DNA of 32,289 bases from a virus: IMG/VR virus record IMGVR_UViG_3300006802_000305, positions 1-32,289 of that record, one strand, 5' to 3'. Position 1 is the stretch's first letter, and every line of letters starts with the position of its first letter. The translations under genes and the position numbers were made by a program. This document shows, one piece after another, positions 1 to 32,289 of this stretch. The notes below the pieces were generated by a model. It did no database searches, had not been told where the DNA came from, and saw only the letters and a list, made by a program, of their open reading frames with translations.

Positions 1-329
1 GAATCTGCCGCCCTGTATTCTTTGCTATCCAGCAGCGACAAGTCGCTCGATTCGTAAATTAAAATGACTAGAGATAGATAGTCTTTGACTTCTTGACTAT
101 TGCAATCGTCAACAGCGCGTGTTGCACATTGTAGAGCAAATTGTCTTTGAAGTTTTTCGAGGTGCTTATATTTTCTTCCAATAACCCAAAGTTTATCTTC
201 TATTGATATATTTTCTAGCTGGAGAAAATCGCAGAGTGTGCCCTCCCATTTGGGGTAGTGTTTTAAATAGTTACGCCACCTATTGCTACAAGGGTTAAAT
301 TGCTTGAGCCATGCTTTATTTATTTTCAT
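1..329 (-). CDS. Alanine-tetrad repeat protein, N-terminal part (continues at the right end)
   Basis: ATG at 329 shares its A with the TAA of the ERF gene (TAATG overlap), so translation is coupled. This part gives 109 codons plus two bases (TC) and runs off the left edge. Adding the G at 32289 makes TCG (Ser), and the frame continues without a break to a TAA at 32034-32036, for a joined protein of 194 residues. The first ~105 residues form a non-repetitive domain with Trp and Cys (MKINKAWLKQF at the start). The rest is a four-residue Ala-rich repeat. The arrangement resembles the phage/bacterial proteins with a Trp/Cys N-domain and AAxx repeats sometimes labelled putative immunity proteins; the function is unknown. 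Coding is confident, the role is not. Confidence 0.85.
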   Translation of the reverse strand, partial: MKINKAWLKQFNPCSNRWRNYLKHYPKWEGTLCDFLQLENISIEDKLWVIGRKYKHLEKLQRQFALQCATRAVDDCNSQEVKDYLSLVILIYESSDLSLLDSKEYRAAD

Positions 330-916
330 TATTTACTCGCCAAATACTTATCCACTTGTGCCACAAAAAGCGCCGCCTGACCTTTAAGATTAGGCAGCGC
401 CTTGAAGTATTCATATGCCCCGGTTAATTGAGCATGTGGAATGTCCTTTAGTTTTTTACCTTTTACAGCGGCAGCGCCGACTGGTGCAACAAACTCTCCA
501 GGATCACCTGTGACAACTACACCGCCGCCCGCTTGATTGGATGCTGTATGCCCCACTGTACTATCGCCATCGTCGTCCTCATCTGCCGTGATACCGAGAA
601 GCGCACAGTAACTATACCGTCTTCCGTATGTGATGGCAGAGCCGTTTTGCTGGTTATTAGGTGTTAAGTTTAAAGGGTAGCTACTGGAGAGCTGCTCGCC
701 TGATTCATGTAAAATAGTTGTTTGAATACAGGTATGACCCTCGTTAAAAACAAGCGGCTGTGTAACAACCAATCCATGCTTTAAGAGTGCAGGCTCTGTG
801 CAGGATAAAACTTCATCCATCGTGGCGTACATAGCGTTGTGCATACCTTTTTTATTTTTCTTAATTGGCCCAAATTCACCCTTGGCCTTAACCAATGCCT
901 TAATTAATTTATCCAT
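329..916 (-). CDS. erf: ERF-family single-strand annealing recombinase
   Basis: This 195-residue protein matches the ERF recombinase family (single-strand DNA annealing, phage genome circularisation and recombination). Seen: YATMDEVL near residues 30-37, the ihESGEqL strand around 69-76, GSAITYGRRYSycALLGI at about 92-109, followed by the acidic ADEDDDGD. These are the family hallmarks. An Ala/Gly-rich linker (~120-160) leads to a Lys-rich C-terminal segment. The start at 916 is chosen because GGGAGG lies three bases upstream; a longer reading from 961 lacks such a site. It is the first gene of the leftward operon. An annealing protein fits a genome that is circularly permuted or has repeated ends. 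Confidence 0.9.
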   Translation of the reverse strand: MDKLIKALVKAKGEFGPIKKNKKGMHNAMYATMDEVLSCTEPALLKHGLVVTQPLVFNEGHTCIQTTILHESGEQLSSSYPLNLTPNNQQNGSAITYGRRYSYCALLGITADEDDDGDSTVGHTASNQAGGGVVVTGDPGEFVAPVGAAAVKGKKLKDIPHAQLTGAYEYFKALPNLKGQAALFVAQVDKYLASK

Positions 917-930
917 ATGCCTCCCAATTA

Positions 931-1026
931 ACCGCGAGAAAGTGCCTATGTGTTTATGCAATCAATAACCCTCAAGGTTAAAAGCAAAATCTCGCGGTAG
1001 ACATGTTATAAAAAATAATTTATGTT
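931..1026. promoter_or_regulatory. Divergent promoter region with a 9-bp inverted operator-like repeat
   Basis: Intergenic between the leftward ERF operon and the rightward HTH gene. ACCGCGAGA at 931-939 and its exact inverse TCTCGCGGT at 990-998 flank 50 bp. Rightward promoter candidate: TAGACA (998-1003), 17-bp spacer, TATGTT (1021-1026), its -35 touching the right arm. Weaker leftward candidate: TTAACC/CATAAA with 17-bp spacing between the arms (minus strand of 953-981). The left arm lies just upstream of the ERF ribosome-binding site. The neighbouring HTH protein is the obvious candidate binder; that is inference. Confidence 0.5.
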
Positions 1027-1052
1027 ATGTAAAACTTTTTTTAGGAGAATTT

Positions 1053-1283
1053 ATGCAGACTGGATACGTCCTTAAAGTTCTTAGGGACTTAGCGGGATTA
1101 AGGCAAAAGGAAGTGAGCGCGGAGCTTGATTGGTACAACGGTAAACTCGCTTATATAGAGACGGGTTATACGGAAGCGACGCCGGATGAGGTGAAGTTGC
1201 TTTTAAGGCTTTATAAGAAAAATAAGGCCGATTTTGAGCTACTGGAAACGGTATTAAGCAAGCTACAGGGCAAGCGCAAGTGA
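1053..1283 (+). CDS. Small HTH (XRE-like) regulator
   Basis: A 76-residue protein with a helix-turn-helix of Cro/C1 type: VLKVLRDLAGLRQKEVSAEL then an LAYIETG recognition-helix end, at about residues 7-37. The rest is a short helical tail rich in Lys/Leu. AGGAG sits seven bases before ATG. It lies directly downstream of the divergent control region with the 9-bp inverted repeat, the usual position of a phage switch or early regulator. The HTH is degenerate relative to classical repressors, so DNA binding is probable but the target is inferred. Confidence 0.75.
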   Translation: MQTGYVLKVLRDLAGLRQKEVSAELDWYNGKLAYIETGYTEATPDEVKLLLRLYKKNKADFELLETVLSKLQGKRK

Positions 1284-1477
1284 GGACAACACAGCAAGAA
1301 CGAATGGAACGACATAGGGAAAGGCTTAAGGTTGTTCACAACATGCTTATTAGTCCCTATGAGCCTAAAATAGTAACCAGGCGTTGCCTTAAATGCGAGG
1401 AAGAGTTTAGGACGCCCGAAAATAAATGGCTCTGCCAAGGTTGCAAGAATACTAACGAATGGAAAGAGCAATACTAA
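1280..1477 (+). CDS. Small zinc-finger protein, GTG start
   Basis: 65 residues starting at GTG, overlapping the preceding TGA (GTGA), so probably translationally coupled. Residues ~36-56 hold CLKCEEEF ... WLCQGCK, a four-cysteine zinc-ribbon-like site typical of very small phage proteins of unknown role. The N-terminal half is basic (RMERHRERLK). An internal ATG (1304) is the alternative start. Directly after its TAA the same frame stays open for 57 more codons up to the next gene; see the entry for 1478-1651. Confidence 0.7.
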   Translation: MRTTQQERMERHRERLKVVHNMLISPYEPKIVTRRCLKCEEEFRTPENKWLCQGCKNTNEWKEQY

Positions 1478-1651
1478 CCAATTCTAACACCCTCGACAAT
1501 CTGGATAAAGACAGAGACAATTAAAGAGTGGCGACTTCTGCCATTCTTCCTTCAAGCAATCTTTGCTAGGCCGATTCCACGGAAGGAATTGGCTGACTCT
1601 AATACTCGGGCTTTGTTGCACTTCTGCAATTTCATTGAAACAATTAAATAA
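1478..1651 (+). other. Open, ATG-less stretch with three hairpins between two genes
   Basis: This gap is open in the frame of the preceding zinc-finger gene for 57 codons and ends in a TAA that overlaps the ATG of the exonuclease (TAATG), as real gene junctions here do. It has no ATG, GTG or early TTG; the first plausible non-standard start is ATT at 1481, without a good ribosome-binding site. The same DNA holds stem-loops TGGC/GCCA (1529-1543), a 9-bp stem 1570-1578/1585-1593 with a six-base loop and one G-T pair, and TTGCA-CTTC-TGCAA (1616-1629). It could be a hidden short gene, a readthrough extension, or a structured RNA leader. Confidence 0.3.
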
Positions 1652-2043
1652 TGAAGCCAAAAATAATTATTTTTGACCTTGAGACTATGCCCAATCTTAA
1701 AGAAGCACTCAAGGTATGGCCTCAACTTTCTCAGTATCCAGGCAAAACACTGAGGGCATCAATAACGTCGATCATCTGTGCCGGATGGAAATACCATAAC
1801 GAGAAGAAAACTCATTGTATAAACGCATGGGATTTTAAAAACTGGAAAACAAATGTGAACGACGACATGGAGGTATGCAAAGCTATCCGTGAAGTCCTAG
1901 AAGATGCCGACGCCGTTGTGACACATAATGGGACAAGGTTTGATTGGAAATACCTTCAAACACGCTTATTGATTAACGGACTAAAACCCCTTCCTAAAAT
2001 TCCTCATATAGACACATGCACGATAGCAAGTAGAAACCTTTAA
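1651..2043 (+). CDS. DnaQ-like 3'-5' exonuclease, N-terminal part (cut by in-frame TAA)
   Basis: RNase H-fold exonuclease of the DEDD class. FDLET at residues 8-12 supplies the first Asp/Glu pair (D9, E11), and VVTHNGTRFDW at 89-99 the next Asp (D98). The frame stops at TAA (2041-2043) after SRNL, then resumes without any shift as FFNNRLDTLGEFL and continues to 2436. In the phage family with this domain plus a zinc ribbon, the corresponding stretch reads roughly FKFNSNRLD, so the TAA sits where a Lys (AAA) would be expected: one base change explains it. No ribosome-binding site is obvious before ATG 1651; it overlaps the preceding TAA. Best view: one gene interrupted by a nonsense codon, a readthrough site or a base error. 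Confidence 0.75.
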   Translation: MKPKIIIFDLETMPNLKEALKVWPQLSQYPGKTLRASITSIICAGWKYHNEKKTHCINAWDFKNWKTNVNDDMEVCKAIREVLEDADAVVTHNGTRFDWKYLQTRLLINGLKPLPKIPHIDTCTIASRNL

Positions 2044-2097
2044 TTTTTTAATAATCGCTTAGACACGCTAGGAGAGTTTCTGGCGGGCGATAGGAAA

Positions 2098-2436
2098 ATG
2101 AAACATGAGGGATGGGACTTGTGGGTGAAAGCGTGGCATAAGGACGCCCAGGCACTCAAAAAGATGGAAAAATATTGCAAGCAGGACGTAAAACTTCTAG
2201 AGAAGTGCTTTACCGCTGTTAAGCCCCTGGTTTCAAATCTTCCCAATCATAATCAATGGAAAAATGAGGCGCAAAGATTAGAGCGAGTGGAGATATGCCC
2301 AACATGCGGGAGCAATTCTTTAAATTCAAACGGGTGGCGTAGAACAAAAACTCAAATTTATAAAAGGTTTGTATGTATGAACTGCGGGTCGTGGTGTCGG
2401 GGTGATGGTCACGATAAAAATGTGAGGGCAATATGA
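2098..2436 (+). CDS. DnaQ-like exonuclease, C-terminal part with zinc ribbon
   Basis: Same frame as the preceding half. It carries GWDLWVKAW, then KYCKQDVKLLEK with the last catalytic Tyr/Asp of a DEDD exonuclease (residues 175 and 179 of the joined protein), then a C-terminal zinc ribbon, CPTCGSNSLNSNGW ... FVCMNCGSWCRG. The weak AGGA three bases before ATG 2098 might allow separate restart, giving a 112-residue fragment, but that fragment would lack the DxE pair and could not be a complete nuclease. Ends in ATGA, coupling it to the next gene. The intact protein would be a processing exonuclease working with ERF and RusA. Confidence 0.7.
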   Translation: MKHEGWDLWVKAWHKDAQALKKMEKYCKQDVKLLEKCFTAVKPLVSNLPNHNQWKNEAQRLERVEICPTCGSNSLNSNGWRRTKTQIYKRFVCMNCGSWCRGDGHDKNVRAI

Positions 2437-2726
2437 ATTGCGACTCACTAAATATTTTAGGCCGTATTGTTCCAGTTAAAATTGGCGAAACTGACGACGG
2501 CAACTGTGGCGAGTATCATAAAAAAGCTATCACCATTATTGACGGCCTATCTGATGAGGATTTTATGGTTACTCTTTTACATGAGGGAGGCCATGCGTTT
2601 TTTGATCGTATCGGCCTTACGGGGCATATTCACAGTACAACCGAAGAGGTTATCGTCGAGGGCTTCGCTACATGGATAACTGAAAACTTTGACATAAGGT
2701 TTAAGAATGAAGGCGGCAGAGGTTGA
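2433..2726 (+). CDS. ImmA/IrrE-like zinc metalloprotein
   Basis: 97 residues with the zincin motif HEGGH at 50-54 (TLLHEGGHAFF) and a downstream helix EEVIVEGFATWITENF (70-85) that would supply the acidic zinc ligand. This pattern (short N-domain beginning ILGRIVPVKI, HExxH, then EExIVExFA) is common in small phage proteins related to ImmA/IrrE peptidases. Such proteins may cleave repressors or only use the fold; no substrate is evident. Starts in an ATGA overlap with the exonuclease. Confidence 0.75.
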   Translation: MNCDSLNILGRIVPVKIGETDDGNCGEYHKKAITIIDGLSDEDFMVTLLHEGGHAFFDRIGLTGHIHSTTEEVIVEGFATWITENFDIRFKNEGGRG

Positions 2727-2835
2727 AAATAGTTGTTTTGTGTTCCTTACAGGTCGCCAAGTAATTATTTTTGGCTGGACGCCAGTGCATATTGAGGCAA
2801 TGGCCAAAACCCTTGAGATAGCGGGCTATCTGTGA
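2707..2835 (+). CDS. Small hypothetical protein (42 aa)
   Basis: ATG at 2707 lies within the end of the metalloprotein gene, and the stop TGA (2833-2835) overlaps the GTG of the next gene. The product (KAAEVENSCFVFLTGRQ...) contains an IIFGWTPVHIEAMAKTLEIAGYL-type tail split here for length; it looks like a compact beta strand followed by a helix. It fills the only gap in a chain of overlapping genes. GGCGG-type purines precede it only weakly. No function can be assigned. Confidence 0.6.
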   Translation: MKAAEVENSCFVFLTGRQVIIFGWTPVHIEAMAKTLEIAGYL

Positions 2836-3026
2836 AAACATGGGTTAAAGTCTTTATATGGAAGGATAAGTTATATACAAGAGTTACCGTGAAAGTATCT
2901 GATAACTATCCCCAATTTCCCGTTTATATATTCTTTAATAAGTCACAATTTAAACTATCCCACGTCCACCCTGTTAAGGATTTCATCTATTATCGGGAAG
3001 TTGTAGATGACCGCCCCAAAAAATAG
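2832..3026 (+). CDS. Hypothetical protein (64 aa), GTG start
   Basis: GTG at 2832 overlaps the previous stop (GTGA), so it is probably translated by coupling. Rich in aromatic residues and Lys (MKTWVKVFIWKDKLYTRV at the N-terminus), predicted mostly beta. No recognisable domain. It closes a run of five overlapping genes; the next gene has its own promoter. Confidence 0.55.
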   Translation: MKTWVKVFIWKDKLYTRVTVKVSDNYPQFPVYIFFNKSQFKLSHVHPVKDFIYYREVVDDRPKK

Positions 3027-3065
3027 GCACCAATCCTGTAATAACTACACGGTAACCATTTAATT

Positions 3066-3109
3066 TTTAGTGGAGCGCATTACTCGGCTATAATAGTGTC
3101 ATAGACACT
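3066..3109 (+). promoter_or_regulatory. Promoter with palindromic operator
   Basis: A perfect -10, TATAAT at 3089-3094, with only a weak -35 (TTTAGT about 17 bases upstream). Immediately downstream is the perfect palindrome AGTGTC-ATA-GACACT (3095-3109), which would cover the transcription start. GGGAGG (3115-3120) and ATG (3125) follow. A poor -35 plus a start-site palindrome fits a regulated promoter for the 3125-4211 genes. Confidence 0.55.
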
Positions 3110-3124
3110 TTATAGGGAGGATAT

Positions 3125-3409
3125 ATGCAAACAAGTAAGTCTAAGAAAATCGAAAAACTATTGAAAGACTACGCTGCCCATTCAGAGGTATTGCGTGAGA
3201 TGCAGAAGCAACAAAAAGAGATGAGACAGGAAATAATCAATAGCATGAGAGAATCAGCGCTATCTTGTGGCGACTATATAGCGGTCCTATCAGATTGCAC
3301 CCGTCAAACACTGGATAAAGACAAGCTAAAAGAGGACTTTGGGCAAGACTTTATTAATAAATACACAACCATTAGTGAATATCAAAAACTGGAAGTCAAA
3401 GCAGCATAA
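3125..3409 (+). CDS. Hypothetical coiled-coil protein
   Basis: 94 residues, strongly charged. Residues 1-40 form a likely coiled coil (KIEKLLKDYAAHSEVL...). The C-terminal half (GDYIAVLSDCTRQTLD, then LKEDFGQDFINKYTTISEY) resembles small phage proteins encoded beside recombination genes, in which a short beta unit precedes a helical FxxKYT-type ending. Role unknown. Excellent ribosome-binding site GGGAGG four bases upstream, under the palindrome-controlled promoter. Confidence 0.65.
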   Translation: MQTSKSKKIEKLLKDYAAHSEVLREMQKQQKEMRQEIINSMRESALSCGDYIAVLSDCTRQTLDKDKLKEDFGQDFINKYTTISEYQKLEVKAA

Positions 3410-3418
3410 GGGGGGTTT

Positions 3419-3751
3419 ATGAGAGCATTAATTGTTTTAATTCTACTATCGGGATGCGCAGGAAATTTAAAAGATGGGCTCTATACAGGTGGTAGCCGTG
3501 AGGTTCAATCGCTACCCAATGAGGTTGAGCTTGGCATGGATAAGAGGACGGTTCGGGAAATTGAAGGCGAACCAGATAGAAAGGCGGCATCGAGGGGCAC
3601 AGAGTATTTTATTTATAACAAAGGCTGGGGTATTGATCGCTACCAGTATTTTGTTAGGTTTATTAATGGCAAGGTAGACAGTTACGGGAGAGTTGGGGAT
3701 TTTGATTCGACTAAAGATGAGAGTGTTAATATCAATATAAAACAGAGGTAA
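3419..3751 (+). CDS. Lipoprotein, BamE/SmpA-like
   Basis: 110 residues with a short lipoprotein signal: RALIVLILLSGC, lipobox LSGC, lipidated Cys at 13. The mature part has the SmpA/OmlA (BamE) pattern: VELGMDKRTVREIEGEPDRK (36-55), then YFVRFINGKVDSYGRVGDF. Such small phage lipoproteins may act at the host envelope, for example in superinfection exclusion; that is inference. Very strong ribosome-binding site GGGGGG before ATG. Encoded in the early cluster, away from the lysis genes, so it is unlikely to be the outer spanin. Confidence 0.7.
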   Translation: MRALIVLILLSGCAGNLKDGLYTGGSREVQSLPNEVELGMDKRTVREIEGEPDRKAASRGTEYFIYNKGWGIDRYQYFVRFINGKVDSYGRVGDFDSTKDESVNINIKQR

Positions 3752-3753
3752 AC

Positions 3754-3918
3754 ATGACAGAAGATGATAAAAAACGAATCAAGCACGCCTTTGAAAATGG
3801 CACCATGACAGAGGTTAACGGCATCTTTTGGGAGATAATCACAAGGGAGCAAAAAGAGAGACTTTATAGTGGGGGTAAGTGTGAGCCGCAAAGAATACCT
3901 AGAATCAAAAATAGTTGA
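3754..3918 (+). CDS. Small hypothetical protein (54 aa)
   Basis: ATG at 3754, two bases after the lipoprotein stop, with AGAGG seven bases upstream (inside the lipoprotein's last codons). The product starts MTEDDKKRIKHAFENG and contains VNGIFWEIITREQKERL. It overlaps the next gene by 38 bases in another frame. No known domain. Its placement and ribosome-binding site make it credible. Confidence 0.5.
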   Translation: MTEDDKKRIKHAFENGTMTEVNGIFWEIITREQKERLYSGGKCEPQRIPRIKNS

Positions 3919-4114
3919 ATATGAAACGCTAGACGAACAACTAACCAACAATCCTGATTGGGTATATAAAAATTGCAGGCGCAAGCTAAAGGATCGCCAA
4001 TTTAGAGAAAAACACGGTAAGACAAGACTTGATAAGGCAATGGAGGATATAAATGGACAACGACTACCAAGACAGACTAAGGGAAATACGTCTAGCAATA
4101 GGCAACGCCAATGA
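3881..4114 (+). CDS. Small basic hypothetical protein, GTG start
   Basis: GTG at 3881 is preferred because GGGGG ends five bases upstream; GTG at 3869 is the alternative. About 77 residues, highly charged (SRKEYLESKIVEYETL near the start, KNCRRKLKDRQFREKHGKTR in the middle), ending in a Gln/Arg-rich tail. No known family. The end overlaps the start of the following gene at 4053. Confidence 0.5.
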   Translation: MSRKEYLESKIVEYETLDEQLTNNPDWVYKNCRRKLKDRQFREKHGKTRLDKAMEDINGQRLPRQTKGNTSSNRQRQ

Positions 4115-4211
4115 GATAGCGCCAACAGATTGGGCAAAAGAGATGTTGGCGTATATCGATAAGAAGGTTAACGAACTACAGAGGGGTGTTAGTGTTCACT
4201 CTCAAGAATAA
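4053..4211 (+). CDS. Small hypothetical protein (52 aa)
   Basis: ATG 4053 is preceded by GGAGG at a six-base gap. The product MDNDYQDRLREIRLAIGNAN... continues IAPTDWAKEMLAYIDKKVNEL, an all-helical, acidic small protein of no recognised family. Its 3' end overlaps the convergent RusA gene by 23 bases, so read-through on either strand would make antisense to the other. Confidence 0.6.
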   Translation: MDNDYQDRLREIRLAIGNANEIAPTDWAKEMLAYIDKKVNELQRGVSVHSQE

Positions 4212-4554
4212 TTTTTCCCTCAACACCCCAAATTTTTTTAACGTCAACATAATGTGATATGTGGCTATCCTCGTCGCACAGCGCGTCTTGAAATGCTTTC
4301 AATAGATTGTCAAGATCAGGTCTTGATTTATGATACTTCCCGTCAAATTCTCTCCGTTTTTTATCGCTCCAGCTTGCGGCCATGGGTAGGACAAAGGTCA
4401 CGCTCAGACGCTCAGAAAGGGTGATATTAGCGCGCTTACAATACTCCCTTAGCTCATTAGCATAGTTGAAATACCGAACCACACAGGGGCGCTTTTTCCA
4501 TTTATCAGACTGTGTCATGCGTGGTTTCGGCACTGGAGAAATTGGGATTTCCAT
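4189..4554 (-). CDS. rusA: RusA-type Holliday junction resolvase
   Basis: 121 residues matching the RusA endodeoxyribonuclease family, which cuts four-way DNA junctions as a dimer. Seen: PKPRMT at 9-14, then RPDLDNLLKAFQDAL at 78-92 supplying the metal-binding Asp pair D80/D82 and Lys86, and the acidic CDEDSHI at 93-99 (D96 or a neighbour as third acid). Length is normal. It is the only leftward gene in the early region. There is no ribosome-binding site; ATG lies six bases after TAGACT, a -10-like box with TTTACT 17 bases further upstream, so the mRNA may be leaderless. Confidence 0.88.
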   Translation of the reverse strand: MEIPISPVPKPRMTQSDKWKKRPCVVRYFNYANELREYCKRANITLSERLSVTFVLPMAASWSDKKRREFDGKYHKSRPDLDNLLKAFQDALCDEDSHISHYVDVKKIWGVEGKIILESEH

Positions 4555-4589
4555 GTAATAAGTCTATTAAAGCAAAGGAGTTAAGTAAA
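4555..4589 (-). promoter_or_regulatory. Candidate leaderless promoter of rusA
   Basis: On the minus strand: TTTACT (4589-4584), 17-bp spacer, TAGACT (4566-4561), six bases, ATG at 4554. The predicted start of transcription coincides with the start codon. The spacer overlaps the ribosome-binding site (AAGGAG) of the divergent homing endonuclease gene. The hexamers match consensus at 4/6 each; the value of the call comes from the same geometry upstream of 9348, 9610 and 14844. Confidence 0.4.
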
Positions 4590-5131
4590 TGGACGATTTT
4601 ATAGAATGGAGGCCAACCGCCTACAGTAGAAGTTATTGGGTTAATACCCTTGGTGACGTAATGAGCATCAATGAGAGAGGCACAAAACCATTAAAACCAC
4701 AAAAGAAATTCAACGGGTATGTGGCCGTAAATCTTTATAATAACAAAAAAATGAGGACATTTAGTATCCATAAATTAGTCATGGAGACTTTTTACCCAAA
4801 TAGACCAGCCGGTAGTGTTATTGACCATATAGATTTTAATAAAGAAAACAATAACATCAAAAACCTAAGGTATGTCACACAGGAAGAAAACCTCAGGCAT
4901 ACAATAGATGCGGGAAGAAAACCTGTTAAAGCTGGGTCAAAATCGCCAGCCAGCAAACTCACTAGGGAGGATGTTTTTAAGGTTGTAATCATGAGAAAGG
5001 CAGGAATAAAGGTGAAGCACATAGCAGATCATTTTACAGTATCACAAACGGTGATCCATGATGTTTTATCTGGAAAAAGCTATAAATGCGAAGGGCAGGA
5101 GTTTAAAGAGAGGTTTTCGAGTCAACAGTAA
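4589..5131 (+). CDS. HNH homing endonuclease (NUMOD4 + HNH_3)
   Basis: 180 residues. Residues 6-45 follow the NUMOD4 pattern (EWRPTAYSRSYWVNTLGDVMS). Residues ~60-105 are the HNH core, with VIDHIDFNKENNNIKNLRYVT and histidines 61 and 80. The C-terminal part (KLTREDVFKVVIMRKAG, then a VSQTVIHDVL helix) is a small DNA-binding helix-turn-helix. This is a free-standing homing endonuclease: it nicks or cuts a specific DNA site and spreads itself, and adds nothing needed for phage growth. Good ribosome-binding site (AAGGAG). It is followed by the longest empty stretch of the early region. Confidence 0.88.
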   Translation: MDDFIEWRPTAYSRSYWVNTLGDVMSINERGTKPLKPQKKFNGYVAVNLYNNKKMRTFSIHKLVMETFYPNRPAGSVIDHIDFNKENNNIKNLRYVTQEENLRHTIDAGRKPVKAGSKSPASKLTREDVFKVVIMRKAGIKVKHIADHFTVSQTVIHDVLSGKSYKCEGQEFKERFSSQQ

Positions 5132-5378
5132 AGAAAAACCCAAGGCGCTTGGCGTGTAAAAATGCGATTATCTGGACTTGAATTTGTTTCTCGGTCACTA
5201 ATCTATTAGGGAATATTTACCGGGAATTGTAAAGAATAGCAGCCAATGATCGGGATAAAATGGACATTTTACTTTTTAAAAATCATCGGCTACTATCTTC
5301 AACACTCATTTTGCAGGCACCAATTTACCACAATCTTTTAAAAATTCAAGTGGCCTGCGTATAAATACGGAGGTTTTT
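5132..5378 (+). other. Intergenic region upstream of the replication gene
   Basis: No credible ORF on either strand. It holds a small hairpin CCAAG-GCG-CTTGG (5140-5152) just after the homing endonuclease, without a T-tract, AT-rich sequence, and TATAAA at 5360-5365 with TTTAAA 17 bases upstream, a weak promoter candidate for the replication genes. GGAGG at 5369-5373 is the ribosome-binding site for the ATT start at 5379. Confidence 0.5.
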
Positions 5379-6098
5379 ATTAAGTGGTTTAAGCATTATT
5401 CAAACGCTCACACTAATAAAATGATCCAAGCAATAATATCCGAGTCAGGTCTGGCCGATGCCATGAGGTACTGGCTACTACTTGAGTTACTGTGCAGCGA
5501 ATTCAAAAAAGACACCACAGAATTTATCTTTTCAACGCGTCAATTACAGGATGCGTTACATATAAAGTTCACCAAAAAGCTAACAACTTTTGCGCAACTT
5601 TTGACCAACTTTTCGACAACTTTTGACCAAAAGTCACTCAACTTTTGCCAACTTTCGGATAATTTTTGGAAAATTGAAACTCGTATTATACTGGATTTAA
5701 TGGGAAAAGACTTCAAAAGGACGCGGCTTAAAAGCGGCAATGCCACCCCTAAGAATAAAGAAGAAAGAATAAAGAAGAAAGAATATATATGTGTCAGTGA
5801 TTTTTCGGATGATTTAAAAAAAATTTACGCAGGGTACCCACGGAAGGAAGGTACCAAAGTCGGTATGGCGCGTCTAAAAAAACAGATTAAAAACCTTGAT
5901 GACCTTAACCGCTTCCGACAGGCCGTGGAGAACTACACTGACATGGTCAAATCTGAAAACCGGGAGAGGAAGCATATAAAACAATTTTCCGCTTTCACTA
6001 ACTGTTGGGAGGATTATATCGAAAAACCCACAACCACTCTAAGCGCGGTGGAAGATGATATGCGTAAACTCTTAGGGCCTGCGAGCTATGACCTCTAG
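5379..6098 (+). CDS. Replication initiator / replisome organiser, ATT start
   Basis: 239 residues if started at ATT 5379. The first residues, (M)KWFKHYSNAHTNKMIQ, match the strongly conserved opening of phage replisome-organiser proteins (WFKHYSNA...), continuing ADAMRYWLLLELLCSEF. GGAGG ends five bases before the ATT. The first ATG (5421) has no such site and would remove the conserved opening. The N-terminal ~75 residues are the winged-helix-like DNA-binding part, the middle is low-complexity (encoded by the iteron array), and the C-terminal part (SDDLKKIYAGYPRKEGTKVG...) recalls lambda O/DnaD-type partner-binding regions. Just upstream of a DnaB-like ATPase, as in lambda O-P type modules. 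Confidence 0.8.
   Translation: MKWFKHYSNAHTNKMIQAIISESGLADAMRYWLLLELLCSEFKKDTTEFIFSTRQLQDALHIKFTKKLTTFAQLLTNFSTTFDQKSLNFCQLSDNFWKIETRIILDLMGKDFKRTRLKSGNATPKNKEERIKKKEYICVSDFSDDLKKIYAGYPRKEGTKVGMARLKKQIKNLDDLNRFRQAVENYTDMVKSENRERKHIKQFSAFTNCWEDYIEKPTTTLSAVEDDMRKLLGPASYDL
5584..5659 (+). repeat. Iteron-like 11-bp repeats inside the initiator gene (candidate origin)
   Basis: CAACTTTTG starts at 5584, 5595, 5617 and 5639. Degenerate copies start at 5606 (CAACTTTTC) and 5649 (CAACTTTCG), and an inverted copy (CAAAAGT) at 5628. Spacing is 11,11,11,11,11,10 bases. Since 11 is not a multiple of three, the protein is not repeated in register, so the constraint is on DNA. About 90 bp downstream is a 40-bp purine-rich, AT-rich tract. 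Iterons followed by an AT-rich tract within the initiator gene is the lambda O-gene origin layout. Confidence 0.65.
5751..5790 (+). other. AT-rich purine tract, candidate DNA unwinding element
   Basis: Forty bases containing only seven G and no C, built from a repeated GAAGAAAGAATA-like unit and ending in ATATATAT. It codes for KNKEERIKKKEYI in the initiator. Position, length and composition resemble the AT-rich segment next to the iterons in lambda-type origins. Functional assignment is inference from that layout. Confidence 0.45.
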
Positions 6099-6876
6099 CG
6101 AAGAGTTAAAAATATTAAAACAGCTTTCCGAGGAAACCCATTTTAAAACGGGGCTTGGTTTTTTATCGGAGCATCGGGGATGGCGACGAGGGAAGATACA
6201 TACAATTTTAGGAGTAAGTCATGGCGGCAAATCAACACTTATCCGAACATTGGTTAAGGATATTACAGAGCATTTATACCGCAAGGAGTTTGTCGGGGTG
6301 TACTTAAGTGAGGAATCTAAGGATGAATTATTAATTGAACTTTCCCACACTGACGGGGTTGATTTAAACAGGTTGGTTATATTTTCAGAGCAGGATTACT
6401 CGAGCAACAATCCTGAGAAATTATTTTTTGTTTTACAGAAACTGGCCGAGAAAACAGATATTTTATTTTTGGATAATATAACAACGTCACTCATATACGC
6501 CGACAGAAAAATAAATGAACAAACACAAATGGCATTAAAAATAAAACAGCTAGCGAGTGAAAAAATGATCCCAATTGTAGTGGTTGCACATACAGGAAAA
6601 CAAATTGGCACAGGCTATCCGCGAATGATTGAGATGGATGATATCAGAGGATGCTCCACCCTGGTAAATATTTCACATTTCTTTTATGTACTCCAATCAA
6701 TCTATATCGGCGAAGAGAGGCATAATATTTTGCGTATAACCAAAAGTCGCGGCCAACCTGTAGAAAATACCATATTCAAACTTTACTACTACAGTAAGAG
6801 CCGTATTTTTGGTAAGTGCGAGGCGATTGATTTTGAAGTGTTTAGTGAATTATTTAAAAGAAGGAATAAGCTATGA
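6088..6876 (+). CDS. DnaB-like RecA-fold ATPase / helicase
   Basis: 262 residues. Walker A GVSHGGKST (42-50), Walker B DILFLDN (124-130), the VVVAHTGK motif (164-171) and DDIRGCSTLVNISHFFYVL (184-202), which corresponds to the DnaB motif with an Arg before a small-residue turn, then TKSRGQP in place of the usual KxRNG. This matches the C-terminal ATPase domain of replicative helicases without the N-terminal domain. It could be a phage helicase or a RecA-type loader. It overlaps the initiator gene by 11 bases, so the two are co-translated as an origin module. Confidence 0.75.
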   Translation: MTSSEELKILKQLSEETHFKTGLGFLSEHRGWRRGKIHTILGVSHGGKSTLIRTLVKDITEHLYRKEFVGVYLSEESKDELLIELSHTDGVDLNRLVIFSEQDYSSNNPEKLFFVLQKLAEKTDILFLDNITTSLIYADRKINEQTQMALKIKQLASEKMIPIVVVAHTGKQIGTGYPRMIEMDDIRGCSTLVNISHFFYVLQSIYIGEERHNILRITKSRGQPVENTIFKLYYYSKSRIFGKCEAIDFEVFSELFKRRNKL

Positions 6877-7085
6877 AGTGCTGGTGCGCGGACATTGGTT
6901 ATACTTGCCTTGAATGCGAAAAGGAAAACAAGTGGGGATTATTGAAAGATAGCGACAAGGCGAAGTTGTTAAAATATTTATACAACCAAGAAACAGACAC
7001 TATGAATTGGCTTAATGAAAACAGCTTGTGTGTTTCAATGGTGCCCGACAGATACTGCGGGAATTTAATAGGAGTACAAAAATAA
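6873..7085 (+). CDS. Small Cys-rich hypothetical protein
   Basis: 70 residues in an ATGA overlap with the ATPase gene, with GAAGGA eight bases upstream. MKCWCADIGYTCLECEKE carries four Cys within 15 residues, two more follow at LCVSMVPDRYC. Metal binding is likely; no family is recognised. First of the string of small accessory genes that runs to 9290. Confidence 0.6.
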   Translation: MKCWCADIGYTCLECEKENKWGLLKDSDKAKLLKYLYNQETDTMNWLNENSLCVSMVPDRYCGNLIGVQK

Positions 7086-7100
7086 TTAGAGAGGTAGAGG

Positions 7101-7205
7101 ATGAGTATTAGTATATGGTGGCTACTTTTAGTCCCGTTGGCCTTTTTGGTGGGAGTTTGGATTGTGGCTGCAAAGGTTTTTGGGGGATGGAATTTGTGGA
7201 AGTAA
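7101..7205 (+). CDS. Tiny membrane protein (34 aa)
   Basis: ATG 7101 directly after a GAGGTAGAGG cassette. The product, starting MSISIWWLLLVPLAFLVG, is one transmembrane helix followed by a short tail ending NLWK. Such single-span peptides are common among phage accessory genes; function unknown. It overlaps the next gene in another frame. Confidence 0.6.
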   Translation: MSISIWWLLLVPLAFLVGVWIVAAKVFGGWNLWK

Positions 7206-7498
7206 GAAAAAGAATTATAGAGTCGATCGCTAGTGGTGTAAATATAGAAATTAGGCCCGTGATTAATTCTAAAATTGAATCGCTTGAGCGGGCAGGTGTT
7301 GAATTTGAGAGCTATAGACACGCTTTTTCTCTTGGATATATTACAGGTATGAGTAACCCAACATTTGAAGCTGTGCAGGAATCTGTTAGGGTAATGAAGT
7401 TGTTTGGCTCTCTTGATGATAACGGCAAAAGAATAATTATGTTAATAATGGATGGAATTAAGGCGAGATATAAGGATAAGGAGACGGATAATGGTTGA
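7187..7498 (+). CDS. Hypothetical helical protein
   Basis: About 103 residues from ATG 7187; the GTG at 7196 is a real alternative because GGGGG (7182-7186) is well spaced for it but touches the ATG. The product is helical (RKRIIESIASGVNIEIRPVI at the start, then YRHAFSLGYITGM and KRIIMLIMDGIKARYKDK), with no recognised family. It overlaps both neighbours. Confidence 0.55.
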   Translation: MEFVEVRKRIIESIASGVNIEIRPVINSKIESLERAGVEFESYRHAFSLGYITGMSNPTFEAVQESVRVMKLFGSLDDNGKRIIMLIMDGIKARYKDKETDNG

Positions 7499-7715
7499 TT
7501 TAATAATAAACTACGATAAGAAAACGGGCGAAAGTCTGGAGTATTGGCCGTGTGACGGGGTTAATGTAAAATCTCATGGGTTTCATATTTTAGACAAAAA
7601 CAATTGTGAAATAACTCAAATATGGCTTGATGATAAACAGGCCAAGTCTCTTGCTTTTGGAATATTAAACTCGCTAACGAGAAAAATAAAAGTGAGCGGG
7701 GTAGGGGATGAGTAG
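7491..7715 (+). CDS. Hypothetical protein (74 aa)
   Basis: ATG 7491 with AAGGAG seven bases upstream, overlapping the previous stop by eight bases. The product (MVDLIINYDKKTGESLEYWP, later ITQIWLDDKQAKSLAFGILN) looks like a small alpha/beta protein of a type seen in other phage accessory regions. No function known. Confidence 0.6.
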   Translation: MVDLIINYDKKTGESLEYWPCDGVNVKSHGFHILDKNNCEITQIWLDDKQAKSLAFGILNSLTRKIKVSGVGDE

Positions 7716-7962
7716 AAACTGTGTAACTCACTTTCACGCTTGTGATTGTCGAGAAGAAAAATTCAAAAAACTTGAAGAGGAAAACGCCGAACTGCAGGCT
7801 AAAATCAAGCAATTCGCTGCGTGTATCGGGGATTTCCATAGGCTTGGCAAGTGTCACACAACAAGAGAGGCATGGGTTTGCGCTGGTAAATATATAGAAA
7901 AACATGCCACCACAATAAAAGAAGCTGAAGAGTTATTAAAAAACGAGGTAGAGAATGAATAA
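7708..7962 (+). CDS. His/Cys cluster coiled-coil protein
   Basis: 84 residues. It opens with RNCVTHFHACDCREEKFKKL, a compact His/Cys group likely to bind metal, followed by a coiled coil (LEEENAELQAKIKQF). This N-terminal signature is familiar from small phage proteins of unknown role. Translated from a degenerate copy of the repeated start cassette, with an eight-base overlap to the previous gene. Its C-terminus, NEVENE, is encoded by the next cassette. Confidence 0.65.
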   Translation: MSRNCVTHFHACDCREEKFKKLEEENAELQAKIKQFAACIGDFHRLGKCHTTREAWVCAGKYIEKHATTIKEAEELLKNEVENE

Positions 7963-8263
7963 ACACAGTGGCTCATCCTTCGACGACCTTTTAAAAGAGG
8001 AAGGAGTGGAAATTGTGGAGATAACAAATTGCGCCCATGGGAAACCCATCAAGGAAGACTGTCAGGAGTGCATAACAGATAAGATTATAGACGATCTTAG
8101 GGATGATATATTGGAGCTTAGGTATAAGTTGGAAAGGGCAAAGGAATTAATTAAAAGCGTTACTGACGCTTTAGATGACGAACACCAGATATTCTCACTA
8201 ATAGCTAGGGTAGAGTGTGAGTGTAGGAAATGGCTTATGGAAAACGAGGTAGAGAATGAATGA
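7955..8263 (+). CDS. Hypothetical protein with HigA-like N-terminal tag
   Basis: 102 residues. The start MNKHSGSSFDDLLKEEG closely recalls the N-terminal peptide of some XRE/HigA-type antitoxins (KHIGSSFDDFLxEEG), but the rest differs: NCAHGKPIKEDCQEC, a Cys/His cluster, then a helical segment and ECECRKWL. Ends in NEVENE, the same cassette-encoded tail as the previous gene. The similarity is from memory and may mark a shared interaction peptide. No function assigned. Confidence 0.6.
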   Translation: MNKHSGSSFDDLLKEEGVEIVEITNCAHGKPIKEDCQECITDKIIDDLRDDILELRYKLERAKELIKSVTDALDDEHQIFSLIARVECECRKWLMENEVENE

Positions 8264-8495
8264 GATATATCAATTTTTTAAAGCCCTCGCCTTAGTGCTC
8301 TTAATAAGCTCTAGTATTATTTTTTTTATTATTGGTGTTGTCGAATCAGATTTAGATGGGAATTGCGAATATCCATCTATTGCATCGTACTTCCCGACTA
8401 GGGTGATGGCGTGTGAGTTGTTTAAGCATCGGTTTGAAAACCAACAAAAGAAAATCGGCGAGATTAATGAAAAAGCATGGGAGAAGACAAGATGA
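8256..8495 (+). CDS. Small membrane protein
   Basis: 79 residues. Residues ~9-29 form a transmembrane helix (ALALVLLISSSIIFFIIGVV), followed by a conserved-looking CEYPSIASYFPTRVMACELF segment with two Cys and a charged tail. The pattern is typical of small phage membrane proteins with an extracytoplasmic Cys pair. Start from a cassette copy; stop overlaps the next ATG (ATGA). Confidence 0.65.
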   Translation: MNEIYQFFKALALVLLISSSIIFFIIGVVESDLDGNCEYPSIASYFPTRVMACELFKHRFENQQKKIGEINEKAWEKTR

Positions 8496-8812
8496 GCGAT
8501 ATGAAAAAATGCTTCCGTTGCGGGCTTTTTGACAGTGAAGATGGGGTCTGGGTTTGTCGTATGCATGGCCACAGTATTTCTGAACCATTCAGGGAAGTGT
8601 GTCCTAAAATTATTCAAGTCGACGATTATATAGATAACCAAGTTGAGGATATTTGTAAAAAAGAAATAGCACTTGTGAAACTCCAGAAAGAACTCGCCAC
8701 CGCTAGAAAGGTTATTGAAACGTACCAATGCCCAACTTGCGCTGGTGAAGATTTCGCATCTGATAAATGTGATGAGTTAATATCATGTAAATGGCTTAAA
8801 AAAACGAGGTAG
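8492..8812 (+). CDS. Cys-rich coiled-coil hypothetical protein
   Basis: ATG 8492 is chosen for the ATGA overlap with the previous stop and GGGAGAAG upstream; an in-frame ATG at 8477 also exists. 106 residues: KKCFRCGLFD, VCRMHGH and CPK give a zinc-binding N-half, then a coiled coil (KKEIALVKLQKELATARKV) and a second Cys group (CPTCAGEDFASDKC). Ends KTR, encoded by the next cassette. Unknown role. Confidence 0.6.
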   Translation: MSDMKKCFRCGLFDSEDGVWVCRMHGHSISEPFREVCPKIIQVDDYIDNQVEDICKKEIALVKLQKELATARKVIETYQCPTCAGEDFASDKCDELISCKWLKKTR

Positions 8813-8815
8813 AGG

Positions 8816-9010
8816 ATGAGTGAATTTTGCAAACAATGCTCAATACTAATTTTTGGGGAAGATTTTGGAAACCTGAAAGGTATCTCAAAGCCTGAAGATG
8901 CGGAGAAAAATATCTACCCTATAGTAATTTGTGAAGGCTGTGGGCCAATTCAAGTTAACCCTGAAGGTGAATGTATAAGTAATGACTGTTTAAAAGCACC
9001 ACACAAATAA
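8816..9010 (+). CDS. Conserved small Cys-rich phage protein
   Basis: 64 residues: EFCKQCSILIFGEDFGNLKG, VICEGCGPIQVNPEG and CISNDC. This spacing of Cys residues around GEDFGDLKG and CEGCGPIQV is a familiar, widely conserved small phage protein without known function; it probably binds zinc. Preceded by an exact GAGGTAGAGG cassette. Confidence 0.7.
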   Translation: MSEFCKQCSILIFGEDFGNLKGISKPEDAEKNIYPIVICEGCGPIQVNPEGECISNDCLKAPHK

Positions 9011-9026
9011 GAAAACGAGGTAGAGG

Positions 9027-9290
9027 ATGAGTGAAACAAGACTAGAGTTTTGGAGTCGTCAGACTTTAAAAGAAACCGCTTCTAAAATACTTTGCGAATG
9101 GGCAGAAGATAGCAAGGAAAAGGATAGACGAATCGCGGAACTCGAATCTCGATGTAAAGAGTGGGAACAGAGGGCGCAGGTGATTGGCGGTAAATATTGG
9201 GACAAGGTTAATGAGTGTAAAGAACTTCAACAACAATATGCCAGAAAAGGAATAAACGGAGTTTATGACGAAAATGGAATAACGAGGTAG
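9027..9290 (+). CDS. Hypothetical coiled-coil protein
   Basis: 87 residues, almost entirely helical and charged (EFWSRQTLKETASKIL, then DRRIAELESRCKEWEQRAQV). No domain recognised. Starts after a GAGGTAGAGG cassette and ends inside the next one (ITR). That last cassette is followed only by a seven-codon frame from GTG 9294, so the module ends in a decayed or empty slot. Confidence 0.6.
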   Translation: MSETRLEFWSRQTLKETASKILCEWAEDSKEKDRRIAELESRCKEWEQRAQVIGGKYWDKVNECKELQQQYARKGINGVYDENGITR

Positions 9291-9313
9291 AGAGTGAATA
9301 GAACAGAGAGTAA

Positions 9314-9342
9314 GTGACAAAAGAAAATTACCGCGCTACAAT
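9314..9342 (+). promoter_or_regulatory. Strong sigma70-like promoter, probably leaderless
   Basis: GTGACA (9314-9319), 17-bp spacer, TACAAT (9337-9342): 5/6 at both boxes. ATG 9348 follows five bases after the -10, so the predicted transcript begins at or next to the start codon, and no ribosome-binding site exists. It marks the boundary between accessory and late genes. Confidence 0.6.
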
Positions 9343-9347
9343 AAAAC

Positions 9348-9551
9348 ATGGCGCGTCTACTGATTTACCTATTAGTTATCACCAACATAGAGCCAATCGA
9401 CTACATAGACCTCACGCCTCGCCCTGAATATATTGAAACCAAAGACCGCCCCGACATTGAAACGGAATACCTGGACATCTACGAATCGGACTACCAGCGA
9501 GAACTCGACGCTATCAATCGGGAGTTTGCGGGGATAGATTTTAGTTTCTAA
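9348..9551 (+). CDS. Acidic hypothetical protein, leaderless
   Basis: 67 residues: a short hydrophobic start (ARLLIYLLVITN) then a strongly acidic, Tyr-rich body (DYIDLTPRPEYIETKDRPDI). No recognised family. No ribosome-binding site; ATGGCGCG is the same first eight bases as the small terminase gene at 9610, and both follow a -10 box at 5-6 bases. The hydrophobic segment may be a membrane anchor or uncleaved signal. Confidence 0.5.
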   Translation: MARLLIYLLVITNIEPIDYIDLTPRPEYIETKDRPDIETEYLDIYESDYQRELDAINREFAGIDFSF

Positions 9552-9573
9552 TCTCGGAAATGGTAAAAATTGG

Positions 9574-9603
9574 TTGACCTTGCGGATATTAGCCTATTAG
9601 CAT
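9574..9603 (+). promoter_or_regulatory. Candidate leaderless promoter of small terminase
   Basis: TTGACC (9574-9579), 18-bp spacer, TAGCAT (9598-9603), six bases, ATG 9610. The 17 bases from 9597 to the GG of the start agree at 14 positions with the 17 before and at the portal start (14831-14847). That shared block, with no ribosome-binding site at either gene, suggests a common late promoter type. Confidence 0.5.
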
Positions 9604-9609
9604 TAAAGC

Positions 9610-10155
9610 ATGGCGCGAACTAAACGAGAATTGCCGCAATTGAGCTTAATGCAAAAGCGGTTTCTTAAATATTACCTAATGGACCCAACTAACGCCGCAG
9701 AGGCAGCACGCAAGGCCGGATACAGCCCCAAAACGGCGGCAAAAAAGGCCCACTTAATGCTCAAGGCCAAAAACACCCCCCTTTTGCCATATCTAGAGCA
9801 AGCTGCCAGCACAGGCGAATTAGAAATAGGCATGTCGGAAACCGATCTTTTTAATATGCTTGAGGGTATGGCCACCGTAAACATGTTTGACTTTATTAAT
9901 GTCAGCGGAGGGAGAACCATTGAAGTAAAAAGTCTTGAGGATATACCTTACGACTGGGGGCAGTATGTTAGAAAAGTTGAAGAAACGGCGCATGGAATAA
10001 GGATAGAGTTCTATGACAAGTCAAAGCCTATAGATATGCTTTTAAGGGCCAAGGGGGCCTATTCTAAGGACAATGAACAGAAAGCAAGCCTCACGATAGA
10101 GGAATATATTAAGAAAGTTAGGGACGATGAGAAGGGAAGCGATCCAATACAATAA
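9610..10155 (+). CDS. terS: Terminase small subunit
   Basis: 181 residues matching the Terminase_2 family of small terminases: LSLMQKRFLKYYLMDPTNAA then AARKAGYSPKTAAKKA (residues ~11-46), the DNA-binding N-domain. The middle part contains the ELEIGMSETDLFNMLEGMA helix pair, and a charged C-terminal tail. It recognises viral DNA and feeds it to the large terminase encoded downstream. Three genes separate the two subunits. The start lacks a ribosome-binding site, see the promoter entry. Its 3' end overlaps the next gene by 29 bases. Confidence 0.9.
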   Translation: MARTKRELPQLSLMQKRFLKYYLMDPTNAAEAARKAGYSPKTAAKKAHLMLKAKNTPLLPYLEQAASTGELEIGMSETDLFNMLEGMATVNMFDFINVSGGRTIEVKSLEDIPYDWGQYVRKVEETAHGIRIEFYDKSKPIDMLLRAKGAYSKDNEQKASLTIEEYIKKVRDDEKGSDPIQ

Positions 10156-10516
10156 TATAGGTGATCGCATTAGATTTGTGCGAAACACTCTAGGTCTAAC
10201 AATGGATACCGTAAGCCGTAGCACAGGTATACCAGTAGCATCTTATGCCAACCTGGAAAACAATCAGAGAACAGGGTTTTATGAACAGCTATACAGGCTT
10301 TCCCGCTTTTTGAACAAGGCCTGGCAGGATAGATACGGCACCTTTTCGGATTTCCCAAAATATCAAGGCGACTACTTAACAGATATATCAATTTTATGGA
10401 TTATGTTCGGTGAAGATTATTTAAAAGACTTATACACAAAAAAGGTTGCAGAGATTGAACAACGCTTTAGGGAGCGTGAGTTTGAGCTACTACAGCAACT
10501 GGAGGAACTTAAATGA
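10127..10516 (+). CDS. XRE-family HTH protein
   Basis: 129 residues. IGDRIRFVRNTLGLTMDTVS followed by STGIPVASYANLENNQRTG (residues 11-49) is a standard Cro/C1 helix-turn-helix. The C-terminal half is helical and ends in a coiled coil (EIEQRFREREFELLQQLEEL). ATG at 10127 has AGGGA three bases upstream. A regulator inside the packaging cluster may govern late genes, but the target is unknown. Ends in an ATGA overlap. Confidence 0.75.
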   Translation: MRREAIQYNNIGDRIRFVRNTLGLTMDTVSRSTGIPVASYANLENNQRTGFYEQLYRLSRFLNKAWQDRYGTFSDFPKYQGDYLTDISILWIMFGEDYLKDLYTKKVAEIEQRFREREFELLQQLEELK

Positions 10517-11250
10517 GTTATTTAACAGTGTTAACAAAACACGCCAGAGACAATGGGTTAGAATGGGACGGCAGGGCATCGGTGCCAAAATTAATTAAAC
10601 TACTATCCGATAGTGATATTGATGTGCCAGATGACCCAGGTAGCGGATTTGCCGCCGAGTTTTCTGCTTTGCAAGACAACTTCGGTAAATTAGGGAAACT
10701 CTCTGTGAGGCTTAAAGGCATTAAAGACCGCGATGAAAAGAAAAGGATACGCGACGGCTATAGTATAGGTATAAATCGTGTTAAAAAGGCAGCGAAGGCG
10801 CTTAAATTGGAATTGTTAGAGCGTGGTGATAAAGAAGATTATTTTAAGGTGTTAAAATGGGAGCGCTCGCGCCGTCTTATTGATGTGAATGACGAATATG
10901 CTCTCAATGATTACGAACAGAGTCAAATTAAAGACAGATGTTTGTGCGTATCTAAAACACCCGTGGCCATACCCGCGCAAGTTGACGAAGAGTATCCATA
11001 TTTTAAAGAGTGGGATGATTCAGAAGAGCGTCAGTGCTATATGTATACCGTTTATATTAAATACATCAAAGCGCCGGAGGATCAAATCGGTAAGGCCCTG
11101 GCATGGGATATTGAAAATGGGTATAAACCAGATAAGTCTGAATACCCAAAAGAAAAGGTTTTATGGCGACGCCACACATGGCGTGAGTCAGAATTTAAGC
11201 GTTATTTCAAAGTCGATGACGACAAATTATTGGAGAGTTTATATGAGTAA
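10513..11250 (+). CDS. Hypothetical protein in packaging cluster
   Basis: 245 residues, not recognised. N-terminal LTKHARDNGLEWDGRASVPK..., a Lys-rich helical middle (KKRIRDGYSIGINRVKKAAK), and an acidic, aromatic C-half (EYPYFKEWDDSEERQCYMYT). ATGA overlap with the HTH gene and, at the other end, overlap with the next gene, so it belongs to the same translation-coupled operon as the terminases. No signal peptide or membrane span. Confidence 0.65.
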   Translation: MSYLTVLTKHARDNGLEWDGRASVPKLIKLLSDSDIDVPDDPGSGFAAEFSALQDNFGKLGKLSVRLKGIKDRDEKKRIRDGYSIGINRVKKAAKALKLELLERGDKEDYFKVLKWERSRRLIDVNDEYALNDYEQSQIKDRCLCVSKTPVAIPAQVDEEYPYFKEWDDSEERQCYMYTVYIKYIKAPEDQIGKALAWDIENGYKPDKSEYPKEKVLWRRHTWRESEFKRYFKVDDDKLLESLYE

Positions 11251-11581
11251 GACAAAGAAGAAGGTTGCGGCAAAAACAGTTTCTCAACGTGTAGCAAGCG
11301 AGAAGGCAGATAAGCGGGAGGCATTTAAACCCCCCCCACAGCCAAATAAAGCCGGGCTGGAGGCCGAAAAGGAAGCTGCTGCCCTCGCCAAAAAGGTCGC
11401 CGGTGCAAAATTTAGACCATGCGTGGCAAAAGTAAACATTCCCGCCAGAAACATTTCAAACCAGGAGAAGTGTCTTTTTCTGGAAGACGACGGGCTTTTT
11501 TATGTGAAAAAAGATGCAGAGGCAGCATTGCCAACACGCTTCAATAGAAAGTTATTTAATAGATATTTCACTGTCAAATAA
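11243..11581 (+). CDS. Basic hypothetical protein before large terminase
   Basis: 112 residues from ATG 11243 (GGAGAG seven bases upstream; overlaps the previous TAA). Lys-rich N-terminus (SKTKKKVAAKTVSQRVASEK), an Ala/Glu helical stretch (GLEAEKEAAALAKKVAGAKF), then a more ordered C-half ending FNRKLFNRYFTVK. Unknown function. A terminator-like hairpin follows five bases after its stop. Confidence 0.6.
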   Translation: MSKTKKKVAAKTVSQRVASEKADKREAFKPPPQPNKAGLEAEKEAAALAKKVAGAKFRPCVAKVNIPARNISNQEKCLFLEDDGLFYVKKDAEAALPTRFNRKLFNRYFTVK

Positions 11582-11585
11582 GGCA

Positions 11586-11608
11586 GGCGGGCACGTCCCG
11601 CCATTTTT
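11586..11608 (+). terminator. Terminator-like hairpin abutting the large terminase start
   Basis: GGCGGG-CACGT-CCCGCC (11586-11602) followed by ATTTTT and then ATG at 11609. It has the form of an intrinsic terminator: perfect six-pair GC stem, five-base loop, T-tract. Since no ribosome-binding site lies between hairpin and ATG, it could cap the upstream operon, attenuate terminase expression, or both. Confidence 0.6.
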
Positions 11609-13279
11609 ATGAGTATTACCGACTATCATTTTTACTGCCGGAATTTTCTTCGGATTAAGACAAAGCTAGACGGTATCCAACCGCTTATTTTGCGGAATTA
11701 TCAGTATAAATTTATAGATTTTTGGGAAAATATCCGTGGTCCCGTGAGAATTGTAGCGCTCAAGCCAAGACAGGCGGGGTTCTCAACCATAACGGCCTCA
11801 AGGTTCTCACACCGTATGTTTACTGATTACCACTACACAGGGTTAATGATGGCCGATAAGAAGGCGCGAACGGACACTGTAGCGGGCATCTATAAAACAT
11901 TTTTAAATGAGTTAGACGGCGATATAAAGCCAATGATTGCTAAAAACAACACAGAGGAAGTACTACTGGATAACCCAGATGAAAAGCTAAGAAAGGTTAA
12001 TCCCGGCCTAGGAAGTGGGATCATATTTGAGACAGGGAACGACCCCAATGCAGGACGATCTGGAACAAGGCGCTTTGCGCATCTCACAGAACACGCATTT
12101 TATAGATATGCAAAAGAGATTGATGACGGGGTTCAAAACTCCATCCCTTTGGCAGATGACACAGCTATCATAAAAGAATCAACTGCAAACGGTAGGGCAG
12201 GGACGGGAAAAAGTTTTTATGATTTATGGCAAGCGGCCAAGCGCGGTGAATCCATCTATAAACCCTTTTTTGTGGCCTGGTATGAGGTTGATGATTACTT
12301 TATCACCCCTCCAGACAATTGGAAGGCGACTAAGAAAGAGTTAGATATATTAAAAAAGCATCCAACTGTGACCGAAGCCAATTTAATGTGGCGCAGGCTT
12401 AAAATACAAGAATACCTCAATGACGACGAAGACACTATATTGACGCCTGAAGAGCGTTTCTGCCAGGATTTCCCATTGGATGACGAGGAAGCATTTTTAT
12501 CCACTGGTGCCCCTGTTTTTGATAACGAGAAGGTTAATGCGCTAATTAGAAAGCTGCGGGAAAATAAACCAATCGAAATACAGCATAGGTTTGAGATTAA
12601 AAGTCGTATAGTTAAGCAGTTTTTTGACGGCCTTAAGATATATGCGCCCCCAAGGGAAAATAGGCAGTACTATATAGGCGCCGACGTATCGGAAGGACTG
12701 GCAATAGGCGACGCCTCTAGTGCTTTTATAATGGACCATGAGTACAGACAAGTGGCCAGATGGCACGGGAAAATAGACCCCGACATGTTTGGTCACTTAC
12801 TAATCGCTATTGGGGAGATATATAATAACGCGCTAATCATCCCAGAATCCAACGCCATGGGGCATACGACTGTGACAACTATCAGGAATCAGGGCTATCC
12901 GATGCTTTATAAAGAATTGGTCGAGGACGAATCAGAGGGCAAGCGTGTCGTTAAGTACGGGTGGCGTACCACTGTTAAAAGTAAAATGGACATGCTTAAT
13001 GAGGCCGTTAAATTTATAAGGGATGGCGAATGTCAGATATTAGACGTCAAGCTACCAGAAGAGATGGCGCTGGTGGCAAGAGAAGAAAACGGAAAGGTTG
13101 TTTTAAATGGTAGGGATAGAGTCGTCGCCTTTGCTCTGGCATTAATGGGGCGCAAGCATTACAATTTTAGTGAGAGGACAATCCCCAAAAGGATAAACTC
13201 AGTGACTGGAACGGGCGAAGAAGAGCGCATTGCATGGGAGCGGAAGCATAAAAAAAGTAAAGCCGATATGTTTGACTAG
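11609..13279 (+). CDS. terL: Terminase large subunit
   Basis: 556-residue packaging ATPase/nuclease. Walker A KPRQAGFST (52-60), the acidic HLTEHAF (158-164, E161 as catalytic Glu), coupling motif ESTANG (190-195), and an RNase H-like nuclease half: YYIGADVSEG (D359), IIPESNAMG (E413) and NGRDRVVAFALA (D503). Length and motif order are normal for Terminase_6-type proteins. It pumps DNA into the prohead through the portal encoded downstream. The start has no ribosome-binding site and abuts a terminator-like hairpin. Confidence 0.95.
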   Translation: MSITDYHFYCRNFLRIKTKLDGIQPLILRNYQYKFIDFWENIRGPVRIVALKPRQAGFSTITASRFSHRMFTDYHYTGLMMADKKARTDTVAGIYKTFLNELDGDIKPMIAKNNTEEVLLDNPDEKLRKVNPGLGSGIIFETGNDPNAGRSGTRRFAHLTEHAFYRYAKEIDDGVQNSIPLADDTAIIKESTANGRAGTGKSFYDLWQAAKRGESIYKPFFVAWYEVDDYFITPPDNWKATKKELDILKKHPTVTEANLMWRRLKIQEYLNDDEDTILTPEERFCQDFPLDDEEAFLSTGAPVFDNEKVNALIRKLRENKPIEIQHRFEIKSRIVKQFFDGLKIYAPPRENRQYYIGADVSEGLAIGDASSAFIMDHEYRQVARWHGKIDPDMFGHLLIAIGEIYNNALIIPESNAMGHTTVTTIRNQGYPMLYKELVEDESEGKRVVKYGWRTTVKSKMDMLNEAVKFIRDGECQILDVKLPEEMALVAREENGKVVLNGRDRVVAFALALMGRKHYNFSERTIPKRINSVTGTGEEERIAWERKHKKSKADMFD

Positions 13280-13359
13280 GTGTGATCATCTGCACGCCCA
13301 AAAAATGGACATGCTCCAGACCCTTTTCGCTGCGACCCTATTGATGCTATTGTTATTTT

Positions 13360-13563
13360 ATGGTGACCATTTTAGCAATATCCCAAGTAATAACCCTGAT
13401 AATACTATGGAAGTTAGTCAGGACAAGTGAGCCTGAGCCGACAAAGCCGTTACCCCGCCCGATATTCAAACCGAAAGAAAAACCCAGAGAGCTAGAGCAT
13501 TTCGTCCCATCGAAAGACCTAGACTATATCATGAGCGGCAAGAGGGTTGACCCTTTCGACTAG
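13360..13563 (+). CDS. Small membrane-anchored hypothetical protein
   Basis: 67 residues: an N-terminal transmembrane helix (VTILAISQVITLIILWKLV), a Pro/Lys-rich linker (PEPTKPLPRPIFKPKEKPRE), and an ordered tail (FVPSKDLDYIMSGKRVDPFD). No clear ribosome-binding site; TATTGT lies six bases before ATG but without a good -35. The stop shares CTAG with the stop of the convergent gene. Unknown role. Confidence 0.5.
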   Translation: MVTILAISQVITLIILWKLVRTSEPEPTKPLPRPIFKPKEKPRELEHFVPSKDLDYIMSGKRVDPFD

Positions 13564-14378
13564 AATGACGGGAGTGTGTCGTCTACTAAGTAGCCGTCGA
13601 TGCTAAAATTAATTGACAGATTACTTGAGGTTGCGCCCGTCACCCTAGCCCTAACGTCGGTCTTCTCCAAGAATCTCTCATATTTACCATCGAGCAAATC
13701 GTACTGAATCGAGGAGCTTCCTGCTGTATCAAGTCCAAAGGTTTTAATGGTTCGCCATGTTTGAGTGTCGTATCTTTTTATCTGGAGCGCTACCTCTGCC
13801 GCGCCAGACGTGTTTTTTAGGATAGATGCGCGAATTACATTGGCCAGCATGCTTTTTCCGGCCGGGACCGAAAATATACCACCTTTAAGTGTCCCGCCCG
13901 CGCCGACAGGTATTGTGCCTATGGTTGTGGCCCCATGTTTAATGGATATAATCCCCTCATTAACCTCGCTCGAACCGGAGGAGATACATTCAGCAGAGTT
14001 GATTCTGTAAACGTCTGTGTCAGCGGTAACAATACTTGCACCATTTAACGTAACGTCTTGGGTTGCTTGGACATAGTCCTCGCCCATATAGGTTAACCTT
14101 ACCGTTCTGCAACCAGTCCCGGCGGCGGTATCATCTGCGTCTGCACTTACAAGAGTTGTCGCCTGCGCACTTGTGGGCCATGGGTAAGCGCCACCCGTCG
14201 CCCAGATATCCTCGGGAAGATCGGCTGTGTCGACATCCGCATTTTCTCCGAACCTTCTAAAATTCTCCCAGCCTGCAATTTGCCCCATTGAAACATAGGC
14301 ACCGAAAGACGGCTTGGGATCGTCAGCAAAAGAGCTGAAAGAAAATAAAAACAACAAGAGTAAAATAAATTTAATCAT
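13560..14378 (-). CDS. Exported phage structural-type protein
   Basis: 272 residues from ATG 14378 (AAAGGA about eight bases upstream). It begins with a Sec signal peptide: MIKFILLLLFLFSFSSFADD, cleavage probably after FA. The mature part has the pattern IAGWENFRRFGENADVDTAD-EDIWATGGAYPWP... DDTAAGTGCRTVRL... DYVQATQDVTLNG, known to me from predicted structural proteins of many uncultured marine phages. Thus probably virion-associated, with a puzzling signal peptide. Encoded against the late operon with the gene at 14371-14778. Confidence 0.7.
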   Translation of the reverse strand: MIKFILLLLFLFSFSSFADDPKPSFGAYVSMGQIAGWENFRRFGENADVDTADLPEDIWATGGAYPWPTSAQATTLVSADADDTAAGTGCRTVRLTYMGEDYVQATQDVTLNGASIVTADTDVYRINSAECISSGSSEVNEGIISIKHGATTIGTIPVGAGGTLKGGIFSVPAGKSMLANVIRASILKNTSGAAEVALQIKRYDTQTWRTIKTFGLDTAGSSSIQYDLLDGKYERFLEKTDVRARVTGATSSNLSINFSIDGYLVDDTLPSF

Positions 14379-14778
14379 CAAGTATTCCTTTTTTGAGCGC
14401 CTCAGCTTCCCTGTCAGAAATCTGCACTCCATAATCATACACCTTTTTTAGTATGTCGTCGGTCCAGTAAGTAGTTTTATGTTCATTTTTTGGCAAATCC
14501 TCATAGCCAAGCTCAATTAGCCCCATATTTTTTAAATGGGCGTTATACTCTGCCTTTGTTGCACAATACTTACCGATGCTCCGCTGATAGCCTGGGGCAA
14601 AACCGTCATTAACGCTTTTATTTGATTTAATTACGGCCATTTTAGGGTATCCGCAATTAAAGCAGCACCATCCACTTGACGAGTATTGTTGTTTTTCAAA
14701 CTCTTCGGTATTGAAATATCTGTGAAACTCCCCTCTGCACTTTGGGTTACGACAGTGAAACCTATAAGACTTGCTCAT
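14371..14778 (-). CDS. Zinc-ribbon protein
   Basis: 135 residues from ATG 14778 (AAGGAG five bases upstream). SKSYRFHCRNPKCRGEFHRY and WCCFNCGYPKMAV supply a four-Cys zinc ribbon; next GYQRSIGKYCATKAEYNAHL and a Glu/Lys-rich tail. The RSIGxxxxTKxEYNxHLK part recalls small FmdB-like phage proteins. It overlaps the signal-peptide gene by eight bases, so the two form a leftward operon inside the late region. Confidence 0.65.
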   Translation of the reverse strand: MSKSYRFHCRNPKCRGEFHRYFNTEEFEKQQYSSSGWCCFNCGYPKMAVIKSNKSVNDGFAPGYQRSIGKYCATKAEYNAHLKNMGLIELGYEDLPKNEHKTTYWTDDILKKVYDYGVQISDREAEALKKGILDD

Positions 14779-14804
14779 TAACGCTCCTTTCTCATTTATG
14801 GAAT

Positions 14805-14837
14805 ATTTTAACACTAGTTGTTGTCGTTTGTTAACAT
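14805..14837. promoter_or_regulatory. Divergent, mutually overlapping promoters
   Basis: Rightward: TTAACA (14808-14813), 18 bp, TAACAT (14832-14837), six bases, portal ATG. Leftward: TTAACA (14834-14829), 18 bp, TAAAAT (14810-14805), then the zinc-ribbon gene. Each promoter's -35 overlaps the other's -10, so RNA polymerase cannot occupy both at once. The leftward gene has a ribosome-binding site; the portal has none. Confidence 0.55.
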
Positions 14838-14843
14838 TAGTGC

Positions 14844-16988
14844 ATGGGTTTATTTAATCGTGACAAGTCGAAGTCAAAAAAAGTAGACGAAAAAGAATCA
14901 GACGCATCCTTAAAGGTAGTTGATCGCGTTAAAAAAGACGTTAGTAAGTATTTTGACAACTTTAAACGCATCAAACGTGAGGAAGAGGAAGCATATCATG
15001 GTGTGATATGGAAGAATCAGCACGGCTATAAACCCTATGAAAACGAAATATTTAGCCTAATTGAAACAGAAGTTCCCATTTTATCTGACAATTTCCCTGC
15101 CCCAACCGTTAGTGTTGTTGATCCCGCCAAAAAAGACGCTGCCAGGAATCTGGAACGCGCCATTGAATGGGTTAATGAAGACCAGGATTTTAGCTTAAAA
15201 CTTCCTGAAGTTGTCCGTGATGCCCTTGTTGCAGGGCCGGGATGGATACATGTTTATTATGATCAAAACGCCGCCAACGGCAATGGTCGAGATATTTACG
15301 AGGTCGTGCGCTATGATAAAGTAAAACTAGGCGGCAGCGGCACACTGGTTGATGACGCATCAAAATGTCGTCTTGAATTAAGGCGCTCTAAAGAATGGTT
15401 AAAGCTCACATATCCTCGGTTCGCTGAAAAGATTGATAAACTAAAAGGCAAAGAGGACGACACCGAGGACTCTTACCGGGGCTACGAAACACAGGATAGC
15501 GGCGCAGGATACGCTAGGCGATCAGTGCCAAAGGAATATCGTGACGAGGACGAGTTGTGCCTTGTTAAAACCTACACAAGAGACTTCAGCGTCGTATCTA
15601 TACCAGATGAGGAAACAGCAGAGGAACTCGCCAGAGAATACGAGTTTTTAAGCGACGGCGAAGCTCCAGACGTTTCCAAGTGGCAAAATCACAAAGCACA
15701 TATTGAACAACACGCCAAAGAAAGAGCGGAGTTGTGCGCACAGTTGCAATTACAAGCCAACGCATCTATCGAAGAGATAATGCAAGTGGTTGATGAGTTA
15801 ACCCAACAGGCACCCGAGGCAGCGGAGCAATTCTCTGGGATACCTGTAAAAATACAAGTCCTTGACGCTCACTCGCAAGAGCATGAAGAATTTTTAAAAG
15901 AGAATCCAAAATCTGGAAAGTTGAAATATAAAAACGGCTTGAGATGTATCGAAACGGTTCAAAGAATCGTTCTTTATGATGGGCCGTCTAAAGACGACCA
16001 TTGCGAAATCCCTTTGGTTCCATTTTATTGTTACCGCGACGGCACATTTTATGGCGTGTCAGAGGTTAGGCACTTGCTTGATTCTGCTAGAATGAAAGCA
16101 ACATTAACCCATGCCACCTATAAAGGGCTACAGTTAATTGGAAACCCTGAGAAAGAAGTTAATACCGAATCAGGTTTAACTAAGGACGACGTAACAAACG
16201 AACCTGGCGCTATATATGAGGTAAAACAAGGGACATCATGGAGTGTTAGAGACATTCCCCCAGGTCAGATATCGTCCCAGTCCGTACAATGGCAGGCCGA
16301 GCGCGCAGAAAAGATGCGTGAAATATCAGGCATGACACAGCCAACCACTGGCGAGCTACCAGACCATCGAGTCAGCGAGGTAACGGTTACTAAGGCGCAA
16401 AACCAGGCGTTAGGCAGGATCAGGCTTAAAGACCGACAAAATCAATACTATTCCATTAGACGATTAGGAAAATTGGTCGCTTCTAATATTATTCAATACT
16501 GGACGGCCGAAAAAGTGCTTTATTTAGAAGATGAGGGCGAGGATATGCGGGAAATTATATTTAACCCGCTAGACATGCAGGACCTCGAATACGACATCAA
16601 AATAAGCGCTGGAAGCATGGCCGGAGTTGACAAGGATCAATTCAATCTCTTTGCCACATCACTACTCAACACCAACCGAATAACCTTTTCACAATATGCT
16701 GACATCGTGGACATACCAAAAGCGCAACAGCTTAAAAAGTTTGCCGCTGAAAACGATGAGGTGGCCGCGCAAGTTCAAGAACTTCAAATGCAATCAGAGC
16801 AGATGCAGCAGGAATCGGCCGCAATGATTCAATCGCTACAGCAAGAAATACTCAAGTTAAAAGCAATTAAACTGCCCGCCATTTTAATGCCAACAGAGCA
16901 GAGAGATGCCGAGGCAATAATTAAACAAGAGCAATATGACGATTTAATGGGAGTCAATGAAGACCAACCCGATACAGGAGTAATTTAA
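14844..16988 (+). CDS. Portal protein (P22-like)
   Basis: 714 residues, the length of P22-type portals. The N-terminal part (RVKKDVSKYFDNFKRIKREE, then SLIETEVPILSDNFPAPTVS and VRDALVAGPGWIHVYYD) and VPFYCYRDGTFYGVSEVRHL with KATLTHATYKGLQLIGNPEK fit the portal clip/stem region; PTTGELPDHRVSEVT follows. The C-terminal ~100 residues are Gln/Glu-rich and coiled (AAQVQELQMQSEQMQQESAA), like the P22 barrel. It forms the ring through which DNA is packaged and ejected. No ribosome-binding site; probable leaderless mRNA. Stop overlaps the scaffold start (TAATG). Confidence 0.9.
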   Translation: MGLFNRDKSKSKKVDEKESDASLKVVDRVKKDVSKYFDNFKRIKREEEEAYHGVIWKNQHGYKPYENEIFSLIETEVPILSDNFPAPTVSVVDPAKKDAARNLERAIEWVNEDQDFSLKLPEVVRDALVAGPGWIHVYYDQNAANGNGRDIYEVVRYDKVKLGGSGTLVDDASKCRLELRRSKEWLKLTYPRFAEKIDKLKGKEDDTEDSYRGYETQDSGAGYARRSVPKEYRDEDELCLVKTYTRDFSVVSIPDEETAEELAREYEFLSDGEAPDVSKWQNHKAHIEQHAKERAELCAQLQLQANASIEEIMQVVDELTQQAPEAAEQFSGIPVKIQVLDAHSQEHEEFLKENPKSGKLKYKNGLRCIETVQRIVLYDGPSKDDHCEIPLVPFYCYRDGTFYGVSEVRHLLDSARMKATLTHATYKGLQLIGNPEKEVNTESGLTKDDVTNEPGAIYEVKQGTSWSVRDIPPGQISSQSVQWQAERAEKMREISGMTQPTTGELPDHRVSEVTVTKAQNQALGRIRLKDRQNQYYSIRRLGKLVASNIIQYWTAEKVLYLEDEGEDMREIIFNPLDMQDLEYDIKISAGSMAGVDKDQFNLFATSLLNTNRITFSQYADIVDIPKAQQLKKFAAENDEVAAQVQELQMQSEQMQQESAAMIQSLQQEILKLKAIKLPAILMPTEQRDAEAIIKQEQYDDLMGVNEDQPDTGVI

Positions 16989-17971
16989 TGGATAATGAGG
17001 CAAGTACTGAATCCAACCTTTCAGGAGATTCAGGCCTAGACAAGTATTTAGACGACGCCAACCTGGAATCGCTGGGAGCATCAGAAGATACGACAGATGA
17101 GACACCAAAAGGTGACGATTCTGAAACAACCGACGAACTGTCACTAGATAGTTTTGAGGCAGATGAAGGGGGTGATCCTAATCTACTTAATTATCTAAAT
17201 GAACTAGGAGTCCTACACAAAGGACTTCCCGTTAATTTCGATAATATGGATCAAGTAAAAGAATACTTATCCAAGGGGCATGATTACACCCAAAAAACGC
17301 AAGAACTGGCAAAAATGAAAGAGCAGGCCGAAGTGGCACTCAATCAAGAACGCGAGGCCTTTGCACAAGAAAGACAGGCGTTTGACTCCGAACGGGAGCA
17401 TTTCGCCAATAACCAATTAATCTTAGATGCGTTTTTGCGGATGGTTGACGATATTAGATCAAGTGACCAGGCGCTCTATGAAGAGTTGGACGGTATTTTC
17501 ACTAGGCATCAGCGCGACGTTATGTCTTACCAGGACAATCCAGCGCTAAACGCCTATGACAAGCGGATAAAGGAGCTTGAGGCCAAGTTAGCAGAAAAAG
17601 ACGAGGCGCAAGCAAAAGAATCCGACAACAGAGTTTTACAAGAGTGGGAAGATGGATTGAAAACATTTCAATCTAAAAACCAGGCAAAACTACGCTCTCT
17701 AGGTGTATCCGTTGATTATCAATCAGTCAGGGATACATGGGCGGCAGACAAAACGGGAAAAATGTCCGTTGACGCTGCCGTTAATGCTGTATATGGCGAA
17801 CAAATCAGAAAGGCGCTAGAGGCAAAAGCAAAACTGGCCACCACTAAAAAGAGAACTGCTGACCGTTCAAATGCTTCCACAGATCAGGAAGTTAAAGAAA
17901 CTCTTTATAAAGATCGCCCTGGTGACTACATGTCTCATCTCGAACGACTGGCCAATAAGTACGCATCCTAA
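16988..17971 (+). CDS. Scaffolding protein
   Basis: 327 residues between portal and coat. An acidic, low-complexity N-terminus (SGDSGLDKYLDDANLESLGA...), a long Glu/Gln/Ala coiled coil (QEREAFAQERQAFDSEREHF), and a C-terminal segment ending in basic residues (KKRTADRSNAST...YMSHLERLANKYAS). Composition, position and lack of Cys all fit phage head-assembly scaffolds, which guide coat assembly and then leave or are digested. Start overlaps the portal stop. Confidence 0.85.
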   Translation: MDNEASTESNLSGDSGLDKYLDDANLESLGASEDTTDETPKGDDSETTDELSLDSFEADEGGDPNLLNYLNELGVLHKGLPVNFDNMDQVKEYLSKGHDYTQKTQELAKMKEQAEVALNQEREAFAQERQAFDSEREHFANNQLILDAFLRMVDDIRSSDQALYEELDGIFTRHQRDVMSYQDNPALNAYDKRIKELEAKLAEKDEAQAKESDNRVLQEWEDGLKTFQSKNQAKLRSLGVSVDYQSVRDTWAADKTGKMSVDAAVNAVYGEQIRKALEAKAKLATTKKRTADRSNASTDQEVKETLYKDRPGDYMSHLERLANKYAS

Positions 17972-17985
17972 ACAGGAGAAACAAA

Positions 17986-19008
17986 ATGTTGAAGTTCATT
18001 TTAAACTTCCTGTCAGCATCATTCAGGATTTTATTCAATGAGTCGGGTGTTTTTACTTATGGTCAAGTTACGGCCATTACACACGACCTTATCAAGGATA
18101 AAATGACTGAGGGTGTTTTTACAGGAAACGTCGTTCTTAACAGGTTCAGAGGAAAACAAGAACTTGAAGAGGGCGGAAACAAAATTCTATGCCCGCTTAT
18201 GACAGCAGATGACACTGGAAGTACGGGCGCTTTTTTTTCGCCCAGAGATAACTTGTCTTTGACCGAATATGACGGCATCAGTGCGTCTGAGCATTCATGG
18301 CGCTATATTTACGAGTCAGTAGTGATTTATAAGGCAGATATCGCTAAAAACTCGGGGCGTCTTGGCGTTCTTAAATTGATCAATAAAAAAGTGCGCCAGG
18401 GTGAACTCGCCCTCATGCAGCGTATGATTAAAGGCCTGTTGTCTGATGGTGGAGCCAGCTTGGGTGCCGCTGATGACGATCAGTTTGATGGTCTACAGGC
18501 CGTAATTGCCTCTAGCGGTAGCTATGGGGGGATTTCGGATTCTGACCTATCGACATGGGTGTCATATGTTGACGACAACTCAGGGACCAATCGCGCTCTC
18601 ACTCAGGCAATTCTCGATAAGGCGTACGACCAGACCGTCGAGGAAGGTCAAGGCGGTGCCACGCTTGGTATCATGGATAAAAGCGTCTTTACAAAATTTA
18701 AAGGGCTTTTGACTGGTCAGCAACGTGTTACTCGCGAGGATACCGTTAATGGTCAAGGTCACAAGGGGCAGGTTATCGTTTACAATGGAATCGACCATTG
18801 TATTGAGAACCAGATGCCTGGCAACACATTGTTTTATGTTGATGAAGAGCATTTTAAACTTCATGTGCATAAAGATCACAATATGCGTCGTCAGTCTATC
18901 AAAGACCTTGAGTCTGCCGATGCGCTACTAGAGAGAATTTTCCTTTACGGCAACACTGTTGCTTCTGAAAGAAAATACCACTCTCGTATCAATGACATTA
19001 CTGTCTAA
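17986..19008 (+). CDS. Major capsid protein (HK97 fold)
   Basis: 340 residues directly after the scaffold, with CAGGAG upstream. The N-arm is followed by KILCPLMTADDTGSTGAFFS and a region resembling the E-loop, then spine-helix-like ADIAKNSGRLGVLKLINKKV and the glycine-rich DDQFDGLQAVIASSGSYGG. A typical coat ending is FYVDEEHFKLHVHKD. Its order, length and pattern match coat proteins of podoviruses from water. The first 20 residues (LKFILNFLSASFRILFNES) are oddly hydrophobic for a coat protein. TAATAG double stop. Confidence 0.85.
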   Translation: MLKFILNFLSASFRILFNESGVFTYGQVTAITHDLIKDKMTEGVFTGNVVLNRFRGKQELEEGGNKILCPLMTADDTGSTGAFFSPRDNLSLTEYDGISASEHSWRYIYESVVIYKADIAKNSGRLGVLKLINKKVRQGELALMQRMIKGLLSDGGASLGAADDDQFDGLQAVIASSGSYGGISDSDLSTWVSYVDDNSGTNRALTQAILDKAYDQTVEEGQGGATLGIMDKSVFTKFKGLLTGQQRVTREDTVNGQGHKGQVIVYNGIDHCIENQMPGNTLFYVDEEHFKLHVHKDHNMRRQSIKDLESADALLERIFLYGNTVASERKYHSRINDITV

Positions 19009-19021
19009 TAGGGGGCAAAAG

Positions 19022-19525
19022 ATGAAAAATCTAATTTGTTTATTTGTTATTTTGTTTGCCGCCTCTGTTTTTGCTGACATTGGCCCGGTAAACCGTTCAA
19101 TTACATTGGACAACGCCGGGGCGGTGCAGGCCGGAGCGAATGAGTCTTATTTTGTTAACGTCTTGAACGTATCAAACGGCGCATTGGTTGACGGTCAGCC
19201 TGTTGTACTCGATACAACCTCGGATAATGAGTTTTCAGTCACGACTTCCGCCTCTGTCGGCGCTCGTCCACACTGCGTACTTAACGAGGCATGTGCTATC
19301 GAGAAACTGTGTGAATGTCAGATTAGAGGCCGTAAATCAAACGTGCAATTTGACAGCACTTCCGCCGTTGCTACCGTTGGGCAAGCTATCTACATGTCTC
19401 AGGACAATGCCGGATATGTAGGCTCACTTAGCGCCGCTCCCGCTGCGACTGATTGGAAACTAGGGGTTGCCCTTGATTCTGCATCGTCTTCGGGTGATTT
19501 GGATGTGTTCATTGACCTACGTTAA
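19022..19525 (+). CDS. Decoration-type head protein with signal peptide
   Basis: 167 residues from ATG 19022 (GGGGG upstream). MKNLICLFVILFAASVFAD is a clear Sec signal peptide. The mature part (NRSITLDNAGAVQAGANESY, GQPVVLDTT, then a CVLNEACAIEKLCECQIRGR Cys cluster and VGQAIYMSQDNAGYVG) has the beta-rich form of capsid decoration/stabilising proteins that capture or coat the shell, usually encoded right after the coat gene. Four Cys could form disulfides, which would make sense for a periplasmic-type protein. The signal peptide is unexpected for a head protein. Confidence 0.65.
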   Translation: MKNLICLFVILFAASVFADIGPVNRSITLDNAGAVQAGANESYFVNVLNVSNGALVDGQPVVLDTTSDNEFSVTTSASVGARPHCVLNEACAIEKLCECQIRGRKSNVQFDSTSAVATVGQAIYMSQDNAGYVGSLSAAPAATDWKLGVALDSASSSGDLDVFIDLR

Positions 19526-20588
19526 TATTTACTGGGGTGTGGTGCTTGCATTGCACCCCTTTATTTTACGCGTAATCGACCGCCCAGCGGGTAGAGAAGG
19601 AAAAGACTTTTTCTTTTACTTTATTGTCTGCTTGGGTGTTGTCCTATTTGGGAACTCAAAACTACCAAAAACAGAGAGTATTATATTAGGACTTTTGATG
19701 GTTGTAGGGTTTTTAAACCAGTATAACTTCATGGACTACTTTTCTGCTTATCAAATGTTTTTTGTGTTTATAAGCATCGTTTTTCTCGCCCATATATATG
19801 GAAATATCGAGAAAATAAATCTGTTAAATATCGTCGCTATTAGTGGCGCACTAGGCTCAGTCTTTATATTATTTGAGGCTTGTGGGGTCTATTTATATAA
19901 AGAATACGTCAACTTGATGTATTCGGGTGCCCTGGTTGATAAGAAAAGCGTTATCACTGGAGCATTGATTAACTCGAATCTTAGCGGTGCGCACATCGCA
20001 CTAGCTATGCCTGCAATATTTAGGCGAAAATTTGCCTATCTGGCACCGTTATATATGTCTGCACTGTATTTGTGCGACTCCACTATGGCGGTAGGTACGG
20101 CCGTGGCAGGCCTGCTTTATTTTGGTTATACGAAGTATTTTAGGGCGCAATCCCTCCCTTATCTAGGCGCTCTAATTGCCATGTTCGCACTCTTCTGGTT
20201 TTCGCCTCGGGGACAATTTGGAATTGACTCGGGGCGATTTCAGGCGTGGGATTTGATGCTTCAAAAGGCAATTGTGCATTTCCCTTTTGGTAATGGCATG
20301 GGGTGGTTTGCTTCTAATTTTCATAAGAAATACTCTGTTTTTAATATGAGCTTTGTCCAGGAACATAATGAATTTTTATCAGCTTACTTTATGTATGGTC
20401 TATTCGGGATTGTTTCCGGCCTTATCTTATTGGGTCGTGCAATCAAAGGCACCAATCGCATTGCGGCTGCTGGGTTATTTGCTTTTTTTGTTAATTGTTT
20501 TGGTAACTTTCCATTACACGTGACACCTTTAGCAGCAATTGGGATAATTTACTATGCACTATCGCTTAAATCTACGGAGGCAGCATGA
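19503..20588 (+). CDS. O-antigen ligase/polymerase-like membrane protein
   Basis: About 361 residues from ATG 19503; TTG 19512 or GTG 19542 are alternatives. It has about ten predicted membrane spans. Near the C-terminus a soluble loop reads FGNGMGWFASNFHKKYSVFN... SFVQEHNEFLSAYFMYGLFG, which is the Wzy/WaaL-type signature (GxGxGxF, then HNEFL and G-x-F/L-G). SGRFQAWDLMLQ just before it also fits. Family members join or polymerise O-antigen. Gene lies between decoration and adaptor genes, unlike the usual accessory position. Stop overlaps the adaptor start (ATGA). It probably changes the host surface or blocks superinfection; that is inference. Confidence 0.75.
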   Translation: MCSLTYVNIYWGVVLALHPFILRVIDRPAGREGKDFFFYFIVCLGVVLFGNSKLPKTESIILGLLMVVGFLNQYNFMDYFSAYQMFFVFISIVFLAHIYGNIEKINLLNIVAISGALGSVFILFEACGVYLYKEYVNLMYSGALVDKKSVITGALINSNLSGAHIALAMPAIFRRKFAYLAPLYMSALYLCDSTMAVGTAVAGLLYFGYTKYFRAQSLPYLGALIAMFALFWFSPRGQFGIDSGRFQAWDLMLQKAIVHFPFGNGMGWFASNFHKKYSVFNMSFVQEHNEFLSAYFMYGLFGIVSGLILLGRAIKGTNRIAAAGLFAFFVNCFGNFPLHVTPLAAIGIIYYALSLKSTEAA

Positions 20589-22693
20589 CTCGCAGATGGA
20601 ATGGCAAGGCACTCATTGACGAGGTTGCGGCACGTACTTGGTCTGCTAACGATACGACGTTTAGAGAACGTTTAATTGAATGGTCTAATCAAATTCAAAA
20701 CGATCTATCATCAGAGATTCCTGTAGATTACTACAAATTTAGACTTAAAAAACAGCTCCCCACTAACCAGGAGTTAATAAGTCTTAATGTAGAAAAACCG
20801 TCTGCCCCTTCAGTTGATTACGCTACTACAACGGCGACAATCAGCTATAACAGCACAACATCGGGCAATTTTGTATCTAACAGCAATATAGTTTATGGCG
20901 CATCTTCGGCCACACTTGCCACGACTTCATCGAATGCCAACGAGACATTTTACGCCAATTTTACAAGTAGTATTGATGGCTGGAGAGGTGCTGGCACTTT
21001 AACTGGCACATCGGTAAATGGTGCTACAATATCAAACGGGGTACTTGATCTAACTGGTGGCACTAACAAATATGTGTCTTATAATGCCGATGGTAATGCC
21101 GACTCTCAGCAAACGCTTACGGTTGAATTTGACGTCACTCCCAACTACACAGGGACGCCAGCATCCAACCAATTCTTTTTTAATATACGGAAAAACTCGA
21201 CATCATTGCATAACATGATAGACGTTCAACACAACGCGACGTCGGGTATCTTTGTAACTGCTTACAATAGTTCAGCGGCATTGGTATTCTCAACCAACTT
21301 AGGGGCGTGGGCACCTACCAGTGGCACAACCTATTCTTTCTCCCTAAATGTCGATGCCACTACAGGCTCGACTAAATTGTTTATTGATGGGACGCAGTTT
21401 GGCTCAACAATCGTCAGTACGTGGACTCGAGATTCAAATATTGAATATTTTGCACTCGGCGTTTCTTCGGCCAAAAACGAAACGCCTAATTTTTCATTGA
21501 ACGATTTCAGGGTGTTTTCAACCGTTCAGCGAACAACCACATATACTCCGGCAAGCTACGTGCCTGATTACAACGATGCCGAGCAGACAATTGAGGTTTC
21601 TACAGGGACGTCGATTGATGAGCTTTACACCTTTACTGCGGTAACTAACGAGCCAACCAATACTCAGATAGGGTTTATTTTAGACGTTGATGGGACTGAT
21701 AAATATTGGGATGGGAGCGCGTGGAGTGCATCAGATGGATCGCTGGCACAAAGTAACACGGCTGCCGTGATAAATACGAATGCCGCTGCTCTACTTTCCA
21801 CTACTGGAACGGTTAAGGTTATGGCCGTACTTTATAACACCAGCGAGGAAGATACTCCATCAATTACCAGTGTTACTTTGGGCGATATTGGGCTTGTAGA
21901 TGGTACGACATACAAAATCTATGCGACGTTCGTAATTTACGACGAGGACATGGAAAACTATATTGAGTCAGAGCTAGGGACAGCATCAGCTGCAATTGTG
22001 GCCGATCTTACCGACCAGGATATTAGTGTTACCAGCATTGATACTTATGATGGCGATGCGACCGTGGCCCCAGCAAATATCTACCGCAGAATTTATATGG
22101 CGAAACTTACATCGGGCGAAACGGCTTATGGAGAACCTCTTTTTGTTGCCGAAATACAAGACAATAGCACCACAACCTACACAATTACCGCAGACACCAC
22201 ATCGACAATTACTCCACCGTCTGATTCAGAGATAGATCAAATTTCTAGCGATCACCCTTTCTTCGTTTCAGGCAATAGATGGTTGAGTAAAGTTGATATG
22301 AATGCGCAGCGGAGATTTGACCCTGACAGCTCCACATCAACCTCGCCTTATGCTTACGACCATGTGGGCACTGATAAAATCAATCTTTACCCAAAACTCG
22401 CGACAACGGCGACGACTGCACAGCGAACACTTAGCTATTGGGTTTATCGCAGACCGCATGAGATTTTCTACGACGTAGATAGAGAAATAGATTTACCAAT
22501 AAGCGCCAAAAAAGCTCTCATCGAGGGTATTGTTTGGCTTGCTTACGAGTATAGAGATAGAGACAGAGCGCAGGAGAAGCTCAGAAATTACGAAGAGTTT
22601 AAGGCGCAGTTTAAAAACAAAATTAATCGCACCAGGGTAAGACCTGGCGTCGTTAGGGACGTATCAGGCGATACCTTTGGTATGGAGGTTTAA
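20585..22693 (+). CDS. Head-tail adaptor-like protein with LamG-type insertion
   Basis: 702 residues. Residues 1-~65 (WNGKALIDEVAARTWSANDT, FRERLIEWSNQIQNDLSSEI) and ~614-702 (LSYWVYRRPHEIFYDVDREI, then KKALIEGIVWLAYEYRDRDR) together look like a normal ~170-residue gp6/adaptor. Between them are inserted a LamG/concanavalin-like jelly roll (~119-310), a beta domain of the WDGSAW type (~335-440), and an Fn3-like module (~440-560). It would sit below the portal, with the inserts outside the virion neck for binding. Ends TAATG with the next gene. Confidence 0.7.
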   Translation: MTRRWNGKALIDEVAARTWSANDTTFRERLIEWSNQIQNDLSSEIPVDYYKFRLKKQLPTNQELISLNVEKPSAPSVDYATTTATISYNSTTSGNFVSNSNIVYGASSATLATTSSNANETFYANFTSSIDGWRGAGTLTGTSVNGATISNGVLDLTGGTNKYVSYNADGNADSQQTLTVEFDVTPNYTGTPASNQFFFNIRKNSTSLHNMIDVQHNATSGIFVTAYNSSAALVFSTNLGAWAPTSGTTYSFSLNVDATTGSTKLFIDGTQFGSTIVSTWTRDSNIEYFALGVSSAKNETPNFSLNDFRVFSTVQRTTTYTPASYVPDYNDAEQTIEVSTGTSIDELYTFTAVTNEPTNTQIGFILDVDGTDKYWDGSAWSASDGSLAQSNTAAVINTNAAALLSTTGTVKVMAVLYNTSEEDTPSITSVTLGDIGLVDGTTYKIYATFVIYDEDMENYIESELGTASAAIVADLTDQDISVTSIDTYDGDATVAPANIYRRIYMAKLTSGETAYGEPLFVAEIQDNSTTTYTITADTTSTITPPSDSEIDQISSDHPFFVSGNRWLSKVDMNAQRRFDPDSSTSTSPYAYDHVGTDKINLYPKLATTATTAQRTLSYWVYRRPHEIFYDVDREIDLPISAKKALIEGIVWLAYEYRDRDRAQEKLRNYEEFKAQFKNKINRTRVRPGVVRDVSGDTFGMEV

Positions 22694-24576
22694 TGCCTCA
22701 ACATAGACGGGCAACCAAAAGATGGAAACGCTTTGATTATCCTGTGTCTTATCGGGAGAACGAAGAGGACGTCTTTAGAGATGCTAGAAACGTCTATTCT
22801 AACCAGGGTGTGTTAGAAACAAGAAACGGCGTGAGCCGTGACAACACAACCGCCTATAGTGGTGCCCCTCAGTCCCTTTCATTCTTTAAGGATAATTCAG
22901 AGAATCGCTATCTGTTGGTAAAAGATGGCACTATTCTTTATAAGCACAACACGTCGGGCGCGCACACCTCCATAAAGACAGGTTTAACCTCGGGTAATAA
23001 ACACCGTGGATTAACCATGAGCGACAGACATTTCATATCGTGCCACGGGGATGGTCTTTTTCAATACGATGGGACAACTGTAACCCAACTAGGACAAGCG
23101 GCTCCAGCGGCAGCGAGTGTGGCCGTAGCGGCGGGGGGATCACTAACAGATTCAACTTACGCCGTAGGTATAGCGTTTTATGATTCCACTAATGGCTTTG
23201 AGAGTAATGTGGCTGAGTCTTCCAATGTAACAACTTCGGGCGCTAATAAGACTATAGCAGTCACATCAATCCCTGGTACTGCGGCAAACGCCAACATTGA
23301 CACCGTATATATCTATCTTAAAGATGTCACAAATAACGGCTCTTATCTATTTATCGCCGAGATAAGTCTGGGGACAACGACATATAACATAACAGCAAAC
23401 GCAACCAGCACACAGACGCCAAAAACAACCTATAACGCCCCTAGGAGTGGTGGGGGTAAGTATATGGTCGCCTATGGGCAAAAGCTCGCTTACGCAGGCA
23501 ATTCCACCTTCCCTAGCGATGTGTTTGTATCTATTGCTAATGTACCCGATGCCTATGATCGTGCAGACGAATTAAATATGTCAGGTAATGGACCCATTAC
23601 AGGGCTTGGGGTTGGTTATTATAATGGAAGCGACCAAAGTCCTTACCTTTGCATGTTTAAGAAAAACTCAATTGAGATTTACACCGAAGTAACAGGATCG
23701 CCTGAGCAGATTTTAATTAGCTCCGAGATTGGTTGCATAGGCCACGACACCATTCAGTTAATTAATGGCGACGTCTATTTCATGTCAACCGCAGGATGGC
23801 ACCAGATAAGAAACGGCAGGCTAGTAAGGTCAAAAACTGGGTCGCTTGCCATCGACCAAGACCGGGTGTCGGACGTCTTTACAAGAGACGGCTATATATA
23901 CGAAATCAATAAGACAAACTACTCAAACTACTTTTCGGTGTATTACCCCACTCTAAGGCGATATTTAACTTTCATTTCGGAAGGATCGAATAGCTCAGTA
24001 AACAAGGCATACAACTTTGAATTAGATATCGGTGGTTTTAGGACGTACGCATGGGATTATCTTTCTTTTACATCAGGGGTGGCAGGCGAAGACGCGAACG
24101 GAGAAGACGTTATCTATCTGGCCGGAACGGGTGGCTATGTTTATACCCACTCCATTAATGAAACAGTCGGGACAGATGTTGATGCCGATGGAAACGCTGT
24201 GGCCATAGATGCATTCGCATTACTGTTTTGGATGAGTCATGATGACCTAGACGCTTCTGCTAATTTTGGACCGTTTATAGTCCGAGCATTAGAGTCAGAT
24301 ACCGCACTAACAGTCAAATGCTGGAAAGATTACGACCTACAGTCCCCAGTAAATCAAAGCTATGATTTTTCCCAAGCTGCCACAGGGTTCATTCTCGATA
24401 TTAGTCAGCTTGATATCGGGACTTTGGGTGACGGACGGACCGTCGTTACTTATAATGGAGAGATACATACCACGGCAACTTCGCTATTGATTGGATTTTA
24501 TAAAAGCGTGGCCGGCGAGAGTATGTCAATAATTGAAGCGCAGTTAGATTTTAGCAAAAATGGAAACAGGAATTAA
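22693..24576 (+). CDS. Tail propeller / DNA-stabilisation-like protein
   Basis: 627 residues with repeated beta-propeller blades: DVFRDARNVYSNQGVLETRN at the start, LSFFKDNSENRYLLVKDGTI, KYMVAYGQKLAYAGNSTFPS, IGCIGHDTIQLINGDVYFMS. This pattern is shared by P22 gp10-like stabilisation proteins and T7 gp12-like nozzles. It should form the hub or nozzle of a short tail after the adaptor. An Fn3-like insert (~150-250) resembles one in the adaptor. Start overlaps the adaptor stop. Confidence 0.8.
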   Translation: MPQHRRATKRWKRFDYPVSYRENEEDVFRDARNVYSNQGVLETRNGVSRDNTTAYSGAPQSLSFFKDNSENRYLLVKDGTILYKHNTSGAHTSIKTGLTSGNKHRGLTMSDRHFISCHGDGLFQYDGTTVTQLGQAAPAAASVAVAAGGSLTDSTYAVGIAFYDSTNGFESNVAESSNVTTSGANKTIAVTSIPGTAANANIDTVYIYLKDVTNNGSYLFIAEISLGTTTYNITANATSTQTPKTTYNAPRSGGGKYMVAYGQKLAYAGNSTFPSDVFVSIANVPDAYDRADELNMSGNGPITGLGVGYYNGSDQSPYLCMFKKNSIEIYTEVTGSPEQILISSEIGCIGHDTIQLINGDVYFMSTAGWHQIRNGRLVRSKTGSLAIDQDRVSDVFTRDGYIYEINKTNYSNYFSVYYPTLRRYLTFISEGSNSSVNKAYNFELDIGGFRTYAWDYLSFTSGVAGEDANGEDVIYLAGTGGYVYTHSINETVGTDVDADGNAVAIDAFALLFWMSHDDLDASANFGPFIVRALESDTALTVKCWKDYDLQSPVNQSYDFSQAATGFILDISQLDIGTLGDGRTVVTYNGEIHTTATSLLIGFYKSVAGESMSIIEAQLDFSKNGNRN

Positions 24577-24577
24577 T

Positions 24578-25675
24578 ATGAAAAGAGATGATTGGTATAA
24601 AGTAACAACGGCACTGCTTTTATTTTTGGCCCTGTTGGTTTTTGGCGACGCTTATGCTGGGACTTGTACGAGTATATCCAGGACAAATTATTCAGCCAAC
24701 CAGGTTTTAACATCAACATCGCTCAACTCTCAATTAAACACCGTCTATAATGCCGCCAACGCCCTCGATGCTGGTTGTCTTACTGATGGAACGCTGGAAC
24801 TTGCCGCGATTAATACGAGTGAGTGGGCGGTAGCTCTTAACTCTATCCGTGAAGGGTGTGAGGTTACACGATCGGACGCTGACACCTTATCGGTTGACCG
24901 CTGTTCTGCATCTGTTAACGGTGCATTTGTGGCCAAGTCATCAGCAACAACAGCAACATGGGGCTGTGAGGATTGTAGCGCTCAAGTTGTGGACACGACT
25001 TATTACATCTACATGAAGACAGGATCGACAGGTTCAACGCTCAACCTTTTGATATCTACCTCAGCGCCCAATGGCGATGGTTATGACGGGTCTGGTAATA
25101 GGATTCTCGCTAAATTTTACAACGATACGTCTGGCGATATTGACCAGTATTCTATCACGCAATGGAAATCAGGATCATTTGAAAACAAAATAACCGATTG
25201 GGCCACATATACACCAACAGTTTTCTCGGACACCACGCCACCGACAAAAGGGACAACAACAACAGATCAGGCATATTTTAGGCGTGTAGGACAGGATATT
25301 GAGGTGAGATATAAATATTTCGCTGGCACTGCCGGGGCCGGGAATGGCACAGGGACACTCTACTACATAGGTTTACCGGAAAGCATACAGCTAGACACAA
25401 CAAAATTAAACCTGGCCACGGGCACATATGGAGATAATAGGCTTTTTGGTGGGGGTTTCCTTAGCAATGGAACAAACTGTGACACGACGGCAGCAAGTAC
25501 GTTTGAATTTTATCCAATAGCAAAGGTGGCGACGGGTGTGACGGCTCAGTTTTTACAAAACGCAGCAGGAAACAGCTTTACTAATTGGGGGCCGGGATTA
25601 ACTTCTCACGCATTTGATGACGCTAATACTTGCTTCCAGTTAAATTTCAAAGCACCAGTAAAAGGATGGGATTAA
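24578..25675 (+). CDS. Tail/head fibre-like protein with signal peptide
   Basis: 365 residues from ATG 24578 (AGGA six bases upstream; ATG 24560 is an alternative). KRDDWYKVTTALLLFLALLV...GDAYA is a Sec signal peptide. Then NYSANQVLTSTSLNSQLNTV, AANALDAGCLTDGTLELAAI, the familiar N-terminal module of phage fibres, and a C-terminal domain beginning WATYTPTVFS with YFRRVGQDIEVRYKYFAGTA and LPESIQLDTTKL, also seen in fibres. Receptor binding is likely. Two Cys pairs could form disulfides. It is the third virion-type protein here with an export signal. Confidence 0.75.
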   Translation: MKRDDWYKVTTALLLFLALLVFGDAYAGTCTSISRTNYSANQVLTSTSLNSQLNTVYNAANALDAGCLTDGTLELAAINTSEWAVALNSIREGCEVTRSDADTLSVDRCSASVNGAFVAKSSATTATWGCEDCSAQVVDTTYYIYMKTGSTGSTLNLLISTSAPNGDGYDGSGNRILAKFYNDTSGDIDQYSITQWKSGSFENKITDWATYTPTVFSDTTPPTKGTTTTDQAYFRRVGQDIEVRYKYFAGTAGAGNGTGTLYYIGLPESIQLDTTKLNLATGTYGDNRLFGGGFLSNGTNCDTTAASTFEFYPIAKVATGVTAQFLQNAAGNSFTNWGPGLTSHAFDDANTCFQLNFKAPVKGWD

Positions 25676-25676
25676 T

Positions 25677-26348
25677 ATGGGATTCAGTAAAATTGCGAAA
25701 ATAGGACTAGGCGCTGCCACAGGCGGGGCCAGTTTGCTTGGGAAAGACCTTCTTTTGGGCAAAAAAGATATGGGCGAAGCCGGGAGATTTTTAGGCCTGG
25801 ACGCTTCATTGCAAGAGGTAACGGAAAAGGCACGCGGTGGGCAAGCTAAGGCCGCAACAATGTTCTCGGGCGAATTGGGAAAAATAGGCGCAATAGACTC
25901 CGAGCAACTGGCAAACCGTGAAATGGCAAGACGAATGAGGGCTGCGGATCAGTTAGGCGCTGACCTTAAGAGAAACATGGCGGCTCAGGTAGCACAGCGA
26001 GGGCTAGGTAAATCGGCCGTTGGCTTGTCTGCTATTCAAAGGGCAGATGAGAATGCCCTTAGAGGGAAGGCCGATATTGTAGCCGATCTTCCGTCGCTAA
26101 AATCACAATATACACAACAAAAACTAGGTCAAATAGGCGCAGCATCTGGTGGATTAAATCAGATATTACAGGCACAAGGCGCTCAAAGGTCTTACCTGGC
26201 CGGAAGACAAGGAATGGGCCGATCTGGCGGTCTGCTTGGTGTTGGTATGGCAGCGGGCGGGGCCTATATGGCACATCAAGGTGGGCGCGACCCAGGACAA
26301 GGTGCCCAGGCAGGAATGGGGCTAGGACGAATGACCGCAAACTTGTAA
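25677..26348 (+). CDS. Ejection/DNA-transfer protein (P22 gp7-like)
   Basis: 223 residues one base after the fibre stop. Gly/Ala-rich ends (IGLGAATGGASLLGKD at the start, GLLGVGMAAGGAYMAHQGG near the end) flank a helical, basic middle with AAQVAQRGLGKSAVGLSAIQ, a motif of P22 gp7-type ejection proteins. These proteins are packed in the virion and enter the host envelope to help DNA cross. First of three such proteins in a row. Confidence 0.7.
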   Translation: MGFSKIAKIGLGAATGGASLLGKDLLLGKKDMGEAGRFLGLDASLQEVTEKARGGQAKAATMFSGELGKIGAIDSEQLANREMARRMRAADQLGADLKRNMAAQVAQRGLGKSAVGLSAIQRADENALRGKADIVADLPSLKSQYTQQKLGQIGAASGGLNQILQAQGAQRSYLAGRQGMGRSGGLLGVGMAAGGAYMAHQGGRDPGQGAQAGMGLGRMTANL

Positions 26349-26363
26349 ACAGTATTCTCCATA

Positions 26364-26377
26364 GTGTAGAAATACAC
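26364..26377 (+). other. Small GNRA hairpin between ejection genes
   Basis: GTGTA-GAAA-TACAC in the 88-bp gap before the second ejection gene: five perfect pairs and a GAAA tetraloop, without a T-tract. Possibly an mRNA processing or stability element; no function is established. Confidence 0.3.
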
Positions 26378-26436
26378 CCAAATGGAAGGTAACATATTAA
26401 AAATAAAGCGGTATCTGGGAAATAAAAGGATTAAGT

Positions 26437-27528
26437 ATGGCACGGCAGATTATTAGGGACGAATACGCAAGCGGTGATCCAACAGCAAGGCAAAGAGCAT
26501 TTAACCAAGGTATGCAGATGCTTACAGGTGCCTCGTCTAATCTTTACAAGCAAGGAATTGAAAACGAAGAAAGAACAGCCAGACAAGCGGCGTTAGAGCG
26601 TCAACAGCAACAGCAAGACATGGCAACGGCGATGGATTTATCAAACCAATCAGGGATGGATATAACGGCTGACGATGTAAGACGTATTAGAAGCGGCGAA
26701 ACTGCCGCACCCGCTGAGGGTATGGGGCCAATGCCTCTCGGTTTATCAGACATCACTAGAGGCATTAGAGAGAAAAGCCAAGCGGCTCAATCTGCTGCGG
26801 AAAAGAAAGAGTTGAATAAGGAAGAAAGGGCGTTTAGGCGACAAAAAGAATTAAAACAGATGGATGCTGACTCTAGGAAACCCAAAGATGGAAAACCTAA
26901 ACAGTTATCGTCAGCCGAGGTTAGAAAGGTTCAGGAGGGCGAAGGGATACCAACGCTATTAAAGGATGTCGAGGATGTTTTAGCAACGTCATCGGATGTT
27001 TTAGGTCCTATCCAGGGGCGAATAGCAGGAATGAACCCCTATAACGAGAAGGCACAGGCCGTTCAGTCACAAATGAAAGCAGCATCGCAGGCGTTTGGGC
27101 GATTTATGGAAGGCGGCGTACTAAGGAAAGAAGACGAGGAAAAATATGCGAAAATGTTCCCAGGCCTATCTGATACACCTGAAACGGCTGCAAATAAACT
27201 GGCAATAGTTAAAAGAATGATGGAGCAAAAGCAAAAAGGCGACATAGACGCACTTTCAAAGGCCGGATATGATATAAGCCCATTTCTACAGCGGTCCAGT
27301 GTATCAGCACTTCCTGGTGTCGTTCAATCGCAAGCACCACTAAAGTCTGCGCCACAAGGATTTCAGCCGTTAGATGAATCTGGTATGGCCCAATTTCAAC
27401 CATCCCAACAGGTACAAATGCCGTTTGATGCGCAGGCATCACAGTCGCCATTGATGCAGGTTGATCCTAAAAAGGGACAGTTGCTTATGAACTTGCGAGA
27501 AAGAGCAAGAGCAGCGGGGCAAAGATAG
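26437..27528 (+). CDS. Ejection/internal virion protein
   Basis: 363 residues, AAGGA upstream. Helical, Gln/Ala/Lys-rich: RQIIRDEYASGDPTARQRAF, then RTARQAALERQQQQQDMATA. The middle contains SQAFGRFMEGGVLRKEDEEK and YAKMFPGLSDTPETAANKLA, a motif (GGxLRKxDEEKYxxMxPxxxDT) recurrent in internal proteins of podoviruses. It probably enters the periplasm with gp7-like and the next protein. Stop TAG is directly followed by the next ATG. Confidence 0.7.
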   Translation: MARQIIRDEYASGDPTARQRAFNQGMQMLTGASSNLYKQGIENEERTARQAALERQQQQQDMATAMDLSNQSGMDITADDVRRIRSGETAAPAEGMGPMPLGLSDITRGIREKSQAAQSAAEKKELNKEERAFRRQKELKQMDADSRKPKDGKPKQLSSAEVRKVQEGEGIPTLLKDVEDVLATSSDVLGPIQGRIAGMNPYNEKAQAVQSQMKAASQAFGRFMEGGVLRKEDEEKYAKMFPGLSDTPETAANKLAIVKRMMEQKQKGDIDALSKAGYDISPFLQRSSVSALPGVVQSQAPLKSAPQGFQPLDESGMAQFQPSQQVQMPFDAQASQSPLMQVDPKKGQLLMNLRERARAAGQR

Positions 27529-29499
27529 ATGGAGCCACTAACACCACAAGAGCTAAAACAATTAGAGCAACTTGAGGCAGAAGAGGCGGCACTGAAACCC
27601 CAACAAATGCAACCAGCACCGCTCTCTCAAGATGAGTTATTGCAACTTGAGGCACTAGAGGCCGAAGAAGCACAACTCGCTGGCACAGCACCAGAATCTG
27701 GCCCTACGACGGGAATCGATCCAAGAGAAGCAGAATTAGGCATTATGAGGCGCGCTCAGTACGCGCTAGAACCCTTAGAATCAAACAGGCGCGCATTCCT
27801 TATTGAAGAGTATGGCGCAGAAAACGTGATGCAGGATGAAAATGGAGATTTATTTGTCAGACAACAGGGAATGTTTCGCCCGGTCAATGAGCCGGGGTTT
27901 TCGGCGGCCGATGTTGCCAACTTTATTGGCGCAACACCTGAGATGCTTGGCGCTGGCGCTGGAGCGTTATTGGGGATGGGCGCTGGCTCTATTCCTAGTG
28001 CCATGGTCGGCGGCGCTGCCGGGTCTGCCTTAAGGCAAGGGGTATCTGCCGCAATAGGGACACCACAGGTTGCTGGATTAAAAGAGCGGGCGTTTGAAAC
28101 TGGCGTTTCCGCACTAACCTCTGGCGCTGGTGCTGGAGTTGGCAAAGTATTAAAGGGCGCAGGGAAGGGTGCTGTTGAGCAGATAAGCAAAAGGATACCA
28201 GGTTTCGCAAAATCAGAGATCGGTGAAAATATGGCCAAAATTGCTACCGAAGAGGGCGTCCCGGCTTTAACCCCGTCGCAAGTTGCAGGAGGCGACGACC
28301 TTATCGCCGAGAAAATTCTACAAGCAAGGCGGTTCTTTGGCAGGGGGCTAAGGCAACACACAAAAAAGCAAGTCGAAGCAATAAAGAAAAACCTATCAGA
28401 GGGGTTTGGTGAATTTGTTGAAACTGAAAGCGACAGCTTTGCTTCTGGGCTAAGAGTAAAAGACCTGGCAGAGAGAAATATTAAGACAATTAAAACGACA
28501 GCATCAAAACTGTACGACGAGATAGACAAAGAGGGCGCAGAAATACTTCTCCCCACAAGACCGTTGAGGCGTAGCCTCATTGATAAGTTTTCTCAAAAGG
28601 GATTTTTTAACAGCAGAGGAAAGGCGCTTCCATATAGTTCTAAAACAGGACTTACGCGCGATCAATACAAAAGAGTACAGAGTGTTTATGGCGGTATATT
28701 GGATGACATAAAAAACAGCGGCGATATGATTGATTTTAAAAGCGTCAACACAATGAGAAAGACTATTGATGCCAACATAAAAGAGGTTGGCAAAATGGAC
28801 GGCGGGGATATCCCACTGCTTGAATTGAGAAAGGATTTTATGGAGGGGGCCGAGCAGATGTTGAGCGGCAAATCTCCAGACCTTAGTAATAAATTTAAAG
28901 AGGCCAATTCTTTGTGGAAAAGCTATTTAGATAAATCCAATCTATACCGTAATTCAGGAGGAAAAGGTCTCGGCTTGGCAGAGATTGATAACGCCAGGGT
29001 TTTAAAACAAGCATTTTCAAACGCTAGAAGAGTGGAGCAGTTAAAAGAGGTTATCGGTGAAAATGCTACGAGAAGCGCGGGTGTTGCTTATATTAACGGG
29101 CTTTTGTCTAAAAACCTAGGTAAAGAAGGTTCGATAGGTGCTAGAACTCTATTGAATAAAATTACAGGTGAGAATACAGAGGCAATAAGGCGAGCAATAG
29201 GGCGCACGCAATACAAAAAACTGGTCAACAATTTAAAACTACTTGATCGCATTGGTGAGCCGATTAATCCGTCAAAAACCGCTATAACGCAATTAATGGC
29301 AGATATAAGCGTTAAAAACCTTGTGTCGGGTGTCGGTGACGTAGCACTGGCCAAGGCCAGAAATTTAAAACTAAAGGCTCCGCAGCTGGCAGATGAACTA
29401 TTGGAAAGTGTCCCCATGAGAAGTGCAGGCCTTGCTGGTCTGCTTGCCGATCCCAAGCAAAGAGAAATGAGCTACAAATCCAGGAGCCGCAAAAAATGA
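27529..29499 (+). CDS. Large internal virion/ejection protein
   Basis: 656 residues. The N-terminus has a near-duplicated segment: LTPQELKQLEQLEAEEAAL (4-22) and LSQDELLQLEALEAEEAQL (32-50). A Gly/Ala-rich membrane-active region follows (ATPEMLGAGAGALLGMGAGS, GSALRQGVSAAIGT, SGAGAGVGKVLKGAGKG), then ~450 helical basic residues ending RSRKK. This build matches large ejection proteins (gp16/gp20-like) that cross the cell envelope. Begins right after the previous stop, ends in an ATGA overlap with the lysis genes. A long open frame on the opposite strand is a shadow. Confidence 0.75.
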   Translation: MEPLTPQELKQLEQLEAEEAALKPQQMQPAPLSQDELLQLEALEAEEAQLAGTAPESGPTTGIDPREAELGIMRRAQYALEPLESNRRAFLIEEYGAENVMQDENGDLFVRQQGMFRPVNEPGFSAADVANFIGATPEMLGAGAGALLGMGAGSIPSAMVGGAAGSALRQGVSAAIGTPQVAGLKERAFETGVSALTSGAGAGVGKVLKGAGKGAVEQISKRIPGFAKSEIGENMAKIATEEGVPALTPSQVAGGDDLIAEKILQARRFFGRGLRQHTKKQVEAIKKNLSEGFGEFVETESDSFASGLRVKDLAERNIKTIKTTASKLYDEIDKEGAEILLPTRPLRRSLIDKFSQKGFFNSRGKALPYSSKTGLTRDQYKRVQSVYGGILDDIKNSGDMIDFKSVNTMRKTIDANIKEVGKMDGGDIPLLELRKDFMEGAEQMLSGKSPDLSNKFKEANSLWKSYLDKSNLYRNSGGKGLGLAEIDNARVLKQAFSNARRVEQLKEVIGENATRSAGVAYINGLLSKNLGKEGSIGARTLLNKITGENTEAIRRAIGRTQYKKLVNNLKLLDRIGEPINPSKTAITQLMADISVKNLVSGVGDVALAKARNLKLKAPQLADELLESVPMRSAGLAGLLADPKQREMSYKSRSRKK

Positions 29500-29735
29500 A
29501 ACACCTCGGCGCTATAATGATTTTGATAACAATTATAATCGTCCCAGCGCTGGGTTATACATTAAAAAAGGTTTCGGAGCATGGTGAGAAAATAGCCGTC
29601 AACACTAGTGAGATAGCCCATGGTGTACAATCTGTTAAGGGCATAAAGGATGATATCAAAGAGATGCGTAGCGACGTGAAGGATTTACTAAAGGCGCAGG
29701 GTGTGAAATCATCTTACGAAGAGAAGAGGGAGTAA
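29496..29735 (+). CDS. Small membrane protein, lysis-type
   Basis: 79 residues: an N-terminal transmembrane helix (AIMILITIIIVPALGYTLKK) then a heptad coiled coil (EKIAVNTSEIAHGVQSVKGI...). The form recalls XhlA-like or inner-spanin-like lysis proteins with the membrane helix first. ATGA overlap with the ejection gene, and TAATG overlap with the next. The exact lysis role cannot be fixed. Confidence 0.6.
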   Translation: MKHLGAIMILITIIIVPALGYTLKKVSEHGEKIAVNTSEIAHGVQSVKGIKDDIKEMRSDVKDLLKAQGVKSSYEEKRE

Positions 29736-29911
29736 TGCGCGAGATATTGCATAGGCTAAAAACCAAGTCTGCACTGGTAAAAATACTAGGGCTTATTATT
29801 GCACTAGCAGGCGGCGGTGTTTATATGCTCGGCGATTCCATGCAAGACGATATAGATGCAGGGTTAATGGTTTTGGATAAGGTAGAGCTTGGTAAGGCCA
29901 AGTTGAAATAG
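29735..29911 (+). CDS. Small membrane protein, holin-like
   Basis: 58 residues from ATG 29735, sharing its A with the previous TAA; GGGAG upstream. One hydrophobic span (LVKILGLIIALAGGGVYMLG) after a basic start (REILHRLKTKSA), then an amphipathic acidic/basic tail. A single-span holin or antiholin is possible. Sits between two other lysis-type membrane genes. Confidence 0.55.
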   Translation: MREILHRLKTKSALVKILGLIIALAGGGVYMLGDSMQDDIDAGLMVLDKVELGKAKLK

Positions 29912-29919
29912 GAGAGTTT

Positions 29920-30102
29920 ATGAATAAGTCAGTTTTGAAATCAAAGACTTTTTGGTTTGGTTTAATTTCAGGTGTTGCTCCACTGTTTCCTGTTGTGCAG
30001 GAATTTATGGCGGCCAACGCTGCTTCGATTGGTGTTGTTTGGGGTGCTCTTGCTATCGTTCTTCGTCTTGTTACTAAAGACAAAGTCGTACTAATTGAGT
30101 AA
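29920..30102 (+). CDS. Holin
   Basis: 60 residues, AGGAG upstream. LKSKTFWFGLISGVAPLFPV, a short hinge, then ASIGVVWGALAIVLRLVTKD: two hydrophobic spans with a Lys-rich start and KDK at the end, the pattern of small two-span phage holins (SKTxW ... GxxxILRxxTK). It would permeabilise the inner membrane for the NlpC/P60 lysin, which lies on the other strand. Stop overlaps the next ATG (TAATG-type). Confidence 0.7.
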   Translation: MNKSVLKSKTFWFGLISGVAPLFPVVQEFMAANAASIGVVWGALAIVLRLVTKDKVVLIE

Positions 30103-30335
30103 TGGATATAATTAAACTAGGTCTGGTTGCTGGTGAAGTTTTAAGTAAAGCGCTTGACCAGCTTCCAACGCACGATCAACGACAACTGAATGAATTTTTC
30201 AAATTCCTGGATAAGTACCATGAAGAAATACGCCGTAAAGATGCTGATTTTGATGACTTGCTTGCTTGGCACTCTAGGCACAAGCTCTTGCTCGACACAG
30301 TTATTGCGGAAATCGCCAGAACGCGCAAAAAGTGA
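30102..30335 (+). CDS. Hypothetical lysis-region protein
   Basis: 77 residues: a mildly hydrophobic start (DIIKLGLVAGEVLSKALDQL) then charged helices (RRKDADFDDLLAWHSRHKLL). No clear membrane span, so it is not a standard inner spanin. Its last third overlaps a lipoprotein gene in another frame, the arrangement expected of an Rz/Rz1-type pair. Confidence 0.6.
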   Translation: MDIIKLGLVAGEVLSKALDQLPTHDQRQLNEFFKFLDKYHEEIRRKDADFDDLLAWHSRHKLLLDTVIAEIARTRKK

Positions 30336-30507
30336 GCGGTTTTACAGATTAAGAACCGAAAAGCCGGGGACTGTATACCATCGTAAGTGCGAGAAGAAGA
30401 ATGGTGATGACCGTAAATGCTCCGAGACTGAGATTGATGTAGTTGAAGAGTGGGGATTTTTCAGCACCAGCTTTATACTTGTTCCGTATCATTTGATGTT
30501 CCCATAG
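30220..30507 (+). CDS. Nested lipoprotein, Rz1/outer-spanin-like
   Basis: 95 residues from ATG 30220, inside the 3' third of the previous gene in another frame. KKYAVKMLILMTCLLGTLGTSSC is a lipoprotein signal with the lipobox at TSSC. The mature part is basic (QLLRKSPERAKSERFYRL) with a Cys pair and ends SFILVPYHLMFP. Embedding a lipoprotein start in the preceding lysis gene is the hallmark of Rz1-type outer spanins, though the partner lacks a clear inner-membrane anchor. Weak ribosome-binding site (GGATAA). Confidence 0.6.
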   Translation: MKKYAVKMLILMTCLLGTLGTSSCSTQLLRKSPERAKSERFYRLRTEKPGTVYHRKCEKKNGDDRKCSETEIDVVEEWGFFSTSFILVPYHLMFP

Positions 30508-30527
30508 TTACCGACACTATTAAATCA

Positions 30528-30836
30528 CTAAACATTCTTTCTCCCGTGCTTAATTATCTCTAAAATAATCCCCAATTTATCCTCAGATAAGCCGTTGAGC
30601 GCATCAGTGATGGGCATTTCGTTTCTTATGTATGTATTAAGCAACTCGGTCAACATTTCCCTGTGCTCGACCAGAAGTCGGTTGTCCTCTTTGAGCCTGT
30701 CGATAATCATCAACTGAGTTTCGGTTGATTCTTTATGGTATTTAATCTCTGTGTGAAGTTTTGATCTCGCATTGTCCAAGTTTGTGTATGCTTCTGATAG
30801 TTCAATTTTAAGCCTATCGCATTCTTTGCATGTCAT
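30528..30836 (-). CDS. Coiled-coil hypothetical protein
   Basis: 102 residues. Starts TCKECDRLKIELSEAYTNLD, a Cys pair leading into a long coiled coil (SKLHTEIKYHKESTETQLMI...), and ends LGIILEIIKHGRKN. It overlaps the NlpC/P60 stop (ATGA), so it is the last gene of the leftward operon and converges with the lysis cluster. No function known. Confidence 0.6.
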   Translation of the reverse strand: MTCKECDRLKIELSEAYTNLDNARSKLHTEIKYHKESTETQLMIIDRLKEDNRLLVEHREMLTELLNTYIRNEMPITDALNGLSEDKLGIILEIIKHGRKNV

Positions 30837-31270
30837 AATCTCACCGTCGCCACTATGTCCTTCCGCATCGATATAGGGCGTAGCCTGACAAACGCCCCCA
30901 TTTCCTTAGCTTTCTCAATACTATCACACGACGAGTCGCCGCCGCCAGCCTCAAGCATTATCCTGTCATCATAAGCTATGGCAACATGTGTTATGCTTAC
31001 GGGGGATGATCCAAAAAATAAAAGATCATTTTTCTGTATTCTGTAAATATCTGGCGAGAAGGCCTTATATCCGTTTTTAAGCCTGTCAAATATACCTTGC
31101 GAGGTTAGGTCTTCGTGAGGCCCTAAAATGCCCTCAGATCGCAAGCCTTCGTTTATCAGCCCACTACAGTCAAAGCCCTCAATGGGGTTGTTTCCTGCCC
31201 ATAGATAAGGAGTCCCGACAAACTGCATTAGATAATTAACCATCATAACACCTAATATAGACTTTATCAT
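30833..31270 (-). CDS. NlpC/P60 peptidoglycan endopeptidase (endolysin)
   Basis: 145 residues from ATG 31270 (AGGT seven bases upstream; a GTG at 31312 would read through a terminator hairpin). FVGTPYLWAGNNPIEGFDCSG (17-37, written here at the limit) carries the catalytic Cys35; SITHVAIAYDD carries His95. This is the NlpC/P60 fold, which cuts peptide stems of peptidoglycan. The small size, no signal peptide and nearby holins suggest the endolysin, although it could act in the virion. Opposite strand to the holins, behind its own hairpin. Confidence 0.85.
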   Translation of the reverse strand: MIKSILGVMMVNYLMQFVGTPYLWAGNNPIEGFDCSGLINEGLRSEGILGPHEDLTSQGIFDRLKNGYKAFSPDIYRIQKNDLLFFGSSPVSITHVAIAYDDRIMLEAGGGDSSCDSIEKAKEMGAFVRLRPISMRKDIVATVRL

Positions 31271-31280
31271 GTTTTTACCT

Positions 31281-31309
31281 AAAAAGGGGAGCGGCCCTAT
31301 AATCTCCCC
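31281..31309 (-). terminator. Intrinsic terminator in front of the lysin gene
   Basis: On the minus strand GGGGAG (31309-31304), a 12-base loop, CTCCCC (31291-31286), then TTTTT (31285-31281). It follows the winged-helix gene by about 15 bases, and its T-tract runs into the AGGT of the lysin. Leftward transcripts from the ERF operon would be cut here unless antitermination or read-through occurs. Confidence 0.6.
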
Positions 31310-31324
31310 CACTCACAACACAGG

Positions 31325-31555
31325 TTAGGGCCCTTTTATTTTATATCGCTTCACGTTGTTGCTGCCTTCTTTGTTTATAAACCTATCAACAAAGCCAAAA
31401 TGCACTAACGTATCCAAGTTGCGCGACAGCGCCTTGTAAGACATGGCGGTAACACGTGATAGATGTTTGGCGTGGCTCATAGGATATTCCCTGATAGCAA
31501 GGTAGGCATAAAGCTCGCAGCCTTTAAGTTTTCGCAAGAGTTCTTTTATTTCCAA
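31325..31555 (-). CDS. Winged-helix DNA-binding protein, TTG start
   Basis: 76 residues from TTG 31555 (AAGGG upstream). EIKELLRKLKGCELYAYLAI, SHAKHLSRVTAMSYKALSRN and LDTLVHFGFVDRF form a winged helix of the MarR/ArsR kind: helix-turn-helix, then the wing (INKEGSNNVKRYKI). Probably a transcription regulator. Its start lies inside the tail of the 22-residue basic peptide gene, suggesting coupling. Confidence 0.7.
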   Translation of the reverse strand: MEIKELLRKLKGCELYAYLAIREYPMSHAKHLSRVTAMSYKALSRNLDTLVHFGFVDRFINKEGSNNVKRYKIKGP

Positions 31556-31614
31556 TGTCGCGCCCTTTTTCTCATAGCTCTCTTGCGTGATTTTTCAGAT
31601 TTATATTTACTCAT
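31546..31614 (-). CDS. 22-residue basic peptide
   Basis: ATG 31614 with AGGAG five bases upstream. The product, MSKYKSEKSRKRAMRKRARHWK over 22 residues, is about half Arg/Lys. It overlaps the TTG start of the winged-helix gene by ten bases, so it could be a leader that couples translation, or a nucleic-acid-binding peptide (a boxB-type antiterminator N peptide is similarly Arg-rich). The last is a guess. Confidence 0.45.
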   Translation of the reverse strand: MSKYKSEKSRKRAMRKRARHWK

Positions 31615-31622
31615 TTATGCTC

Positions 31623-31916
31623 CTAAGTGTGCGCATTAGGGTTGAACCATTTATTTGTTATCTCGTTAAACTCCCAACCATTAAGGTTGAGCCAGTTAAA
31701 AACCGGGTAGTTTTCTTTTGCAAAAGTAGTGCGCCCCTTGTCATGGCAGCTCCTGTGGCAATCGAAACATAGGGGAATCAAATTGCACTCTATATCGTGC
31801 CCGCCTGACTTTTTAGCATGAACATGATGAGCAGATACACCTTTACGACTACCGCAGTTTTCACATGGCATTTTCTGGTATTGGTCCAATAAATCGCGGT
31901 TCTCAATCCTCTTCAT
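31623..31916 (-). CDS. HNH endonuclease
   Basis: 97 residues from ATG 31916 (GGTGG upstream; an ATG at 31934 gives a longer N-terminus). CENCGS (18-23) and CFDC (50-53) are the two zinc Cys pairs; SAHHVHAKKSGGHD contains the HH of the HNH core, with Asn45 and CHRSCHDKG completing it. A zinc-bound HNH nuclease like this often aids terminase in other phages, but there it sits next to terminase; here it is in the recombination operon. Confidence 0.8.
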   Translation of the reverse strand: MKRIENRDLLDQYQKMPCENCGSRKGVSAHHVHAKKSGGHDIECNLIPLCFDCHRSCHDKGRTTFAKENYPVFNWLNLNGWEFNEITNKWFNPNAHT

Positions 31917-32034
31917 TTTCCACCATTGGAACATTTTGCCAGTATGATATCCAACTATTAGTCGGCGGGTTAAATTGAGTCACTTTATACTGCAACCATT
32001 TAACCCCATGCCTTACCACCCAACGCAGCTCCAT
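31903..32034 (-). CDS. Small hypothetical protein (43 aa)
   Basis: ATG at 32034 shares a base with the TAA of the repeat gene (TAATG), and the stop lies 14 bases inside the HNH gene. The product (MELRWVVRHGVKWLQYKVTQ..., with SWISYWQNVPMVENEED at the end) has the form RWVVR...LQY...W..VPxVEE seen in small phage proteins, predicted as a short beta sheet. Function unknown. Confidence 0.6.
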   Translation of the reverse strand: MELRWVVRHGVKWLQYKVTQFNPPTNSWISYWQNVPMVENEED

Positions 32035-32289
32035 TATAAACCCATTTCCTCAGCTAGCGCTGCGGCCATATTTATTTGTATGTCTCGCTCTGCCGCCGAG
32101 TCTGCCGCCGCGTGTGCCGCCGAGTCTGCCGCCGAGTCTGCCGCCGCGTGTGCCGCCGAGTCTGCCGCCGCGTATGCCGCCCAGTATGCCTCCGAGTATG
32201 CCGCCCAGTATACCTCCGAGTATGCCTCCGAGTATGCCGTCCCGCGTGCTGCCCAGTATACCTCCGAGTATGCCGTCCCGCGTGCTGCC
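32034..32289 (-). CDS. Alanine-tetrad repeat protein, C-terminal part (joins position 1)
   Basis: Continuation of the gene that starts at 329 and runs off the left edge. From 32289 it reads AARG-TAYS-EVYW-AARG-TAYS-EAYS-EVYW and onward, about 17 four-residue units of the pattern x-A/V-[Y/D/H/R]-[S/W/A/G], then AERDIQINMAAALAEEMGL and TAA. Two repeat types occur: a Tyr/Glu/Trp type near the junction and an Ala/Asp/His type further on. A four-residue period with Ala at fixed places predicts a long helix with one polar face. The window end cuts it inside a codon that position 1 completes. Confidence 0.85.
   Translation of the reverse strand, partial: AARGTAYSEVYWAARGTAYSEAYSEVYWAAYSEAYWAAYAAADSAAHAAADSAADSAAHAAADSAAERDIQINMAAALAEEMGL
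32088..32289. repeat. 12-bp tandem repeat tract coding Ala-rich tetrads
   Basis: Plus strand shows GCCGCCGAGTCT, GCCGCCGCGTGT and CCTCCGAGTATG variants in 12-bp steps. Near the right end a larger unit containing GCCGTCCCGCGTGCTGCC is repeated at 32236-32253 and 32272-32289, 36 bp apart. The first 12 bases of the window (GAATCTGCCGCC) extend the same series with one silent change. Such a tract can gain or lose 12-bp units without a frame change. Confidence 0.85.

Follow-up and report, generated by a model that had tools for sequence, protein, structure and literature searches.

A start-associated repeat array with stop codons in all three frames among the small accessory genes of an uncultivated tailed phage

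The window analysed here is one entire IMG/VR virus record of 32,289 bases, derived from an uncultivated tailed phage. It encodes ERF (329–961), a DnaQ-like exonuclease, RusA, HNH and a DnaB-like/AAA ATPase, together with TerS, TerL, the portal and the major head protein. A run of nine small accessory genes and one seven-codon open reading frame (ORF) sits between a helicase-like gene (6088–6876) and the packaging module (TerS at 9610). The same short junction repeat, here called a seam, is found at seven boundaries of this run, and the cassettes between seams hold from zero to three genes each.

Several other features of the window lie outside this run. The gene for the DnaQ-like DNA polymerase exonuclease (PHROG 403; 1651–2436) is interrupted by a single in-frame TAA (2041–2043), and both halves match PHROG 403 in order. 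This may represent decay, readthrough or a sequence error; a second record of the same phage (L005) starts at 2274 and cannot decide between them. The contig terminates within a 12-bp tandem repeat of 15 copies (32080–32289 joined to 1–60), and a minus-strand ORF composed of AAYSEVYWAARGTAYSE repeats crosses the joined contig ends without a stop. It is probable that the phage genome is circular, or else circularly permuted, and that this tandem repeat is where it was broken. Imperfect 11-bp direct repeats (CAACTTTTGAC-like) at 5583–5646, within the gene at 5421–6098, possibly form an origin-like iteron array.

The core of the seam, GAGGTAGAG, occurs exactly six times, at 7091, 7945, 8246, 8806, 9017 and 9284, always on the plus strand. 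In an exact copy, a fixed spacer of 6 nt separates an SD-like GAGG from the start codon. As the preliminary description had it, the start codon directly follows the motif: in all six exact copies there is one purine and then ATG (five copies) or GTG (one copy). That description also counted seven copies of the motif, of which these six stand; the seventh is diverged (GGGGTAGGGG at 7698). Here the seam reads GCGGGGTAGGGG-ATG (7696–7710), with three mismatches to the consensus and GAGGTAGAG lost. The AAAAC extension reported for the array is complete in four copies (7945, 8246, 8806 and 9017), but reads ATAAC in the copy at 9284 and is absent from that at 7091. The consensus junction, about 20–24 nt long, is AAAACGAGGTAGAG-R-ATG-ARTRA, which may also be written AACGAGGTAGAGRATGARTRA.

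In order along the plus strand, the first copy is ...TTAGAGAGGTAGAGG-ATG-AGTATT (7081–7109) and the second, diverged copy is GCGGGGTAGGGG-ATG-AGTAG (7696–7715). The third and fourth are AAAACGAGGTAGAGA-ATG-AATAA (7940–7962) and AAAACGAGGTAGAGA-ATG-AATGA (8241–8263). The fifth (8801–8823) and sixth (9012–9034) both read AAAACGAGGTAGAGG-ATG-AGTGA, and the last is AATAACGAGGTAGAGA-GTG-AATAG (9279–9301). The nucleotide identity common to copies amounts to 12–28 nt, and adjacent copies are the most alike (pairs 3/4 and 5/6). Since copies 1 and 2 have diverged, conservation of the seam is not absolute.

All of the cassette genes are on the plus strand. The first seam precedes an ORF for a 34-aa predicted membrane peptide (MSISIWWLLLVPLAFLVGVW...; 7101–7205), its hydrophobicity being read from the sequence. 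The same cassette contains a 103-aa protein with an ordinary start and no family match (7187–7498) and a 74-aa protein with an ordinary GGAG start (7491–7715), whose TAG stop falls within the diverged seam. The second and third cassettes each hold a single gene with no phage match, encoding an 84-aa coiled-coil-like protein (7708–7962; end ...LLKNEVENE*) and a 102-aa protein (7955–8263; end ...MENEVENE*). The NEVENE tails previously noted on these two genes are real, and arise because one frame reads through GAGGTAGAG. The fourth cassette encodes a 79-aa protein with a hydrophobic N-terminus (8256–8495) and a 106-aa Cys-rich protein (8492–8812) with an ordinary ATGA-overlap start and a TAG stop within the next seam. 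The fifth encodes a 64-aa Cys-rich protein of PHROG 2210 (8816–9010), 62% identical to gp39 of Pseudomonas phage 119X; its stop codon finishes 6 bases ahead of the GAGG in the following seam. The sixth encodes an 87-aa coiled-coil-like protein (9027–9290) with a TAG stop within the last seam.

This last copy does open just seven codons (VNRTESK*; 9294–9317), comprising GTG, six codons and TGA, which had been described as an 'empty slot'. The seven-codon ORF is in frame with the next ORF (9348–9551), and this next ORF lacks an SD. At their starts, ORF 9348 and TerS have in common CAxTAAAxCATGGCGCG (15/17; 9339–9355 and 9601–9617), again without an SD. The genes between seams are essentially unrelated, as first proposed: the best pairwise blastp match, between genes 7955 and 8492, has E = 0.044. 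Searches with the cassette proteins found relatives for gene 8816 only. Differences in composition between cassettes were considered as a sign of foreign origin and were uninformative.

The seam is conserved well beyond chance. In 300 first-order Markov simulations, GAGGTAGAG-R-start was expected 0.003 times and the GAGGTAGAG 9-mer alone 0.11 times, compared to six observed for each. The claim that the similarity exceeds what a ribosome-binding site needs also holds: over positions -14 to -1 agreement among the six copies is 12.2/14 positions (never below 10), compared to 4.2/14 in other starts. The predicted anti-SD pairing of the seam (-7.2 kcal/mol) is merely average, as 43% of the phage's other starts pair more strongly, and so the seam sequence is not simply the best SD. 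Ordinary SD convergence or chance, for which a usable SD (GAGGU) and a compact gene run could be cited, was therefore rejected as having next to no probability: the likeness of these start contexts is far above that of other starts at average SD strength, and the 1-nt gap to the start is fixed in every exact copy.

Column identity is 0.87 at -14 to -1, 0.47 at -20 to -14 and 0.60 at +3 to +9, and elsewhere lies at 0.22–0.27 against a composition background of 0.27. Because identity is at background beyond about -20 and +9, the element is sharply bounded, with a length of about 20–28 nt. These background flanks speak against the seams being a residue of gene duplication, in which the small genes would be old diverged tandem duplicates that kept their translation starts alone. 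Genes 7955 and 8492 are weakly similar and their 3' ends have a common AAATGGCTTA before the seam, and neighbouring seam copies resemble each other most. However, the proteins are otherwise unrelated and gene 8816 is a member of PHROG 2210, a family that is widespread and independent. This leaves duplication a highly improbable origin.

Repeats of this general kind have been described in other phages. The start-associated sequences (SAS) reported by Pope et al. in 2011 for cluster K mycobacteriophages (TM4 etc.) are 13-bp repeats that precede the start codons of small non-structural genes; they are more conserved than SD pairing would require, and have no assigned function (PMC3203893). A 26-bp repeat in Citrobacter phage Mordin was likened to SAS (PMC4611695). 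A blind index, which looks for 9-mers repeated identically in the same position ahead of at least three ORFs, recovers the seam array as well as the TM4 SAS and the Mordin repeat, which served as positive controls. The index yielded nothing in 119X, Lana, Bhz59, CRP-7 and MW202692, the first three of which carry homologues of gene 8816 with no start repeats. The idea that homologues of gene 8816 sit on start repeats elsewhere was discarded, as the Mordin homologue (at 7211) is not among the genes preceded by its repeat. In further viral loci the index gave two short candidates, besides scattered mixed-strand matches. In the first (L010), three neighbouring ORFs (reverse-strand starts 3763, 3986 and 4177) are preceded by a common CTTTAAATCAGAATAAG-ATG that shows no evident SD; this unrelated viral contig may hold another start-associated repeat array. 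In the second (L091; reverse-strand starts 12312, 12527 and 13034), two ORF starts have an identical 30-nt upstream block (GAGCGTCTTTGCTCTGTTTAAGGAACTATC) and the third has its last 11 bases, making a candidate start repeat.

Since the index picks up both positive controls, the seam array is of the same kind, and the best reading of it is a lineage-specific start-associated repeat array. Like SAS, the seam is a short, asymmetric repeat with an SD core, present in many copies per genome, and conserved beyond the need for rRNA pairing. SAS are almost always in one orientation and the seams (six exact, one diverged) always are; both stand a few bases ahead of the start codon, and the small non-structural genes concerned come from differing families. 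The upstream stop codons can fall inside the repeat in both cases. There are also clear differences. SAS are spread across the right half of the genome, whereas all seams lie within 2.2 kb, and the distance from SAS to the start varies (typically 3–7 bp) whereas exact seams are fixed at 1 nt. About half of SAS are accompanied by a 17-bp inverted repeat (ESAS), which is found at none of the seams, where there is neither a common fold nor conservation upstream of -20. While its function may resemble that of SAS, the seam does not belong to the cluster K SAS proper, which have the consensus GGGATAGGAGCCC and occur in other hosts; the seam sequence differs, and GC is 43%. The Mordin repeat resembles the seam in that it is long, nearly identical between copies and contains an SD, and it immediately precedes the starts of small hypothetical genes that belong to a single gene block. 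However, the Mordin repeats sit in intergenic gaps, while the seams overlap the ends of upstream genes.

The seam also contains a stop codon in each frame: TAG in GGTAG, TGA in ATGA, and TAA, TGA or TAG at +6 to +8. Within -20 to +12, stops in all three frames occur in 7/7 seams, compared to 11% of 37 other starts in the phage. In the narrower window of -14 to +9 the values are 6/7 and 3%, the third-frame stop of the first copy appearing only in the wider one. The codon in the third frame varies (one TAA, three TGA and two TAG), whereas the stop itself stays, and the diverged copy at 7698 retains all three stops despite the loss of GAGGTAGAG. Because the copies are homologous, the stops that they have in common (TAG and ATGA) count once. 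Such a junction after T occurs at a coding-wide rate of 0.32, from which a third-frame stop in 6/7 copies has P of about 0.006 (0.015 if the near-identical pair is treated as a single copy); as the test was devised after viewing the data and the copies are homologous, these values are suggestive only. At five of the seven boundaries the upstream gene terminates within the seam (7713–7715, 7960–7962, 8261–8263, 8810–8812 and 9288–9290), and these stops occupy two different frames with respect to the start that follows.

Stops in all three frames are not a rule in the repeats described previously. Within -14 to +9 the proportion is 0/11 in the TM4 SAS. In Mordin, 1/13 repeats carry them within -14 to +9 and 31% within -20 to +12, close to the values for its other starts (9% and 21%). 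The three-frame stop is therefore a feature added to known start-associated repeats, absent as a rule from both of the cases tested. Some resemblance is also seen to the ninR region of phage lambda, which Kroger and Hobom are said to have described in 1982 (Gene 20:25; cited in PMC8022706) as a chain of interlinked genes. There, too, small accessory genes are chained by ATGA stop/start overlaps with the SD within the upstream gene. However, the contexts of the lambda starts do not repeat a single sequence (mean agreement 5.0/14, maximum 9/14), and within -14 to +9 three-frame stops are found at 0/12 of the starts from O to Q.

The presence of stops at the SD and start in every frame of every copy, in the wider window, suggests that the seam may be a complete stop-and-restart gene junction that has spread through an operon of small accessory genes. 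From the sequence patterns described, we give this reading a probability of roughly 0.55. A ribosome ending the upstream gene, in whatever frame, would be released atop the next SD and start codon and could reinitiate there, so that the cassettes would be coupled and expressed at similar levels. Copying, recombination or conversion between copies may have carried the single junction to its other sites in the operon; an origin by spreading is suggested because identity ends abruptly at the edges of the junction and the genes between are unrelated. Against the junction reading, GAGGU may suffice for translation, and the remainder of the seam could be mere descent. Furthermore, the ordinary starts at 7187, 7491 and 8492, within multi-gene cassettes, indicate that the junction is not required for expression.

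Alternatively, the conserved sequence might be bound by a small RNA or an RNA-binding protein, from phage or host, through which the small genes would be switched as a group. A comparable regulatory role was proposed for SAS, untested, and Pope et al. also argued there from conservation exceeding the need for an SD (PMC3203893), as seen here in AAAAC upstream and AGAGR downstream. Such a regulon would fit the confinement of all copies to a single gene run, each immediately ahead of a start codon. However, no RNA hairpin or common fold was found at the seam copies, and no candidate regulator was identified. An Rfam search gave no match, and no predicted promoter or terminator coincides with a seam. 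The repeat is missing before some of the genes in this run, and regulation of this type leaves the three-frame stops unexplained. We consider it unlikely.

Outside this phage the seam was not recovered as an array. A DNA search of the 3.4-kb region against 50,697 phage records gave no match. Among 2.9 million viral contigs, more than one copy of the exact seam pattern is present only in the same phage, and seven further single-copy matches look like chance. L005, the only other record with the array, is 99.97% identical over 14.1 kb, with four differences (5794, 6050, 11014 and 11330), none of which is within the array. Profile searches identified the relatives L105 (TerL 59%, portal 54%), L106, L107, L108, L110, L025 and L116, the last of which lies in a Myxococcales MAG, where the nearest TerL from any bacterial assembly is located. 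The relatives retain the order g10127, g10513, TerL, g13563 and portal, in whole or in part. A homologue of g3419 is directly before g10127 in L108; in the window g3419 is 6 kb further upstream.

The preliminary description had proposed comparing gene content between the same seams in related phages and searching these for the motif. Different genes are indeed found in the interval, but the closest distinct relatives (TerL 50–60%) carry no seams, and the motif is absent from the relatives' virus records at up to three mismatches. In the 5.7-Mb Myxococcales MAG, seam matches equal in number those of a reversed-pattern control. No homologues of the cassette genes were found in the relatives, where the same interval carries wholly different genes. 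Nor did any relative show the reverse case named at the outset, the same gene order with drifted seams. Across the family the interval thus varies strongly, whether seams are present or not, and this variability neither shows nor excludes exchange mediated by seams.

These comparisons bear on the original proposal that the seams serve recombination, with short identical junctions allowing ERF to insert, delete or swap accessory genes and the last copy being an empty slot. The bounded identity of the seams, the unrelated genes between them and the variable size of the cassettes (zero to three genes) are all compatible with this, as is the replacement of genes in the relatives' interval while the synteny of g10127, g10513, TerL and portal is kept. 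The phage encodes its own ERF, and Rad52-like proteins of phages recombine homologies even when these are short or diverged (PMC3945230). Short homologies have also been proposed at the borders of exchanged segments in lambdoid phages, recombined by phage annealing proteins (PMC3945230); those homologies are between genomes at the edges of exchange, whereas the seam is repeated within one genome and no exchange was observed. The minimum homology for Red-beta is quoted as ~30 bp (PMC3945230), above the 12–28 nt seen here, although Rad52-like recombinases are tolerant. No relative was found with the same seams and different genes between them, and L005, as the same phage, is unchanged across the array.

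The ERF step is the weakest part of the exchange reading. ERF was not detected in the relatives, several of which are fragments that may not reach the ERF region; a weak ERF match occurs in the more distant L026. L108 encodes a RecT-like annealing protein (PHROG 561; 310–1107, minus strand) and yet has no seams. Annealing recombinases are thus swapped within the phage family, RecT-like in L108 and ERF in the window phage. A variable interval does not need a seam, as the relatives vary without one. Of the cassette-array proposal, the bounded and repeated junction module, the unrelated genes and the differing interval in the relatives stand, whereas swapping by ERF through the seams is unsupported, and recombination seams are a possible but rather unlikely explanation. 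A further reading, held to be improbable, is an integrase-free gene-cassette system, in which a universal connector would close any upstream frame and open the next, and genes would be inserted by homologous annealing between seams. If it were true, a small gene could be inserted in any frame with immediate translation, and its later loss would leave an empty slot. Under the stop-and-restart reading, gene gain or loss at the junctions is plausible, because relatives have different genes in the interval.

Start-associated repeats have been noted in phages since 2011 without a known function, and the seam array provides a case in an unrelated phage. Its three-frame stops and its overlap with the ends of upstream genes point to a possible function, namely frame-independent termination with reinitiation. 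If sibling phages had genes exchanged between the junctions, this would provide a concrete mechanism for the turnover of small genes in phage genomes.
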